A DNA stretch of 64,000 nt, taken from Candidatus Praeruminimicrobium purgamenti (GTDB lineage: Bacteria; Elusimicrobiota; Endomicrobiia; Endomicrobiales; Endomicrobiaceae). The translations under genes and the position numbers were made by a program. Shown one piece after another: positions 1 to 64,000 of this stretch. How positions within the stretch are numbered: the first letter of the stretch is position 1; every line of letters starts with the position of its first letter. The stretch spans positions 124,001 to 188,000 of the forward strand of contig JAHDQW010000001.1 of the NCBI GenBank assembly GCA_018433585.1, given 5' to 3'. The notes under the pieces are model-generated. The model worked only from the letters and a program-made list of their open reading frames with translations. It was not told the DNA's origin and did no database searches.

Positions 1-1195
1 AGATTTAAGAAATGACAAAATGGCTGTCCAGAGACTTCAGGAAGCAGCGGAAAAAGCAAAAATAGAGCTTTCAAATATTCTCGAAACAGACATCAATCTT
101 CCGTTTATTACGGCAGATGCCACAGGTCCTAAACATTTGACGATGAAACTTTCAAGAGCTACTTTGGATAATTTGGTAAATCCTATAGTTCAGAGATGCA
201 AAAGCTCAATAGACCAGGCTCTTAACGACGCAAAACTTTCAGTATCCGGTTTGACAAAAGTTATACTCGTCGGCGGTCCTACAAGAATGCCGATAGTTCA
301 GAAGTTTGTAGAAGACTGCGTAGGTAAAATTGTTGAAAGAGGAATAGACCCTATGGAATGCGTATGTAACGGTGCCGCCGTTCAGGCTGCCGTTCTTACC
401 GGAGAAGTAAAAGATATTCTTTTACTTGATGTTACTCCTCTTACTCTCGGTCTTGAAACTCTCGGCAATGTCAGAACGCCTATTATTGACAGAAATACTA
501 CGGTTCCTGTTAAAAAATCACAAGTGTTTTCAACAGCTCAGGACAATCAGCCGGGCGTTGAAATTCATGTGCTGCAGGGTGAAAGACCGATGGCAAAAGA
601 CAACGTTTCTTTGGGCAGATTTATGCTTGACGGTATTCCTCCTGCTCCAAGAGGTGTTCCTCAAATAGAGGTTACTTTTGATATAGACGCAAGCGGTATT
701 CTTCATGTATCTGCAAAGGATTTGGGAACAGGCAAAGAACAGTCTATTAAGATTTCTTCGTCGACAAAACTTTCAAAAGATGAAATCGATAAATTTGTAA
801 AAGAAGCCGAACAGTATGCCGATGACGATAAAAAGAGAAAAGAAGAAATAGAAGTTAAAAACGAAGCGGATAATTTAGTATATGCCACCGAAAAGAGTTT
901 GAAAGAGCACGGCGATAAAATTTCAGCGGAAGAAAGGCTTAAAATAGAACAGTCTATAAATGATACGAAAGAAGCTATAAAAACTAATGATATCGCAAAA
1001 ATAAAAGAAGCTAAAGAAAAACTTTCAGATGCTTCTCACAAGTTGGCTGAAGAAGTTTATAAAGCGGCTCAACAGCAGCAACAGGCAGGACAGCAGCAGG
1101 CTCAGCAGCAACAGCAGGCGGAGGAACCGCAGCAGAGTAGCAACAACGGAGAGAATGTTGTGGATGCTGAGGTTGTTGACGAAAACAAGAAGTAA
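1..1195 (+). CDS. dnaK: Chaperone protein DnaK (Hsp70), 5'-truncated by window edge
   Basis: ATP-dependent Hsp70 chaperone of the cytoplasm that works with DnaJ and GrpE in folding. The frame is already open at base 2 (reading DLRNDKM), so the N-terminal part of the ATPase domain lies outside the window. Visible in order: the end of the ATPase domain with VGGPTRMP, the interdomain linker around [11 protein letters not shown], the beta substrate-binding domain, the helical lid, and a glutamine-rich tail ending in an acidic [10 protein letters not shown]-type terminus typical of bacterial DnaK. The ATG at 20 is internal and not the true start. The usual partner dnaJ follows only after two unrelated orphan genes. 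Identity is certain. Confidence 0.98.
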
Positions 1196-1203
1196 TTTAT
1201 AGC

Positions 1204-1310
1204 GGCTTTAATATTTTGATTACACCTTTGAATTTTGCGGCCTTATGTACCGTTTCACTAATGTACACTACGGTCGCAAAATTCTTCGGTTCATCGGAAA
1301 TCTTAAAGCC
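1204..1310 (+). repeat. 107-nt imperfect hairpin element (copy 1)
   Basis: The 39-nt arms 1204-1242 and 1272-1310 are imperfect inverted repeats. The outer 8 bp (GGCTTTAA/TTAAAGCC) and an inner block (GAATTTTGCG/CGCAAAATTC) pair perfectly. The 29-nt middle holds a small apical stem, TGTAC (1246-1250) with GTACA (1263-1267). A second element at 49748-49857 has the same architecture and a related apical sequence. The element begins 8 nt after the dnaK stop and ends 15 nt before the next ATG. It is not a canonical integron attC, since no RYYYAAC/GTTRRRY pair bounds it, and it has no T-run like a simple terminator. It may be a mobile-element end, a cassette site or a structured RNA. Confidence 0.7.
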
Positions 1311-1325
1311 TGAGAAAGACAAAAA

Positions 1326-1850
1326 ATGAAAAATATATTACAAATAATATTAGATAGTCTTTTACAAGTTTTTGAGAATAAAAAAAATAAAACAAGTGAA
1401 ATCAAAAAAAGAGAAGAAGATTTAAATAGAAAAATCGATAGAGCAACAAATTATTCTATAGAACTTGATAAAAGTATTATTAATTTATTAATACTTATTT
1501 TCATTGCAGGAATTTTTGGAATTGAACATTTCAAAATACAGATAACTTCTAGTATACATTGCTTGTTTATATGTTGGTTTTTAACTTTATTATTTATATT
1601 TTTAAGTATGTTTTTTGCAAAATGGCAGAAACAAAAAAATATTGATATTCAGAATAAATATATTTGTTGGTGTAATGATATTAATAAAGTTACTCAAAAA
1701 GAATATAATGATGATGAAAAAGAACAGAATATTATAATGGAACTTGGTAAATACATTGAAATTTTTTCTGCTTTAAGTTATATAGGATTTTTGATAACAG
1801 GTTTTTTCTTTATGCATATTTTTTTATTAAATATAAATAGTATTAAGTAG
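1326..1850 (+). CDS. Hypothetical multi-pass membrane protein (orphan cargo)
   Basis: 174 residues of no family I recognise. Residues 1-45 are charged and lysine-rich, probably helical or coiled-coil. Hydrophobic segments lie near residues 48-66, 78-98 and 148-170, with a polar acidic stretch between the second and third, so two or three membrane spans are likely. Codon use is strongly A/T-biased compared with dnaK and dnaJ on either side. It starts 15 nt after the hairpin at 1204-1310 with a GAGAAAG ribosome site, and a small hydrophilic gene follows after 15 nt. It breaks the usual dnaK-dnaJ pairing, which suggests insertion. A two-gene immunity or defence-type unit is possible but unproven. 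Confidence 0.6.
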   Translation: MKNILQIILDSLLQVFENKKNKTSEIKKREEDLNRKIDRATNYSIELDKSIINLLILIFIAGIFGIEHFKIQITSSIHCLFICWFLTLLFIFLSMFFAKWQKQKNIDIQNKYICWCNDINKVTQKEYNDDEKEQNIIMELGKYIEIFSALSYIGFLITGFFFMHIFLLNINSIK

Positions 1851-1865
1851 TAAAAGGGGTAGACT

Positions 1866-2063
1866 ATGGCAAATGATGAACAAAAGAATCAAACGGGAAA
1901 TCAGACTGGAACAAAACCACAAGGACAAAAACCAACATCACAACCACAGGTCCCTGCTTGTGATGAATCAATTTATAACAATAATAAAGACATAATAGGA
2001 CAAATTAAAAAAGGCAGTATAAATGAGGGACAGGTTGCAAGACCAAATAAAGATAACAAATAA
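1866..2063 (+). CDS. Small hydrophilic Gln/Pro-rich protein (orphan cargo)
   Basis: 65 residues, unrecognised. The first half is low-complexity, rich in Q, P, T and G with no hydrophobic segment; the second half (CDESIYNNNKDIIGQIKKGS region) looks more like a short ordered motif. A good ribosome site (AAGGGG, 1854-1859) precedes the ATG by 6 nt, which supports real translation. It is probably co-transcribed with the membrane protein 15 nt upstream, and an AT-rich hairpin with T-run overlaps its stop. Function unknown; a partner or regulator of the upstream membrane protein is the only contextual hint. Confidence 0.5.
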   Translation: MANDEQKNQTGNQTGTKPQGQKPTSQPQVPACDESIYNNNKDIIGQIKKGSINEGQVARPNKDNK

Positions 2064-2095
2064 ATTTTATTTAAAAAACTTGATAAAATTTTTTT
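2062..2095 (+). terminator. Possible AT-rich terminator after the orphan pair
   Basis: AAATTTTAT (2062-2070) can pair with ATAAAATTT (2083-2091) across a 12-nt loop and runs into T's to 2095. The stem has no G-C pair, so it is weak as an intrinsic terminator. Its position right at the stop codon of the orphan pair is the main support. Confidence 0.3.
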
Positions 2096-2147
2096 GTTGT
2101 TTTTTAAGATATTAAGATTTTGGGTGAGATGAAGTATTTAAAAAGTG

Positions 2148-2159
2148 CTTTGTACAAAG
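2148..2159. promoter_or_regulatory. Perfect 12-bp palindrome upstream of dnaJ
   Basis: CTTTGTACAAAG is a perfect dyad 64 bp before the dnaJ start, within the 159-bp leader region between the orphan pair and dnaJ. It could be an operator half-site arrangement. I see no CIRCE-type element (TTAGCACTC-N9-GAGTGCTAA) here and no convincing -35/-10 pair, so the role is unknown. Confidence 0.25.
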
Positions 2160-2222
2160 TAAAAGTGTAAGTTGTTAAAATAAGGTTTTTATTATCGATA
2201 TTAGGTTACGAAAAGGGAAATT

Positions 2223-3353
2223 ATGAAACGAGATTTTTATGAAGTATTAGGTGTGCAGAAAGGCGCATCTGCAGATGAAATTAAAGGTGCTTACAGAAAA
2301 TTGGCGATGAAATATCATCCGGATAAAAATCCCGGCGATAAAGTTGCGGAAGATAAGTTTAAAGAAATAAACGAAGCTTACGATGTATTGTCTAATCCGA
2401 CAAAGAAACAGCAGTATGATTCTTTCGGTCATGAAGGCGTCAACGGTATGGGCGGAGCAGGAGGAGCCGGCGGATATCAGCAGTACGGCGGAGATATGAA
2501 TGATATTTTCGGCGATATTTTCGGCGACATATTCGGAGGTGGAAGAGCCGGAGGCAGATCTTCAAGACAAAGACAGTACAGAAAAGGCGAAGATTTAAGA
2601 TATGATTTAGAAATATCTCTTCTTGACGCTATGCGCGGCAAAGAAGTTTCAATAACAATTCCTAAAAAGGAAACATGCGCTACATGCGGAGGCAGCGGAG
2701 CAAAGCAGGGAACATCCGCAAAAACTTGTCCTCAATGCAGAGGTACCGGACAAGTCAGCGTAAGCCAGGGATTCTTCTCTTTCAGCCAGACATGTCCTAG
2801 ATGTAACGGCGAAGGGCAGATAATAGAAAATCCGTGTCCTACATGCAGAGGCAGCGGAACTGTTAAAACGTCTCATACGGTAAAAGTAAGAATACCTCAG
2901 GGCGTAAACGACGGCAATTCATTAAGAGTTTCAGGCGGCGGAAATGCGGGACCGAAAGGCGCGCAGCCTGGTGATTTATATGTTATTATTCATTTGAGAA
3001 AAGAACCTAACTTCAGAAGAGAAGAAGATGATTTACATACAGAAGTAAAACTTACTTATGCCCAGGCTGTTTTGGGTATGGAACTGGATGTTCCGGTATT
3101 GGAAGGACATGTAAAGTTGAAAGTTGCTCCGGGAACACAGGCAGGAACAATTTTAAGGGTAAGAGAACAGGGATTTCCTAAACTTGGAAGAAAAGTCAGA
3201 GGAGACTTGTTTGTCAAAGTTAACATAGTAATTCCTAAAAATTTAAATAATGACCAGAAAAAAGCTTTATTTGAGTACGCAAAAACTATGGGGGAAATAC
3301 CAAGGGACGCTGTGCAGAGCAATGACAGCATATTTAAAAAGATTTTCAATTAA
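2223..3353 (+). CDS. dnaJ: Chaperone protein DnaJ (Hsp40)
   Basis: Co-chaperone that stimulates DnaK ATPase and delivers unfolded substrates. The 376 residues match the full type I layout: J domain at residues 1-70 with the HPD motif at 32-34, a Gly/Phe-rich linker at about 75-115 (repeated DIFGDIFGG-type sequence), four CxxCxGxG zinc-finger repeats ([32 protein letters not shown]) at roughly 150-215, then two C-terminal beta domains. The ATG follows an AAAAGGGAAATT ribosome site. Length is normal for the family. It is separated from dnaK by two orphan genes but keeps the same orientation. Confidence 0.98.
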
Positions 3354-3357
3354 TTAA

Positions 3358-4230
3358 ATGGAAAAAAAATTATCAATATGCGCTGTTATAGTTTCTTATG
3401 AGCCTGACGAATCGATAATCAGGCTCGTAGATTCTATTAATAAACAGACAGATGAAATTGTGATAGTCGATAATTTCAGCCGTTCGGACAATTCAAAAGA
3501 AATCCTCAAATCATTAGAAGAAAATCAAATTAAAATAATTTATAACAATGATAATTACGGTATGGCAAAAGCTTTGAATCAAGGCGTAAGATATGCTTTG
3601 TCAAAACAGTACAAATGGGTGTTGACTCTTGATCAGGACAGCGAATTTTATCCTAATACTTATAATATCCTTTTAGCCGGATATGAAAATCTCAAAGACA
3701 AGGACAGGGTTATGATTATTGCGCCTAAGCCTGTTGAAAGAGTTTTAATAAAAGACAGTACTATTGGACTCAATATAAGAAATCAGGGAGAAATCCTCTG
3801 GAAAAATGCAGTTTTAAATTTAACTTCCGGAAGTTTGATAAAAGCGGAAGCTTTCAGTCATATAGGTTTTTTTGAAGAAAAATTGTTTATAGAACAGGTT
3901 GATAATGATTTTTGTTACAGGCTTGGTAAAAAAGGATATAAAATAAAAGTTGCCGTAAATGTTCCTTTTGTGCATGAAATCGGCAAATCATTAAAGAAAA
4001 TGTTTTTTTTAACAAGAAACCATAACGAAAAAAGAAAATATTATCTTGCTAGGAACGTAGTATATGTTTTTAAAAAACATTTTTCTTATGCTCCTTATAC
4101 GGCAACCAGATATCTTTTGGGCGGTACGCTATTAGGATGGTTTAAAATATTCTTGTTTGAGGATAATAAAACGTCTAAAATAAAAAGCGGCTTAAAAGGT
4201 TTTATGGACGGCGTTAAAAACAGATATTAG
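3358..4230 (+). CDS. Family 2 glycosyltransferase, rhamnosyltransferase-like
   Basis: 290-residue GT-A fold transferase of the RfbN/WbbL-like rhamnosyltransferase type. The N-terminal VIVSYEPDE strand, VDNFSRSDN, an N-x-N-Y-G-M-A-K-A-L-N segment and the DQDS metal/nucleotide motif near residue 97 are typical of that group. It would transfer a sugar from a nucleotide donor to a lipid-linked acceptor at the inner membrane. It lies 4 nt after the dnaJ stop on the forward strand, and its last 17 nt overlap the end of the convergent polysaccharide operon. So it probably joins the same glycan pathway but is transcribed with dnaJ. The sugar donor cannot be told from sequence. Confidence 0.85.
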   Translation: MEKKLSICAVIVSYEPDESIIRLVDSINKQTDEIVIVDNFSRSDNSKEILKSLEENQIKIIYNNDNYGMAKALNQGVRYALSKQYKWVLTLDQDSEFYPNTYNILLAGYENLKDKDRVMIIAPKPVERVLIKDSTIGLNIRNQGEILWKNAVLNLTSGSLIKAEAFSHIGFFEEKLFIEQVDNDFCYRLGKKGYKIKVAVNVPFVHEIGKSLKKMFFLTRNHNEKRKYYLARNVVYVFKKHFSYAPYTATRYLLGGTLLGWFKIFLFEDNKTSKIKSGLKGFMDGVKNRY

Positions 4231-5185
4231 TTTTTACGATAAAAGATTTTAATATCTTCCTTAACGTTAAAAACAACAGATAGCATGGAAATAACGTAAA
4301 AAATTGAATGTAAAAGATATAATCTGTTTTGAAAAATTTTATAAAAGCGTAAAAATTGTCTTTTTTGTAAAAATTGTCTTTTTTGTATGCAGAATATATA
4401 TATATAGGCGCAAGTATTTTAAAAAAAGTATTTCTTCTTTCTTGTTGTACGGTAGTTCCTTTTATGAATCCTTTTTTCAAATAATCTTCATAGACGGACA
4501 TATATTTGTTTCCGTATACATTAAATAAATCTACGCTGCCTTTTTTGTTTATCGGGAGAAGATTGTAAAATTTCCCCGAGTATAAAAATGCCTTCTTGTT
4601 TTGCATGAATAATCTTAAAGACCAGTCAACCTGCATAAACTGTGTGTCTATATATTTTTCTTTGTTTTCCAATTTTTCAAAATCTTTTTTCCAACATCCG
4701 AAATTTGATATCCACGTCATATCTCCCGAAAGAATATTAACGAAATTATCCGGATCTTTAATTATAACGGTTTTTTTATTATTTCTGTTTTTACCGAATC
4801 TTGTCATATGGAAAAATAAAGTTTCTTTTTCAGTTTTATGTTTTTCAATGGTCTTCAGCATAAATTCAAGAGTCTCTCTTGTAAAAGTAATGCTGTCATT
4901 GCTTAATTTTAGATATTCTCCCGAACCTAAAGACATAACATCTATAAAATTTTTGTCGGCGATTTTTGTTTGTTCATGCTGTTTAAAATATTTTATATTT
5001 GGGAATCTTTCCGCCCATTGTACGCATGTTATTTCAGTATTATCTGTAGAACAGTTATCTGATATTACAATTTCTACGGCATTTCCGAAATCAGGGCTGT
5101 TAACTATTGATTGAATAGCCTGATTAAGATAATCTGCTCTGTTGTAAGTAGGTATGCATATTGATAATAATATTTCGCTGCTCAT
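4214..5185 (-). CDS. Family 2 glycosyltransferase (paralogue of the one at 16745-17743)
   Basis: 323 residues. The N-terminal GT-A domain has LLSICIPTYNRADYLNQ, VEIVISDNCSTDNTE and YLKLSND motifs. A hydrophobic C-terminal segment near residues 285-310 suggests membrane association. It is clearly paralogous over most of its length to the glycosyltransferase at 16745-17743 in the same operon: the openings share LLSICIPTYNRA, ISDNCSTDNTEI and F.D...LG.GEYLKL. Last gene of the reverse-strand polysaccharide operon, starting 1 nt from its upstream neighbour. An in-frame 18-bp duplication near the C-terminus repeats NFYKKD. Probably adds a residue to the O-unit; donor unknown. Confidence 0.85.
   Translation of the reverse strand: MSSEILLSICIPTYNRADYLNQAIQSIVNSPDFGNAVEIVISDNCSTDNTEITCVQWAERFPNIKYFKQHEQTKIADKNFIDVMSLGSGEYLKLSNDSITFTRETLEFMLKTIEKHKTEKETLFFHMTRFGKNRNNKKTVIIKDPDNFVNILSGDMTWISNFGCWKKDFEKLENKEKYIDTQFMQVDWSLRLFMQNKKAFLYSGKFYNLLPINKKGSVDLFNVYGNKYMSVYEDYLKKGFIKGTTVQQERRNTFFKILAPIYIYSAYKKDNFYKKDNFYAFIKFFKTDYIFYIQFFTLFPCYLLFLTLRKILKSFIVKTNICF
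4349..4384. repeat. 18-bp perfect tandem duplication inside a glycosyltransferase gene
   Basis: GTAAAAATTGTCTTTTTT occurs at 4349-4366 and again at 4367-4384 with no mismatch. On the reverse strand it adds six codons (repeat of NFYKKD) without shifting the frame of the glycosyltransferase at 4214-5185. Probably a recent replication-slippage event. Confidence 0.95.
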
Positions 5186-6279
5186 TATTTTATTTTGAAC
5201 TCTCTGTGAAAAATATTCAGCAGAATATTTTGGTTTCCTATATGTTTTTTTGCTTTCATAAAATTAAAATCAATAACAATATAATCATTTTCAATATATT
5301 TTTTTATTTTAAATTTAATTTTAAACAATAACATTCTTATGACAAAATAATCATTTTCAGTACAAGCACCTATAAAATGTCTTCTTAATAAAGAAAAAAA
5401 TAATTTTAATTTGCTTGCCGTATCCAATGGAGATATTACGTCTATTATTTGAAACCAATTTTTCTTTTCAAAATATAAAGCATGCATGTTTTTGCAAAAT
5501 TTAGAAAAATTACCGTGTATAAAATTTATTGCGCATAACATAGTTTTATGTTTTATTTTTTTATTTTGTATCATTGAACATACGTTTGCATATCCTGTTA
5601 TCCATGTCATTGTTCTGGTTCTTTGGCAAAGCTCGTCAGATTGTACGCCTCGTATATAACTGCAATCAGTATTTTTTAAATTCATACCGTTATTTACAAC
5701 AGCTTTATTTACGACATATATTTCTTTATTTTTGTTTATAAAAGGAATAATAGGGAACAGATGTGGGAATAAAGTGAATATATTATCAAAAGAATTTCTT
5801 ATATTAGTATCATTGTAAACGGATGTTTTTATTATGATGGCCGGTACAAAAGTCAATTGCAGCAACTGGTATTCTGTTTGATTCTTCTTTGATGTTGGAA
5901 CGGCGTATCTGGCTGCGCAGATAACTTCTTCGTTGTTTTCAATTGCAGTTTCTATTTCATTCCAATTAGACCAGTCATAGATATCATCATCACAAATTAT
6001 CCATAAATATTCTTTGTCGGCGATTTCCATTGCTTTTGCTATATTTCCTGATATTCCCAAATTATATTTGTTTTTAGAGTATTTAATATTTGAATGAGAG
6101 CTTATTAACTGGTCGATATAATTTTTTGTATTATCCGTAGAATTATTATCCAAAACCAAAATGTCAAAATTTTTAACCGGCGAAGCATCAGCTAAAATAA
6201 ATTGTTCAAAAGTTTTTTTTACATGTTGGAATCTGTTATATGTAATTAATATTATTTGTAACTTATCTTTTATAGACAT
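5185..6279 (-). CDS. Family 2 glycosyltransferase
   Basis: 364 residues. The GT-A catalytic half shows LQIILITYNRFQHV, FDILVLDNNSTDNTK, YNLGISGNIAKAM and the acidic ICDDDIYDW motif (the DxD-like nucleotide/metal site near residue 98). The C-terminal half is lysine-rich and unrecognised. Preceded by a strong AAAGGAAGG ribosome site 69 nt after the Wzx gene. Member of the reverse-strand polysaccharide operon, so a cytoplasmic-face O-unit assembly transferase is likely. Acceptor and donor are not predictable. Confidence 0.85.
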   Translation of the reverse strand: MSIKDKLQIILITYNRFQHVKKTFEQFILADASPVKNFDILVLDNNSTDNTKNYIDQLISSHSNIKYSKNKYNLGISGNIAKAMEIADKEYLWIICDDDIYDWSNWNEIETAIENNEEVICAARYAVPTSKKNQTEYQLLQLTFVPAIIIKTSVYNDTNIRNSFDNIFTLFPHLFPIIPFINKNKEIYVVNKAVVNNGMNLKNTDCSYIRGVQSDELCQRTRTMTWITGYANVCSMIQNKKIKHKTMLCAINFIHGNFSKFCKNMHALYFEKKNWFQIIDVISPLDTASKLKLFFSLLRRHFIGACTENDYFVIRMLLFKIKFKIKKYIENDYIVIDFNFMKAKKHIGNQNILLNIFHREFKIK

Positions 6280-6348
6280 TTATGGCAATCCTTCCTTTCT
6301 TTTTTATTATACATAATTAAAAAAAATACTTTATACGAAACTCTTAAG

Positions 6349-7671
6349 TTAATTATTGCTTTTTGATTTAAAAATTTTATAAGACTTATAAGGCAGTATC
6401 CAAGCACTTGTAAAAATAAAAGACAAAATTAACCCTAGTATTATGCCGTTTATACCGTATTTTATTGATAGAAAATATTGTGCTGTAATGCTTATTGCCG
6501 CTTGAATAGGCGTGTATATCCAAAAAATTTTTAACACATTAATGCTTTGCAAAAACATTGCATAAGTGTCGCTGATTACACGCAGTGTATAATATAAAGA
6601 GAATAAAATAAAGAAAGATAAATTCAAGCTAAAAAACATGTCAGGAGCCAAAATTTTAACTATAAAATCTTTAAAAATATAGACGAATATTATGCATAGA
6701 AACATAAAAAATATTCCTATATAAGTATAACTTTTTAGTAATTTTTTTAATTTAATGCAATTGTTATTGTTAAATAATTCAGAACTTACTGGCCAAAAAG
6801 CAGATAAAAGAGATGAATATATAAAAAAAGCAAACATAAAAACTTTATTAAATATATTGTAACTTGTAATAGATGTAGGATCTATTGTTCTTGCCATTAT
6901 AAAGTAATCTATTTGTAAAACTGCTAAAGCCATGAATGCAAAGCCTCCAAACTTTACAGCCCGTATAACAAAATCCTTAAAAATCGGCAAGTCTACCGTA
7001 GTAATGCTTTTAATTGAATTCTTGAATATTTTAATAAAAGGTATTGCCATAATTAAAATTTGAGGTAGAGAAAAACACAGTAGTGCAATTGTTATGCTGC
7101 ATGTGTCTGCAAAAAATTTATTTAACGTTATAATAAAAACTGCAGAGATAATATAGGATATCATTTGTAAAATATTCGGTATCACTCCTTTTTGCATGGC
7201 ATATAAAATTTTAATTGAAATATTTACAAAAGATAATATTATATACATAAAACAAATTATAAGTATTATATTTATATTTTGAATTTCATTAATATAAGAG
7301 TAATGTTTTAATAGAAAACTTTGTAAATAATTAGAGCATAATATAAGTATTGGTATTAAAATAAAAAATATAAGGGATATTATTTGAAAGCAAGTTTTTA
7401 TATAAATATTATAATCTTTACCTTTAACTCTTGATTCTGAAATGTAATTTTGTAAAGCAGTTCCTATTCCAAAATCTGCTAAGTTGCACCAAGGCAGCAA
7501 CGAATAAATAATGATGTAAACGGCATATTTATCTTGCCCTAAATAAAGGAATAATGTTCTTATTGTGAATATTTGTATTACAGCAATGCTTATTCTTGAT
7601 ATCCAAGCGCTTGCCGTAACAAAATAATGATTAGGAATATGTATTGATTTCTTAAAATATGTTAGATTCAT
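6349..7671 (-). CDS. wzx: O-unit flippase, Wzx/polysaccharide exporter family
   Basis: 440-residue, highly hydrophobic protein with about 12 predicted membrane spans spread over its whole length, matching the MATE/MOP-superfamily polysaccharide flippases. It would move the undecaprenyl-linked O-unit from the cytoplasmic to the periplasmic face of the inner membrane. The early segment with GIGTALQNYISESRVKG resembles the conserved N-terminal loop of Wzx proteins. Its start overlaps the end of the downstream-reading polymerase gene by 20 nt, so the two are translated together. Wzx and Wzy sequences are poorly conserved, so family rather than specificity is supported. Confidence 0.85.
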   Translation of the reverse strand: MNLTYFKKSIHIPNHYFVTASAWISRISIAVIQIFTIRTLFLYLGQDKYAVYIIIYSLLPWCNLADFGIGTALQNYISESRVKGKDYNIYIKTCFQIISLIFFILIPILILCSNYLQSFLLKHYSYINEIQNINIILIICFMYIILSFVNISIKILYAMQKGVIPNILQMISYIISAVFIITLNKFFADTCSITIALLCFSLPQILIMAIPFIKIFKNSIKSITTVDLPIFKDFVIRAVKFGGFAFMALAVLQIDYFIMARTIDPTSITSYNIFNKVFMFAFFIYSSLLSAFWPVSSELFNNNNCIKLKKLLKSYTYIGIFFMFLCIIFVYIFKDFIVKILAPDMFFSLNLSFFILFSLYYTLRVISDTYAMFLQSINVLKIFWIYTPIQAAISITAQYFLSIKYGINGIILGLILSFIFTSAWILPYKSYKIFKSKSNN

Positions 7672-9292
7672 TATGTTTAGTGTTATTTTTAATATGTTTT
7701 TCTGTTATATTATCTGTCATACATAGCAACAATCCAAAAGATATGTAAAAAGATAAGAATGCTTCTGTCGTAAGCATTGCGACCATTTGAGTTGTAACGA
7801 TTATTAATATACATATATATTTTCTGTTTTTTAATAGATAACGATTATTTATAATTTTATAAATAATATATACAACAGGTAATAAAAAGATAAATAACCC
7901 TGACAATCCCGATGATGAAAAGATATTGATGTAGTGATTGAGAGGCGGCAAATCTGTTTTAAAAATATTTTTGCCTGCCAGTAATATTTTTTCTTTAATA
8001 CTTGGCAGATTACATGCGTTTTGAGATAATTTTTTGATAACATATGAGTCTGTCATTTTTATTCCTACACCAAATATTGGGTGTTCCAATCCTACCTTTA
8101 AGTGAGCAGTCATTAATGCTAATCTTTCAGGGTTTGACCTTTCTTTTTTTGAATATATTGAAGAGATATTTTTGTTTATATAAAAGTTAACAGGTTGGAG
8201 TAAGTTTGTCTGATTATCTTTGAATTCGGGATTTGATATTTTTATTGAAGAGATATTTTTGTTTATATAAAAGTTAACAGGTTGGAGTAAGTTTGTCTGA
8301 TTATCTTTGAATTCGGGATTTGATATTTTTAATGTGATTAAACATAAAATAAAAGCAAAGAGAGAACATGAAATGATAATAAGCAAAGGTTTTATTATGT
8401 TTTTTCTGATAAATATAATAAAAGATATAAACAAAATTGTTTCAAACATGTACAATAATATTGCAATTCTCGACTGTGTCAAAAAAATCATATAAATAAA
8501 GAATCCGTAAATGAAGATATATAACGTTTTAATTTTGTTTGAAAGTAAATTAATAAAAACAAAAGGCAGGCAAAACGATGCAAATATCCCGAAAAAAGAC
8601 GGCTCTGTACAAAAAGAACGCAGTTGTGTTGTGCTCCATAGCATTGGCGGATACCAATAATTGTCGATTAATGGAGAATAAAGAAAAGAATTAATTTTGA
8701 TTAAGATATTTTTTGCAACAACAAAATCATTAAAATATAATATTTCAATGATAGAATATACTATAAAAAGATATAATAAAAACATTGCCGATTTTTTTAT
8801 TAATGAAAAACCTTCTTTCCAATTTTTATGAAAGAGATAATATATATAAAAAGATATTAAATATCCAATAAATATATTGTTTATCAAGATGTCTTTTAAA
8901 AATTTTACTATAACATAAAATTTTATACAAATATCAGAGTTTATTAATATATTGTGCGCCCTGCAAAAATCATTTAATAAAGTTAAATAATATATTTTGT
9001 TGATTAACAGCAAGTTCCAAGAATCATAATAAATCAATCCGAGTACAAATGTGATTAATTGGGAAAAAATAAAAATAAAAAAATATATTTTGTATTGGTT
9101 TTTTACAAATAAAGCATTATTGTTCTTGTAAGCATCATAAAGCCACAGAAGTATTCCGAATAATAAAAAATAAAAAGAAAGCCGCCTGTCTAAATAGAAG
9201 AATTTGGAAACTCTTGGTAAGTTAGTTACAGGTAAGGTTATAATTGCAAAAGATAATAGAAACTTTTGTATATTTTTAATTGTTTGTGTCAT
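7652..9292 (-). CDS. wzy: O-antigen polymerase Wzy (O-antigen ligase-like fold) with internal duplication
   Basis: 546-residue inner-membrane protein with roughly 11-13 hydrophobic segments. The large hydrophilic, probably periplasmic loop in the middle to C-terminal half carries RLALMTAHLKVGLEHPIFGVG, the signature of the Wzy_C/O-antigen polymerase-ligase family. It would polymerise flipped O-units in the periplasm. It is longer than many Wzy proteins partly because an exact 29-codon tandem duplication (8157-8330) repeats SNPEFKDNQ...NKNISS within the loop. Preceded by an AAGGAAG ribosome site, 30 nt after the RfbE-like gene. A WaaL-type ligase is the alternative, but the position beside wzx favours Wzy. 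Confidence 0.82.
   Translation of the reverse strand: MTQTIKNIQKFLLSFAIITLPVTNLPRVSKFFYLDRRLSFYFLLFGILLWLYDAYKNNNALFVKNQYKIYFFIFIFSQLITFVLGLIYYDSWNLLLINKIYYLTLLNDFCRAHNILINSDICIKFYVIVKFLKDILINNIFIGYLISFYIYYLFHKNWKEGFSLIKKSAMFLLYLFIVYSIIEILYFNDFVVAKNILIKINSFLYSPLIDNYWYPPMLWSTTQLRSFCTEPSFFGIFASFCLPFVFINLLSNKIKTLYIFIYGFFIYMIFLTQSRIAILLYMFETILFISFIIFIRKNIIKPLLIIISCSLFAFILCLITLKISNPEFKDNQTNLLQPVNFYINKNISSIKISNPEFKDNQTNLLQPVNFYINKNISSIYSKKERSNPERLALMTAHLKVGLEHPIFGVGIKMTDSYVIKKLSQNACNLPSIKEKILLAGKNIFKTDLPPLNHYINIFSSSGLSGLFIFLLPVVYIIYKIINNRYLLKNRKYICILIIVTTQMVAMLTTEAFLSFYISFGLLLCMTDNITEKHIKNNTKHNESNIF
8157..8330. repeat. Perfect 87-bp tandem duplication in wzy
   Basis: The unit 8157-8243 is repeated without any mismatch at 8244-8330. 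Because 87 is a multiple of three, the reading frame is preserved and 29 residues are duplicated (about residues 322-379 of Wzy). Perfect identity means the event is recent, under gene conversion, or under turnover by slippage. It falls in the predicted periplasmic loop just before the conserved H-P-I-F-G-V-G motif. Confidence 0.98.
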
Positions 9293-9322
9293 AAAAATAC
9301 TTCCTTGTTATTAAAATTTTAA

Positions 9323-10357
9323 TTACAGCTTTTTACAGGATTTTGAATTTATGATCCAATCTATAGTTTTTTTAATTCCTTCTTTGCTGCTGACTGCAGG
9401 TTCCCAGTTTAATATCTCTTTTGCTTTCAAAATATCTGCAACAAATATTTTTTGGTCGCTTTCTCTAGAAGGGAGTTTTGTATATTTTAGATTTATGTTT
9501 AATTCTTCTTCAAGTATTGCAAATAATTCAAGTAAAGACAGGCTGTTTTTCATGCCTCCGCCGATATTAAAAACTTGTCCTCTTGCTTTTTCTATATGTT
9601 TAGGAGCATTAATATAAAGATTTATCATGTCTTCCGAATACAGGACATCTCTGACTTGTTTCCCGTTTCCTGATATTGTAAAGGTTGTATTTGAATCATT
9701 TTTTGTTTCGACTGCTTTTTGGCAAAACCAGCTTATCCAGCCTTGGTCAAATGTTCCGAACTGCCTTGATCCGTACATTGACGAATGTCTGAAAACAATA
9801 GTATTTAATTTAAAAATTCTTGCATAATCAAGCATATACTGATCTGCAGAACCTTTTGAACATCCGTAAGGAGAATGAAATTCTAAATTTATTTTTTCGT
9901 CAAATCCGTCAGGATATGCTTTGCATATGTATCTGGTATCGGATTCTTCATAATTTAAGAATTCAAGGTCTCCATAAACTTTATTGGTTGAAGAATATAA
10001 TATGCATGTTTCAGGCGAATGCATTCTTACAGCTTCCAATATATTAAAACTGCCTAAAACGTTAGTTTCAAAATCTAATCTTGGATTTGATATTGAAGTT
10101 GTCATTGCGACCTGACCGGCAAGATGATATATAATGTCAGGGCGTTCTTTTTCTATTATTGAAGAAATACTCTTGAAATCAGAAACATTTGTTTTAAAAA
10201 AAATGAAATTACCCTGTTCCTGCAGCCATTTCAGATTGATTTCAGAACCTGTTCTGGATAAATTATCACAAATAATAAGGTTTTCTTTGTCTTTTAAAAT
10301 TTGTGAAGCAATATTTGAACCTAAAAATCCGCATCCGCCTGTAATTAAATATTTCAT
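9323..10357 (-). CDS. rfbE: NAD-dependent epimerase, CDP-paratose 2-epimerase (tyvelose epimerase) family
   Basis: 344-residue extended SDR. N-terminal GGCGFLGSN is the NAD-binding Rossmann motif; STNKVYGDLE, FHSPYGCSKG (the Tyr-x3-Lys catalytic pair) and the FRHSSMYGSRQF and DQGWISWFCQKA segments closely match the RfbE/tyvelose epimerase group, which inverts C2 of CDP-paratose to give CDP-tyvelose. It follows an RfbS-like gene with a 4-nt overlap and shares an operon with rfbF, rfbG and rfbH, so the substrate logic is complete. Because related enzymes act on other NDP-sugars, the tyvelose product is an inference, though a fairly strong one. Confidence 0.85.
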   Translation of the reverse strand: MKYLITGGCGFLGSNIASQILKDKENLIICDNLSRTGSEINLKWLQEQGNFIFFKTNVSDFKSISSIIEKERPDIIYHLAGQVAMTTSISNPRLDFETNVLGSFNILEAVRMHSPETCILYSSTNKVYGDLEFLNYEESDTRYICKAYPDGFDEKINLEFHSPYGCSKGSADQYMLDYARIFKLNTIVFRHSSMYGSRQFGTFDQGWISWFCQKAVETKNDSNTTFTISGNGKQVRDVLYSEDMINLYINAPKHIEKARGQVFNIGGGMKNSLSLLELFAILEEELNINLKYTKLPSRESDQKIFVADILKAKEILNWEPAVSSKEGIKKTIDWIINSKSCKKL

Positions 10358-11229
10358 AAATTATTCCTTTCGGCATTTATTGTTTTCTTTAAACCTTCTT
10401 CTAATGTAAATTGCTGTTTCCATCCTATATTTTCCAATTTTGTTATATCTATTTTGCAATCCATCAATTCGTTATTTCTATAAGGTATTTTCCCGAAATT
10501 TATCACTGTATTAGTGTTTTTTGTTATTTTTTTTACCATTAAAACAAAATCTTTTATTGATATGCTTTTATCTGTGGCGACTTCATAGTTAATAAATCCG
10601 TGTTCCAGTGAATTTTTGTTTTTTAGAATAGTTAGAAAAGCTTCTACAACGTCATCTATATAAATAAAATATCTTTTTTGTTCTCCAAAAGTAAGATCAA
10701 CGCTGTGAATTTTTTTAATCATTGAGTCGATTATAAATGTGGTGAATTTTGTCTTGTTGTCGTTTGGCCCGTAAAAATGCTCTAAACTGATATTGATAGT
10801 TTGTATTAAATCTGCGTTTTTTTTGAACCATTCGAGGAACTGGCTTTTTGATAAAGAATAATCGTTAATATTTTTATCGATAATAGTATCCGTATTAATA
10901 AAAGTTTTAATATTATATTTTATTGAGAATTGCAAAATTGTCAAAGGAAGTATTAAGTTTGATTGAAGTATATTTAAGTGAGATTCATTGTTTCTTCCAT
11001 AGTTTGTGGCGCAGTGTATGACTGTATCTATTTTGTTTTCTTTAAAAACATCTTCTAAGTTTATCAAATCTATATTGTATGATTTAATATCTGTTAAATG
11101 GTCTGCAATTCTGAAAGTATTGGAAAAAGATCGTTTTAAAACTATTACGTTATAATTTTCTTTTAAAAGCCTTTTTAATAAATGGCTTCCTAGAAATCCG
11201 GTTGCGCCTGTTAAAAGAATCGTTTTCAT
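10354..11229 (-). CDS. rfbS: NAD(P)-dependent sugar reductase, CDP-paratose synthase-like SDR
   Basis: 291-residue extended SDR with TGATGFLGSHLL at the N-terminus. The IHCATNYGRNNE and SNLILPLTIL segments resemble RfbS/RfbJ (paratose/abequose synthases), which reduce CDP-3,6-dideoxy-4-ketoglucose at C4. The catalytic tyrosine is probably the DYSLSKSQF one (Tyr-x3-Lys). Overlaps the TPP-enzyme gene upstream and the RfbE-like epimerase downstream by 4 nt each, so translation is coupled. Paratose synthase is favoured over abequose synthase because an RfbE-type epimerase follows. A YerF-like reductase acting on the product of the adjacent TPP enzyme is an alternative role. Confidence 0.65.
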   Translation of the reverse strand: MKTILLTGATGFLGSHLLKRLLKENYNVIVLKRSFSNTFRIADHLTDIKSYNIDLINLEDVFKENKIDTVIHCATNYGRNNESHLNILQSNLILPLTILQFSIKYNIKTFINTDTIIDKNINDYSLSKSQFLEWFKKNADLIQTINISLEHFYGPNDNKTKFTTFIIDSMIKKIHSVDLTFGEQKRYFIYIDDVVEAFLTILKNKNSLEHGFINYEVATDKSISIKDFVLMVKKITKNTNTVINFGKIPYRNNELMDCKIDITKLENIGWKQQFTLEEGLKKTINAERNNL

Positions 11230-13022
11230 TTTATTATATTCTCTTCAAACTCTTTTCTGTCCAAAAAAGGATACATGTCTTCAAGGCTTGGAGATATCAT
11301 CGTTCCGTCTTCAAGTTTTTTTGAAGATAATTTAGGCAGAAAAATATAGTCCGATTCCAATATTACTTCACATAGTACCGGACCGTCATAATTTAAAACT
11401 TCTTTTATTTGTTTTTCTAACAGCTTTGCTTTGTTTATCTTTACGGATTTTAAATTAAAAGATTTGCCGATTTTTGTAAAATCAGGCAGAGTTACTCCGC
11501 TGCAGACAGAACATGCCGTCAGTCTGCCGTTAAAAAAATTATTTTGTGTTTGTCTTATGGATATATATCCGTTATTGTTTAAAACAAAAATTTTAACAGG
11601 CAGATTGTAGTTCTTGATTGTTTGTAATTCCTGCAAATTCATCATAACAGAACCGTCTCCTGCCAGACAAACGGTTCTTCTTTTATTATTTGATGCGACG
11701 CAGGCTCCTATTGCGGCCGGCAAGTCATAACCCATTGAAGCATCGCCGGAATTCATTATTATCCTTTGCCCCTGCTTTACAATTCCTGCTTGGAATAAAC
11801 AGACGCATGCTGAACCGTTTCCTGCAACAATTATGTCTTTTTTATCAAGAAGTTTGGTTAAAGCGTTTATAAAAATGTAAGGATTTATTTTGTGTATACT
11901 TTTTTGTTTATATTCTTTTGTATTTTCAAATGAATATTTTAATTGGAGTTTTTTGCAAAATTTCATCCATTTCTCAAACTTTTCCGTCATTACAGTTTTA
12001 ATGCTTTTTTCAAAAGCAGGTAAAAAATCAGATAAATCGGCTTTTATTGCCATATCAGGTTTTACCAGTGGTTTTTTAAGTTCATTGTCATCAATATCAA
12101 TAATGATTTTAAAGGCGTTCTTGGCAAAGTTCTCCCAGTTATAGCTTACTTGCCTTATATTGTTTCTTGTTCCTAAAGAAATAACGAGGTCTGCGTTTTG
12201 TAATGCAAAATTACCGCATCTTTGTCCGATTGTCCCGATTCTCCCTGTATAATTTTTATCTGTATAATCCAATATATCAATTCCGTTGAATGTTGTAACA
12301 ACAGGTATTTTTAGATTTTGCAAAATATCTTTAAAACATTTTTCTTGTTTTGACAGTTTAATTCCGTTTCCTGCGATTATTAACGGACGTTGTGAAGCAT
12401 TTATTTTACCAATTATTTTTTCTATGTACGGTTGTAAAGCATTATTTTTTTTAATATATTCTTTATTTTTAAATTCTTTTAGTTTTTTTTCGTCTATCAT
12501 AGCGGATTGGATATTCATAGGAATATCAATCCATACCGGACCTTTTCTTCCATGGGTAGCTTCATAAACAGCTTTGTCCAGATGATATTTTATTTCATAT
12601 GGATTTTTTATCATTACTGAATATTTTGTTAGAGATTTTACTATTGAAATAATATCAACTTCCTGGTCTCCTAACTGTCTTAGTTTTAAATCAGGACAAC
12701 TTGCAATGGTAGTTGCAAATTTTACCTGTCCGGAAATATACAGAACAGGAACGGTGTCTGTCCATTGTCCGAATACTCCGTTTAAACAATTAAGTCCTCC
12801 GGGTCCCGTAGTAACGTTTACTACGGCCAAATCCTGATTTAATCTCGCATACCCTTCTGCGGCGATAGCGCTTGCCTGTTCGTGATGATTGCAGATATAA
12901 GGTATATATTTCCCGAAGCTGTCGTTAAGATGCATAGCTCCGCCGCCGGATATCATAAATATATGGTTTACATTATAAACTTCATTTAAGCGTTTGGCTA
13001 TATAATCCGATAATTTAATCAT
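11226..13022 (-). CDS. Thiamine pyrophosphate-dependent carboligase (acetolactate synthase family, YerE-like candidate)
   Basis: 598 residues with all three domains of the acetohydroxyacid synthase fold: an N-terminal Pyr domain with the catalytic glutamate E48 in HHEQASAIAAEGYAR, a central domain, and a C-terminal PP domain with the TPP/Mg motif GDGSVMMN...LNNNGY. The N-terminal SGGGAMHLNDS segment is typical of the nucleotide-sugar-locus branch rather than biosynthetic IlvB. In Yersinia, YerE of this superfamily adds a two-carbon unit from pyruvate to CDP-3,6-dideoxy-4-ketoglucose to make yersiniose. The rfbF/G/H genes for that substrate are in the same operon here. No small regulatory subunit gene is nearby, arguing against a valine-pathway role. 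Specificity is inferred. Confidence 0.75.
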   Translation of the reverse strand: MIKLSDYIAKRLNEVYNVNHIFMISGGGAMHLNDSFGKYIPYICNHHEQASAIAAEGYARLNQDLAVVNVTTGPGGLNCLNGVFGQWTDTVPVLYISGQVKFATTIASCPDLKLRQLGDQEVDIISIVKSLTKYSVMIKNPYEIKYHLDKAVYEATHGRKGPVWIDIPMNIQSAMIDEKKLKEFKNKEYIKKNNALQPYIEKIIGKINASQRPLIIAGNGIKLSKQEKCFKDILQNLKIPVVTTFNGIDILDYTDKNYTGRIGTIGQRCGNFALQNADLVISLGTRNNIRQVSYNWENFAKNAFKIIIDIDDNELKKPLVKPDMAIKADLSDFLPAFEKSIKTVMTEKFEKWMKFCKKLQLKYSFENTKEYKQKSIHKINPYIFINALTKLLDKKDIIVAGNGSACVCLFQAGIVKQGQRIIMNSGDASMGYDLPAAIGACVASNNKRRTVCLAGDGSVMMNLQELQTIKNYNLPVKIFVLNNNGYISIRQTQNNFFNGRLTACSVCSGVTLPDFTKIGKSFNLKSVKINKAKLLEKQIKEVLNYDGPVLCEVILESDYIFLPKLSSKKLEDGTMISPSLEDMYPFLDRKEFEENIIK

Positions 13023-13666
13023 TATTTTAACCTTTTAATTATGAATTCCGATTTTTCGGCAAGAAGATTTTTATTGCTGCTGTATCCCCAAAGAGCTCCG
13101 ATTGCCTGAATTCCTGCTTCATGTGCGGCGTCAATATCGCTTAGGATATCTCCAACCATAATAGTTTTTTCTTTTAATAATGAATGCTTTGGAATTATTT
13201 CTTCAATCATTTGTTGCTTTGTCAATTTTTTGTTGTCATATTTATCTACTGTGTAAATATCATTAAAAAAAGCTATATTAAGTTTTTGTACAAGACGCAT
13301 AGTCGGTATTTTGGGTTTATTGGTCGCTATAAAAATTTTTTTATTGTTTGATTTTAAATAAGATAACCAATCTAAAATGCCATCGTATAATTGTGTTCTG
13401 TCATTAGGATCATTATCATAAAGTGATCTATATCTTGAAACTATATTTTGTATAATGAGTTTATCTTCCAATGTAGGAATAACTAATTTAACAATTTCGG
13501 CGAGAGACGGGCCCATAATATCAGAAGTAAGCTTTGCTTTATCAAATTTTACGTTACATTCGTTAAAAGCTTTTTCTAAACACATTAAAACTTCCGACGA
13601 AGAATCTACGAGCGTTCCGTCTAAATCAAATATAAAATTATCAAAATGATTAAACTGTTTAAACAT
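13022..13666 (-). CDS. HAD-superfamily phosphatase, phosphoglycolate phosphatase-like
   Basis: 214 residues. Motif I FDLDGTLVDSS with the nucleophile and acid aspartates (D18 and D20 by count), motif II IATNK, the conserved lysine region, and motif IV MVGDILSDIDAAHEAG are intact, with a helical cap between motifs I and II. It would hydrolyse a small phosphorylated substrate in the cytoplasm. It sits between the TPP carboligase (1-nt contact) and the HpcH/HpaI aldolase (8-nt overlap), so the substrate is probably an intermediate of that sugar-modification block rather than phosphoglycolate. Confidence 0.8.
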   Translation of the reverse strand: MFKQFNHFDNFIFDLDGTLVDSSSEVLMCLEKAFNECNVKFDKAKLTSDIMGPSLAEIVKLVIPTLEDKLIIQNIVSRYRSLYDNDPNDRTQLYDGILDWLSYLKSNNKKIFIATNKPKIPTMRLVQKLNIAFFNDIYTVDKYDNKKLTKQQMIEEIIPKHSLLKEKTIMVGDILSDIDAAHEAGIQAIGALWGYSSNKNLLAEKSEFIIKRLK

Positions 13667-14474
13667 TTCCGCCTACTTCTTCAATGAGTTTCTTATAGCG
13701 GTTTTCTAACATAACAATTCTTTTTTCATCTTCTTTATATATCATTTCATAAAATTTCTGTTTGTTTTTTAACCACATCAGCTCAAAGCCGACAGCTTTT
13801 AATATTCCTTTTTCTATGTCTTTGTCTTGAAACGCTTTTTGCGCATCAAAGACTATTTTTCTTGTTTCAAATTTATACAATGATTTTTCAGGAAGTCTTT
13901 TAAAAAATGGGAGAGAATGATAAGAAACGCCTCCTCCTATAACCAGCTTTTTATTGTTTTTCATACAGATTAATGCCATATTATTTGCAAGCTTGAAAAT
14001 TTCTTCGCTGTTAATGTCTTCTCTGGTCATATTCATTGACCCTGTCATATCAACTCTTCCCAAAACTATTCCGGTTAAATCTTTTGCTTCAGGTATTTGC
14101 AGCATTGCTTCAAGATTATTATATCCTGTTATTGTTTCAATATTCATTAAAAAATGAATATCTTCTCTTTCTTCTTCAGGAAATACAAATTTTGTAGCCT
14201 GAATATATTTCTTCATAGCATAAGGCGTTTCTATCATCGGAGCAACTATTGTATTTACGCCGATAGTTCTTGCGTCATACATGTCCTTTATTGCTTCGCA
14301 TCCGCCTATTTTTATTGTAAGTTCAAGACCTGCTTTTGTTACAACTTCCTTCAATCTTAAGGCTTCTTCCATCCTTGTGCCTTCTGCCTCAAATTCGGCT
14401 TTTATTCCGATAACATTATGCTTTTCTCGTAAATCGGTTAATGTGTTAACCATTTTCTTTTCCAGATTGTTCAT
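13659..14474 (-). CDS. HpcH/HpaI aldolase / citrate lyase family protein
   Basis: 271 residues of the class II, metal-dependent HpcH/HpaI aldolase fold. Visible features include EFEAEGTRMEEA, IKIGGCEAIKDM, VAPMIETPYAMKK, the metal-ligand type segment MNIETITGY, and VLGRVDMTGS. Members catalyse reversible aldol cleavage giving pyruvate or acetyl-type units plus an aldehyde. Here it overlaps the HAD phosphatase gene by 8 nt and is followed by the TPP carboligase, all inside the CDP-dideoxysugar operon. A role in building or supplying a carbon branch for a modified sugar is a reasonable inference; the actual substrate is unknown. The last 50 residues are Lys/Glu-rich helices. Confidence 0.75.
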   Translation of the reverse strand: MNNLEKKMVNTLTDLREKHNVIGIKAEFEAEGTRMEEALRLKEVVTKAGLELTIKIGGCEAIKDMYDARTIGVNTIVAPMIETPYAMKKYIQATKFVFPEEEREDIHFLMNIETITGYNNLEAMLQIPEAKDLTGIVLGRVDMTGSMNMTREDINSEEIFKLANNMALICMKNNKKLVIGGGVSYHSLPFFKRLPEKSLYKFETRKIVFDAQKAFQDKDIEKGILKAVGFELMWLKNKQKFYEMIYKEDEKRIVMLENRYKKLIEEVGGNV

Positions 14475-14483
14475 GAAATCTCC

Positions 14484-15371
14484 CTATTTATCAGTTAATA
14501 ATAAATTTTTATCAAGTAAATTTATATTTTGTTTATAATACTTATATAATTTTAAAACAGCTTCCTGCATATCCGTGAATTTTACGGCGCCTAATTCTTT
14601 TAGCAATCTGTTGTTACAGCCGGTATAATCAAGACCGTATCCGTTGTTTGCAACTTTAATTTCAATATTTTTACCGCTTATCTTTTTTACCGTTTCTGCA
14701 ATTTGAAGTAAATCAACGGGTTTATCAGGTACAATATTATAACTCTTATATTTAACATCATTTTCAATAAAAAAATCCAGTATAGGCATCAAATCGTCAA
14801 TATATAAATAACTGAATTTTCTGTTCTGTCTCAAAGTTATAGGAAGATTGAATAAAGTTTTACATACGGCATTAGATATAAATCTTATCTGCCAGTCTTC
14901 ATATTTGCCGAAAATTCCGAAAATATTTAAATCTGTAAATCCTTCAAGGTTTTTAATTCTTTTTGCAATTATATATTTACAAAACCCGTGATTATCTTTT
15001 GGCATATTTGCGAATATGTCATCTTCTTTTGCATCTGATATATTCTTTGACACATCGTAAATTGCTCCTGAGCCGATATTTATACATTTTGCATATTTGT
15101 TTTTATGTCTTGCAAGATTTTCAAACATTCTTATGTTTGAATAGAATAAATCCGTTAAGTCTTTTGCGTTTCTGTGGCCCGGTTTTGTAGCACAGTGCAA
15201 TACTATGTCGAAATATTTATCTTTAAAAAAATTATCAACGCTTTCGGTATCTATTAGATTTACTTCAAAACTTCTTGGAGCAAAAATATCATATTTTATA
15301 TTCAGAAAACTTTCCTGAATATTTTTACCTATAAATCCGTTCCCGCCTGTTAAAAGAATTTTCTTTTTCAT
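14484..15371 (-). CDS. NAD-dependent epimerase/dehydratase (SDR), sugar-nucleotide type
   Basis: 295 residues. TGGNGFIGKN near the N-terminus is the NAD(P)-binding motif, LHCATKPGHRNAK and NIGSGAIYD follow, and the catalytic pair may be HGFCKYIIAKR, where the usual Tyr-x3-Lys spacing appears only as Y-I-I-A-K. So the active site is slightly atypical. Overall it resembles GDP-fucose-synthase-like and RfbS-like reductases. It sits immediately after rfbH and 9 nt before the aldolase gene. It likely reduces or epimerises a keto-sugar of this pathway, possibly the carboligation product; specificity unknown. Confidence 0.7.
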   Translation of the reverse strand: MKKKILLTGGNGFIGKNIQESFLNIKYDIFAPRSFEVNLIDTESVDNFFKDKYFDIVLHCATKPGHRNAKDLTDLFYSNIRMFENLARHKNKYAKCINIGSGAIYDVSKNISDAKEDDIFANMPKDNHGFCKYIIAKRIKNLEGFTDLNIFGIFGKYEDWQIRFISNAVCKTLFNLPITLRQNRKFSYLYIDDLMPILDFFIENDVKYKSYNIVPDKPVDLLQIAETVKKISGKNIEIKVANNGYGLDYTGCNNRLLKELGAVKFTDMQEAVLKLYKYYKQNINLLDKNLLLTDK

Positions 15372-16726
15372 TACTTAATATTTTCTTTTATAAATTTATG
15401 TATTAAATTTGATGTTTTATCCAGTTCTTTTTTACTCAAAGCAGGAAATACTCCTACCCAGAAAGTATTGTTCATGATGAAATCTGTATTTGGAAGTAAT
15501 GCATAATTTTCTTCTGTTAAATTATTTGAAAGCAATGTTTCGGAATTTCCTATTCTAAGAGGTATTTGATTATTTGTCATCATTGGCTGCCTTAGTATGT
15601 TGCCTGCAAAAAGTTGTCTTGTGCCGATGCCGTTTTTTTCCAAAAATTCAACAAGCTGTTGTTTGTTAAATTTATTGTCCGGTTTAACAGAAATGAGAAA
15701 TCCGAACCATGACGGAGATATTTTATCGTTTACGGAAGGCAATATTAAATAATCCTTTAAATCTATAAGCTTATTCAAAAGATAATTTGCATTTTCTGTT
15801 CGTTTTTGTAAGAAGTTTGGTAATTTATCAAGCTGAGCGACGGCTATGGATGCCTGCCAATCCGTTATTTTTAAGTTATATCCTATGTGGGAATAAGTAT
15901 ATTTGTGATCATAACCGAAAGGCAGATTGCCAAGCTGCATATTGAATCTTTTCTTACATGTATCGTCTTTTCCCGGCTGGCACCAGCAGTCTCTGCCCCA
16001 GTCTCTGAATGACATAATTATTTTATACAATAACGGGTCATTTGTGACGACTGCGCCTCCTTCTCCCATCGTTATGTGATGAGCAGGATAAAAACTGAAA
16101 GTTCCTATATGACCTATTGTTCCGACATTTTGATTTTGGAAAGTTGCTCCAAGAGCATCGCAGCTGTCTTCAACAAGCCATAAATTATATTTTTTGCATA
16201 TAGCAGTGATTTTATCTAAATTAAAAGGATTGCCGAGCGTATGAGCTATAAATATTGCTTTTGTTTTAGGAGTTACGGCTTCTTCAATTTTTTCTGCATC
16301 AATATTATATGTTTCAATTTCACAGTCAACAAAAACCGGGGTTAAGCCAAGTTGTATAATTGGATTAACCGTAGTAGGAAACCCGGATGCTACGGTAATG
16401 ACTTCATCGCATGGTTTAAGGCGTCTTTCTCCAAGTTTATATGAAGTTAAAGCTGATAAAGCCAGCAGGTTTGCGCTTGAGCCTGAATTTGTCGAAAGAG
16501 CATACTTTATGTGTAAAAATTTTGCCAGCTTTTTTTCAAATTCATCATTAAATCTTCCTGTAGTGAGCCACATATCGAGCGAAGCGTCAATCATGTTGCA
16601 TAATTCTTTTTCGTCCAGAACTTTGCCGGAGGCCGGTATATATTGAAATTTTCTTTTTTTATTATAAATCATCTTATAATAAAATTTCGCGCTGCTTTTT
16701 ACTAAATTTCTTAAAAATTTTTCCAT
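15371..16726 (-). CDS. rfbH: CDP-4-dehydro-6-deoxyglucose 3-dehydratase (E1), PMP/[2Fe-2S] enzyme
   Basis: 451-residue DegT/DnrJ-fold enzyme that removes the C3 hydroxyl of CDP-4-keto-6-deoxyglucose in 3,6-dideoxyhexose synthesis. Two diagnostic features are visible. The PLP lysine is replaced by histidine (H216 in YPAHHITMGEGG), so it uses PMP. The cysteines C189, C247, C249 and C257 give exactly the C-x57-C-x-C-x7-C spacing reported for the [2Fe-2S] cluster of E1/RfbH. This separates it from ordinary sugar aminotransferases. Its start is 18 nt below the glycosyltransferase gene, and the SDR gene starts at its stop. The partner E3 reductase (RfbI/AscD) that feeds electrons is not encoded in this window. 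Confidence 0.95.
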   Translation of the reverse strand: MEKFLRNLVKSSAKFYYKMIYNKKRKFQYIPASGKVLDEKELCNMIDASLDMWLTTGRFNDEFEKKLAKFLHIKYALSTNSGSSANLLALSALTSYKLGERRLKPCDEVITVASGFPTTVNPIIQLGLTPVFVDCEIETYNIDAEKIEEAVTPKTKAIFIAHTLGNPFNLDKITAICKKYNLWLVEDSCDALGATFQNQNVGTIGHIGTFSFYPAHHITMGEGGAVVTNDPLLYKIIMSFRDWGRDCWCQPGKDDTCKKRFNMQLGNLPFGYDHKYTYSHIGYNLKITDWQASIAVAQLDKLPNFLQKRTENANYLLNKLIDLKDYLILPSVNDKISPSWFGFLISVKPDNKFNKQQLVEFLEKNGIGTRQLFAGNILRQPMMTNNQIPLRIGNSETLLSNNLTEENYALLPNTDFIMNNTFWVGVFPALSKKELDKTSNLIHKFIKENIK

Positions 16727-16744
16727 TATAATTTTCCCTTTAGT

Positions 16745-17743
16745 TTATATTCCTATTCTTACTTTAATTCTTCTTAAAAAGTTATAAAGTTTTATGTTTT
16801 TTGCAGATATTTTTCTTGCTAAGAAAACAAAAGTATAAATGATAAAATAAGGAAGTATAAGAGATAAAGCAACATAAAAATACCAATCTCTTTTGTAATC
16901 TTTCAGATATTTAAATTTACTGTCATTATTGAAATTATAAGATTTTTGTTGCAAAACCGACATAATATACCTTGGTATTAAATAATTAAATAATAATTTT
17001 TTCTTTTCAATATTATAAGCTCGTTCAGAAAGCTCTTTTTTTTGTACAAAAAACTTTAAAATATTTAAATAATTTTGGGAGAATACTTTGAAAATATTAT
17101 ATCCTCCACTTTTATTTTTTAATTCAAAAATATCATACAGTTCAAAAAAATTAATGATAGCTTTTTTTTGTGATACAATCTGGAAAGTCCAATCGACTTG
17201 CATTAGTTGTAAATCAATAAATCTAGTTTTTTGCTGTATTTTATTAAAATCTTTTTTCCAACATCCAAAAAGAGGTATCCACATGGTCCGAAAAGATACT
17301 TCTCTGAGAAACGAATCAGATGTGTCGCATATCATATAAGTGTTTATATGCTTTTTATAATTGTTATAAAAAAACAAAGGATTTTTCATATTAGCATTAT
17401 CTTTTATAACATTTAACATGTATTGAACTGTTTCCCTTCTAAAAAGGACGGTGTCATTATTTAATTTTAAATATTCTCCAGTTCCTAAAGTAAGTGCATC
17501 TATAAAGTTTTGATCGGCAATATTTGTAGGTTTTATTTGTTTATAATATTTAATATTTTTATACTTGTTTATCCATTTTTTGCAAATAATTTCAGTGTTA
17601 TCAGTAGAACAATTATCAGATATAATAATTTCAACTTGATCTCCAAAACCGTTGCTGTCAACAATTGATTGGATTGTTTGATTTAAATATTGTGCCCTAT
17701 TGTATGTAGGTATGCAAATGCTTAATAGTATGGTGTTATTCAT
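16745..17743 (-). CDS. Family 2 glycosyltransferase (paralogue of the one at 4214-5185)
   Basis: 332 residues. N-terminal GT-A domain with LLSICIPTYNRAQYLNQ, VEIIISDNCSTDNTEI and TGEYLKLNNDTVLF, then an AT-rich, hydrophobic C-terminal region (residues about 285-310) that may anchor it at the membrane. Strongly similar along its length to the transferase at 4214-5185 at the other end of the operon, so the two arose by duplication. It sits between rfbG and rfbH, inside the nucleotide-sugar genes, which makes it a candidate transferase for the dideoxysugar itself. A 66-nt gap precedes it, one of the few spaces in the operon. Confidence 0.85.
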   Translation of the reverse strand: MNNTILLSICIPTYNRAQYLNQTIQSIVDSNGFGDQVEIIISDNCSTDNTEIICKKWINKYKNIKYYKQIKPTNIADQNFIDALTLGTGEYLKLNNDTVLFRRETVQYMLNVIKDNANMKNPLFFYNNYKKHINTYMICDTSDSFLREVSFRTMWIPLFGCWKKDFNKIQQKTRFIDLQLMQVDWTFQIVSQKKAIINFFELYDIFELKNKSGGYNIFKVFSQNYLNILKFFVQKKELSERAYNIEKKKLLFNYLIPRYIMSVLQQKSYNFNNDSKFKYLKDYKRDWYFYVALSLILPYFIIYTFVFLARKISAKNIKLYNFLRRIKVRIGI

Positions 17744-17809
17744 TAATATCTATATCCATTATAAACTTATATTTGAAGTTATATGTATTTTTTGACAACC
17801 TGATTTTAA

Positions 17810-18871
17810 TTAAAATTTATTAATCATATTTTTTTCAAAATCTTTTATCTGAGCAAATGTAAATTGCAAAATATCTCCGCCTTTATAAAACTCTTTATAC
17901 CATTCAACTGTTTTTTCTATTGCTTGGTAAATATTGTAAGTCGGAGTCCATCCCAGAGTACTTTTTGCTTTGTCTATATCCAGCATCAAAAGGTTTGCTT
18001 CGTGAAGAGTATCTTTTTTTTCTATATTGATTGTTCCTGAACCATAGTTTTTAACTATTAATTCTGCAATTTCTTTAACAGGTATTATATCAGTAAGCTT
18101 AGGTCCGAAATTGAACCCTTCGGCATATTTGCCGCCTTCTTCCATAAGGAGTTGTCCTAAGCGTAAGTATCCTGATAAAGGTTCAAGTACATGCTGCCAA
18201 GGACGCGTAGACTCAGGGTTGCGTATATTTATCTTTTCAGAGTTTATAATTGATTTAATACAGTCCGGCACCAATCTGTCGGCACTCCAGTCTCCGCCTC
18301 CGATTACGTTACCGGCTCTTGCCGTTGCCATTGCATATCCTTCTTTTAAAAAAGATCTCCGGTATGATGAAGACATGATTTCAACGCATCCTTTGGAAGA
18401 AGAATACATATCATATCCTCCCATAGGTTCGTCTTCTTTATATCCTCTGGCAATTTCTTTATTTTCATAACATTTATCCGTTGTTATGTTGACGAATGCT
18501 TTTATAGAATTTGTTTTTCTTGCGGCTTCAAGAACGTTCAAAGTTCCTATTACGTTTGTCTGATAAGTAAGCAAAGGTTCAGAATAGGAAAGCCGTACAA
18601 GCGGTTGTGCGGCAAGGTGAAAAACTATATCAGGTTGATAGTCATTGATTGTCTTCTCTAATTTTTCCGTGTCTAATATATTTCCGAAAACGTTTCTGAT
18701 ATTCTTTTCTATTTTTAATTCTTTGAACATTGAAGGATTTGTGTCAGGTTCCAGAGAATAACCTAAAACGTGTGCGCCTAAAGAAATCAGCCATAAAGAC
18801 AGCCATGAACCTTTAAAACCGCTTGCTCCGGTAATAAGAATTTTTTTATTTAAATAAACGTTATTAAACAT
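17810..18871 (-). CDS. rfbG: CDP-glucose 4,6-dehydratase
   Basis: 353-residue extended SDR converting CDP-glucose to CDP-4-keto-6-deoxyglucose. ITGASGFKGSWLSLWL carries the NAD-binding glycine motif in the G-F-K-G-S form typical of RfbG, and FHLAAQPLVRLSY, ITTDKCYENKE, YDMYSSSKG (catalytic Tyr-x3-Lys) and RAGNVIGGGDWS are strong matches to CDP-glucose rather than dTDP-glucose dehydratases. Its start overlaps rfbF by 8 nt, as in the Salmonella and Yersinia loci. Length is normal. Confidence 0.95.
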   Translation of the reverse strand: MFNNVYLNKKILITGASGFKGSWLSLWLISLGAHVLGYSLEPDTNPSMFKELKIEKNIRNVFGNILDTEKLEKTINDYQPDIVFHLAAQPLVRLSYSEPLLTYQTNVIGTLNVLEAARKTNSIKAFVNITTDKCYENKEIARGYKEDEPMGGYDMYSSSKGCVEIMSSSYRRSFLKEGYAMATARAGNVIGGGDWSADRLVPDCIKSIINSEKINIRNPESTRPWQHVLEPLSGYLRLGQLLMEEGGKYAEGFNFGPKLTDIIPVKEIAELIVKNYGSGTINIEKKDTLHEANLLMLDIDKAKSTLGWTPTYNIYQAIEKTVEWYKEFYKGGDILQFTFAQIKDFEKNMINKF

Positions 18872-19658
18872 TTTTATTGCCTTCCATCCATATGGCCCAT
18901 GGAGCCTGGTTTTTTAGCCACATATCTGTTAAATCTTTTTTATCTTTTAAAGTATCCATTGCATGCCAGAATCCCGTATGCTTAAAAGCATTTAATTGGT
19001 TGTCTTTTGCTATATTTTCCAAAGGAGCTCTTTCAAATATAACATGGTCACTGTTTTCTATATAATTAAACATTTCCGGTTCACATACAAAAAAACCGCC
19101 GTTTATCCAAGACTCTTCTCCTTTCGGTTTTTCCATAAAAGAAGTTATTACATTGTTTTCTTTTATTATTAACGCTCCGAATCTTCCTGACAATTGTACA
19201 GCTGTCATTGTTACTAATTTTTTAGAATCACTGTGAGATTTTATTAATCCATTGATATTTATATCGGCGACGCCGTCTCCGTAAGTTAACATAAATCTTT
19301 CATTGCCTATGTATTCCTGCGCTTTCTTTATTCTTCCGCCTGTCATTGTGTCCTGTCCCGTATATAATACTGTTACTTTCCACGGTTCGTGTCTTGTTTT
19401 ATGAATTTGCAAAGTGTTTTTTGACATGTCAACCGTAATATCGGAATATCTATTATAGTAATTTATAAAATAATCTTTTATTATGTGTGATTTATAACCG
19501 GTAAGAATAATAAAATCATTAAAGCCGTAATGAGAATAAATTTTCATAATATGCCATAGAATCGGTCTTCCTCCGATTTCAACCATAGGCTTTGGTTTTA
19601 ATTCAGTTTCTTCAGATAATCTTGTGCCAAGTCCGCCTGCCAAAATGACGACTTTCAT
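18864..19658 (-). CDS. rfbF: Glucose-1-phosphate cytidylyltransferase
   Basis: 264-residue nucleotidyltransferase that joins CTP and glucose-1-phosphate to CDP-glucose, the first committed step of the 3,6-dideoxyhexose pathway. N-terminal VVILAGGLGTRLSEETELKPKPM is the nucleotide-binding signature in its RfbF form; TYGDGVADIN is the metal site, and HALL-MARK segments such as GFWHAMDTLKD near the C-terminus also fit. First gene of a 14-gene reverse-strand operon and preceded by a TTGATG-N17-TATAAT promoter. The ATG at 19658 has an AAGGAT ribosome site. Confidence 0.95.
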   Translation of the reverse strand: MKVVILAGGLGTRLSEETELKPKPMVEIGGRPILWHIMKIYSHYGFNDFIILTGYKSHIIKDYFINYYNRYSDITVDMSKNTLQIHKTRHEPWKVTVLYTGQDTMTGGRIKKAQEYIGNERFMLTYGDGVADININGLIKSHSDSKKLVTMTAVQLSGRFGALIIKENNVITSFMEKPKGEESWINGGFFVCEPEMFNYIENSDHVIFERAPLENIAKDNQLNAFKHTGFWHAMDTLKDKKDLTDMWLKNQAPWAIWMEGNKNV

Positions 19659-19711
19659 ATTTTTATCCTTAAAAAAAATTTTACTTTTACTTTCTTATGC
19701 TTTAAATAAGA

Positions 19712-19740
19712 ATTATACTTAAAAAATCTTAAGACATCAA
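19712..19740 (-). promoter_or_regulatory. Sigma70-type promoter of the polysaccharide operon
   Basis: On the reverse strand TTGATG (19740-19735) and TATAAT (19717-19712) are separated by exactly 17 bp. It lies 53 nt upstream of the rfbF start and is the only good promoter seen for the 15-kb operon. Confidence 0.75.
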
Positions 19741-19790
19741 TAATTGCGACGTATTAGCTGAAAATTTTTATATGTTAAAAAAAATTAATT

Positions 19791-19799
19791 TGCTATAAT
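19791..19799 (+). promoter_or_regulatory. Extended -10 promoter, probably giving a leaderless mRNA
   Basis: TGCTATAAT (19791-19799) is a perfect extended -10 box. The HD-domain gene ATG is at 19806, only 6 nt past the hexamer, so transcription would start at or within 1-2 nt of the start codon. No ribosome site is present between them. No clear -35 is needed for an extended -10. Confidence 0.65.
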
Positions 19800-19805
19800 A
19801 AAAAA

Positions 19806-21610
<1,805 letters not shown>

Positions 21611-21634
21611 TTTAATGCTATGAGTGAGGTTTTT

Positions 21635-22018
21635 ATGAGTAAGATGTTATCAAAATTGATGTTTTTGTCTTTGGCTGTTACTCTTTTGAGTTCTAATGCT
21701 TTTGCTGATGCTGCGTCGGCCGGAAGTGCATTCGGCGGATTAATGCCGTTGATTATTATTTTCGTATTCTTCTATTTCTTTCTTATAAGACCGCAGCAAA
21801 AACAAAGAAAAGAGCACCAAAAAATGCTAGATGCTTTGAAAAAAGACGATAAAATAATAACGTCCGGCGGATTATATGCGACAGTTGTTTCCGTTAAAGG
21901 TGATGTTGTAGAAGCTAAAATTGCCGAAAACGTTAAAGTTCAGATTGTAAAAGCGACTATAACTACTGTAGTGACAGCTCCGGTAAATGAAGTTGTTACG
22001 CCTGAAGTTATAAAATAA
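21635..22018 (+). CDS. yajC: Preprotein translocase accessory subunit YajC
   Basis: Single-span inner-membrane protein that associates with SecDF and SecYEG. I choose ATG 21635 because GTGAGG stands just upstream at the right distance; an in-frame ATG at 21620 has no ribosome site. An N-terminal hydrophobic segment ending in SNAFADA looks like a cleavable signal or extra span, followed by the main span LIIIFVFFYFFLIRPQQKQRKEH with the RPQQK motif diagnostic of YajC. About 127 residues, slightly longer than E. coli YajC because of the extra N-terminal segment. Confidence 0.93.
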   Translation: MSKMLSKLMFLSLAVTLLSSNAFADAASAGSAFGGLMPLIIIFVFFYFFLIRPQQKQRKEHQKMLDALKKDDKIITSGGLYATVVSVKGDVVEAKIAENVKVQIVKATITTVVTAPVNEVVTPEVIK

Positions 22019-22025
22019 CAAAAAA

Positions 22026-22712
22026 ATGAATATAAAAGAGCTTGAAACATCAAATGTTATGCTTGAAGATGTCAAATCTAACGAAATAGTTGACAGTTTT
22101 ATTCAGGCTGCAAATGATTATTTAGGTGCTATAGGATATACGGAACACGGATTCAGACATGTAAGTCTTGTCTCTTCCGTCGCAGAAAATATTCTTGTAA
22201 CATTGGACTATCCTAAAAGGCTGCAGGAGCTTGCCGCAATAGCAGGGTATTTGCATGATATAGGAAATGTCGTAAACAGACAGGATCACGGACAATCTGC
22301 AAGTTTAATAGCAATGGATATTTTAAAACATATAGGTGTTACTCCTGACGAGATAGCTCTGATAATTTCAGCAATAGGCAACCATGAAGAAGAAATAGGA
22401 GATCCTGTAAATCCTGTTGCCGCTGCTTTAATCCTTGCCGATAAATCTGATGTTCATAAAACAAGAGTTAGAAACCCAAATATGATTTCAGTAGATATTC
22501 ATGACAGGGTAAATTATGCTGTTGACAGATCTTTTTTAAAAGTTAATAAAGCTGAAAAATTAATATCCCTTAATTTAAATGTCGACACGAAAATCTCGCA
22601 GGTTATAGAATACTTTGAAATATTTATGTCCAGAATGACAATGTGCAGAAGAGCTGCAAAATTTTTGGATTGTAAGTTTGAATTAATAATAAATGAAAGG
22701 AAATTACTCTAA
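22026..22712 (+). CDS. HD-domain phosphohydrolase (second paralogue)
   Basis: 228 residues. Contains HGFRHVSLVSS, the HD pair H77-D78 in GYLHDIGNVVNRQDH, IGNHEEE and LADKSDVHKTR, each aligning with the corresponding motif in the HD protein at 19806-20480. All metal-binding residues appear intact, so it is likely an active phosphohydrolase. No ribosome site is evident before the ATG; the yajC stop is 8 nt upstream and translation may be coupled. The stop overlaps the secD start. Both copies within the sec/tgt operon suggest a shared, housekeeping-linked role that I cannot name. Confidence 0.82.
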   Translation: MNIKELETSNVMLEDVKSNEIVDSFIQAANDYLGAIGYTEHGFRHVSLVSSVAENILVTLDYPKRLQELAAIAGYLHDIGNVVNRQDHGQSASLIAMDILKHIGVTPDEIALIISAIGNHEEEIGDPVNPVAAALILADKSDVHKTRVRNPNMISVDIHDRVNYAVDRSFLKVNKAEKLISLNLNVDTKISQVIEYFEIFMSRMTMCRRAAKFLDCKFELIINERKLL

Positions 22713-24130
22713 TGAACAAACTAGGTTTTAGAACAGTTGTAACGGCATTGTTGATTATACTTTCTGGATACTTTTTGTATCCTACGTTTGAATGGTCAAG
22801 AATGACCGATGCTGAAAAGGCTGCTGCTGAAAAGGCAAAAGATCCTATTTTGGGAAAATCGCTTAAATTAGGATTGGATTTAAGAGGCGGAACACATCTT
22901 TTGCTTGAGGTTGATTCCTCTAAACTCGACGAAAAGGTCAGCATGAAAGATGCTGTCGAAAGAGCTGTTGAAGTTATGAGAAACCGTATAGATGAATTCG
23001 GCGTTGCCGAACCTTTAATAACAAGACAGGGCGACAAATGGATAGTTATACAGCTTCCTGGTATAAAAGACCCTGCGAGGGCGAAAGAACTTATAGGTAA
23101 AACGGCTTTGTTAGAGTTCTGCCTTGTAGAAAACAGCGAGAATTTGCCTGTTATATCTCAGAAAATGAGAGAAAACGATTTGACTCCTGCACAGGCAATG
23201 CAGGATCCTGAAATTTCAAAATTAATTCCTGAAGGATGTTTTATAGCCGAAGGGAAAGAAGACGGTAATTATTATATTTTGAAACAGGCTTCTTTAACAG
23301 GGGCATATCTTGTCAATGCTAAAGTTGAGCTTACTACGGGACAGTTCGGCTATCCTCATGTTTCATTGGAATTCAATAAAGAAGGCGGCAAGCTTTTTGC
23401 AGATATTACGGGCGCAAACATAGACAGAAATCTTGCAATAGTTCTTGACGGTATTGTTCAGTCGGCACCTGTTATACGTTCAAGAATACCGGACGGAAGA
23501 GCAATTATAGAAGGAAACTTTAATTCAGAAGACGCAAAATTGCTGGCGACTGTTTTAAGAGCCGGCGCTTTGCCTGCTCCTGTTAAAATCATAGAGGAAA
23601 GAACCGTAGGACCTAGTCTTGGAGATGATTCGATAACAAAAGGATTTACCGCTTCTCTTATAGGCGTTTTATTTGTTATTGTTTTTATGGCTGTTTATTA
23701 CGGTTTTTCAGGTATTATAGCCGATATAGCTTTGATTCTTAACTTTTTAATTCTTGCCGGCATAATGTCGTATTTCCAGTTTACTTTGACTTTGCCGGGT
23801 ATTGCCGGTATAGCTCTTACTCTTGCAATGGCTGTAGATGCGAACGTTCTGATTCTTGAGAGAATCAGAGAGGAAATTGCAATCGGCAAAACGGCCAGAG
23901 TTGCCGTTGATGCAGGATATCAAAAAGCTTTTTCAGCAATTTTTGACTCCAATCTTACAACTCTTATTGCGGCAGTGTTTTTGTTCCAGTTTGGAACGGG
24001 ACCTGTTAAGGGCTTTGCCGTTACTTTGACTATAGGTTTGCTCATAAGCATGTTTACGGCAATAGTTGTTACTAAGTTAATTTATGATTTTTTATTTAAA
24101 GAAAACTTTATTAATAAAATAAAAATATAA
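22712..24130 (+). CDS. secD: Protein translocase subunit SecD
   Basis: Inner-membrane RND-like factor that, with SecF, uses the proton-motive force to complete protein export. 472 residues: one N-terminal span (residues 8-25), the conserved LGLDLRGGTHLLLEVD motif, a periplasmic P1 region, then five C-terminal spans from about residue 310 with the ALTLAMAVDANVLILERIREE conserved block. Length is typical of short SecD. Starts on the stop of the HD gene and is followed by secF after 30 nt. Confidence 0.97.
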   Translation: MNKLGFRTVVTALLIILSGYFLYPTFEWSRMTDAEKAAAEKAKDPILGKSLKLGLDLRGGTHLLLEVDSSKLDEKVSMKDAVERAVEVMRNRIDEFGVAEPLITRQGDKWIVIQLPGIKDPARAKELIGKTALLEFCLVENSENLPVISQKMRENDLTPAQAMQDPEISKLIPEGCFIAEGKEDGNYYILKQASLTGAYLVNAKVELTTGQFGYPHVSLEFNKEGGKLFADITGANIDRNLAIVLDGIVQSAPVIRSRIPDGRAIIEGNFNSEDAKLLATVLRAGALPAPVKIIEERTVGPSLGDDSITKGFTASLIGVLFVIVFMAVYYGFSGIIADIALILNFLILAGIMSYFQFTLTLPGIAGIALTLAMAVDANVLILERIREEIAIGKTARVAVDAGYQKAFSAIFDSNLTTLIAAVFLFQFGTGPVKGFAVTLTIGLLISMFTAIVVTKLIYDFLFKENFINKIKI

Positions 24131-24160
24131 TATTGCAAATATAAAAAAACGGGGGATAAC

Positions 24161-25075
24161 GTGAAGTTTTTTAAAACGCCAAACATAGATTTTATCCGCA
24201 TGAGATATATATCTATATCATTGTCTTTATTGTTAATGATTGCCAGCGCAGTTTTTCTTTTTGTCAAAGGACCTAATTACGGAATAGATTTTACGGGCGG
24301 TATTTTAGTGCAGATTTCCGTAGATAAAGAAATAGGACTTGACGATGTAAGAGCTTCTCTTGAAAGCGCAGGCGTCGCATCTTTTGAATTGCAGTCGATA
24401 GGCGATAAAGGCATTATCGTAAGGGTAAAGAAAACGGAGAAAACTCAGGAAGAAATGTCTCAAAGCATTTTGTCTGCTCTTCAGTCGAAGTTTACCGGGC
24501 ATAATATAACCGTTGACAGAACTGAATATGTCGGTCCTGCGGTAGGAAAACATTTGGCAAAACAAGCTGTTTATGCTTTTATATTCGTGTTTTTAGGCAT
24601 AATAGTTTACGTTGCATTCAGGTTTAAATCAGGTTTATGGGGTACGATAGGCGTGTTGGCTCTTATGCATGACGTATTCGGCACTTTTGGTATAGTTATT
24701 ATGACAGGCAAAGAAGTAGATTTAACTCTTATAGCCGCATTTTTAACAATAGCCGGTTTTTCTATTAACGACACGATTGTTTTGTATGACAGAATAAGAG
24801 AAAATATGAGGCTTCTTGCTAAAGAAAGTTTCGGCTCTATAATAAACATAAGCATCAATGAAGTTCTTTCGAGAACAATAATAACTTCTTTAACCGTTTT
24901 TGTAGTTTCAATGGTATTGTTTTTGTTCGGCGGCGAAGTTATTCATGATTTTGCCTTCGCAATGGTAATAGGAACTACTCTCGGCGTATATTCAAGCGTA
25001 TTTATATGTGCTCCTTTGACTTATGAATGGGAGAAAAAAAAGAGAGACAGATTCAAAAAAACTCTTAATAAATAA
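24161..25075 (+). CDS. secF: Protein translocase subunit SecF
   Basis: 304 residues, partner of SecD. GTG start at 24161 is supported by a GGGGGAT ribosome site 6 nt upstream. First span near residues 18-37, then NYGIDFTGGILVQI (the SecF signature), a periplasmic domain, and five C-terminal spans including LIAAFLTIAGFSINDTIVLYDRIREN. Followed by a good intrinsic terminator, so the HD-tgt-yajC-HD-secD-secF unit ends here. Confidence 0.97.
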   Translation: MKFFKTPNIDFIRMRYISISLSLLLMIASAVFLFVKGPNYGIDFTGGILVQISVDKEIGLDDVRASLESAGVASFELQSIGDKGIIVRVKKTEKTQEEMSQSILSALQSKFTGHNITVDRTEYVGPAVGKHLAKQAVYAFIFVFLGIIVYVAFRFKSGLWGTIGVLALMHDVFGTFGIVIMTGKEVDLTLIAAFLTIAGFSINDTIVLYDRIRENMRLLAKESFGSIINISINEVLSRTIITSLTVFVVSMVLFLFGGEVIHDFAFAMVIGTTLGVYSSVFICAPLTYEWEKKKRDRFKKTLNK

Positions 25076-25081
25076 AAATAG

Positions 25082-25126
25082 ATATGCCTGAATAAGTAAG
25101 CATTAATTGTTCAGGCATATGTTTTT
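25082..25126 (+). terminator. Intrinsic terminator after secF
   Basis: ATATGCCTGAA (25082-25092) pairs perfectly with TTCAGGCATAT (25110-25120), followed by GTTTTT. It starts 7 nt after the secF stop. Confidence 0.85.
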
Positions 25127-25145
25127 CATTAATTAAAGAATAAAA

Positions 25146-25721
25146 ATGAGAAAAATTAAGAATTTTAAGATTAATATAAGACCAAGAGAAATATCCAGAA
25201 TATTAAGAAAACTTCTTAATATTACTGAGCTTGACATTGATGTTGAAGAATCCGTTCAAAGAGCTTGTTTTTTTTACGGAAAATGTATAAAACCGGCTGT
25301 TGTTTATGATACTTTTTCAAAAGAAACGGCCGTTTTTTCTTTTATCGGCGAAACTCCGTCCAAATGGATAGCCGTAAGTCCTTTCATTCTCACAATAGGG
25401 AATGCTTTAAAAGAAGAATTTGACTCTAACCGCGATATTTTCGGAGAGTATACCACTCAAATAGTTTCGGCTATTTCCGCAGATACTTTGGAACAATCAA
25501 AAAATTTTGTTCAAAAACTCATTGCTTCCGAAGCTGGTGATGAAAACTGCGAGTTATCAAGACATCTTGAAATTTCATCCAATTTTTATCATGATGTCTT
25601 TCAAATTTTGCCTGTAGAAAAAATAAACGTTACCTTATCGGAAGACGGGAAGTTTGAACCTTCCTATTCGGCGGCTGGATTGTTTTATTGGATTCCTCTC
25701 AAAAAAAGATCAAAAAAATAA
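25146..25721 (+). CDS. Hypothetical protein, possibly MetH-activation-domain-like
   Basis: 191 residues, no span or signal. The pattern of an N-terminal REISRILRKLL helix, an FILTIGNALKEE helix, a middle helix with EYTTQIVSAISADTLEQS, and a C-terminal section ending ILPVEKINVTLSEDGKFEPSYSAAGLFYW is reminiscent of the stand-alone vitamin B12-dependent methionine synthase activation-domain family (TM0269-like), where the end typically reads gv-Lt-s-m-P-S. This is remote pattern matching and not certain. It stands between the secF terminator and its own downstream promoter, so it is a single-gene unit. No B12 enzyme gene is adjacent. Confidence 0.5.
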   Translation: MRKIKNFKINIRPREISRILRKLLNITELDIDVEESVQRACFFYGKCIKPAVVYDTFSKETAVFSFIGETPSKWIAVSPFILTIGNALKEEFDSNRDIFGEYTTQIVSAISADTLEQSKNFVQKLIASEAGDENCELSRHLEISSNFYHDVFQILPVEKINVTLSEDGKFEPSYSAAGLFYWIPLKKRSKK

Positions 25722-25739
25722 TTCTTGATATTAATAATA

Positions 25740-25768
25740 TTGCCTAAGAAGTATAAACTTGCTATAAT
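25740..25768 (+). promoter_or_regulatory. Promoter for the zinc-ribbon gene and rnpB
   Basis: TTGCCT (25740-25745), 17-bp spacer, TATAAT (25763-25768), with an extended TG at 25760-25761. The expected start lies about 30 nt before the gene at 25808. It may also drive the RNase P RNA downstream. Confidence 0.75.
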
Positions 25769-25807
25769 TCAAAAACGTAGACGGTACAAGTATTTATTGG
25801 AGATATA

Positions 25808-26530
25808 ATGGAAAATTTAAGGGAAACGTTAATGTTGCTTTGTGACTTGCAGGAAAAAGATATTAAGATCGAAACATTAAAGAATAAACTTGAAGATTTG
25901 CCAAAATTTGCGGAACATAAAAAACAGCAGCTTTCGACGGCGAAAAAAGAATTTGATAATAGAAAAGAGACATATGTTAAGCTTAATTCTTTAAAAAAAG
26001 AAAAAGAATCGTTGCTTGTTTCAAAAGAATCTTTGATATCAAAGTATACGACTGATTTAAATAATGTAAAATCAAATGACGTGTACAAATCCTGCCTTTT
26101 GGAAATAGAAAAAGCCAAAGCGGATAAAAGTGTTATTGAGGATGAAATTTTGCAGTTAATGGAAGATATAGACAAAGAAACCGTAAATTTAAAACAGTAT
26201 GAAGCTGATTTAAAAAAAACAGAAAGTGAAATAAACGGCGAAATTAAAAATATTGAAGATTCTTCTCTTAATATGAGACAAGAAATTGAAAAAATGAAAA
26301 CAGAAAGAGACTCTTTCTCAAAAAGTATAAATATTAATATTCTATCACAGTACGAAAGAATAAGAGAAAACAGAAACGGCATCGGGTTGTCTTTGGTTGA
26401 TGGCGACAGTTGCGGCGCGTGCAATATGGTTATACGTCCTCAGCTTATTAACCAGGCAACAAAGTGTAAAGAGTTGGTATACTGCGATAATTGCTCGAGA
26501 ATATTGTTTAATAAAAAAGAAGTAGTGTAA
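25808..26530 (+). CDS. Coiled-coil protein with C4 zinc ribbon (COG1579 family)
   Basis: 240 residues. Residues 1-185 are a long Lys/Glu-rich helical hairpin, predicted as two antiparallel coiled-coil arms. The C-terminus carries CGACNMVIRPQ and, about 20 residues later, YCDNCSRIL, giving a four-cysteine zinc ribbon. This is the COG1579/zf-RING_7 layout; proposed roles involve nucleic-acid or protein binding, but the function is not settled. A GGAG ribosome site precedes the ATG. The gene ends right at the 5' end of the RNase P RNA, so the two are probably on one primary transcript. Confidence 0.88.
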   Translation: MENLRETLMLLCDLQEKDIKIETLKNKLEDLPKFAEHKKQQLSTAKKEFDNRKETYVKLNSLKKEKESLLVSKESLISKYTTDLNNVKSNDVYKSCLLEIEKAKADKSVIEDEILQLMEDIDKETVNLKQYEADLKKTESEINGEIKNIEDSSLNMRQEIEKMKTERDSFSKSININILSQYERIRENRNGIGLSLVDGDSCGACNMVIRPQLINQATKCKELVYCDNCSRILFNKKEVV

Positions 26531-26868
26531 ATATATAGATATCGTACGGTCGCTTTACATTTTTTGTAAAGAGGAAAGTCCGAACTTTATTCTCTTAATT
26601 GAGAAAACGGTAGTGGGTAATCCCCATCGTCCGCGAGGACAGAGGTGCGAACAGTGACGCTTTCTTTTGAAAAAAAGAAAGGTTCCTGCAAAGGAATAAA
26701 TCTTACTATAAGTTTTACAAAGGTAAGATGTGAAACGGCTAAATCCTTACTGGAAAGCAAGATAGAAGTTTTATCGCTTGACTGTATAAAGTAATTTATA
26801 CGGCAGAGAAATGACCGTAGTGCCTGCTTGTCAGGCATACAGAATTCGGTGTATAGATATCTGTATAT
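26531..26868 (+). ncRNA. rnpB: RNase P RNA (bacterial type A-like)
   Basis: Catalytic RNA of tRNA 5' maturation. Conserved landmarks: GAGGAAAGTCCGAAC (from 26571, the P4/CR-I region), AGAGGTGCGAACAGTGACG-type segment, CAGAGAAATGACCG (CR-IV/V side), and near the 3' end ACAGAATTCGGTGTATAGATATC. The ends pair as P1: ATATATAGATATC (26531-26543) with GATATCTGTATAT (26856-26868), which fixes the boundaries at about 338 nt. Uracil/adenine-rich peripheral helices fit an AT-rich genome. It abuts the stop of the zinc-ribbon gene. Boundaries may be off by a few nucleotides. Confidence 0.95.
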
Positions 26869-27069
26869 TTATCAGGAAACATAAATTATGGATGATAATT
26901 CTGCAAAATTTTATGACAGCAGGCTTATATATCTTTAGTCGGCATTGGCGTAGAAAGTTGCTGCTGTTTCGCTGATGCTTCTTTTATTTTATAAAGATCT
27001 TCAGCAGATTTAATAAGAAATAAATATTTCAAAAGCTATTTTGATTGAAAAAATTGTTAAGAGCATATA

Positions 27070-27963
27070 ATGGATAATATTTTTTATCATCAGCCCGTTA
27101 TGGTAAATGAAGTTGCTGATTTTTTGATAACGGCAGAAGACGGTTTTTATATAGATTGCACTTTCGGCGGCGGCGGACATTCTTTATATTTGTTGGAAAA
27201 ATATAAAAAAATTAAAATAATTGCTTTTGACCAGGACAGTGACTCGTTTAATCATTTTAATTCGAATGAAAAATTTGCGGATGTTAAGGACAGAATAGTA
27301 TTTGTAAGAGATAATTTCCGTAATATTCAAAAAAGACTTTCCGATATCAAAATTCATAAAGTAAACGGATTATTTGCGGATTTAGGCGTATCTTCAAAAC
27401 AGCTTGACGATATGAAACGAGGCTTCTCTTTTCGTTCAGATGAAATTTTGGACATGAGAATGGACCGCTCCTGTAAGCTGAGCGCTTATGATGTTATAAA
27501 TACTTACAGTAAAGAAAAACTTCAGGATATTTTTTTTAAATACGGGGAAGAATCTTTCTCAAAACAGATAGCCGGTAAAATTATCGATTACAGAATAAAA
27601 GGCAGTATAAAAACATGCGACCAGCTTGCGGATATCATCGGCAGTGTCAAATGGTCAAACGGTAAAATAAATCCTGCCACAAAAGTTTTTCAGGCATTAA
27701 GGATTTATGTTAATGACGAGTTATCAAGTTTACAGGAAATGCTGGATTCAATACCTGAAATTCTTTCGGATAATTCCAGAGCTGTTATTTTGACATATCA
27801 TTCTTTGGAAGACAGGATTGTAAAACAAAGTTTTAAATCTTTACAAAATCAAGGGTTAAAAATAGTAAATAAAAAAATTATCGGCGCAAGCGAAGAAGAA
27901 ATAAAAAATAATCCGAGAAGCAGAAGCGCTAAAATGAGAGTTGCGGAAAAACAAAATGGGTAA
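27070..27963 (+). CDS. rsmH: 16S rRNA (cytosine-1402-N4)-methyltransferase RsmH
   Basis: 297 residues, SAM-dependent methyltransferase, and the usual first or second gene of the dcw cluster. The N-terminal FYHQPVMVNEV, the SAM-binding DCTFGGGGHSLYLL, DLGVSSKQLDD, FSFRSDEILDMRMD and the C-terminal SYHSLEDRIVKQ-like motif (here TYHSLEDRIV) are all present. mraZ is not found upstream; the 201-bp gap to rnpB holds no recognisable gene. The ribosome site AAGAG is modest. The last 8 nt overlap ftsL. Confidence 0.97.
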   Translation: MDNIFYHQPVMVNEVADFLITAEDGFYIDCTFGGGGHSLYLLEKYKKIKIIAFDQDSDSFNHFNSNEKFADVKDRIVFVRDNFRNIQKRLSDIKIHKVNGLFADLGVSSKQLDDMKRGFSFRSDEILDMRMDRSCKLSAYDVINTYSKEKLQDIFFKYGEESFSKQIAGKIIDYRIKGSIKTCDQLADIIGSVKWSNGKINPATKVFQALRIYVNDELSSLQEMLDSIPEILSDNSRAVILTYHSLEDRIVKQSFKSLQNQGLKIVNKKIIGASEEEIKNNPRSRSAKMRVAEKQNG

Positions 27964-28237
27964 AAATTCAGGCGAAAATTTTATTAAAAATCTTGTGATA
28001 ACGGTATTGCTGGCAATATTGGGCTTTTCTATTGCGGCATTGGAAAGAAACAGACTCATTATAATGGATGCGAAAATAAGCAGTTTAAAAGCAGAATATG
28101 ACAGGGTAAAAAGCGAAAAAGATTCTATAATGTACAAGATAAATTCAATATTGGCTTTAGAAAAACTTGATAAAATTGCAAAGGAAAAAAAATTTTCCGT
28201 TCCTTCGGAAAATGCAATTATAAACGTTAAAGAATGA
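27956..28237 (+). CDS. ftsL: Cell division protein FtsL-like
   Basis: 93 residues. One N-terminal membrane span (about residues 12-30, NLVITVLLAILGFSIAAL) followed by a heptad-type coiled coil (KISSLKAEYDRVKSEKDSIMYK) and a short C-terminal tail, the standard FtsL/DivIC layout of the divisome. Identification rests on topology and position between rsmH and the PBP gene rather than on sequence, as FtsL is poorly conserved. I take ATG 27956 instead of an in-frame TTG 15 nt upstream. Overlaps rsmH by 8 nt and ftsI by 4 nt. Confidence 0.85.
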   Translation: MGKNSGENFIKNLVITVLLAILGFSIAALERNRLIIMDAKISSLKAEYDRVKSEKDSIMYKINSILALEKLDKIAKEKKFSVPSENAIINVKE

Positions 28238-29946
28238 AAATAAAAACAAGAAATATTTATCTCAGGCAAAATATCGTCGTAGGTTTTCTTTTTTTACTGT
28301 TTTTACTGATAGTGTTAAAACTTTTTTATCTGCAGTTTATAAAACATTCCGATACAGATAAGTATGTCGATAATATTGTAAACAAAGAACTGACCGAAAA
28401 ACCAAAAAGAGGTTCCATATTAGACAGAAACGGTAATAATTTAGCTATGAGCGTAAAAAAATACACTGTATTTTTAGATGCTAAAATGATTAAGAATTTA
28501 CCGGAAATAGAGGAAATTTTAAAATCCTTCAGTATCGAAATACCTCAGAAGCAGTACCAGGCAATAGAAGAAAAAAAATCATATATTCCTGTAGCTTTCA
28601 ATATAGACGAATATATCGCTTTACAGATAAAATCAAAAAAAATACCCGGTTTAGGTCTTGAGAGCCGGTATATAAGACAATATCCTGAAGGCAGTCTTGC
28701 TTCACAGACAATAGGGATAGTCGGGGCTCACGGAGACGGGCTTGAAGGTGTAGAAAAATTTTGCAATAAACATTTAACCGGTGAAGAAATCAAATATAAG
28801 CAGTATCAGGTAGGTTCAAAAAAAATATTCGCCGATAAACTTGTGGAAGAAAATAAATATGAAGGAAGCGATGTCTGTTTAACACTGGACAGAAAACTGC
28901 AGTTTATAGCCGAGCAGGCTTTGCAGGAAGGAATGGCGTCGACAAAATCCAACAAAGCCGTGGCTATTATTCAGAATCCACATACGGGTGAAATTTTGGC
29001 AATGGCATCTCTTCCTAATTATAACCCTGAAGATAAAATTTCAGATATTTCTTTGTTAAGAAACAATGCGATAAGTTATGTGGTTGAGCCCGGTTCAACA
29101 TTTAAAGTCGTAGTTCTTGCAGGAATACTTCAGGAAAATTTATTTAAAGTTACCGATAAAATCAATTGTGAAAACGGCAAACTTGAAGTTGCGGGACAAA
29201 TTATAAAAGATCATGAAAAACAAGGTGTGATTTCTGTAAGTCAGGTTATAGAATACTCTTCAAATATAGGAACTGCAAAACTTGCTTTGGCTTTGGGGGC
29301 TGAGCGATTTTATAAGTATATAAAAATGTTCGGGTTTAACAGTATGACCGGGATAGATTTAAACGGTGAAGAAAAAGGTCTTTTAAAACCTACTGCGCAA
29401 TGGAGCAAGAGAAGTTTGCATACAATTTCATTCGGACAGGAAATAGCTACGACGCCTCTTCAAACTGTAAATGCTTTTTCGGCTATAGCAAACGGAGGCG
29501 TATTGTTAAAACCAAAAATAATAAAGTCTATCGGAGATGTTAATTATCAGTCAAAAGAAGTTATAAGAAGAGTTGTTTCGGATGCGACATCTTATAAAAT
29601 GAGACAGATTCTGAAAAATGTAGTGGATAAAGGAACAGGTAAGTCAGCCAAAATAAAGGGATATACTGTTGGAGGAAAAACAGGAACGGCCCAGAAAATT
29701 GACCCGCAGACAGGAAAATATTCAACAAAACATTATGTTGCGTCTTTTTGCGGAATGGTTCCGGCTATGGACCCTGAAATAGTTATACTTGTTATGTTTG
29801 ACGAACCTAAAGGAGAATATTATGCGGCTTCTGTCGCAGCTCCCGTATTTGCTAAAATAGCATCCAAAACAGCGGAATATTTGAATATTGAAAAAGATGA
29901 TGAAAATACAGATAAGACAAAAAATAAAAATGGGGAACAAAAATGA
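28234..29946 (+). CDS. ftsI: Peptidoglycan D,D-transpeptidase (class B PBP), FtsI
   Basis: 570 residues, septal transpeptidase of the divisome, anchored by an N-terminal span (residues 13-32) with the catalytic domain in the periplasm. Active-site motifs are intact: SxxK as S288-T-F-K291 in VEPGSTFK, SxN as S342-S343-N344, and KTG as K482-T483-G484 in GGKTGTAQ. The RGSILDRNGNNLA segment of class B PBPs is present in the dimerisation domain. No PASTA domain is seen at the C-terminus, which favours FtsI over SpoVD. Overlaps its neighbours by 4 nt on each side. Confidence 0.96.
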   Translation: MKIKTRNIYLRQNIVVGFLFLLFLLIVLKLFYLQFIKHSDTDKYVDNIVNKELTEKPKRGSILDRNGNNLAMSVKKYTVFLDAKMIKNLPEIEEILKSFSIEIPQKQYQAIEEKKSYIPVAFNIDEYIALQIKSKKIPGLGLESRYIRQYPEGSLASQTIGIVGAHGDGLEGVEKFCNKHLTGEEIKYKQYQVGSKKIFADKLVEENKYEGSDVCLTLDRKLQFIAEQALQEGMASTKSNKAVAIIQNPHTGEILAMASLPNYNPEDKISDISLLRNNAISYVVEPGSTFKVVVLAGILQENLFKVTDKINCENGKLEVAGQIIKDHEKQGVISVSQVIEYSSNIGTAKLALALGAERFYKYIKMFGFNSMTGIDLNGEEKGLLKPTAQWSKRSLHTISFGQEIATTPLQTVNAFSAIANGGVLLKPKIIKSIGDVNYQSKEVIRRVVSDATSYKMRQILKNVVDKGTGKSAKIKGYTVGGKTGTAQKIDPQTGKYSTKHYVASFCGMVPAMDPEIVILVMFDEPKGEYYAASVAAPVFAKIASKTAEYLNIEKDDENTDKTKNKNGEQK

Positions 29947-31424
29947 TTCTAAAGCGTTTATTTTCAGGAATACCCGTTGAAATAACCGGTGATGACAGTA
30001 TTGAGATAAAAGGTTTATCTTATGATTCCAGAAAAGTCGGGGAAGGATATTTGTTTTTTGCCCTTGACGGGACACATACCAGCGGGAAAAAATTTGTTTC
30101 TGAAGCTGTTTTAAAGGGGGCAGTCTGCATAGTTTCAGATAAAAAAATAGATAATATAGGCTGCACAAGTGTAATAGTTCCTGATATTTCTAAAGCTATG
30201 TCGTCTGTGAGTGCAAAATTTTACGGACATCCTGATAAAAAAATGACAGTTATAGGCGTAACAGGAACAAACGGCAAGACTTCCATAACGTATATGACTG
30301 AATCGGTATTTCAGGCGTTAAATATTAATATAGGCGTTATAGGAACAATAAATTACAGATATGCAGGAACCGTTATAGATGCGCCTAATACGACGCCTCA
30401 GGCTATGGATTTATATAAAATGATGCATGAGATGGTAAATGCCGGCATCAAATATCTTATTATGGAAGTATCTTCTCATTCTCTTGTACTTGGAAGAGTT
30501 TCCGGGATTGAATTTGACATTGCCGCTTTTACTAATTTAACGCAGGACCACCTTGATTTTCACAAAAATATGGACAGCTATTTTGAAGCGAAAAAAATAC
30601 TGTTTTCTTCTCTTAAATCTAATGTGAAAAATAACAAAAAGTTTGCTATAATCAACTCTGACGATATATACGGAAGAAAAATTCTTGAAAGCGATATATG
30701 CGCTGAAAAAATATCATATTCAGTAAATGACGGCAAATCAAGCTGCAGAGCATATAATGTAGTTTTAAACAGTACAAACAGTTCTTTTCATTTAAAATCC
30801 GTTTTTGGCGATGCTGCGGCGATAAATATTAAGCATATAGGGCTGCATAATGTTTATAATATTTTAGCCGTGTTCGGCATTTGTATGGCTGCCGGCTTAA
30901 AATTTAATGACGTTATAACTAATATTAACAATGCGCTGGGCGCACCGGGAAGACTTGAAAAAGTAAATTTTCAGGCTGATTTTTCCGTTATAGTTGATTA
31001 TGCCCATACGCATGATGCTTTAAAAAATGTTCTTTCAGCAATAAAAAATTTAAAACCTTCAAAGATTATTACTGTTTTCGGCTGCGGAGGAAACAGAGAT
31101 AAAACAAAAAGGTCTTTAATGGCTCAGACGGCTTGTGAAATGAGTGATTTTGTTTTTATAACTTCAGATAACCCGAGAGACGAAGATCCCGAATCGATAG
31201 CAAAAGACGTTGAAGCCGGAGCAAAACAGATAAACAAAACAAATTATAAAGTTATAATAGAAAGAAGACAGGCAATAGAAGAAGCCGTAAAAAAAGCAGA
31301 AAAAGGAGATATTGTCCTGATAGCGGGTAAAGGACATGAAAATTATCAGATTATAGGGCAAAATAAAATTCATTTTGACGACAGAGAAGTCGCTTTGGAT
31401 GTACTTAAAAATTTAAAGAAATAA
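29943..31424 (+). CDS. murE: UDP-MurNAc-L-Ala-D-Glu:meso-diaminopimelate ligase MurE
   Basis: 493-residue cytoplasmic ATP-dependent ligase adding the third residue of the peptidoglycan stem. The P-loop VTGTNGKTSIT near residue 105, the conserved LTQDHLDFHKNM, and the third-domain motif DNPR at residues 409-412 are visible. DNPR is the meso-DAP-selective signature (lysine-specific enzymes differ), agreeing with the dap operon at 50889-55888. Start codon overlaps the ftsI stop by 4 nt. Full length for the family. Confidence 0.97.
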   Translation: MILKRLFSGIPVEITGDDSIEIKGLSYDSRKVGEGYLFFALDGTHTSGKKFVSEAVLKGAVCIVSDKKIDNIGCTSVIVPDISKAMSSVSAKFYGHPDKKMTVIGVTGTNGKTSITYMTESVFQALNINIGVIGTINYRYAGTVIDAPNTTPQAMDLYKMMHEMVNAGIKYLIMEVSSHSLVLGRVSGIEFDIAAFTNLTQDHLDFHKNMDSYFEAKKILFSSLKSNVKNNKKFAIINSDDIYGRKILESDICAEKISYSVNDGKSSCRAYNVVLNSTNSSFHLKSVFGDAAAINIKHIGLHNVYNILAVFGICMAAGLKFNDVITNINNALGAPGRLEKVNFQADFSVIVDYAHTHDALKNVLSAIKNLKPSKIITVFGCGGNRDKTKRSLMAQTACEMSDFVFITSDNPRDEDPESIAKDVEAGAKQINKTNYKVIIERRQAIEEAVKKAEKGDIVLIAGKGHENYQIIGQNKIHFDDREVALDVLKNLKK

Positions 31425-31441
31425 AACAAGGTTAATATAAA

Positions 31442-32842
31442 ATGGAAAATTTTTATTTGGTTGATTTGATAAATGCCGTTAACGGATCTTTTATAATAGG
31501 AAATCCTCATTTAAAAATAGAAGAAGTTGCCATAGATACGAGAACTCTAAAAAAAGGGTCGCTGTTTTTCGCTATACAGGGAAAAAATTTTGACGGTCAT
31601 GATTTTATCAGAAGCGCTATCGAGAAACAGGTTTCTGCTATAGTGTATTCGCGAGAAGATATAAATTTAAAATATTTTTTTCCTAATTTGCCGTCTCTTG
31701 TTAAAGTTGAAAATACTTCCGTTGCATTGGAACAGCTTGCAATAGCTTACAGAAAAAGACACACTGCTCTTACGTCTATAGCAATTACCGGATCGAACGG
31801 AAAAACCACCACTAAAGAAATGTTGTCTTCAATATTGAGGCGCAAACATAAAACACTTAGCAATAAAGGTAATTTTAACAACAGAATAGGCGTTCCACTT
31901 ACGGTATTTGATCTTGCAAGCGATACCAGATATGCCGTATTTGAGCTCGGTACGTCTGAATTCGGAGAAATAGAAGCTTTAACGAAAATAGTTCTGCCTG
32001 ACTGCGGCATTATTACAAATATAGGTTCTTCGCATCTTCAATATTTTAAAACTCCGGAAAATGTTTTGCAGGAAAAAAAGAATTTAATCGACGGGATTAA
32101 AAAAGACGGTTTTGTGGTAATAAACAATGATAACCAATATCTGAAAACCTATCTGCCGCAAATATCAAAAAAAGTTATAACTTTCGGATTATACAGCGGG
32201 GCGGACGTATATGCAAAAAATATTAAGCTTTGGCTCGACAGGCCTGTGTTTGATATGTATATCGACGGTAAAAACGAAACTGTTGAACTGCCTATAAAAG
32301 GGAAATTTAATGTTTTCAACGCTTTGGGCGCCGCCGCCGTTGCTTACGGGCTCGGTTTTTCTTTTTCGGAGATAAAAGAAGGCTTGGCTAATTTTTCTCC
32401 TCCCAATATGAGAATGCAGTCTTATAAATTGTCAAATGAAGCGGTAATTATAAATGACGCATATAACGCAAATCCGTCTTCAATGAAAGAATCAATTTCA
32501 AGCCTTTCACAGTCTTATCCTGACAAAGAAGTTATTCTTATTTTAGGAGATATGTTGGAACTTGGGGATAAAGCGGCAGATTTTCATTCTGAAATCGGCA
32601 AATTTATTAACTCTTTGCCTAATGTAAAAATGGTTTGTTTGTTCGGTGATTTGGTCGGGTATATTAAAGATGAAATTAAAGATAAAAAAGTTAAATATTT
32701 TATGAGCAAAAGAATACTTTTGGAAGAAGTCGAAAAAGAACTGAACGCTAATTCTCTGGTATTTGTCAAAGCTTCAAGAGGAATGAAGCTGGATGTTGTG
32801 TATGACGAGATGATATTAAGAGATAAACTTAAGGGGAAATAA
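31442..32842 (+). CDS. murF: UDP-MurNAc-tripeptide:D-Ala-D-Ala ligase MurF
   Basis: 466 residues; adds D-alanyl-D-alanine to UDP-MurNAc-tripeptide. Three Mur-ligase domains in order: N-terminal uridine-binding domain with IDTRTLKKGSLFFAI, central ATPase with AITGSNGKTTTKEML, NKGNFNNRIGVP and the LGTSEFGEI block typical of MurF, then the C-terminal domain with NDAYNANPSSMKES and the LGDMLELG motif. Gap of 17 nt after murE; stop overlaps the mraY start. Confidence 0.97.
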   Translation: MENFYLVDLINAVNGSFIIGNPHLKIEEVAIDTRTLKKGSLFFAIQGKNFDGHDFIRSAIEKQVSAIVYSREDINLKYFFPNLPSLVKVENTSVALEQLAIAYRKRHTALTSIAITGSNGKTTTKEMLSSILRRKHKTLSNKGNFNNRIGVPLTVFDLASDTRYAVFELGTSEFGEIEALTKIVLPDCGIITNIGSSHLQYFKTPENVLQEKKNLIDGIKKDGFVVINNDNQYLKTYLPQISKKVITFGLYSGADVYAKNIKLWLDRPVFDMYIDGKNETVELPIKGKFNVFNALGAAAVAYGLGFSFSEIKEGLANFSPPNMRMQSYKLSNEAVIINDAYNANPSSMKESISSLSQSYPDKEVILILGDMLELGDKAADFHSEIGKFINSLPNVKMVCLFGDLVGYIKDEIKDKKVKYFMSKRILLEEVEKELNANSLVFVKASRGMKLDVVYDEMILRDKLKGK

Positions 32843-33930
32843 TGCTTTATCATATACTTTATAATTATTTAAGTGAATTTTTTACGCCATTAAATGTTTT
32901 TCAATATATAACATTCAGAGCCGGCGGAGCTATTTTGACAAGTTTGATAATTACTTTTTTGATAGCGCCGTATATAATAAGGACTTTGAAAAAATATAAA
33001 ATATCACAAACAGTAAGAGACGACGGTCCTGCTGCTCACAAATTAAAATCTGGAACAACGACAATGGGCGGCATAATAATAATAATATCTCTTCTTGTTT
33101 CGACTATTTTATGGGCAAGGCTTGATAATATCTTTATCATTTGGCTTACGGCGGCGACAATTTTTTTCGGACTGATAGGCTTCAGCGATGATTATTTAAA
33201 GCTTATAAAGAAAGACCCTAAAGGCTTATCTGCCAGAAAGAAACTTGTTTTTCAGTCAATATTTGCGGCGTTTGTTATAATTTATCTGTTTTTTCATCCT
33301 ACAAATGTCCATTTTGCCACAACAATCGAAATACCTTATTTGAAAAATATTTTTATCGAGATGTCGTATTTTTATTTCATTATAGTTTTCTTTGTTATAG
33401 TTGGAAGTTCCAATGCGGTTAATTTAACCGACGGGCAGGACGGTCTTGCAATAGGAAATATTGTCATCGTTGCCATGGCGCTGGCATTATTTGCATACTT
33501 AATAGGAAATTTTAAAATAGCTCATTATTTGAAGGTTCCTTATATAAACGGCGCCGGTGAAATATCTGTTTTTCTTATGGCTTTATTCGGTTCCGGATTA
33601 GGGTTCTTATGGTATAACGCTTATCCAGCTGAAATTTTTATGGGAGATACCGGCAGTCTTTCTCTGGGCGCTTTGCTCGGATTGGCAGCTGTATTTATAA
33701 AACAGGAATTAATATTGGTTATACTTGGAGGCGTTTTTGTTGCCGAAGCATTATCTGTTATGATACAGGTTTCTGTCTATAAAAGAACAAAAAAACGATT
33801 TTTTAGAATGGCTCCTCTGCATCATCATTTTGAGCTTGGAGGAATATCGGAAATAAAAGTTACGATAAGGTTTTGGATAATAGGTATAATTCTTGCTATT
33901 TTGGCAGTTTCTTCTTTAAAATTAAGGTGA
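32842..33930 (+). CDS. mraY: Phospho-N-acetylmuramoyl-pentapeptide transferase MraY
   Basis: 362-residue polytopic membrane enzyme (about ten spans) that forms lipid I from UDP-MurNAc-pentapeptide and undecaprenyl phosphate. Conserved features: GPAAHKLKSGTTTMGG, FSDDYLKL (the catalytic aspartates), NAVNLTDGQDGLAIG, FMGDTGSLSLGA and the cytoplasmic APLHHHFELGG histidine motif. Starts on the murF stop. Length is typical. Confidence 0.98.
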   Translation: MLYHILYNYLSEFFTPLNVFQYITFRAGGAILTSLIITFLIAPYIIRTLKKYKISQTVRDDGPAAHKLKSGTTTMGGIIIIISLLVSTILWARLDNIFIIWLTAATIFFGLIGFSDDYLKLIKKDPKGLSARKKLVFQSIFAAFVIIYLFFHPTNVHFATTIEIPYLKNIFIEMSYFYFIIVFFVIVGSSNAVNLTDGQDGLAIGNIVIVAMALALFAYLIGNFKIAHYLKVPYINGAGEISVFLMALFGSGLGFLWYNAYPAEIFMGDTGSLSLGALLGLAAVFIKQELILVILGGVFVAEALSVMIQVSVYKRTKKRFFRMAPLHHHFELGGISEIKVTIRFWIIGIILAILAVSSLKLR

Positions 33931-33934
33931 TTAA

Positions 33935-35275
33935 ATGAAAAATATAAACAATAAAATTAATGTTGCTGTTATAGGCTTGGGAAAGTCAGGAATTGCCGCC
34001 GCAAATCTTGCAAGAAGAAAAGGATACAATGTTTTTGCAAGCGACAGCGGCAAAGTAAAAACGCATTCAGCAATGAAGCTTAATAAAGAAGTTGCCGTTG
34101 AATTCGGGAAACATTCTGATAAAGTTCTTGAAAGTGATATTATCGTTAAAAGTCCGGGAATAAGTTCGGATTTGCCTATTTTTAAAGCTGCGCAAGAGCG
34201 TAATATTCCTGTAATGAGCGAATTTGATTTTGCTTTAAATTTTGTTAAACCTAAACGATTTATAGCCGTAACGGGAACAAACGGTAAAACTACAACGACG
34301 ACACTTATTTATGAAATAATAAAAAAAGCGTATAAAAACACTGTAGTTGTCGGTAACATAGGATATCCTTTGTCTTCTCTTGCAGAGAAAATTAACGCTA
34401 AAACAATAGTAGTCGCTGAATTATCTTCTTACCAGCTTGAAGATTCTCCTGATTTCAGACCGGACATCAGCGTTATACTTAATATAACGCCTGATCATCT
34501 GAAACATCATAAAACAATGAAGAATTACATAAAAGCAAAGTCAAATGTTTTTATAAATCAAAAAAATAAAGATTTTGTAATCTATAATTATCAGGATAAA
34601 ATTCTTAGAAAAATCACTTCAAATATTAACGCAAGCGCATTTTCTTTTAATGCAAATTTGAAAAAAACAAATACTATTTATTATGAAAACGGCAATATTT
34701 ATATAAGATATAAAAATAAAAAAATAACGTTATCTCCTGATATAAAAATACCGGGCAGACATAATATAGACAACATTTTGTCGTCCGTCGCAGCCGCGTT
34801 TTTATCCGGAATAAAACCTGATATTATAGAAAAGGTAATATCTTCTTTTAAAGGCGTTGAACACAGAATAGAATTTGTAAAAAATATAAAAAGCATATCT
34901 TATTATAACGATTCAAAAGCTACAAACGTGGATTCGACAAAGGTAGCTTTGGAAGCTTTTGATAAAAATATACAATTGATATTGGGCGGTCAGGATAAAG
35001 GCAGTCCTTATAAACCGATATATAATCTAATCAAGAAAAAAGTTAAAAATATATTTTTAATCGGAGAAGCAACTCCTATAATAAAAAAAGAGCTTAAAGG
35101 TTCAGCGCAAATGTATGAATGCGGAACGTTGCTTAATGCATTGAAAAAAATTCAGACGGTTGCAGAAGAAAAAGATATAGTTTTGTTTTCCCCTGCCTGT
35201 GCTTCTTTTGACCAATTTGAAAATTTTGAACACAGAGGTCAGGAATTTAAAAAGATAGTTTTATCTTTAAAGTAA
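33935..35275 (+). CDS. murD: UDP-MurNAc-L-alanine:D-glutamate ligase MurD
   Basis: 446 residues; adds D-glutamate to UDP-MurNAc-L-Ala. Domain 1 has the Rossmann-like VIGLGKSGIAAANLA, domain 2 the P-loop AVTGTNGKTTTTTLI and ELSSYQLED, domain 3 the YNDSKATNVDST and LGGQDKG motifs that distinguish MurD from the other Mur ligases. Starts 4 nt after mraY. Confidence 0.97.
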   Translation: MKNINNKINVAVIGLGKSGIAAANLARRKGYNVFASDSGKVKTHSAMKLNKEVAVEFGKHSDKVLESDIIVKSPGISSDLPIFKAAQERNIPVMSEFDFALNFVKPKRFIAVTGTNGKTTTTTLIYEIIKKAYKNTVVVGNIGYPLSSLAEKINAKTIVVAELSSYQLEDSPDFRPDISVILNITPDHLKHHKTMKNYIKAKSNVFINQKNKDFVIYNYQDKILRKITSNINASAFSFNANLKKTNTIYYENGNIYIRYKNKKITLSPDIKIPGRHNIDNILSSVAAAFLSGIKPDIIEKVISSFKGVEHRIEFVKNIKSISYYNDSKATNVDSTKVALEAFDKNIQLILGGQDKGSPYKPIYNLIKKKVKNIFLIGEATPIIKKELKGSAQMYECGTLLNALKKIQTVAEEKDIVLFSPACASFDQFENFEHRGQEFKKIVLSLK

Positions 35276-35276
35276 T

Positions 35277-36422
35277 ATGGCAAAGATATTCACATCAATT
35301 AAAAACTATATAGACCAGCCTGTTAAAAAAAACAGAAGCGGAAAACAATACCATATATTGCTGTTAATAATTCTTATATCTCTTGTTTTAATCGGGATAC
35401 ATTTCATTATTTCTGTAACTCCCGTTATGGCGCAAATGAGATTTTCAAATGAGTATATGTTTATAATAAGACATTTTTTATACGTAGCTATAGGAACATG
35501 TTTGTTTTTTATTACAGGTTTTAAAATTGATTACAGAAAATACCAAAAATGGAGTAAAAAAATCTATATAGTTGCTTTAATCCTTTTGGTAGTTGTTATT
35601 CTAGTCGGACAGGCAAGAAAAGGCGCAACAAGATGGATAAATCTGGGTTTTATTACTTTTCAGCCTTCTGAATTTGCAAAGATGGCTTTGGCAATAGTTA
35701 TGTCTGACTTTTTGGCAAGAAAACAAAGAATGATAAATTTATGGGAAAACGATATAAAAGCGATAGTCTATTTGGCAGGATTTGTCGGTTTGATAATAAT
35801 GCAAAAAGATTTTGGAACAAGTTTTCTTATGGCTTCAGTGTGGCTTGCCATGATGTTTATCGCCGGGGTTGAACAAAAGCGTTTTTGGGTTACATTGGGC
35901 TGCATGTTTTGCGTTTTTTCAGGTTTTATACTTATGCAGCAGTACAGAATAAAAAGATTTTTAGATTATATAAATTCTTTTTTTGATATTTCTTTGGCAC
36001 AGTATAATATAAAACATGCTTTAATCGCTTTCGGGTCAGGGGGGTGCTTCGGGAAAGGCCCCGGACAGAGCGAGATGAAACTTCTTCATTTGCCTGAAAT
36101 GCACACTGATTTTATTTTTGCAATAATAGGGGAAGAATACGGTTTTATGGGCGCTGTTTTTATTATTTGTTTGTTTATATGTTTTTTGTCTGTCGGTATT
36201 TTTATAAGCCGTAACTGTGAAAATGATTTCGGAAAATATCTTGCTTTTTCAATTTCTCTTCTTTTTGCAATACAAGCTTTGATAAATATGGCGACAACAA
36301 CAGGCGTTTTTCCCGCAAAAGGAATGCCGCTGCCTTTTATATCTTACGGCGGAACTTCGATGCTCATAAGTATGACAATGGCAGGAGTGCTTTTTAATAT
36401 TGCAAGAGGCGGTAAAAGATAA
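35277..36422 (+). CDS. ftsW: Septal peptidoglycan polymerase FtsW (SEDS family)
   Basis: 381 residues with about ten membrane spans. SEDS glycosyltransferase that polymerises lipid II with its partner FtsI. Signature stretches are ARKGATRWINLG, QPSEFAKMALAI, QKDFGTSFLMA, the GGCFGKGPGQS loop and FISYGGTSMLISM. A charged 25-residue cytoplasmic N-terminus precedes span 1. Starts 1 nt after the murD stop. FtsW rather than RodA because of the dcw location. Confidence 0.95.
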   Translation: MAKIFTSIKNYIDQPVKKNRSGKQYHILLLIILISLVLIGIHFIISVTPVMAQMRFSNEYMFIIRHFLYVAIGTCLFFITGFKIDYRKYQKWSKKIYIVALILLVVVILVGQARKGATRWINLGFITFQPSEFAKMALAIVMSDFLARKQRMINLWENDIKAIVYLAGFVGLIIMQKDFGTSFLMASVWLAMMFIAGVEQKRFWVTLGCMFCVFSGFILMQQYRIKRFLDYINSFFDISLAQYNIKHALIAFGSGGCFGKGPGQSEMKLLHLPEMHTDFIFAIIGEEYGFMGAVFIICLFICFLSVGIFISRNCENDFGKYLAFSISLLFAIQALINMATTTGVFPAKGMPLPFISYGGTSMLISMTMAGVLFNIARGGKR

Positions 36423-36424
36423 TT

Positions 36425-37507
36425 ATGCCAAATATAATGATTGTTGTAAGCGGTACAGGCGGACATGTCTATCCGGGAATAGCGCTTGCCCAAGAATTGA
36501 AACAGGCCGGGTTTGAGCCTGTTTTTATAGTCAATAACAATGTTAATGCCGTGTCGGTAAAGATTGTCAAATATTCAGGCTTTAAATATGAACTTTTAAA
36601 TTTTTCCGCTCCTTCAAGGAAAATATCGCCTGAATTGTTTTTATTTCCTTTTTTGTTTTTAAAAAGCTTTGTTTTGTCTGTCAGACTTATTAATAAAATA
36701 TCGCCGAAAGTCGTTGTAGGTATGGGGGCATATTTGTCTTTCCCTGTGTTGCTTGCCGCAAAATTTAAAAATATTCCGTCGTTAATACATGAACAAAATT
36801 CTTTTCCAGGTCTTGCTAACAGAATTCTGTCCAAAATAGTAGATAAAGTTGCCGTAAGTTTTATCGAGTCTTCAAAATTTTTTAAAAAATCAAAAAGAGT
36901 CTTCACTTCAAATCCGGTAAGAAAGGATATTTTTAACATATCAAGAGCCGAGGCGTGCAAAAAATTAAATTTAAACAACGGAATTTTTACTGTTTTTGTC
37001 TTCGGAGGAAGTTTGGGCGCATTGAAATTAAATAATATTATGTTCGATATTGCAGATAAACTTTATGATAAATATCATGACAGAATACAGTTTATTCATA
37101 TTGTGGGCAGCAAAGATTTTTTTAATATAAATGAAAAATATAAAAAAATAAAGTATAAAAAATATGTGGCCGAATATATGAATGATATAGGAAATGCTTA
37201 TGCATGCTCGGATATTTTAGTATGCAGAGCCGGAGCAGGAACTGTCAAAGAAGTCGAAATGTACGGACTGCCTGCAATTTTTATCCCGTATCCTTATGCT
37301 ACGGATAATCATCAGTATTTCAATGCAAAAAGTATAGAAAAAGAAGGATTTCTTGAAATTATGGAAGAAAAAAATATGACAGAAAAAGCAATTACCGCTT
37401 TTATAGAAAAACACATTAATAACCCTATAGATAATGAAAGAAAAATATCTCCGGAAATTTATCCGCAGGAAAAACTTGCACAAGAGGTTTTAAAACTAAT
37501 TAGATGA
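36425..37507 (+). CDS. murG: Undecaprenyl-PP-MurNAc-pentapeptide GlcNAc transferase MurG
   Basis: 360-residue GT-B glycosyltransferase that converts lipid I to lipid II at the cytoplasmic face. N-terminal VVSGTGGHVYPGIALAQEL carries the GxGGH motif, LIHEQNSFPGLANRIL the H-E-Q-N block, and the C-terminal half has FVFGGSLGALKLN and CRAGAGTVKEVEMYGLPAIFIPYPYATDNHQ. Last peptidoglycan gene of this dcw run; murC, murB, ddl, ftsQ, ftsA and ftsZ do not follow. Stop overlaps surE by 4 nt. Confidence 0.97.
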   Translation: MPNIMIVVSGTGGHVYPGIALAQELKQAGFEPVFIVNNNVNAVSVKIVKYSGFKYELLNFSAPSRKISPELFLFPFLFLKSFVLSVRLINKISPKVVVGMGAYLSFPVLLAAKFKNIPSLIHEQNSFPGLANRILSKIVDKVAVSFIESSKFFKKSKRVFTSNPVRKDIFNISRAEACKKLNLNNGIFTVFVFGGSLGALKLNNIMFDIADKLYDKYHDRIQFIHIVGSKDFFNINEKYKKIKYKKYVAEYMNDIGNAYACSDILVCRAGAGTVKEVEMYGLPAIFIPYPYATDNHQYFNAKSIEKEGFLEIMEEKNMTEKAITAFIEKHINNPIDNERKISPEIYPQEKLAQEVLKLIR

Positions 37508-38262
37508 AAAAGCTCAATATTTTAATATCAAATGACGACGGTATTGCAGGCGCAGGTCTTAATCCTTTGGTAAACGAAATGTCAAAATTAGGGAAAGTTT
37601 ATGTGATAGTTCCTGAACATGAAATGTCCGGAACAAGCCAGGCAATAACATTAAACGAATATAAACGAATAAAAAAATATAAAAGCAACATTTATACTCT
37701 TGTAGGAGGAACTCCTACGGACTGCGTAAAGTACGGATTATATTCGTTTTTAAAAGATAAAATAGACTTGGTTGTTTCCGGTATAAACACTTGTCCTAAT
37801 TTGGGACAGGATGTCGTTTATTCCGGTACTGTTGCCTGTGCGCGTGAGGGCGCTTACCTCGGCGTGCCTTCTATGGCTGTTTCTGCGGCGGACTGCAAGA
37901 AACCCGATTATGAAAATGCGGCTAAAATTGCTCTTGAAATAGCAAAAAAAATCGTAAATAAAGCGCCAAAAGAGAGACCGGCGTTATGCTTGAATATAAA
38001 TATTCCAAAAGACCCTAAAGGTATTAAAATAGTACCTTTAGGCATAAGATGTTACGATGAAAATATTGTCAGAAAAAAAACTTCGGAAGGAGTTTTTTAT
38101 AAATTAGCCGGAAGATTTATCTCAGGTGAGAAAAATAAAAAATCCGACATAGATGTAGTTGAGCGGTCTTATGTTTCCGTTACTCCTCTCCAGCTTGATC
38201 AGACGCATTTTGATTATATGACAAAATATAAGTTTATGGAAGAAAAATTTGAGTCAGAATAA
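37504..38262 (+). CDS. surE: 5'/3'-nucleotidase SurE
   Basis: 252 residues. Metal-dependent nucleoside-monophosphate phosphatase. N-terminal LISNDDGIAGAGL supplies the D-D metal ligands; VVPEHEMSGTSQAIT, GTPTDCVKYGL and SGINTCPNLGQDVVYSGTVACAREG are the remaining conserved motifs. Overlaps murG by 4 nt and uvrB by 14 nt, so it is translated as part of the same transcript. Confidence 0.96.
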   Translation: MKKLNILISNDDGIAGAGLNPLVNEMSKLGKVYVIVPEHEMSGTSQAITLNEYKRIKKYKSNIYTLVGGTPTDCVKYGLYSFLKDKIDLVVSGINTCPNLGQDVVYSGTVACAREGAYLGVPSMAVSAADCKKPDYENAAKIALEIAKKIVNKAPKERPALCLNINIPKDPKGIKIVPLGIRCYDENIVRKKTSEGVFYKLAGRFISGEKNKKSDIDVVERSYVSVTPLQLDQTHFDYMTKYKFMEEKFESE

Positions 38263-40279
38263 ATTTGAGTTAGTATCAAAGTTCAAACCTGCAGGCGAGC
38301 AGCCGCAGGCAATAGAACAATTATGCGCCAATTTATCAAAAGGCGAAAATTCGCAGGTGCTGCTGGGTGTTACAGGTTCGGGAAAAACTTTTGTTATAGC
38401 AAATGTAATTGAAAAATTGCAGAAACCTGTTCTTGTAATCTCTCCCAATAAAATTCTTGCGGCGCAGCTGTATTCTGAATTTAAAACATTTTTTCCGAAA
38501 AATGCGGTTGAATATTTTATCTCATATTATGATTATTACCAGCCGGAAGCATATATCCCGTCAACAGACACGTATATAGAGAAAGATTCTTCCGTGAACG
38601 ATCATATAGACAGATTAAGACTGAAAGCAACAATGTCTCTTCTGGAAAGAAGAGACGTTATAGTCATTGCATCAGTTTCAAGTATTTATAATCTGGGCGC
38701 TCCTGAAGACTATCAAAATATGTGCGTCAGAATTAACACAGGCCAAAAAATAACAATAGAAAAAGTTATCGAACAATTAATATCGATACATTATGAAAGA
38801 AACGAAATAGATTTTATGAGGGGCAAATTCAGAGTAAAAGGAGACACCGTCGAAATTTTTCCGGCGTATCTTGAAACGGCGTTAAGAGTTGAATTCTTCG
38901 GCAATGAAATAGACGCTATAAAAGAGTTTGATCCTCTTACAGGACAGGTTTTCAATAAAAAAGAAAAAACTTATATTTATCCTGCGAAACATTTTGTTAC
39001 CACCGGCGACAAAATAGAACAATCTTTGAAACATATAGAGGCGGAGTTGAGCGAAAGAGTTGCCGTATTAAAATCGGAAGGAAAGCTTTTGGAAGCGCAA
39101 AGACTGCTGCAAAGAACAAAATACGATATGGAAATGTTAAAAGAAACGGGTTTTTGCAACGGAGTTGAAAATTATTCAAGACATTTGTCTCTCAGACCCG
39201 GCGGTTCGAGGCCGACTACGTTAATAGATTATTTTTTGTTTAACAATTTAACTTCTGATTTCCTTTTGGTAGTTGATGAATCTCATATAACTCTGCCGCA
39301 GATAAGAGGTATGTATGAAGGAGACAGGAGCAGAAAACAGACTCTTGTTGATTTCGGTTTCAGACTGCCTTCGGCATTGGATAACAGACCTTTAAAATTT
39401 AAAGAGTTTGAATCTATAATAAAACAAAATATTATGGTTTCTGCAACACCCGGGAAATATGAACTTGAAAAATCAAAAAACAATATAATTGAATTGGTTA
39501 TAAGACCTACCGGGCTTGTCGATCCTGAAATTGTTATTAAGCCTATAGACGGACAGATTCAGGATATGATAAAAGAAATACAAAAAACGATTGATAAGAA
39601 AGAAAGGGTTCTTATAACAACGCTGACAAAAAGAATGTCCGAAGATCTTACCGCGTATTTGAAAGAAAAGGGTTTCCTTGTCGAATATATGCATTCTGAA
39701 ATAGACTCTTTGAAAAGAATAGAAATAATCAGAGATTTAAGGCTGGGTAAATTTGACATTTTAGTCGGTATTAATCTTTTAAGGGAAGGACTGGATTTGC
39801 CTGAAGTGGCATTGGTAGTTATTCTTGACGCCGATAAAGAAGGTTTTTTAAGATCTGAACAAACTTTAATACAAACTTGCGGAAGGACAGCCAGGAACGT
39901 TGACGGCAGGGTAATATTCTATGCCGACAAAATGACCGATTCAATGTCCAGGGCAATAAAAGAGATGGAACGAAGAAGAGATAAACAGATTGCATATAAT
40001 AAAAAACATAAAATAACGCCTAAGACGATTATCAAAGCCGTAAATCAGCTTGAGGAGTTCCAGATTAAAGCCAAGAGCGACAGCGTAAGTTTGTTTACGG
40101 CAGAGTTAAACGACGAGTATATCTCTTCTAAAAATATAAATGACGTGATAAAATCTCTTGAAACGCAAATGAGAGAATCCGCTGATAATCTGGATTTTGA
40201 GACTGCGGCGTTGTTGAGAGATAAAATAAAAGAGATAAATCTGATGTCTTCGCAAAAAAACAAGAAGAAAAAAAACTGA
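38249..40279 (+). CDS. uvrB: Excinuclease ABC subunit B (UvrB)
   Basis: 676-residue helicase-like damage-verification subunit of nucleotide excision repair. Walker A GVTGSGKT at residues 40-47, the beta-hairpin region YYDYYQPEAYIPSTDTYIEKD, DESH in the Walker B position, helicase motifs including ATPGKYE and CGRTARN, and a C-terminal UVR domain (RESADNLDFETAALLRDKI) for UvrC binding. I use TTG 38249 because GGAAG precedes it and no ATG is available near the family start (KFELVSKFKPAGEQPQAI). Confidence 0.97.
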   Translation: MSQNKFELVSKFKPAGEQPQAIEQLCANLSKGENSQVLLGVTGSGKTFVIANVIEKLQKPVLVISPNKILAAQLYSEFKTFFPKNAVEYFISYYDYYQPEAYIPSTDTYIEKDSSVNDHIDRLRLKATMSLLERRDVIVIASVSSIYNLGAPEDYQNMCVRINTGQKITIEKVIEQLISIHYERNEIDFMRGKFRVKGDTVEIFPAYLETALRVEFFGNEIDAIKEFDPLTGQVFNKKEKTYIYPAKHFVTTGDKIEQSLKHIEAELSERVAVLKSEGKLLEAQRLLQRTKYDMEMLKETGFCNGVENYSRHLSLRPGGSRPTTLIDYFLFNNLTSDFLLVVDESHITLPQIRGMYEGDRSRKQTLVDFGFRLPSALDNRPLKFKEFESIIKQNIMVSATPGKYELEKSKNNIIELVIRPTGLVDPEIVIKPIDGQIQDMIKEIQKTIDKKERVLITTLTKRMSEDLTAYLKEKGFLVEYMHSEIDSLKRIEIIRDLRLGKFDILVGINLLREGLDLPEVALVVILDADKEGFLRSEQTLIQTCGRTARNVDGRVIFYADKMTDSMSRAIKEMERRRDKQIAYNKKHKITPKTIIKAVNQLEEFQIKAKSDSVSLFTAELNDEYISSKNINDVIKSLETQMRESADNLDFETAALLRDKIKEINLMSSQKNKKKKN

Positions 40280-40297
40280 TAATAAAAGGAGTGTTTT

Positions 40298-40645
40298 ATG
40301 CATGAACATGGAATAGGAAGAGAATTATGGAAAGTTATTGAAGATAAAGCAAGAGAAAATAATTTAGTTAAAATTACAAAAATAAGCATTGTAATCGGTA
40401 AAGCAAGCGGAATAGAAAAAGAATTGCTCGTCCACACAATGAAAGACCATATAATACCCGGGACTTGCGCATGTTCGGCGTGCTTGGAGTTTGTAGATGA
40501 AGATTTAACGGCGCAGTGCAATGTGTGCAAAGAAAATATTGATGTGTCAAAAATGGAAACAATGTTCTGCCCGAAATGCGGCTCTAGCGATATAATAATT
40601 TTATCCGGCAATGACTGCTTTGTTAAATCTATAGAAGGCGAATAA
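40298..40645 (+). CDS. hypA: Hydrogenase maturation nickel metallochaperone HypA
   Basis: 115 residues. Delivers nickel to the [NiFe]-hydrogenase large subunit, with HypB. The N-terminal MHEHGIG provides the His2 nickel ligand, and zinc is held by two CxxC pairs, one around CSAC or CNVC and the other CPKC. Total length and layout are normal for HypA. Preceded by an AAAGGAG ribosome site and followed by hypF, so the pair reads as a small maturation unit downstream of uvrB. hypB, hypC, hypD and hypE are not in this window. Confidence 0.93.
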   Translation: MHEHGIGRELWKVIEDKARENNLVKITKISIVIGKASGIEKELLVHTMKDHIIPGTCACSACLEFVDEDLTAQCNVCKENIDVSKMETMFCPKCGSSDIIILSGNDCFVKSIEGE

Positions 40646-40662
40646 CTGTATTCGAGGCTAAT

Positions 40663-42960
40663 TTGAATATAAAAGATACTGCGTTGTCGCTTAAAATATA
40701 CGGCACTGTTCAGGGTGTCGGTTTCAGACCGTATGTTTTTGTTCTTGCAAAAAAATACAAGTTGAAAGGTTTTGTGTCAAATACTGAATACGGCGCCGAG
40801 ATTTTAGTTGAAGGGATTGCTGAAAATATCAATAAATTCATTTCAGATATCAGAAAAAATACGATTAAAATTGCAAATGTTTCGCGCATTATCAAAAGCA
40901 GACGTATTTTTTCAGGTTTAAAAGATTTTACGATAAAAAAAAGTTTTAAAGAATCCAAAATAATATCTGATTTCCCTTCAGACATTGCGATATGCGACGA
41001 CTGCAAAAGAGAACTTCTTTCACATAATGACAGACGCTATCATTATCCTTTCATAAATTGCACACGGTGCGGTCCAAGATATTCGATTGTAAAAGAATTG
41101 CCGTATGACAGGGGAAATACGACAATGAAAAAATTTAAAATGTGCCGCGACTGCCGAAAAGAGTACGATGATACGCTCAATAGAAGATTTCACGCCCAGC
41201 CTGATGCGTGCTTTGTCTGCGGCCCTCAGGTAAAACTTTATTCAGATGAGACAAATATTGTAAAAGGCAGGGCTGCTTTATCTGAGACTGCGAAAATGAT
41301 AGATCAAGGCAAAATAGTCGCAATAAAAAGTATAGGCGGATATCATTTGGCATGCAGCGCTTATAATGAAAAAACTATTTTAAGATTAAGGACAATAAAA
41401 TCAAGAGATGCAAAGCCTTTTGCGATAATGGTTAAAAATTTAGCCGTTGCAAACAGTCTTGCTCATATTAATTCTTATGAGAAAAAAGAACTTTCTTCAT
41501 CTGTTGCTCCAATAGTTCTTTTGGATAAAAAAGATAATATAAATAAAATTTTTAATAATGTTATTGCAAAAAACAACAGATCTTTAGGCATCATGCTGCC
41601 TTATACGCCGGTTCATTATATCTTGTTTGATTTGTTGAAAACCGATGCTCTTATAATGACGTCTGCCAATAAAAACGACGAACCTATAATATATAAAGAA
41701 AAAGATATTTTTAACGAATTTTCTTGTAAAATTGACGGGATATTGTCCAATGACAGGGAAATATATAATCCAGTAGACGATTCTATAGTTATGTTTGCCG
41801 GAAATAAAAATCAAAAAATTGTTGTCAGGCGAAGCAGAGGATATGTTCCGAAAGCCGTCAGCGCAAGAGTAAAAGAAAATATTTTTTCAGCCGGAGCCGA
41901 CATAAAAAATGCTTTCTGCATAACGAGGGAAAATACGGCATATTTATCTGCTTACTGCGGAGATATGATTAATTATAAAAATTTATCGTTCTTGGATAAA
42001 TCTGCAGGGAAATTTCTCAAATTTTTAGATGTAATTCCTGATACAATAGCTTACGATTTGCATCCTAATTACAATACTTCAATGTATGTCAAAGAAAAAT
42101 TCAAAAATAAAACTTTTGATTTTTATCCGGTTCAACATCATTATGCTCATATAGCATCGGTAGTCGCCGAAAAACATTTGAAAGGAAATGTTCTTGGTTT
42201 TGCTTATGACGGTACAGGTTTTGGAGTTGACGGTAAAATATGGGGAAGTGAGTGCCTGCTGTTTGGTGAAAAAGAAATAAAAAGATTGTCGCATCTTGAA
42301 TATTTTGACTTACCGGGCGGAGATATGGCCGTGAAAGAGATATGGAGAATAGCAGTATCTCTGTTTTACAAATACGGCAAGACAAATGATATTCCAAAAC
42401 ATATAAAAAAAGAAAAATTTTATAAAAATATTTTATCGCTTCTTAAAACACATGAAAATTACGTACAAACCTGCAGCATAGGAAGATTTTTAGATGCCGT
42501 TGCGTCTGCCATCGGACTTCTAAATATTGTCGAATATGAAGGTCAGGGGGCTGTTTATTTGGAATCGGTTTTAAAAGATGTAAAATATGCCCATTATGAT
42601 ATTGATATTGATTTTTATAAAGATAAAACATCTGTCGTAAAACTTGACGGGATTATCGGAGGAATTGTAAAAGATTTAAGCAATAAAGAGGAAGTTTCCT
42701 TAATCAGCGGTAAAATTCATGAGACAATATGTCGTTTGATTTACAAACAGGCAGACATATATTCAAAAATATATAAAACGGATATAATAGCCCTCAGCGG
42801 CGGAGTTTTCCAAAATAAATATATATTGTCAAGGAGTATTGATATTCTGAAAAAATCAGGTTTTAAAGTTTATTTTAATTCTCTGGTTCCCGTTAATGAC
42901 GGAGGCATTGCTCTCGGGCAGTCATATATTTGTTCAAATTATCAGAAATTATTTGTATAA
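40663..42960 (+). CDS. hypF: Carbamoyltransferase HypF, hydrogenase maturation
   Basis: 765 residues; converts carbamoyl phosphate to carbamoyl-adenylate for the CN ligands of [NiFe] hydrogenase. Domains in order: acylphosphatase (residues ~8-95, YGTVQGVGFRPYVF), tandem zinc-finger block (CDDCKRE, CTRCGP, CRDCRKE, CFVCGP), YrdC-like domain (~200-380), and a Kae1/TobZ-like carbamoyltransferase domain with HHYAHIASVV, FAYDGTGFGVDG and ALSGGVFQN. TTG 40663 is chosen for a GAGG site 7 nt upstream and because it begins just before the acylphosphatase fold. The last 12 nt overlap the convergent sulP gene. Confidence 0.96.
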   Translation: MNIKDTALSLKIYGTVQGVGFRPYVFVLAKKYKLKGFVSNTEYGAEILVEGIAENINKFISDIRKNTIKIANVSRIIKSRRIFSGLKDFTIKKSFKESKIISDFPSDIAICDDCKRELLSHNDRRYHYPFINCTRCGPRYSIVKELPYDRGNTTMKKFKMCRDCRKEYDDTLNRRFHAQPDACFVCGPQVKLYSDETNIVKGRAALSETAKMIDQGKIVAIKSIGGYHLACSAYNEKTILRLRTIKSRDAKPFAIMVKNLAVANSLAHINSYEKKELSSSVAPIVLLDKKDNINKIFNNVIAKNNRSLGIMLPYTPVHYILFDLLKTDALIMTSANKNDEPIIYKEKDIFNEFSCKIDGILSNDREIYNPVDDSIVMFAGNKNQKIVVRRSRGYVPKAVSARVKENIFSAGADIKNAFCITRENTAYLSAYCGDMINYKNLSFLDKSAGKFLKFLDVIPDTIAYDLHPNYNTSMYVKEKFKNKTFDFYPVQHHYAHIASVVAEKHLKGNVLGFAYDGTGFGVDGKIWGSECLLFGEKEIKRLSHLEYFDLPGGDMAVKEIWRIAVSLFYKYGKTNDIPKHIKKEKFYKNILSLLKTHENYVQTCSIGRFLDAVASAIGLLNIVEYEGQGAVYLESVLKDVKYAHYDIDIDFYKDKTSVVKLDGIIGGIVKDLSNKEEVSLISGKIHETICRLIYKQADIYSKIYKTDIIALSGGVFQNKYILSRSIDILKKSGFKVYFNSLVPVNDGGIALGQSYICSNYQKLFV

Positions 42961-44622
42961 CATTTGTAAGAATTTATCGGCTTTCAGCAGAGCCGTGTTT
43001 AAATTTACGCAAATATTTTCTCTTCCAAGCTCGGAAATAAAATCATATTTTATTAACAAACGCAAAGGTTGTTTTTCAAGATCGCACAGCATAAGTCTTG
43101 TGTTTGTTTTTAGACATCTCTTGTGGATTTTATACAGCGCATGATAACCGGTTGCATCCATTACAGGGACTTTTCTCATTCTGATTATTATTATTTTGCA
43201 TGTTTTCATGTTTTCCATGTATTCGACAAACGCATTTGCGGCCCCGAAGAAAAAAGCTCCGGTAATTTCGTGCACAATTACATCTTTCATTATTTTCTTT
43301 TTATCAATACCGTCAACATCGTCAATTTCATCTTCAAGTTCGCTGTTTTCATCCATAACCGATATGTTTGTCATGTCGGACATTCTTTTCATAAATAATA
43401 CTGACGCCAGAATAATTCCTATTTCAATCGCATAAATAAGGTTTACAAAAATTGTCAGGAGAAAAGTTATAAGCAGCACCAAACTGTCGCTTTTCGGAGC
43501 CTTTGTTATTTCGGAAAAAGCTTTTGTATCAAGCATTTTATAAGCAACAGTAAATAAAATTGTTGCCAGAACAACCATAGGTATAAGCTGAACATATTTC
43601 ATAAAAAGCATCATTGCTATGAATATAAAAACAGCGTTTGCTATTCCCGTAATAGGCGTTCTTGCGCCGTTGCTTATGCCTGCAGACGTTCTCGCTATCG
43701 CCCCTGTTGCCGGTATTCCTCCGAAAATGGCCGATCCGAAATTTGCAATTCCCTGAGCTATTATTTCGGTGTTTGATCTGTGCTTTTTTTCAATCATTCC
43801 GTCAGCGACTACCGCGGAAAGAAGTGATTCTATTGCGGCAAGAAAAGCTATTGTAAATGCGGCCGGAATCAAATCCGTTATCATGCCCATATTTACTGAT
43901 GGTATTTTAGGCATAAAAGACGCTGTTTTTGATATATCTCCAAAATGTGTATATATCGTATCAACGTTTAAATTGAAAATTTTTACTAAAATGGTCGATA
44001 AAAATATTATGGCCAAAGTTCCTGGGAAAAATTTAAATTTTTTCGGATAAAAAATAATGAAAAGAAGTGAAAAAATACCCAATCCGAGCGTTTGGATATT
44101 TATATTTGAAAAATTTGATAAGTACAGCTTCCATTGCTCAATAAAATTGCTGGGGATATTCCTTAGCCCCAAACCGAAAAAATCATTTATCTGTGTTGAA
44201 AATAAAACTACGGCAATTCCGCTTGTAAAACCTATAATCAGAGGATCAGGTATATATTTTAAAACACTTCCGAATTTTAAGAAACCCATTATAACCAATA
44301 TAACTCCAGCCATTGCCGTTGCTACAATAAGTCCGTCAATGCCGAATTTTTGAACAATACCGTAAACGATTATTACGAAAGCTCCGGTAGGACCGCCTAT
44401 TTGGACTCTGCTTCCTCCGAATAATGATATAAGAAGACCTGCAATAACTCCCGTAATAAGACCTTTTTCAAGACTTACTCCTGATGCGATTGCCAAAGCA
44501 ATAGAAAGAGGTATGGAGATAAAAGATACTATAAGCCCGACAAGAATTTCTCTTGTTATATTGTTTAAAGTGAATTCTTCCGGTCTGTTTTTTATTAAAG
44601 TGAATAATTTTGGTCTGAACAT
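42949..44622 (-). CDS. SulP-family anion transporter with STAS domain
   Basis: About 557 residues from ATG 44622, which has an AAAGGG site 6 nt upstream; a TTG 30 nt further upstream is less likely. Ten to fourteen membrane spans carry the SLC26/SulP features PLSIALAIASGVS, GLISLFGGSRVQIGGPTGAF and PATGAIARTSAGISNGARTP. The cytoplasmic C-terminal STAS domain (about the last 130 residues) has MRKVPVMDATG with the conserved D-x-T/S-G. Substrates in the family include sulfate, bicarbonate and dicarboxylates; it cannot be assigned here. Only reverse-strand gene in the second half of the window; its own promoter is at 44730-44758. Confidence 0.92.
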   Translation of the reverse strand: MFRPKLFTLIKNRPEEFTLNNITREILVGLIVSFISIPLSIALAIASGVSLEKGLITGVIAGLLISLFGGSRVQIGGPTGAFVIIVYGIVQKFGIDGLIVATAMAGVILVIMGFLKFGSVLKYIPDPLIIGFTSGIAVVLFSTQINDFFGLGLRNIPSNFIEQWKLYLSNFSNINIQTLGLGIFSLLFIIFYPKKFKFFPGTLAIIFLSTILVKIFNLNVDTIYTHFGDISKTASFMPKIPSVNMGMITDLIPAAFTIAFLAAIESLLSAVVADGMIEKKHRSNTEIIAQGIANFGSAIFGGIPATGAIARTSAGISNGARTPITGIANAVFIFIAMMLFMKYVQLIPMVVLATILFTVAYKMLDTKAFSEITKAPKSDSLVLLITFLLTIFVNLIYAIEIGIILASVLFMKRMSDMTNISVMDENSELEDEIDDVDGIDKKKIMKDVIVHEITGAFFFGAANAFVEYMENMKTCKIIIIRMRKVPVMDATGYHALYKIHKRCLKTNTRLMLCDLEKQPLRLLIKYDFISELGRENICVNLNTALLKADKFLQMLYK

Positions 44623-44676
44623 TTTTTTCCCTTTGTTTTGCTTTGTGTACAAATATCTTTCAAAAATAACAAACCT

Positions 44677-44715
44677 GACAGCAAAAAACGTTTTTATAAC
44701 GAAAATTTTGCCGTC
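44677..44715 (-). promoter_or_regulatory. Leader hairpin in the sulP 5' untranslated region
   Basis: Read on the reverse strand, GACGGCAAAA pairs with TTTTGCTGTC (one G-U pair) around an internal CGTT/AACG stem, giving a 39-nt hairpin about 10-45 nt after the predicted transcription start and 55 nt before the ATG. It could be an attenuator, an RNA-stability element or unimportant. No known riboswitch consensus is evident. Confidence 0.5.
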
Positions 44716-44729
44716 AAGTTTAGGGCTAG

Positions 44730-44758
44730 AGTATAGAATAAAGAAAATTGAATGTCAA
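44730..44758 (-). promoter_or_regulatory. Promoter of the SulP transporter gene
   Basis: Reverse strand TTGACA (44758-44753), exactly 17 bp, TATACT (44735-44730). Near-consensus sigma70 type. It gives an approximately 100-nt leader. Confidence 0.8.
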
Positions 44759-44766
44759 CAAGCTGT

Positions 44767-44795
44767 TTGACTAGATAGTGTTCATTTGATAAAAT
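44767..44795 (+). promoter_or_regulatory. Promoter of the aroE-rlmB gene run
   Basis: TTGACT (44767-44772), 17 bp, TAAAAT (44790-44795). Its -35 lies only 8 bp from the -35 of the divergent sulP promoter, so RNA polymerase may compete for the two or one regulator may serve both. Confidence 0.7.
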
Positions 44796-44829
44796 TAATT
44801 AAAGTGAAAAGTTTTAAATGTGAATTTTT

Positions 44830-45675
44830 ATGCAAAATATAACGTCAAACACACGAATTATCCCTATTTTCGGCAATCCTGTCAAACATTCATTGTCTCC
44901 TGTGATGCAGAATGCTTGGTTATCATCAAACAAACTGGATTTTATATATTTAGCATTTGCCGTCAAACCTGAAGACTTGAAACAAGCAATAATGTCAATT
45001 AAAATTTTGAATATGGCTGGAGCAAATATAACTGTTCCTTACAAGAACGATGTAATTAAGTTTATAGACGGCATAGACAGAACTGCCGAAAAAATAGGCA
45101 GCGTAAATACAATAATCAACAGGAACGGCAGACTTATAGGATATAATACGGACGGAGACGGACTTGTTTCCGATTTAAAGTCAAAAAAAATAAGAATACA
45201 AAACAAAACTGTTTTAGTAGTAGGGGCCGGAGGCGCGGCAAAAGCTGTTTTATATGCTCTAAATAAGCTTAAAGTTAAAAAAGTATTTATTACTTCAAGG
45301 ACATACAAGACCGCTGAACATATTTCTCGCGCATATAAAAATATAATACCTTTGGAAATAAATAAAATCGAAGACGATTTGTTTTCGGACACGGACTGTA
45401 TTATAAATTCTTCCACATGCGGTATGAAAAAAGATGATAAAATGCCGTTTGAAATAAAGAAGTATAAAAAAGATTTAGTTTTATATGATTTAATTTATAA
45501 TAAGGAAACGCCGTTTAAACGGTTTGCCGCAGATAAAAAATTAAAGTATTTTTCAGGGGAAGGAATGCTTGTCCATCAGGGGGCGATAGCTTTTGAAATG
45601 TGGACTAAAATAAAGCCTGATATAAAAAATACTTTTTTGCTGCTTAAAAAACATACGGGGTCAGTCAGCCGGTGA
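44830..45675 (+). CDS. aroE: Shikimate dehydrogenase
   Basis: 281 residues; NADP-dependent reduction of 3-dehydroshikimate in aromatic amino acid synthesis. The shikimate-binding GNPVKHSLSPVMQNAW, the catalytic Lys in NITVPYKNDV, NTDGDG, the Rossmann glycine motif VVGAGGAAKAV, and the C-terminal GEGMLVHQGAIAFEMW are all present. First gene after its promoter, with a weak ribosome site. Its stop overlaps the GTG start of the next gene. Confidence 0.96.
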   Translation: MQNITSNTRIIPIFGNPVKHSLSPVMQNAWLSSNKLDFIYLAFAVKPEDLKQAIMSIKILNMAGANITVPYKNDVIKFIDGIDRTAEKIGSVNTIINRNGRLIGYNTDGDGLVSDLKSKKIRIQNKTVLVVGAGGAAKAVLYALNKLKVKKVFITSRTYKTAEHISRAYKNIIPLEINKIEDDLFSDTDCIINSSTCGMKKDDKMPFEIKKYKKDLVLYDLIYNKETPFKRFAADKKLKYFSGEGMLVHQGAIAFEMWTKIKPDIKNTFLLLKKHTGSVSR

Positions 45676-46412
45676 AATTATATATAAAAATACTTTTATT
45701 TTTAGTTTATCCGTCAGTAACTTATTTCTTTACAGATAAGACTTTCTTTGCCGTTGCTGCAGGTTTGCTTTTGGCGATTGTTACTCTTTTATTAATTTTG
45801 ATTGTCGAAAAAAAAGGGAAGCCTCAAACCGCAATTTTGGACATGAGTGCAGTTGCTGATGAAAGGATAACCGATTTTATAAATTACGGTTTTTTCTCGA
45901 AAATAATTCTCCCGGAATTTGTTATTAAAGAGGCAGGACTGCTTTTAAAAATAGGCGGCGGCAGAAATCTGGAAAATAATATAAAAAGAATAAAAGAAAA
46001 CGATAAAGTCAAAATATCTTACAAAGATTATAATGATATTAATGCCGCAGATTTTAAAATAATCAGACTTGCCGTACAAATGAATGCGAAAATCATAACT
46101 GCTGATTTTAACTTAAAGAAGATTGCCGATATGCGAGGCGTAAAAGTTATAAATATAAGCGATTTATATGAATGTTTGAAACCGATAATTTTGCCTGGGT
46201 ATAAAATTTCTGTTTTTTTGGCTAAAGAAGGCAAAGAAAGAAATCAGGCCGTAGGATTTTTAGATGACGGCACGTCTGTCGTCGCTGAAAACGGGAAGGC
46301 TTTTATAGGCAAAAAAGTTGATTTGACAATAACGTCCATACTGCAGACATCTGCGAATAAAATGTTATTCGGTCAAATTAAACAGGACATTTTTGCAGAG
46401 GATAAAAAATGA
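45672..46412 (+). CDS. PIN-TRAM domain membrane protein (YacL-like putative RNase)
   Basis: 246 residues. Two N-terminal membrane spans (about residues 4-20 and 27-47), then a PIN nuclease domain starting AILDMSAVADERI with further acidic residues (KEAG, TADFNLKKIAD), and a C-terminal TRAM domain with GKERNQAVGFLDDGTSVV and LQTSANKM. This is the YacL layout, though Bacillus YacL has four spans. The neighbouring ispD, ispF, cysS and rlmB reproduce the B. subtilis yacL-ispD-ispF...cysS...rlmB order. GTG start at 45672 overlaps aroE. The conserved first aspartate is present, so nuclease activity is possible. Confidence 0.88.
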   Translation: MKLYIKILLFLVYPSVTYFFTDKTFFAVAAGLLLAIVTLLLILIVEKKGKPQTAILDMSAVADERITDFINYGFFSKIILPEFVIKEAGLLLKIGGGRNLENNIKRIKENDKVKISYKDYNDINAADFKIIRLAVQMNAKIITADFNLKKIADMRGVKVINISDLYECLKPIILPGYKISVFLAKEGKERNQAVGFLDDGTSVVAENGKAFIGKKVDLTITSILQTSANKMLFGQIKQDIFAEDKK

Positions 46413-47089
46413 ATTTATCCGTTGTGATAGTCGCCGCCGGTTCCGGCAGAAGATTCGGTTCAAAAGAACCGAAACAATTCCTTACGCTGAATAAAAAACC
46501 TATGTTTTTATGGAGCGTTCTGGCTTTTAAAAAAATAAAAGACTGTAAACAAATTATTCTCGTTGTATCAAAAGAGAAAATTCATGAAATGTTGAAATAT
46601 AAAAAAATATACGGCGTTGATGTCGTATGCGGAGGAAAAGAAAGATTTGATTCCGTTAAAAACGGGTTGAATATCGTTAACAGAGACGCTGATTTTGTCG
46701 CTGTGCATGATGCTGCCAGACCTCTTATCACCGAAGACGCGATAAACGAAATTTTACTTTCCGCAATGGAAAACGGAGGAGCGATTGCAGCCGCGCCTGC
46801 CAAAGATTCAATAAAATTATCAATAAACGGAAAAAGTTTGACGAAATCTTTAGACAGAAAAAATATCTGGCTTGCCCAGACTCCTCAAATATTTAAAAAG
46901 AGCATACTTGATAAAGCATATGCTTCAAAAATTTCGGCAGCTGTCACTGATGACTCACAGCTTGTTGAAAAGACCGGCAAAAAAGCTGTTCTTGTTAACA
47001 GCGGTTATGAAAATTTTAAAGTGACTGAACCGTTAGATTTTAAACTTGCTGAATTTATTTTAAAAAAGAGGAATAAAAAATGTTTGTAG
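46409..47089 (+). CDS. ispD: 2-C-methyl-D-erythritol 4-phosphate cytidylyltransferase
   Basis: 226 residues; makes CDP-methylerythritol in the MEP isoprenoid pathway. N-terminal [23 protein letters not shown] is the CTP-binding signature, followed by [14 protein letters not shown], the catalytic Lys/Arg residues, [11 protein letters not shown] and the [13 protein letters not shown] ending typical of IspD. Overlaps the PIN-TRAM gene by 4 nt and ispF by 10 nt. Confidence 0.96.
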
Positions 47090-47562
47090 GTTTTGGCTAT
47101 GATGTTCACAGATTTAAAAAGACAAGAAAATTATTTCTTGGCGGCGTGCAGATATCATCTGAAAACGGTTTGGACGGACACAGCGATGCCGATGTATTGG
47201 TTCATGCATTGATGGATGCTTTGCTTGGCGCCGCCGGACAGGATGATATCGGACATTTTTTTCCAAATACTGACGATAAATACAAAAACATATCAAGCAT
47301 TGAACTGCTTAAAACGGTAATTAACGTATTAAAAGAAAAAAAATATAAATTGATAAATGCGGATATGACGGTTATTGCCGAAAAACCTAAAATTTATTCG
47401 TATATAGATGAAATGAAAAATGTTTTATCAAAGAATTTAGGGATTAAAAAAGAATATATTGCCATAAAAGCCACAACAAACGAAAAAATGGGTTTTGTTG
47501 GCAGAGGAGAAGGAATAGCGGCAATGGCAGTGGTATCTTTAAAAAGGAAAACAGGAAAATGA
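47080..47562 (+). CDS. ispF: 2-C-methyl-D-erythritol 2,4-cyclodiphosphate synthase
   Basis: 160 residues; zinc-dependent MEP-pathway enzyme. GFGYDVHRF near the N-terminus and [36 protein letters not shown]-type sequence give the Asp/His metal ligands; [21 protein letters not shown] closes the protein. Normal length. Overlaps ispD by 10 nt and cysS by 4 nt. Confidence 0.97.
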
Positions 47563-48950
47563 GCATAAAATTTTATAATACGCTTACCAATAAAGTTGAA
47601 GATTTTACATCCATAGAAAAAAATAAAATTTCTATGTATATTTGCGGTGTCACTCCTTATGATGTCGTTCATTTGGGACATGCAAGGGCATATGTGACTT
47701 TTGATGTAATTAAAAGGCATTTTATAAGAAGCGGATATTCTGTAAACCATATACAGAATTTCACAGATGTTGATGATAAAATCATAAACAGATCAATTGA
47801 AAAACAAATTTCTCCGCTTGAACTTGCTAAAACTTACATAGACGATTATTTTGTCCAAATGAACAAATTAAATGTTTTAAAAGCAAATGAATATCCGCAG
47901 GTTACGTCTATGATTCCGCAAATTATTTCTTTTATAGAAAAGCTTGAAGAAAAAGGTTTTGCTTATAATGTTGACGGCGATGTCTATTTTTCCGTCGATA
48001 AATTTTCAGAATACGGAAAACTTTCAAAAAGAAAGCTGGAAGATATGAAAGTGGGCGCAAGGGTGGATGCTGACTCCAAGAAAAAAAATCCTTATGATTT
48101 TATACTTTGGAAAAAGACAAAAGAAAATGAGCCGCAGAGCGTGTCTTGGCCAAGCAGATGGGCTGCAGGAAGACCGGGCTGGCATATAGAATGTTCTGTT
48201 ATGTCTACGTCTTTACTTGGTGATACGATCGATATCCACGGCGGCGGCCAGGATTTAATTTTCCCTCATCACGAAAATGAAATAGCTCAGAGCGAAGCCT
48301 GTACGGGAAAGATTTTTGCAAAATACTGGATACACAACGGTTTTGTGACAGTCAATAAAGAAAAAATGTCAAAATCGCTGGGTAATTTTTTTACTTTGAA
48401 AGATATTTTTAATACATATGACCCTAGAGTTGTCAGATATTATCTTCTGACACAGCACTACAGAACTCCTTTGGATTTTTCAAATGACGGCCTTAATGCG
48501 GCGCAAAAAACTTTACAGGGACTTGACGAAGCGTATTCCAGGCTGCTTGCAATTGTTTCTGAAAGCGACGATAATTTAATAAATGAAGATTTAATAAAAA
48601 TACAAAAACAGGTAAAAGAAGCATTGGATGATGATTTTAATTTTGAAAAAGCATTATCTTATCTGCATGAATTAAAGAATTTAATTTTGAATAATCTTTC
48701 CTCTGATAAAACAGGTTATTTGAAACAGGCAAAGTGGCTTTTTGAGGATATATTTGAAGGTGATTTGGGAATAAGATTGATTAAAAATGAAATAAACGGA
48801 GAACTTTCAATATTGCTTGAAAAAAGAAACTCCGCCAGAAAAAACAAAAACTGGAAAGAGGCGGATTTATTCAGAGATAAATTGGCTGAACTCGGCTATA
48901 AGATTGTTGATAATAAAGACGGGACTTCGACATTAGTCAAGAAAATTTAA
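47559..48950 (+). CDS. cysS: Cysteinyl-tRNA synthetase
   Basis: 463-residue class I synthetase. [17 protein letters not shown] carries the HIGH-type motif with the zinc-ligand cysteine, WHIECSVMS and [14 protein letters not shown] supply the remaining zinc ligands, and [10 protein letters not shown] is the KMSKS loop. C-terminal DALR-type helical domain ends KDGTSTLV. Overlaps ispF by 4 nt. Confidence 0.98.
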
Positions 48951-49020
48951 ATTTTATAAACAGTATTGCGGTTATAAACAGCGGTTTACGCTTTGAAAAT
49001 AATAAGACTAAAGGGTATGT

Positions 49021-49746
49021 ATGGATAAAATATTCGGAAGAAATGCTGTGCTTGAAGCCATTAAATCTGAAACAAGAACGATTAATAAGATATTTATTTC
49101 AAAAACAGCGCACGGGAGCAGTATTTCTGAAATTATAAAACTTGCCAAAGCAAAAGGAATAATTATAAACAGTGTTCCTCCGGAAAAACTTGATAAATTT
49201 GAAGATACAAATACTCAAGGCGTCGTTGCCGAAGTTTCAACTACCGATTACGTTGAACTTCAAGATTTGATAAAAAGCGTCAAAGATAAAAAAAACGCAT
49301 TGCTTCTTCTTCTTGATTCAATAGAAGATCCGCATAATTTAGGCGCTATTATAAGAAACGCCGTTGCTTTCGGAGTGGACGGAGTTATAGTTCCTAAATG
49401 GCGTTCGGCAACTGTTAATGATACAGTTTCAAGAACTTCAGCCGGCGCAATAGAACATATAAAAATAGCAAGAGTTACAAATTCCTCGCAGGCTATACTG
49501 GAACTTAAAGAAAAAGGGTTCTGGGTCATAGGCGCAGAAAACGGCAACAAAAGCATACATGAAACAGATATCCCTTTTCCGGCTGTTTTAGTTGTAGGAA
49601 GCGAGGGATTCGGTCTTCACCAGAAAATAAAAGAAAAATGCGATGTTATAATCACTATACCGCAAAAAAATTCAATTTCTTCATTGAATGTGTCGTGCGC
49701 AAGCGCTGTTATACTTTACGAAATTTTCAGAAAGCAAAATATATAA
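49021..49746 (+). CDS. rlmB: 23S rRNA (guanosine-2'-O)-methyltransferase RlmB-type (SpoU/TrmH family)
   Basis: 241 residues. N-terminal substrate-binding domain with IFGRNAVLEAI, then the SPOUT methyltransferase fold with its three motifs: LLDSIEDPHNLGAIIRNA, VVGSEGFGLHQ and SSLNVSCASAVILYE. Modifies a guanosine in 23S rRNA (G2251 in E. coli). 70 nt after cysS; the synteny with yacL-ispDF-cysS supports the YacO/RlmB assignment. A hairpin element starts 2 nt after its stop. Confidence 0.93.
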   Translation: MDKIFGRNAVLEAIKSETRTINKIFISKTAHGSSISEIIKLAKAKGIIINSVPPEKLDKFEDTNTQGVVAEVSTTDYVELQDLIKSVKDKKNALLLLLDSIEDPHNLGAIIRNAVAFGVDGVIVPKWRSATVNDTVSRTSAGAIEHIKIARVTNSSQAILELKEKGFWVIGAENGNKSIHETDIPFPAVLVVGSEGFGLHQKIKEKCDVIITIPQKNSISSLNVSCASAVILYEIFRKQNI

Positions 49747-49747
49747 C

Positions 49748-49857
49748 GACCGCAATATTTTATCTGCAGTTTTGTAATTTTAAAGCTCATTTACCGCTTA
49801 CGCCTAATGTAAACTTTACTTTAAAATTACTTCACTTCGCACAAAATCTTGCTAGTC
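49748..49857 (+). repeat. 110-nt imperfect hairpin element (copy 2)
   Basis: Inner stem GTAATTTTAAAG (49774-49785) pairs perfectly with CTTTAAAATTAC (49819-49830). The apical stem is TTTAC (49790-49794) with GTAAA (49809-49813), around a loop CGCTTACGCCTAAT resembling the loop of copy 1 (CGTTTCACTAAT). An imperfect outer arm runs from GAC..GCAA (49748 on) to TTGC..AGTC (ending 49857). Compared with copy 1 the apical stem shows a compensatory change (TGTAC/GTACA against TTTAC/GTAAA), suggesting that the fold matters. Starts right after the rlmB stop and ends 16 nt before the orphan nuclease gene. Confidence 0.7.
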
Positions 49858-49873
49858 TTAATGGATTCGTTTT

Positions 49874-50725
49874 ATGCATTGGAAAAAATATGAAAAAGAA
49901 ATTTATAGTATTTGCAAATTCCATTTTCCAGATTCAAAACTGTACAAAAATAAAAAACTTATTGGAAGATATTCTCAAAAAGAAAGGCAAGTTGATATTT
50001 TAATAAAACAAAAAATAGATAAAAATGAAGTGTATACAGCTATAGATTGTAAAAATTATGCAAAAAAAATAGATATTAAATGTGTAGAATCTTTTATAGC
50101 AATGTTGGAAGATTTAAATGTAGATAAAGGGATTTTAATAACGAATATCGGTTATTCGAAAGCAGCACTCAAACGTGCTTACAATAATCCAAAACATTTA
50201 GAATTAGATATATGTAAAATGGAAAATTTTAAACATAAATTACAGGGGTTAATTGCTTTCCCATATTCAGGTTTAAATGGAGTTATGTTAATGGCACCAT
50301 TAGGTAATATTATTGATGCGAGAAGGACTGCATTTTCTGTTTGTACAATTTATCCAGAAGGATATAGTTCATTTGTGGAAGCAGCTAAAAAAGCCAAAGA
50401 GTGGGCATACGTTCAATTTTGGCATAAGGATTCAAAAGTTTCAAATATTACTGAATTATTAAAATATCAAAGAAAATATATAGAAGCAGAAAAAATTAGA
50501 TATATTGTAACTAATATATTGAGAAAAGATTCAACAAATAAAATAAGAATAGCTTTTTTAAAAAAACAAAAAGTTGTTGAAGTTACAACTTTTATTGAAT
50601 TTAAAAAATTTATCTTTTTTTATGTATGGTTGTTAAAAGATGAATATAATTTAAAAAGAACAATTCGTAAGGCAGAAACAATAATTAAAACAACTATTCC
50701 AATTGGCATCAAAAAAGAAGTGTAG
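49874..50725 (+). CDS. Orphan restriction-endonuclease-like protein (Mrr-type PD-(D/E)xK candidate)
   Basis: 283 residues. The N-terminal half has a likely PD-(D/E)xK core: RQVDILIKQ, a spacer, then YTAIDCKNY and a helix with KCVESFIAMLEDL, followed by KGILITNIGYSKAALKRA, which is the Mrr_cat/RE-like order (D...D-x-K with a hydrophobic strand and a helix). The C-terminal 150 residues are unrecognised. Codon use is far more A/T-rich than in rlmB and lysA on either side. Alone between a hairpin element and the lysA promoter, with no methyltransferase beside it, so it could be a modification-dependent nuclease or another defence protein. Catalysis is not proven. Confidence 0.6.
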   Translation: MHWKKYEKEIYSICKFHFPDSKLYKNKKLIGRYSQKERQVDILIKQKIDKNEVYTAIDCKNYAKKIDIKCVESFIAMLEDLNVDKGILITNIGYSKAALKRAYNNPKHLELDICKMENFKHKLQGLIAFPYSGLNGVMLMAPLGNIIDARRTAFSVCTIYPEGYSSFVEAAKKAKEWAYVQFWHKDSKVSNITELLKYQRKYIEAEKIRYIVTNILRKDSTNKIRIAFLKKQKVVEVTTFIEFKKFIFFYVWLLKDEYNLKRTIRKAETIIKTTIPIGIKKEV

Positions 50726-50832
50726 CTCATTTTTCAGACTTTAAGGCTTTGGTATGAATTTGAGTGGAAAATAAAGTTAATATATAAATTATTAAAAACT
50801 TATTAAAGGTGTGTTAACATATGGATTCTAAT

Positions 50833-50861
50833 TTGACACATATGTATCATTTTGATATTAT
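50833..50861 (+). promoter_or_regulatory. Promoter of the lysA-dap operon
   Basis: TTGACA (50833-50838), 17-bp spacer, TATTAT (50856-50861), close to consensus. A small inverted repeat, ACATATG and CATATGT, flanks and overlaps the -35 and might be an operator. No lysine-riboswitch (L-box) landmarks are evident in the short leader. Confidence 0.8.
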
Positions 50862-50888
50862 TTTAAGACGATATATACTGGGGGTAAG

Positions 50889-52133
50889 ATGGGAATCAAG
50901 TATGTGAATAATGAGTTGTATGTGGAAGGTTTGGCTGTATCTAAATTGGCAAAAAAGTATGGAACGCCTATATATATATACTCCAAGAATACGTTAGAAT
51001 CAAATTTTCATGCTTATAAAAAGGGTTTTGGCGATATTGACAGTATTATTTGTTATGCGGCAAAAGCAAATCCGAATCAAAATATTATGACAATTCTTGC
51101 AAAACTCGGGTCAGGAGCAGACATAGTATCAGGCGGAGAGCTCTACAGATCTTTACTTGCAGGAATAAAACCCGATAAAATTGTCTATTCTGGGGTCGGT
51201 AAGACGGCTGAAGAAATAGAATATGCGCTGAAAAGCAATATTTTAATGTTTAACGTTGAATCTTTTGAAGAGCTTGAACAGATAAATTTAATTGCAAAAA
51301 GACTTCATAAAAAGGCCAGAATATCTTTCAGAGTAAATCCTGACGTTGACCCTCACACTCATAAGCATATTACTACCGGGAAACACGGAAGTAAATTCGG
51401 CATAAGATATGAAGATGCGTTGGGTATGTATATTGCGGCGTCAAAAATGAAGAATATAAAAATAGTCGGTGTTGACAGTCATATAGGTTCTCAAATTTTG
51501 GAAGTATCGCCGTTTAAGCAGGCGGCTTTAAAACTTTCTAAATTGATAGATAATTTGGAAAAAGCAAAAATCTTTATAAAATATATAGATATCGGCGGCG
51601 GACTGGGTATAAAATATCAGAAGTCAGAAGTGCCTCCTTCTCCTGAAGATTTGAAAAAGGCCGTAATGTCGGTATATTCGAAATATAAAGATAAAACTAT
51701 TATTGTAGAGCCGGGAAGATCGATAGTTGCAAATGCCGGTATAATGGTAGGAAAAATTTTGTACAGGAAAGTTTCAGGCGACAAGAAATTTATTATAGTC
51801 GATATAGGTATGAACGATTTAATAAGACCTACGCTGTATGATGCGTATCATAACATTATTCCTGTAAGAAAAACTTCTAAAAAACCTGTAATTGTTGATA
51901 TTGTCGGTCCTATTTGCGAAACAGGCGACTTTATTGCAAAAGACAGAAAGTTTCCTATGCTTTTCCGCGGAGAATTGATAGCGGTCGAATGTATCGGAGC
52001 GTACGGCTCGGCAATGGCGTCGCAGTATAATTCAAGGCTCAGAGCGCAGGGGATTGTTATTGACGGTAAAAAGGTAACAGGCATAAGAAAAAGAGAAGAA
52101 TTGAAAGATTTGATAGCAAAAGAAATTAATTAA
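50889..52133 (+). CDS. lysA: Diaminopimelate decarboxylase
   Basis: 414-residue PLP enzyme, fold III, converting meso-DAP to L-lysine. K59 in CYAAKANPN is the PLP lysine; SGGELYRSL, HIGSQI, GGGLGIKY, EPGRS and the C-terminal CESGDF-equivalent CETGDFIAKD with YGSAMAS complete the active site. First gene of a five-gene DAP/lysine operon behind a near-consensus promoter. A GGGGGTAAG ribosome site precedes the ATG. Confidence 0.97.
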   Translation: MGIKYVNNELYVEGLAVSKLAKKYGTPIYIYSKNTLESNFHAYKKGFGDIDSIICYAAKANPNQNIMTILAKLGSGADIVSGGELYRSLLAGIKPDKIVYSGVGKTAEEIEYALKSNILMFNVESFEELEQINLIAKRLHKKARISFRVNPDVDPHTHKHITTGKHGSKFGIRYEDALGMYIAASKMKNIKIVGVDSHIGSQILEVSPFKQAALKLSKLIDNLEKAKIFIKYIDIGGGLGIKYQKSEVPPSPEDLKKAVMSVYSKYKDKTIIVEPGRSIVANAGIMVGKILYRKVSGDKKFIIVDIGMNDLIRPTLYDAYHNIIPVRKTSKKPVIVDIVGPICETGDFIAKDRKFPMLFRGELIAVECIGAYGSAMASQYNSRLRAQGIVIDGKKVTGIRKREELKDLIAKEIN

Positions 52134-52144
52134 GGAAATAAAAA

Positions 52145-52969
52145 ATGTCTCAAAATAATATACAGTTTTACAAATTAACTGCGGCTGGAAATGATTTTGT
52201 AATGATAGATAACAGGGAAAGTATAATACCGGAAGAAAAGCACTCTTCTTTGGCCGCAAAGCTGTGTGACAGAAGATATTCAATAGGCGGTGACGGATTG
52301 ATTCTTCTTGAAAAAAGCAATAAAGCCGATTTCAGAATGAGATATTATAATTCGGACGGTTCTCATGCGAGTATGTGCGGCAACGGCGGAAGGTCCATAG
52401 CAAAATTTGCTTATGAGTTGGGTGCAGTTAAAAAAAATATGAAATTCGAGACAGATGCAGGGTTGATAACAGCTGAAATAAAATCAGATACTGTAGTAAA
52501 CCTTGCTTTATATAATCCGAAAGATTTAAAACTTAACATAAGCATACAGGCTGAAGATAAACAGTTTGAGGTTTCTTGTTTAAATACAGGAGTTCCTCAC
52601 GCCGTAATATTTGTCGATGATGTCGAAAAAACGGATGTTGTAAAATACGGAAGAATTATAAGATTTCACAAAGAATTTTCTCCAAGCGGAACAAACGTTA
52701 ATTTTGTTCAGTTAACCGATAATAATACGATACTTGTAAGAACTTATGAAAGAGGCGTTGAAGATGAAACTTTAGCGTGCGGTACGGGCGTTACTGCTTC
52801 GTCAATAATATCGGTAATAAAGAAAAAAGTTGTCTCGCCTGTGCATATCATAACAAGAGGTAAAGATAACCTTTTCGTTTCTTGTTCGGCAGATGAGTCA
52901 AAAATATCTGATGTTTATTTGGAAGGTCCGGCCGTAGTTGCGTTTACAGGCACGGTAAAAGTAGGATAA
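52145..52969 (+). CDS. dapF: Diaminopimelate epimerase
   Basis: 274 residues; interconverts LL- and meso-DAP using two active-site cysteines, here C78 in MCGNGGRS and C212 in LACGTGVTAS. The N-terminal KLTAAGNDFVMIDNR and the GGDGLILLE and SDGSHASM segments match. Needed because DapL produces the LL isomer while LysA and MurE use meso-DAP. Confidence 0.97.
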   Translation: MSQNNIQFYKLTAAGNDFVMIDNRESIIPEEKHSSLAAKLCDRRYSIGGDGLILLEKSNKADFRMRYYNSDGSHASMCGNGGRSIAKFAYELGAVKKNMKFETDAGLITAEIKSDTVVNLALYNPKDLKLNISIQAEDKQFEVSCLNTGVPHAVIFVDDVEKTDVVKYGRIIRFHKEFSPSGTNVNFVQLTDNNTILVRTYERGVEDETLACGTGVTASSIISVIKKKVVSPVHIITRGKDNLFVSCSADESKISDVYLEGPAVVAFTGTVKVG

Positions 52970-52987
52970 AAAAGGATAGGAGATTTT

Positions 52988-53863
52988 ATGTTTTCAGGTT
53001 CGTATACGGCAATTGTAACACCGTTTAAAAACGGAAAAGTCGATTTTGATACTTTTGAAAAGCTTATAGAAATGCAATATAAAGCCGGAATTACAGGAAT
53101 AGTTCCGTGCGGAACTACGGGAGAATCGGCAACTTTATCTCATCAGGAACATGATGAAGTTATAGAATCTGCCGTGAAATTTGCAAAAGGCAGAATAAAA
53201 GTTTTTGCGGGAACAGGTTCAAACTCGACTGTGGAAGCAATAAGGCTTTCCAAACATGCCGAAGAAGTCGGTTGTGACGGAGTTTTGCTTGTTTCGCCTT
53301 ATTATAACAAACCTACACAGCAGGGGTTGTATCTGCATTATAAAGAAATTGCCAACTCAATTAAAATCCCTGTTATTTTGTATAACATACAAGGAAGAAC
53401 GTCTGTTAATATTGAACCTAAAACGATTGCAAGACTTACAAAAGACTGCAAAAATATAGTCGCTGTCAAAGAAGCTTCCGGGTCATTGGATCAAATGTCT
53501 CAAATTAAAATTTTATCTCCGGAAATCTATTTGCTGTCAGGAGACGATTCTCTTACTCTGCCGGTGATGTCAATCGGCGGATGCGGAGTTATATCTGTAT
53601 TATCCAATATATTGCCTGAGGAAGTTGCGGATTTGGTAAACACTGTTTTGAAAGGTGATTTAAAAAAAGCTTCTGAAATGCATTATAAATTATTCCCTTT
53701 GGTAAAAGCAATGTTTATGGAAACAAATCCTATCCCTGTAAAAGCAGCTATGGAGATGATGGGATTATGTTCGGGGGATTTAAGGCTTCCGATGTGTTCT
53801 ATATCTGATGCAAATAAGGAAAATTTAAGAAATGTTTTGCAAAGTTACGGATTGATAAAGTAA
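52988..53863 (+). CDS. dapA: 4-hydroxy-tetrahydrodipicolinate synthase
   Basis: 291-residue TIM-barrel aldolase condensing pyruvate with aspartate semialdehyde. Schiff-base lysine is K161 in VAVKEASGS, the same number as in E. coli. GTTGESATLSHQEH, SPYYNKPTQQGLY and YNIQGRTSVNI supply the substrate and Tyr motifs. ATG preceded by GGATAGGAG. Normal length. Confidence 0.97.
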   Translation: MFSGSYTAIVTPFKNGKVDFDTFEKLIEMQYKAGITGIVPCGTTGESATLSHQEHDEVIESAVKFAKGRIKVFAGTGSNSTVEAIRLSKHAEEVGCDGVLLVSPYYNKPTQQGLYLHYKEIANSIKIPVILYNIQGRTSVNIEPKTIARLTKDCKNIVAVKEASGSLDQMSQIKILSPEIYLLSGDDSLTLPVMSIGGCGVISVLSNILPEEVADLVNTVLKGDLKKASEMHYKLFPLVKAMFMETNPIPVKAAMEMMGLCSGDLRLPMCSISDANKENLRNVLQSYGLIK

Positions 53864-53878
53864 AACCGGAGAGTTAAT

Positions 53879-54658
53879 ATGCCTAATATAATTGTTTGCG
53901 GCGCAGCCGGAAGAATGGGGAAAACCATAATTCAATTGGCAAACGCTGATTCGGAACTAAATGTTACAGGTGCTGTTGAAGCTGATTCAAGCCCTGCAAT
54001 CGGAACAGGGAAACCTGTGATAGTAAAATCTTCTGACATAGAAAAAATTATAAATAAAGGTGATATCATAGTTGATTTTACGGTTCCGTCAAACACCGTT
54101 AAAAATTTGGAAATAGCTGTAAAGAAAGGCGTTTCAATCGTTGTAGGAACAACAGGTGTTTATGACGGAGAATATAAAGGCATTTTACAAAATGCCGCGA
54201 AAAAAATACCTGTGGTTGCTTCTCCTAATATGTCAATCGGTATTAATATTTTGATAGATTTGGTTGAAAATCTTGCAAAAAAAATACCTAATTATGATGT
54301 TGAAGTTGTTGAATTGCACCATAATAAAAAGAAAGATGCTCCTTCCGGGACCGCTATACGTTTAGCGGAGGCGGTTGCAAGCGGTATGGGAAAAGATTTA
54401 AAGGACTGCGGAGTTTACGGAAGACACGGATTAGAAGCAAGCAGAAATTTAGGAGAAATAGGAATTCATGCAATCAGAGCAGGCGATATAGTCGGTGAAC
54501 ATACTGTATACTTTGCGGGAAACGGCGAAAGGATTGAAATTTCTCATAAGGCAACTTCAAGAGATAACTTGGCTTCAGGAGCTCTGAAAGCTTGTAAGTG
54601 GCTTGAAGGCAAACCTGCAGGATTATATGATATGAGAGATGTTTTAGGCCTGAAGTAA
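53879..54658 (+). CDS. dapB: 4-hydroxy-tetrahydrodipicolinate reductase
   Basis: 259 residues. N-terminal NAD(P)-binding GAAGRMGKTII, VDFTVPSNT, VGTTGVYDGEY, SPNMSIGINIL and the substrate motif ELHHNKKKDAPSGTA with conserved His and Lys. Follows dapA after 15 nt with a GGAGAG ribosome site. Supplies tetrahydrodipicolinate to DapL. Confidence 0.97.
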   Translation: MPNIIVCGAAGRMGKTIIQLANADSELNVTGAVEADSSPAIGTGKPVIVKSSDIEKIINKGDIIVDFTVPSNTVKNLEIAVKKGVSIVVGTTGVYDGEYKGILQNAAKKIPVVASPNMSIGINILIDLVENLAKKIPNYDVEVVELHHNKKKDAPSGTAIRLAEAVASGMGKDLKDCGVYGRHGLEASRNLGEIGIHAIRAGDIVGEHTVYFAGNGERIEISHKATSRDNLASGALKACKWLEGKPAGLYDMRDVLGLK

Positions 54659-54718
54659 AAATCAATAAACTTTTATATAACAAAGGCGTTTTATAAATCT
54701 ATTGAAAAGGAGTTTTTT

Positions 54719-55888
54719 GTGGAAATTAAATACAATGATAAATTAGGCAAATTGCCGCCTTATCTTTTTATTGAAATAGATAGAAAGAAAAAAGAAGCGA
54801 TAGAGCGTGGTGCGGATATAATATCTTTGGGAGTCGGCGATCCTGATATGCCTACGCCGGAACATATAATAAAAGCAGGGCAGGATGCTCTTGCAAAACC
54901 TGCAAATCACCAGTATCCTTTCGGCTCAGGAATGCTTTCGTTCAGAAAGGCCGTCGCCGGTTGGTATAAATCAAGATTTAATGTTGATTTAAATCCTGAA
55001 AATGAAGTTTGTGCTTTGATAGGTTCTAAAGAAGGTATAGGACATATTCATTTGGCTTTAATAAATCCCGGAGATGTTGTTTTAATTCCTGAACCTGGAT
55101 ATCCCGTTTATAATACAGGAACGATATTTACTGACGGTGAGCCGTACTTTATGCCTTTATTGGAAAAGAACGGTTTTTTGCCTGATTTAGATGCTATCCC
55201 TTCTGATATATTAAAAAGAGCAAAACTTATTTTTGTGAATTATCCTAACAATCCTACAGCTGCAGTTGCTCCTAAAGAATTTTATGTAAAGCTTGTAGCG
55301 TTTGCCAAGAAAAATAATATTATTGTCGCTCATGACAGCGCATATTCCGAAGTATATTATGACGAAAACGAAAAACCTGTAAGCTTTCTTGAAATTGAAG
55401 GTGCAAAAGATGTCGGCGTTGAATTCCATTCACTGTCAAAAACTTATAATATGACAGGTTGGAGACTCGGCTGGGTATGCGGAAATAAAGAAGTTGTTCA
55501 GGCTGTTGCTAAAGTCAAAGACAATTATGATTCAGGAGTTTTTCAGGCTGTACAGGAAGCTGGAATAACTGCGCTTACTTCTTCACAGGATTGCGTGGAA
55601 AAAATAAGGAAAATTTATAAAGAAAGAAGAGATGCTCTTTGTGACGGTTTAAATCAAATCGGATGGAACGTAACAAAGCCTAAAGCAACTTTCTATGTCT
55701 GGGCTAAAATTCCGAAAGGATACACGTCTTCGCAAATAGTCGGCAAGCTTTTGGATGAATGTGCAATTGTTTGCACTCCAGGCAACGGTTTGGGCAAATC
55801 AGGAGAAGGTTATGTAAGGTTTGCTTTAACGGTTGATGTTCCGCGTATTAAAGAAGCTTTGAACAGAATTTCAAAAATAAAGTGGTAA
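54719..55888 (+). CDS. dapL: LL-diaminopimelate aminotransferase
   Basis: 389-residue fold I PLP aminotransferase converting tetrahydrodipicolinate directly to LL-DAP, bypassing dapD, dapC and dapE. PLP lysine is K241 in FHSLSKTYNMTGWRLGW; SLGVGDPDMPTPEH, YPFGSGMLSFR, NYPNNPTAA and FALTVDVPRI are typical of the DapL subgroup. GTG start with an AAAAGGAG site 7 nt upstream. Its place as the last gene of the dap operon strengthens the specific call over a generic class I aminotransferase. Confidence 0.93.
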   Translation: MEIKYNDKLGKLPPYLFIEIDRKKKEAIERGADIISLGVGDPDMPTPEHIIKAGQDALAKPANHQYPFGSGMLSFRKAVAGWYKSRFNVDLNPENEVCALIGSKEGIGHIHLALINPGDVVLIPEPGYPVYNTGTIFTDGEPYFMPLLEKNGFLPDLDAIPSDILKRAKLIFVNYPNNPTAAVAPKEFYVKLVAFAKKNNIIVAHDSAYSEVYYDENEKPVSFLEIEGAKDVGVEFHSLSKTYNMTGWRLGWVCGNKEVVQAVAKVKDNYDSGVFQAVQEAGITALTSSQDCVEKIRKIYKERRDALCDGLNQIGWNVTKPKATFYVWAKIPKGYTSSQIVGKLLDECAIVCTPGNGLGKSGEGYVRFALTVDVPRIKEALNRISKIKW

Positions 55889-55918
55889 AAATTTAATATA
55901 TCTTTTTTTAATACAGTT

Positions 55919-55957
55919 ATTGCAGGCGTTTATACAAACGCCTGCAATATTTATTTT
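55919..55957 (+). terminator. Intrinsic terminator after the dap operon
   Basis: ATTGCAGGCGTTT (55919-55931) pairs perfectly with AAACGCCTGCAAT (55936-55948) around a 4-nt loop, then ATTTATTTT. The strongest terminator in the window. Confidence 0.93.
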
Positions 55958-55986
55958 AAAAATTTTTCCTGTGTTTGTAGATTTTG

Positions 55987-55992
55987 TATAAT
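55987..55992 (+). promoter_or_regulatory. Possible -10 box for folK
   Basis: TATAAT (55987-55992) stands just after the dap terminator and 38 nt before the chosen folK start. The region 17 bp upstream (TTTTCC) is a poor -35, so only the position and the perfect -10 support it. Confidence 0.4.
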
Positions 55993-56030
55993 CCTGTTAT
56001 ATGTTAAATTTTTCATGTAAGAGAATGTCA

Positions 56031-56507
56031 ATGAATGTATATTTATCATTCGGGTCAAATGTCGGAAACAGAAAAAGAAACATTGAAAAAGCTGTCAATG
56101 AATTGTCGGCAAATAATATTTTTCCTGTTAAAATGTCATCATTTTATGAAACTTCTCCCGTAGGTCCGAAACAGAGATATTTTTATAATTGCGCCGGTAT
56201 GTTTAAAACGGATTTAACGCCTGAAAAACTGCTCGATTTTATAAAAAAAACAGAACAAAAACTCGGGAGAACAAAAACTTTCAGGTGGGGACCAAGAGTA
56301 ATAGACATAGATATTTTATTTTACGGTAAAGAAGTCGTCAAATCAAAAAGATTATCGATTCCTCATTCGGAAATTATAAACAGATTGTTTGTGCTTTTGC
56401 CTATGAATGAAATTTCTCCGGGTTTTATGCATCCTGTTTTAAAAAAAACAATAAGAAAAATTTTAAAAGAATTCTGCAAAACTATTGATACAGTCAGAAA
56501 ATTGTGA
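56031..56507 (+). CDS. folK: 2-amino-4-hydroxy-6-hydroxymethyldihydropteridine diphosphokinase
   Basis: 158 residues; pyrophosphorylates the pterin in folate synthesis. NVYLSFGSNVGNRKRNI, FYETSPVGPKQRYFYNCA, KKTEQKLGR, the acidic DIDILFYG metal site and IPHSEIINRLFVLLPMNE are all conserved. ATG 56031 places the start just before the first beta strand; upstream in-frame ATGs at 56001 and 56025 would add residues absent from the family. Isolated between two promoters. Confidence 0.95.
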   Translation: MNVYLSFGSNVGNRKRNIEKAVNELSANNIFPVKMSSFYETSPVGPKQRYFYNCAGMFKTDLTPEKLLDFIKKTEQKLGRTKTFRWGPRVIDIDILFYGKEVVKSKRLSIPHSEIINRLFVLLPMNEISPGFMHPVLKKTIRKILKEFCKTIDTVRKL

Positions 56508-56517
56508 ATAATTTATA

Positions 56518-56544
56518 TTGTTTTTACTTATATTTTTGTATAAT
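56518..56544 (+). promoter_or_regulatory. Probable promoter for the malic enzyme gene
   Basis: TATAAT (56539-56544) with TTGTTT (56518-56523) at a short 15-bp spacing. It is 33 nt before the ATG. The -10 is perfect, the spacing suboptimal. Confidence 0.5.
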
Positions 56545-56576
56545 TAACCAGTAATGCTGAAAAGGAAAAAGGGAAG

Positions 56577-57914
56577 ATGAAAACAATAAATACGAAAAAA
56601 CTTTTAAAAGCCGCTGAAAAACCTTCAAAAGATGCAAGACGATTACATCCTTTTTACAAAGGCAAAATTGAAGTTGTTCCTAAGTGCAGGGTAAGAGATT
56701 TTAATGATTTTGCCATTTGGTACAGTCCTGGAGTAGCTTCTGTTTGTACAGATATTTATAAAAATCCGGAACTTGTGTATGAGTATACAAACAAATGGAA
56801 TACTGTTGCCGTAATAAGCGACGGTACAAGAGTTTTGGGGCTTGGAGATATAGGACCTGAGGCTTCTATGCCTGTTATGGAAGGAAAAGCTCTTCTATAT
56901 AAATATTTGGGAGGAGTCGATTCTTTCCCTATATGTCTCGGAACAAAAGATCAGCAGGAGATTATAAATACGGTGAAAATTCTCCAGCCTTCTCTGGGAG
57001 GAGTAAATCTTGAAGATATTTCTCAGCCGAAGTGCTTTCCGATACTTCAAACTTTAAGAAAAGAATGTAATATTCCTGTCTGGCATGATGACCAGCAGGG
57101 GACGGCTCTTGTTACTTTGGCAGGACTTATAAACGCTTTAAAAGTTGTAAACAAAAAAATATCCAAGGTTAAGATAGCTCTTATCGGCGCCGGTGCCGCA
57201 AATATGTGTATAGCCAGATTAATAATGTATTATGGCGCAAATCCTGCTAATATGATAATAGCAGATATTGAAGGAACTCTTCACAAAGGGAGAACAGAAT
57301 TTAAAAACGTTCAGCCTGAAAAGTGGTCTTTATGTGTTGAAACAAATCCCCAGGGAATACTCGGCGGTATAAAAGAAGCAATGGAAAATGCGGATGTCGT
57401 TATTGCTTTGGCCGCTCCGGGTCCCGGTATTATAAAGAAAGAATGGGTAAAAGGTATGGCAAAAAATGCGATTGTTTTTGCCTGTGCCAATCCTGTTCCT
57501 GAAATTTGGCCGTGGGAAGCACTTGAAGCCGGAGCAGCAGTTGTTGCTACAGGAAGAAGCGATTTCGGCAATCAGGTTAATAATTCATTGGGCTTTCCGG
57601 GAGTTTTCAGAGGTACTTTAGACGCAAGAGCAAAAACGATTACGGATAATATGTGCATCACTGCAGCTCAGGAATTGGCTTCTTGTATTCCTGATTCGAA
57701 AATAAAACCTAACAAAATTCTTCCTACAATGGATGAGTGGCAGTTATATCCGAGAGTTGCAGCAGCCGTCGGAGTGAAGGCAATAAAAGAAAAAGTCGCC
57801 GATAAAAAAATGACATATGACCAATTTTATGACCAGGCAGTGAAAATGATAAAAAGAAGCAGGGCAATTACTTCAAATATGATGCAGAAAGGATTAATAA
57901 AATCGTCAAAATAA
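56577..57914 (+). CDS. NAD(P)-dependent malic enzyme (malate dehydrogenase, decarboxylating)
   Basis: 445 residues; interconverts malate and pyruvate plus CO2. N-terminal domain has YSPGVASVC with the catalytic Tyr, NTVAVISDGTRVLGLGDIGP, and the metal site DDQQGTA with the general-base lysine upstream in the EGKALLYK stretch. The Rossmann domain carries ALIGAGAANMC and CANPVPEIWP, DFGNQVNNSLGFPGVFRG. It is the short prokaryotic form without a phosphotransacetylase domain. GGGAAG ribosome site. With the adjacent fumarase genes it links pyruvate to fumarate. Confidence 0.95.
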   Translation: MKTINTKKLLKAAEKPSKDARRLHPFYKGKIEVVPKCRVRDFNDFAIWYSPGVASVCTDIYKNPELVYEYTNKWNTVAVISDGTRVLGLGDIGPEASMPVMEGKALLYKYLGGVDSFPICLGTKDQQEIINTVKILQPSLGGVNLEDISQPKCFPILQTLRKECNIPVWHDDQQGTALVTLAGLINALKVVNKKISKVKIALIGAGAANMCIARLIMYYGANPANMIIADIEGTLHKGRTEFKNVQPEKWSLCVETNPQGILGGIKEAMENADVVIALAAPGPGIIKKEWVKGMAKNAIVFACANPVPEIWPWEALEAGAAVVATGRSDFGNQVNNSLGFPGVFRGTLDARAKTITDNMCITAAQELASCIPDSKIKPNKILPTMDEWQLYPRVAAAVGVKAIKEKVADKKMTYDQFYDQAVKMIKRSRAITSNMMQKGLIKSSK

Positions 57915-57925
57915 GGAGAAAAATT

Positions 57926-58897
57926 ATGAAAAAGCATAGTTTTTTTGTATTTTGTTTGTTTTTTATCGGATCGATTTTTTTTGTTTCCTGCGGGAATCTG
58001 CAAAATTCACAAAATGATATTCCTAAAGAGTATCTTAGTAAATTGAAAGTGGAAATGGATAATTATACCGGTGCGATTAAGGAAAATCCTAAGAATTCAA
58101 AAGTATATGCCAACAGAGCCAATGTAAAAAAGATTTTGGGAGATTATAAAGGCGCCGTTGAAGATTTTACAAAGGCAATAGAATTAGAACCTTCCGATTA
58201 TTCTTTGTATTACGGCAGAGCATGGATTCACGGTTATTTCAGAGCTTTTTCAAAGGCAATAAAGGATTTGGATAAAGTTGCCGAGCTTACTCCTAAAAAT
58301 GACAGGGTTTATGTTGAAAGAGGGGAATTTAAAGAAAAAATAGGGGATTATCAGGGCGCGGTATCTGATTATACTTTAGCAATAGATTTAAACAAAAACA
58401 GTGACAGAGCTTATTCAAGAAGGGGATATGTAAAAAATATGCTCGGCGATAAAGCTGGCGCAATTGCCGATTTTTCGCAGGCTATCAAGATAAATCCTGT
58501 CAATACTGATGCTTATAGAGGCAGGGGATACAGTACGGACATAAGAGCTGATTATAAAAATGCAATTGCCGATTTTGAACAAATCGTTAAGCTTACTCCG
58601 AATGATTCTGACGCTTATGATAATCTTGGAAATGCAAAGAAAAATTTCGGAGATTATAAAGGCGCTGTTGAAGCTTATAATAAAGCAGTTGAATTAAATC
58701 CTAATCATATGCATGCGTATTCAAATATGGCTGCCGCAAAAAAAGAAAACGGAGATTTAGCAGGCGCTTTGACAGACCTTGAAAAAGCCGTTAAATTAGA
58801 TCCGGGAAACAAAGAAATAAAAAATAATATAGAAAGTTTAAAAAAAGAAATTGAAAAACAGGCTAAAGAAATTACTTTAACATTGCAAAAACCGTAA
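57926..58897 (+). CDS. TPR-repeat lipoprotein
   Basis: 323 residues. Signal peptide with lipobox FVSC (cysteine at about residue 22), so it is probably exported and lipidated. The mature part is a chain of roughly seven tetratricopeptide repeats of about 34 residues, visible from the recurring GDYKGAVEDFTKAIELEP, GDKAGAIADFSQAIKINP and GDLAGALTDLEKAVKLDP units, ending in a Lys-rich helix. TPR chains scaffold protein complexes; the partner is unknown. It sits between malic enzyme (12 nt) and fumarase alpha (0 nt), which is odd for an envelope protein. Confidence 0.9.
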   Translation: MKKHSFFVFCLFFIGSIFFVSCGNLQNSQNDIPKEYLSKLKVEMDNYTGAIKENPKNSKVYANRANVKKILGDYKGAVEDFTKAIELEPSDYSLYYGRAWIHGYFRAFSKAIKDLDKVAELTPKNDRVYVERGEFKEKIGDYQGAVSDYTLAIDLNKNSDRAYSRRGYVKNMLGDKAGAIADFSQAIKINPVNTDAYRGRGYSTDIRADYKNAIADFEQIVKLTPNDSDAYDNLGNAKKNFGDYKGAVEAYNKAVELNPNHMHAYSNMAAAKKENGDLAGALTDLEKAVKLDPGNKEIKNNIESLKKEIEKQAKEITLTLQKP

Positions 58898-59737
58898 ATG
58901 AGAAACGTAAAAAGCGAAGATATTATATCCGAGATAGAAAAAATGTGCGCAGACGTAAATTATAATTTACCGTGTGACGTTGCAGAATGTGTCGCATCTT
59001 TGGTAAAAAATGACAAGTCAATACAGGATAATATTTTGCTTGAAATTTTGCAAAATGCACAAGTTGCGGCAAAAGAGCATATTGCATTGTGTCAGGATAC
59101 GGGTACTGCAAATTTCTTTGTTAAAATAGGAAAAAATGTAAATATAACCGGAGATGATATAACTTCATCGATTAATAAAGGAGTAGAACGCGGTTATAGA
59201 AAATATTTTCTTAGGAAATCGATAGTTTTCGACCCGATTGATAGAAAAAATACACAGACAAATATGCCTGCAAACATTTATTGTGATTTTGTTGAAGGCG
59301 ATAAAATAGAAATTACAATGCTTGCAAAAGGCGGCGGAAGCGAAAATGCAAGCGCATTAAAAATGCTTGTTCCTTCCGACGGCTGGAATGGCGTTAAACA
59401 ATTTGTTCTCGAAGCCGTTAAACAAAAAGGCGCTAATGCCTGTCCTCCTCTTATTGTAGGAATAGGGATTGGAGGAGATTTTGCATCAGTCGGATTTCTT
59501 GCAAAAAAAGCTCTTTTAAGACAATTAGGTTCTGCAAATATTTCTGAAGATTACAACTGCAGGGAAAAAGAATTGCTTGGAGAAATAAATAAACTGGGAA
59601 TAGGACCTATGGGACTTGGCGGTAAAGTAACCGCGTTGGCTGTTTTTATTGAAACAAAACCGTGTCATATTGCGTCGCTTCCTGCGGCAGTTAATATTCA
59701 GTGCCATTCATGCAGAAGAAAAACAATAATTTTATGA
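58898..59737 (+). CDS. Fumarate hydratase class I, alpha subunit
   Basis: 279 residues; N-terminal [4Fe-4S] half of the two-subunit class I fumarase. Cluster cysteines are in ALCQDTGTANFF, in ANACPPLIVGIGIGGD, and near the C-terminus in the PCHIASLPAAVN region. MLAKGGGSENASALKML is another signature. Oxygen-labile enzymes of this class suit an anaerobe. Starts immediately after the TPR gene stop and overlaps the beta subunit by 4 nt. L-tartrate dehydratase alpha is a related alternative. Confidence 0.92.
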   Translation: MRNVKSEDIISEIEKMCADVNYNLPCDVAECVASLVKNDKSIQDNILLEILQNAQVAAKEHIALCQDTGTANFFVKIGKNVNITGDDITSSINKGVERGYRKYFLRKSIVFDPIDRKNTQTNMPANIYCDFVEGDKIEITMLAKGGGSENASALKMLVPSDGWNGVKQFVLEAVKQKGANACPPLIVGIGIGGDFASVGFLAKKALLRQLGSANISEDYNCREKELLGEINKLGIGPMGLGGKVTALAVFIETKPCHIASLPAAVNIQCHSCRRKTIIL

Positions 59738-60270
59738 AATTAACATTAGAAACTTTAATAAATAATATACATGATTACAGGGCAGGGGAAAGAATAGAAC
59801 TGTCCGGCGAAATTTATACTGCCAGAGACCAAGCTCATAAAAGAATTGCGGCTTTAATTGACAGTTCTGAAAAATTGCCGTTTGATTTACGTAATTCCTG
59901 CATATACTATTGCGGACCTTGTCCTGCCGGTAACGACAAAATTATAGGTTCATGCGGACCTACGACTTCTTCCAGAATGGATTTTTATACTCCTAAAATG
60001 TTATCAGGCGGAGTAAAAATTTTAATAGGAAAAGGCAACAGAAACAGCGAAGTCATTGAATCTATAAAAGAAAACGGAGCGATTTATCTTTTGGCTACAG
60101 GCGGAGTAGGCGCTCTTTTTGCGCAAAAAGTTAAAAAAGCAGAACTTATTGCATTTGAAGATTTAGGGCCTGAAGCTGTTTACAGACTGTCTGTTGAAGA
60201 TTTTCCGCTGACTGTAGGTATTGATTGTTTCGGAAATAATTTATTTGATGAGAGAAAAAAATGTTTTTAG
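59734..60270 (+). CDS. Fumarate hydratase class I, beta subunit
   Basis: 178 residues from ATG 59734, which overlaps the alpha-subunit stop by 4 nt (ATGA); an ATG at 59701 lies inside the alpha gene and is not needed. Conserved text: GEIYTARDQAHKRI, YYCGPCPAG, IGSCGPTTSSRMD, GGVKILIGKGNRN and ALFAQKVKKAELIAFEDLGPEAVYRLSVEDFP. Completes the heterodimer that hydrates fumarate to malate. Overlaps coaX by 10 nt. Confidence 0.93.
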   Translation: MKLTLETLINNIHDYRAGERIELSGEIYTARDQAHKRIAALIDSSEKLPFDLRNSCIYYCGPCPAGNDKIIGSCGPTTSSRMDFYTPKMLSGGVKILIGKGNRNSEVIESIKENGAIYLLATGGVGALFAQKVKKAELIAFEDLGPEAVYRLSVEDFPLTVGIDCFGNNLFDERKKCF

Positions 60271-61052
60271 CTATAGATATAGGCAATACAAATATTACGC
60301 TTGGTTTATTTAAATTCAAAAAAAATATCGTTGAAAAAAATCCGGTAAAAATTTGGAGAATTGCCACTTCAAAAAAGAAGACGGTTGACGAATATGCGAC
60401 CGTCATTCTTGATATTTTCCGGTATTCGGGAATAGATGAAACAAAATTGAAAGTAATTGCCGTTGCCAGCGTGGTTCCTTCTCTGGATAATGTTTTTTTG
60501 GAATTAACAGATTTATATTTTCATAAAAAGGCTTTTTTTGTAACGACTAAACAATCCGGAGGATTAAAAGTGTCTTACGGAAATCCTGAAGAAGTCGGGG
60601 CTGACAGAATAGCCGATGCGGTTGCTGTTTATAAAATGTACGGAGGTCCTGCTATCGTTATTGACTTTGGTACGGCTACGACATTTGACTGTATAGATTC
60701 AAAAGGGAATTATTTGGGAGGAGCAATAGCTCCGGGCCCTGCAATATCGGCTGAATCTTTGACCCAGAAAACTGCAAAACTTCCGTCTGTAAATATTAAA
60801 CTTCCTGAAAATGTTATAGGAAGATCGACAGTGGAATGCATCCAGTCAGGCTTGTACTATGGTTATATAGGCCTTGTAAAAGAAATTTTATTAAGGCTGA
60901 AAAACAAAATGCAGCCGGGCGTTAAGATAATTGCGACAGGCGGACTTGCCAATCTTATATCTAAAGAAATAAAAGAAATAAAAAATATTATTCCTGAACT
61001 TACTTTGGAGGGGATAAGAATTATCTGGCAGAAGGAAAACGGCGGAAAATAA
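60261..61052 (+). CDS. coaX: Type III pantothenate kinase (CoaX)
   Basis: 263 residues; first step of coenzyme A synthesis. LAIDIGNTNITLGLF is the phosphate-binding ASKHA motif, YGNPEEVGADRIADAVA the conserved pantothenate-site block, IDFGTATTFDCID and GGAIAPGPAIS complete the ATPase core. Type III enzymes are not inhibited by CoA and need a monovalent cation. Overlaps fumarase beta by 10 nt. Its last codons and stop are part of a 37-bp direct repeat. Confidence 0.96.
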   Translation: MFLAIDIGNTNITLGLFKFKKNIVEKNPVKIWRIATSKKKTVDEYATVILDIFRYSGIDETKLKVIAVASVVPSLDNVFLELTDLYFHKKAFFVTTKQSGGLKVSYGNPEEVGADRIADAVAVYKMYGGPAIVIDFGTATTFDCIDSKGNYLGGAIAPGPAISAESLTQKTAKLPSVNIKLPENVIGRSTVECIQSGLYYGYIGLVKEILLRLKNKMQPGVKIIATGGLANLISKEIKEIKNIIPELTLEGIRIIWQKENGGK

Positions 61053-61125
61053 TATATCGGAGACGCCAGCCGATTTTGATGCAATGCGGGCAGAAGGAAA
61101 ACGGCGGAAAATAATATATCGGAGA
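61027..61125. repeat. 37-bp direct repeat across the coaX stop
   Basis: The same 37 bp (beginning GGCAGAAGGAAAACGGCGGA) occur at 61027-61063 and 61089-61125, 62 bp apart. The first copy holds the coaX C-terminal codons and stop; the second is noncoding and ends in the GGAGAG ribosome site of the next gene. The spacer is 25 bp. Looks like a recent local duplication that recreated the leader. Confidence 0.95.
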
Positions 61126-61129
61126 GTTT

Positions 61130-61864
61130 ATGAAAAAAATAGCTTTAATTATGAGTTTTGTTTGTTTTTGCGTTGTTTCTGTTTTTGCAAGTCCGTTTGA
61201 TAAGTTCAATTCGGTTTTGGATTCGGCAACGGATAAACAGGCTCAAAGATATTTGGATAACCTTGCATCTGATTTGGGCGCGGCTATGACAGGCGGAAGT
61301 TTCGGCGTTTCAAGCAGTTTGGGACTTGCAAATTTTAATTTGAATATAAAACTTTCAAATATAAATGTTTCAAATGAAATAATGGATGCCGCCGGCACAA
61401 GCGTTTTATATATGCCTATTATCCAGGCTGAATTCGGACTGCCTTACGATATAAATTTAATAGGACGGTATTCGTATTTTTATGATTCAAATTTGTACGG
61501 ACTCGGTGCAAGATATGACGTTTATGACAGCACTGTAATTTTTATACCTTCAGTTGCCGTTCAGGGAATTTACAGTATTGTAAAAACGAGTTCCGGAAGC
61601 AATAAACTTGATACCGATAACATAGCTTTAGGAGCCGTTGCAACATTTGACGTTCCTTTTGTAACACCTTATATAGGCATAGGGTGGGACACGACTACTT
61701 TAAAACCGAAGTCTTCAACTAAACAGAATTTGTCAGGAACGGCGTCATGTATGGGATATTCCGCGGGAGTCGCCATTTCTGTTTTAATGATTAACGGCAA
61801 TGTCGGAGTAACAATTTATGACGGAACGCCTAATTACAGTTTCGGAATAAGCGCAGGTTTTTAA
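61130..61864 (+). CDS. Predicted outer-membrane beta-barrel protein
   Basis: 244 residues. Signal peptide (residues 1-20, ending VSVFAS), then alternating hydrophobic and polar beta strands with no helical span, and a C-terminal phenylalanine (ISAGF) of the kind recognised by BamA. About 8-10 strands could form a small barrel. No named family recognised. The ribosome site GGAGAG comes from the downstream copy of the 37-bp repeat. Function unknown; supports a diderm envelope. Confidence 0.7.
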   Translation: MKKIALIMSFVCFCVVSVFASPFDKFNSVLDSATDKQAQRYLDNLASDLGAAMTGGSFGVSSSLGLANFNLNIKLSNINVSNEIMDAAGTSVLYMPIIQAEFGLPYDINLIGRYSYFYDSNLYGLGARYDVYDSTVIFIPSVAVQGIYSIVKTSSGSNKLDTDNIALGAVATFDVPFVTPYIGIGWDTTTLKPKSSTKQNLSGTASCMGYSAGVAISVLMINGNVGVTIYDGTPNYSFGISAGF

Positions 61865-61887
61865 CGGGGATATAACAAAAATCAACA

Positions 61888-62574
61888 ATGAAAACTATAA
61901 GAGTTATAATATCTGTCCTGTTATTGCCGCTGCTTGCGGTTTTAATATATAAATTTATAAATTTATTTGTTGTTTTTGCCGGTCAGACAAATATGAAAAT
62001 CGCTCCTTTTTGGATAGGAGTTATAACATATTTTTTATTTCAAATAATATTCTTTAAACCTATGAGCAGTTATGTTTTCGGACATGAATTGACTCATGCC
62101 ATCGCAGGTCTTCTAAGCGGGGCGGAAATTAAAAGTTTTAAAGTGTCGCAGAGCAAAGGCAGCGTTTCTCTTACGAAGGATAATATTTTTATTACATTAT
62201 CTCCGTACTTTATTCCTTTGTATGCGGTAATACTGATTATTATTTATTTCAGTCTGGCATGGTTTGTTAACATAAAACTTTTTTATCCGTATTTCTTGTT
62301 TTTGTCTGGTATGGCTTTGGCTTTTCATTATGCTCTTACTTTTTATGCGATAAAAACAGGACAAGAAGATATTAAAGTTTACGGCAGTTTCTTTTCCTTG
62401 GTATTTATATGTTTTGTAAATATAATAATTGTGATTTTTGTTCTGGTTTTAATATTTCCTGACAGTATAAATATAAAGAAATTTTATGTTGATGTTTTTG
62501 AAAATGCTGTTCATTTATATAAATATATTTTTGCGGGAGTTTATCAATGGCTTTGTTCCCTGAAGATGAAATAA
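61888..62574 (+). CDS. M50-like membrane metalloprotease homologue
   Basis: 228 residues with about five membrane spans. HELTH at residues 66-70 (FGHELTHAIAGLLSGAEI) is a zinc HExxH motif inside a membrane segment, as in site-2 proteases and the related MMPL/M50 group. A second conserved motif with a third zinc ligand is not obvious, so the protein may be a non-proteolytic relative. Overlaps the next gene by 28 nt, which couples their translation. Confidence 0.65.
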   Translation: MKTIRVIISVLLLPLLAVLIYKFINLFVVFAGQTNMKIAPFWIGVITYFLFQIIFFKPMSSYVFGHELTHAIAGLLSGAEIKSFKVSQSKGSVSLTKDNIFITLSPYFIPLYAVILIIIYFSLAWFVNIKLFYPYFLFLSGMALAFHYALTFYAIKTGQEDIKVYGSFFSLVFICFVNIIIVIFVLVLIFPDSINIKKFYVDVFENAVHLYKYIFAGVYQWLCSLKMK

Positions 62575-63131
62575 AGAGAAAAATTTTTCATATATTGACG
62601 TTAATTTACGTAATAGCGTTCTGGTATTTGCCTAAAACATTAATTTTATCGGGACTTCTTGCGGCTATAGCGATAGTGTTAGCCGGCGAATACATAAGGA
62701 GCAAAAACGAAAAATTCAATGTGTTTATCTTAAAAATATTAGGCGGCGTGCACAGAAAATCCGAAGAACATAAAATAAGCGGTTTGCCGTGGACGCTTGC
62801 GGGAGCTTTTTTAACCATATTTTTATTTGAAAATAAGACTTTTGTTTTGGCGAGTTTTTTATATCTTGCTTTCGGAGATGCCGTTGCGGCTCTTTTCGGA
62901 AAAGCATTCGGGAAACATAAAATATATGCCGGTAAATCCCTTGAAGGCAGCACGGCTTGTTTTATTGCTTGTTTTATTGTAGGATTATTTATATTGCCGT
63001 CGTGGCAGTTTGCTTTGGCAGGCGCTGTCTGCGCTGCTTTTATAGAGACAGTTCCTTGGCCTCTTAATGATAATTTTTGGATGCAGATATTAAATGCCGG
63101 GATATTAACTTATATGGCGGGACTTTTTTAA
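62547..63131 (+). CDS. CTP-dependent lipid kinase (SEC59/DGK1/VTE5 family, dolichol/phytol kinase-like)
   Basis: 194 residues, six or seven membrane spans. Motifs RKIFHILTL near the N-terminus, FGDAVAALFGKAFGKHK (residues 109-124) and GKSLEGSTACF (129-139) are the characteristic CTP-binding signatures of dolichol kinase and related polyprenol or diacylglycerol kinases. A candidate for phosphorylating a polyprenol or lipid intermediate in the membrane. Overlaps the M50-like gene; the deacetylase gene begins 1 nt after its stop. Confidence 0.8.
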   Translation: MALFPEDEIKRKIFHILTLIYVIAFWYLPKTLILSGLLAAIAIVLAGEYIRSKNEKFNVFILKILGGVHRKSEEHKISGLPWTLAGAFLTIFLFENKTFVLASFLYLAFGDAVAALFGKAFGKHKIYAGKSLEGSTACFIACFIVGLFILPSWQFALAGAVCAAFIETVPWPLNDNFWMQILNAGILTYMAGLF

Positions 63132-63132
63132 A

Positions 63133-63807
63133 ATGAAAAAAATATTTTTGGTTTTATGTTGTTTATCTTTAGCCTCATTTATTTATGCCGGTGAAATTTT
63201 TTATGCCAACGGTAACGGCAAAAAAAAACAGGTAGCTTTGACATTTGACGACGGTCCGGGCGCAGCTACTCAGGAAATTTTAAAAATATTAAAAGAAAAA
63301 GACGTAAAAGCCACATTTTTTATTTTGGGCGTTTCTGCCCAGACTAAAAAAGATCTGGTAAAAGAAATTTATGACCAGGGACATGAACTGGCAAATCATA
63401 CATACAATCATTTCAATTTTTATAAGTATAAGAAAAATGATATTCATGAAAAAATGAAAAAAGAAATTTTAAAATGTGAAAATTTAGTAAAAGAAATAAC
63501 AGGATATAAAACAAACATTGTAAGGTTTCCTCACGGTTTTTCAAGAGATATCGCAAAGAAAATCGCAGAAGAAAACGGTTATACGATAGTGACATGGTCT
63601 TTCGGCTGTGATTGGCAGACTAAAATGTCTCAGGATGAAATGTATAAAAGTTATAAAAAAAATATAAAATCCGGTGCAATATTTTTAATGCATGACCTCG
63701 GTAAAAACAAAAAAGTCATAGGCTTTTTGCCGCAGTTTATTGACGATATAAAGAAAGACGGATATGAACTTGTAACTGTCAGCAATCTTTTGAACATAAA
63801 GGAATAG
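63133..63807 (+). CDS. Polysaccharide deacetylase (NodB/carbohydrate esterase 4 family), exported
   Basis: 224 residues. Signal peptide (1-19, ending FIYAG), then the NodB domain: TFDDGPG with D39-D40, HTYNH with metal histidines H89 and H93, RFPHG (a variant of the usual RPPYG) and a C-terminal FLMHD motif. Metal-dependent removal of N- or O-acetyl groups from peptidoglycan or another glycan in the periplasm is likely. The Arg-Phe for Arg-Pro variant leaves substrate uncertain. Last gene of the envelope group before the hydrogenase regulator. Confidence 0.92.
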   Translation: MKKIFLVLCCLSLASFIYAGEIFYANGNGKKKQVALTFDDGPGAATQEILKILKEKDVKATFFILGVSAQTKKDLVKEIYDQGHELANHTYNHFNFYKYKKNDIHEKMKKEILKCENLVKEITGYKTNIVRFPHGFSRDIAKKIAEENGYTIVTWSFGCDWQTKMSQDEMYKSYKKNIKSGAIFLMHDLGKNKKVIGFLPQFIDDIKKDGYELVTVSNLLNIKE

Positions 63808-63818
63808 CGGAGGTATTG

Positions 63819-64000
63819 ATGAAAAACATCATTATTGTTTCGGTTGAAAAAAGACAGGCGGTATCGGTAAAAGTTCAAACAATATTAACTGAATTCGGGT
63901 GCATGATTAAAACAAGATTAGGAATACATGACAGTTCTGCAGCATACTGTTCGGAAAACGGGCTTATTATATTGGAATGTATAGGTTCAAAAAAAGATGT
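63819..64000 (+). CDS. TM1266-type iron-only hydrogenase system regulator (3'-truncated by window edge)
   Basis: Only about 60 residues are inside the window. ATG 63819 has a CGGAGG ribosome site 6 nt upstream. The visible part, with VSVEKRQAVSVKVQTILTEFG, KTRLGIHD and LIILECIGSKKD, follows the beta-alpha-beta pattern of the small (about 80-residue) putative iron-only hydrogenase regulator family, usually encoded beside hydEFG and hydABC. This predicts [FeFe]-hydrogenase genes just beyond the right edge. The call rests on pattern, on a partial protein. Confidence 0.7.
   Translation, partial: MKNIIIVSVEKRQAVSVKVQTILTEFGCMIKTRLGIHDSSAAYCSENGLIILECIGSKKD

Follow-up and report, generated by a model that had tools for sequence, protein, structure and literature searches.

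What occupies the space between rlmB and lysA in this genome, and how did it get there? In the 64-kb stretch of DNA analysed here (the window) the two genes are separated by a palindromic hairpin and an open reading frame (ORF) for a 283-aa protein. The original prediction regarded the pair as a hairpin-headed cassette carrying an Mrr-like nuclease, the second of its kind after one at dnaK. Endomicrobia serve as models of how free-living bacteria become endosymbionts, and their genome rearrangements have been connected with restriction systems. If restriction genes enter at sites that share a repeated DNA fold, that fold would offer both a physical handle on such slots and a computable map of them. 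Table 1 lists the features of the window discussed below.

Table 1. Features at the rlmB-lysA and dnaK-dnaJ loci (window coordinates).
Feature	Position	Strand	Basis
Hairpin copy 1	1199-1314	+	Covariance model R1 match, 109.9 bits; 3 nt past dnaK stop; different sequence subfamily from copy 2
Cargo of copy 1: 174-aa orphan (19.6% GC) and 65-aa ORF	1326-2063	+	ORFs, GC
Remnant of a second hairpin (3' arm, inverted orientation) before dnaJ	2104-2146	-	blastn match to 3' arm
Mosaic stretch: cysS 3' end and rlmB (49021-49746 with stop)	48841-49743	+	Largely Proruminimicrobium-like ancestry by informative sites
Palindromic hairpin copy 2 (first to last base pair)	49748-49857	+	Covariance model R1 match 49743-49860, 127.9 bits
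Core stem 5' arm GTAATTTTAAAG	49774-49785	+	Pairs with 49819-49830; helix 3 of consensus
Apical stem TTTAC	49790-49794	+	Pairs with GTAAA 49809-49813; helix 4
283-aa Mrr-type nuclease cargo, 24.9% GC	49874-50725	+	Pfam Mrr_cat above cut-off
Unmatched DNA between cargo and right junction	50726-50832	.	No convincing homology to congener or other loci
Right junction at lysA promoter -35 box, then lysA (50889-52133)	50833-52133	+	Homology to congener (G001) resumes at 50833

The hairpin family and its fold

The rlmB stop codon, TAA, lies at 49744-49746, and the 5' end of hairpin copy 2 is 1 nt beyond it. The 283-aa ORF starts 16 nt past the hairpin. Folded as single-stranded DNA, copy 2 reaches -14.3 kcal/mol (z = -3.5), and none of 200 shuffled sequences was equally stable. 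Across five aligned copies, compensatory changes are found at 16 of 36 pairs. The coordinates, the fold and the further copies in the genome all confirm that a real hairpin sits between rlmB and the ORF.

This hairpin is a member of a dispersed family of DNA palindromes, about 115 nt long, that is found mainly in Endomicrobiaceae. Four more copies were identified by blastn in the same genome (E values from 1e-12 to 2e-25). The original prediction had suggested a covariance-model search; a model built from five copies identified 11 distinct loci in this genome (G000), including the dnaK copy. Eight copies were detected in the congener (G001). Two genomes of one sister genus, Ca. Proruminimicrobium quisquiliarum (G007) and Endomicrobiaceae bacterium STB_19 (G017), contain 38 and 47 copies, and two Ruminimicrobiellum genomes, Ca. 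R. bubulum (G010) and Ca. R. ovillum (G019), contain 53 and 69. Across the three genera there are about 8-70 copies per genome. The model found no copies in many other Endomicrobiaceae genomes, G011 and G023 included. In a phylum-wide sample there were matches in 37 of 295 genomes, with strong matches confined to Endomicrobiaceae. The exact apical pattern was matched by 21 stretches in 84,980 species genomes, all of them titled Elusimicrobia/Elusimicrobium, Endomicrobia(ceae), Ruminimicrobiellum or Proruminimicrobium. One subfamily, with the outer stem GAAACAAATCAACATTAAT, is common to three genomes (loci L057, L123, L152 and L141); at L057 such a hairpin lies just past a putative tRNA gene, beside a pilin gene.

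Pairing was analysed in 86 aligned copies. The figures are somewhat flattered by an alignment that was itself fitted to the structure: standard pairs account for 91.5% of cells, and 560 cells are changed on both sides, compared with 164 in shuffles and 73-112 in slid controls. Compensation is present at 32 of the 36 pairs. The excess over shuffles upholds the proposal that structure rather than sequence is conserved. In helix 3, 95% of cells are paired and double changes occur at 12 of 12 pairs. In helix 4, the apical stem, 99.8% of cells are paired, with TTTAC/GTAAA and TGTAC/GTACA types. Covariation between these types, first noted from the two copies in the window, holds for the family, one pair being GC 53 times and UA 29 times. 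The likeness of the loops is real for the two window copies but does not extend across the family, where loop length and sequence vary.

A TTT/TTC internal loop and individual bases close to the apex remain unpaired. These positions are mostly 78-100% conserved while the surrounding stems are rewritten. Could the compensatory pairs be functionless, produced only by template-switch copying errors within the palindrome during replication? Such errors would leave equal numbers of G-U and A-C intermediates, as seen: helices 3 and 4 contain 13 G-U and 12 A-C combinations among 1438 cells. However, template switching would also remove the internal loops, which are largely kept as mismatches in the 86 copies. 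Hence, template switching alone is disfavoured, and we consider it scarcely credible.

The same counts bear on the molecule that folds. In a structural RNA, G-U would be expected to outnumber A-C, since A-C disrupts pairing; the lack of a G-U excess therefore suggests that pairing is kept as DNA. From these alignments, we infer that the hairpin is a fold recognised as DNA. It is very unlikely, in our view, that the hairpins are structured RNA elements or transcription terminators in 3' untranslated regions, even though many copies lie directly past stop codons in the sense orientation. Besides the balance of G-U and A-C in the core stems, there is no U-run terminator on the + strand, and some copies face gene starts in the opposite orientation. 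An Rfam scan of the window found RNase P only, with no match at the hairpin. The combination of full compensation, no G-U excess and conserved mismatches is an unusual signature by which folded DNA can be told from folded RNA, and it could be applied in other cases.

Gene-end polarity and the contents of the 3' side

We compared the two ends of the hairpin. Considering this genome together with G001, G007 and G017, the 5' end is no more than 12 nt from a codirectional stop codon in 42 of 57 cases; a stop is equally near the 3' end in 1 of 32. With orthologous copies removed the counts are 27/38 and 1/18 (p = 6e-6). For Ruminimicrobiellum, 27 of 29 hairpin 5' ends have a gene end (start or stop) within 30 nt, compared with 2 of 30 3' ends. 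Thus, the 5' end directly adjoins a core gene, usually at its stop codon, and the 3' side faces variable DNA, in which a cargo ORF can start 8-26 nt past the hairpin. Copies at random places without cargo would have counted against the original prediction; cargo-less copies do occur in relatives, but placement is polarised to gene ends rather than random.

The 283-aa protein on the 3' side at rlmB scores 38.5 bits with Pfam Mrr_cat, for which the cut-off is 21 (E = 1.4e-9). It contains D41 and D58-C-K60, in agreement with the PD-(D/E)xK-like core that had been proposed. Assignment of the cargo as an Mrr-type nuclease is supported by these sequence features. A single-sequence AlphaFold model of the protein has a pLDDT of 35.6, too low to be informative about the fold. 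A relative annotated 'restriction endonuclease' is encoded by a Sulfuricurvum plasmid and is 35% identical over 80% of the length. At E <= 1e-5, the nuclease was found in none of 76 other genomes of Endomicrobiaceae. In PADLOC, the only match was a weak one to type IV restriction (E = 0.036). The predicted nuclease may be an active defence enzyme.

Similar cargo is found beside other copies. The mean GC content is 29.0% for 3'-side ORFs and 36.3% for 5'-side ORFs (p = 4e-15). In this genome, GC is below 30% in 10 of 11 3'-side ORFs, compared with 23 of 171 control ORFs (p = 1e-7). At E <= 1e-8, 70 3'-side proteins matched 151 PADLOC families and 68 5'-side proteins matched 34; these totals count families, not proteins, and some matches are to generic helicases. 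Pfam identified a D12 (Dam-type) adenine methyltransferase and an Mrr nuclease after the thyX hairpin, an NYN protein after the rpsG hairpin and an AAA_5 ATPase at the pilin/tRNA site. Further 3'-side cargo includes an antitoxin with a Gp49-type partner and an HNH protein, and Cas3 adjoins a partial hairpin copy. The suggestion that defence genes are carried at these sites is therefore well founded for this genome, where the 3' sides are rich in them by both Pfam and PADLOC. Separately, two genera have the same HigBA-type toxin-antitoxin pair enclosed by two hairpins of like direction, although the locus differs (L054:6908-9072 and L134:3560-4886).

In the Ruminimicrobiellum genomes, many hairpins separate housekeeping genes and lack cargo, and GC does not differ significantly between the two sides (34.9 versus 33.3%, p = 0.10). 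Hence, the hairpin is not sufficient to attract cargo. In R. ovillum, hairpins are also interleaved with three paralogous small secreted proteins (L061:6233-8953).

Taken together, this is a new family of a known kind, the dispersed bacterial palindromes, and it is unusual in having a DNA-level fold with conserved mismatches. In at least two genera it also forms the fixed border of accessory-gene slots, and these slots seem to be where defence genes are exchanged.

Slot occupancy and ancestry at rlmB

At the rlmB locus, three species have common sequence up to the hairpin 3' end and diverge just beyond it. The hairpin of Ca. P. quisquiliarum is 96.5% identical and is followed by an ORF that looks HNH-like by eye; that of STB_19 is followed by other DNA. 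The congener has an empty site, with neither hairpin nor cargo, and lysA follows rlmB directly. Swapping is also seen at dnaK. Here, this genome and Ca. P. quisquiliarum have different hairpin subfamilies and unrelated cargo, which in the latter is a 148-aa ORF with a complete inverted hairpin before dnaJ. After acd, a 146-aa orphan starts about 10 nt past the hairpin in the congener; in G007 and G017 the hairpin has no cargo and leads straight to etfB.

These comparisons address the view, taken in the original prediction, that hairpin and downstream gene form a self-contained cassette, inserted as a whole by a recombinase specific for the folded hairpin. Several observations are as a cassette would predict: the short spacing between hairpin and cargo ORF, the divergence just past the hairpin at rlmB, the absence of both hairpin and cargo from the congener, and the HigBA-type pair beside hairpins in two genera. 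Conversely, the same hairpin occurs with different cargo (at rlmB, in two relatives) or with none (at acd, in two relatives). No matching right end was found, rlmB and hairpin have common ancestry (see below), and R. ovillum has only two tyrosine recombinases, the number expected for Xer. We consider such a cassette quite unlikely. The defence-rich 3' sides and the Mrr cargo survive from the original prediction, whereas the idea that hairpin and cargo travel as one defined unit finds no support as worded.

The ancestry of the locus was examined using informative sites. The cysS and lysA genes are each 87% identical to those of the congener, the closest among the genomes compared (lysA was compared with G001 only). 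Conversely, rlmB is 94% identical to that of G007 and 82% identical to that of G001. Informative sites in cysS divide between G007 and G001 as 44:93 at 48301-48840 and as 23:1 at 48841-48950; the equivalent ratios in rlmB are 17:21 at 49021-49200 and 111:21 at 49201-49743. The switch between G007 and G001 in cysS versus rlmB is significant (Fisher p = 2e-18). Both the hairpin and the 3' part of rlmB are thus of Proruminimicrobium-like origin. The crossovers fall inside coding sequence, which on the left side argues against a site-specific enzyme and for homologous recombination. Thus, the mosaic ancestry shown at this one locus points to import of the rlmB 3' part and hairpin into the slot by homologous recombination. 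The hairpin is better tied to the upstream gene than to the cargo, rlmB and hairpin having a single foreign ancestry. The Mrr gene may have arrived in the same event.

On the right, a sigma-70-like site, TTGACA-17-TATTAT, starts at the position where homology to the congener resumes. A target duplication around the cargo was rejected, since the 8-nt flanking repeat ATGGATTC is at chance level (9% of random pairs).

Our preferred reading, to which we give a probability of roughly 0.55, is that the hairpin is a dispersed palindrome with its 5' end against a core gene and an accessory-gene slot on its 3' side, and that at rlmB it was imported with the 3' part of the gene. Foreign, low-GC and often defence-related genes would repeatedly enter, leave and be exchanged on the 3' side. 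Here, the hairpin and the rlmB 3' part would have come from a Proruminimicrobium-like relative, via homologous recombination in cysS/rlmB. The right-hand join would be at the lysA promoter, and the putative Mrr-type nuclease would now occupy the slot. The folded DNA itself may aid gene capture or retention, for instance by serving as a site of breakage or protein binding. Alternatively, the hairpin could be a bystander, as spots past operon ends tolerate insertions anyway. A more specific proposal, which we think unlikely, is that a host protein reads the conserved mismatches of the extruded strand and promotes the joining of incoming DNA at the 3' edge. If true, this would be a scattered system for acquiring defence genes that uses neither an integron integrase nor a dedicated transposase.

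Candidate mobilising enzymes and related systems

The hairpin might instead be a non-autonomous mobile repeat, similar to a MITE or REP and moved by a putative transposase, with foreign genes accumulating because gaps past core genes tolerate insertion. There are many divergent copies, with stacked and truncated copies beside full ones. Isolated 3' arms from further copies often lie behind a full one, which points to stacking or turnover. A hairpin can be decayed in one species and full in its sister species, the ends are often TA...TA, and there is no cargo excess in Ruminimicrobiellum. For a TA target-site duplication, no clean pair of empty and filled sites was found that involves the hairpin by itself. 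Set against this are the GC contrast between the two sides, with cargo on the 3' side, and the fold itself; in neutral relics, compensatory pairs and conserved mismatches would not be expected to persist side by side. Moreover, there were no matches to a Y1 transposase, as expected for REP/RAYT, in G000, G001, G007, G010, G017 or G019, and a DDE_3 transposase, as expected for an IS630-type MITE, was found in none of 14 genomes. A mobile repeat is possible but, to our minds, doubtful.

Other candidates were also rejected. The integron integrase TIGR02249 was above cut-off in none of the 16 Endomicrobiaceae genomes searched, and no hairpin of the family lies between cargo and lysA, so the cargo 3' end has no attC-like site. 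Integron integrases are present in other families of the order (L224/L225, in G026 and G027). A reverse-transcribed element would account for a repetitive 3' tail and truncated copies, yet RVT_1 is absent from the hairpin-rich G007 and G010. This genome has a reverse transcriptase domain in a 1271-aa frame at L177 (G000:C16:20076-20543), which is absent from the family relatives tested. A dedicated tyrosine recombinase was discounted on the R. ovillum count given above. A viral origin was dismissed, as viral contigs contained no match to the apical hairpin pattern and no relative of the nuclease. Thus, no enzyme whose occurrence follows that of the hairpins emerged from the searches for Y1, reverse transcriptase, integron integrase, tyrosine recombinase and DDE_3.

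ERIC, RUP and Correia elements are small palindromic MITE-like repeats of other bacteria. Like the Endomicrobiaceae hairpin, they are imperfect, non-coding palindromes of about 100-130 nt, dispersed near genes, with TA at many ends. The hairpin differs in its gene-end polarity, its conserved mismatches within rewritten stems, its association with defence genes and the lack of DDE_3. REP/REPIN sequences with RAYT are likewise extragenic palindromes, often directly past stop codons; however, the hairpin is 3-4 times longer and Y1_Tnp is absent from hairpin-rich genomes. Integron attC sites also conserve structure over sequence, keep unpaired bases, lie past stop codons and have variable DNA at their 3' edge. 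Conversely, the apex is the most conserved part of the hairpin, the 16 family genomes searched have no integron integrase, and there are no arrays with a site for each cargo gene.

Restriction-modification systems reportedly act as mobile elements in Endomicrobium, with no transposon-like structure. That case concerns the same family and similarly ties restriction systems to rearrangements and insertions; the slots described here differ in having a structural mark, the hairpin. At defence hotspots, exchange occurs by homologous recombination in flanking core genes. The resemblance lies in core genes around variable defence content and in mosaic import. The difference is that here there are many single-slot sites with one repeated DNA fold.

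A literature search for Elusimicrobia with integron and attC found nothing. In a 2024 article on Endomicrobiaceae genomes (PMC11257099), palindromes and repeats are mentioned only in passages on CRISPR and in references, and integrons are not mentioned. The article cites a 2016 paper on restriction-modification systems as mobile elements in Endomicrobium.

The window contains other repeats. There is a perfect 87-bp tandem duplication at 8156-8329, and two identical 37-nt copies lie 62 nt apart at 61027-61125. In the gene cluster after dnaJ, the segments 4617-5187 and 17184-17745, 12.56 kb apart, are 71-73% identical.
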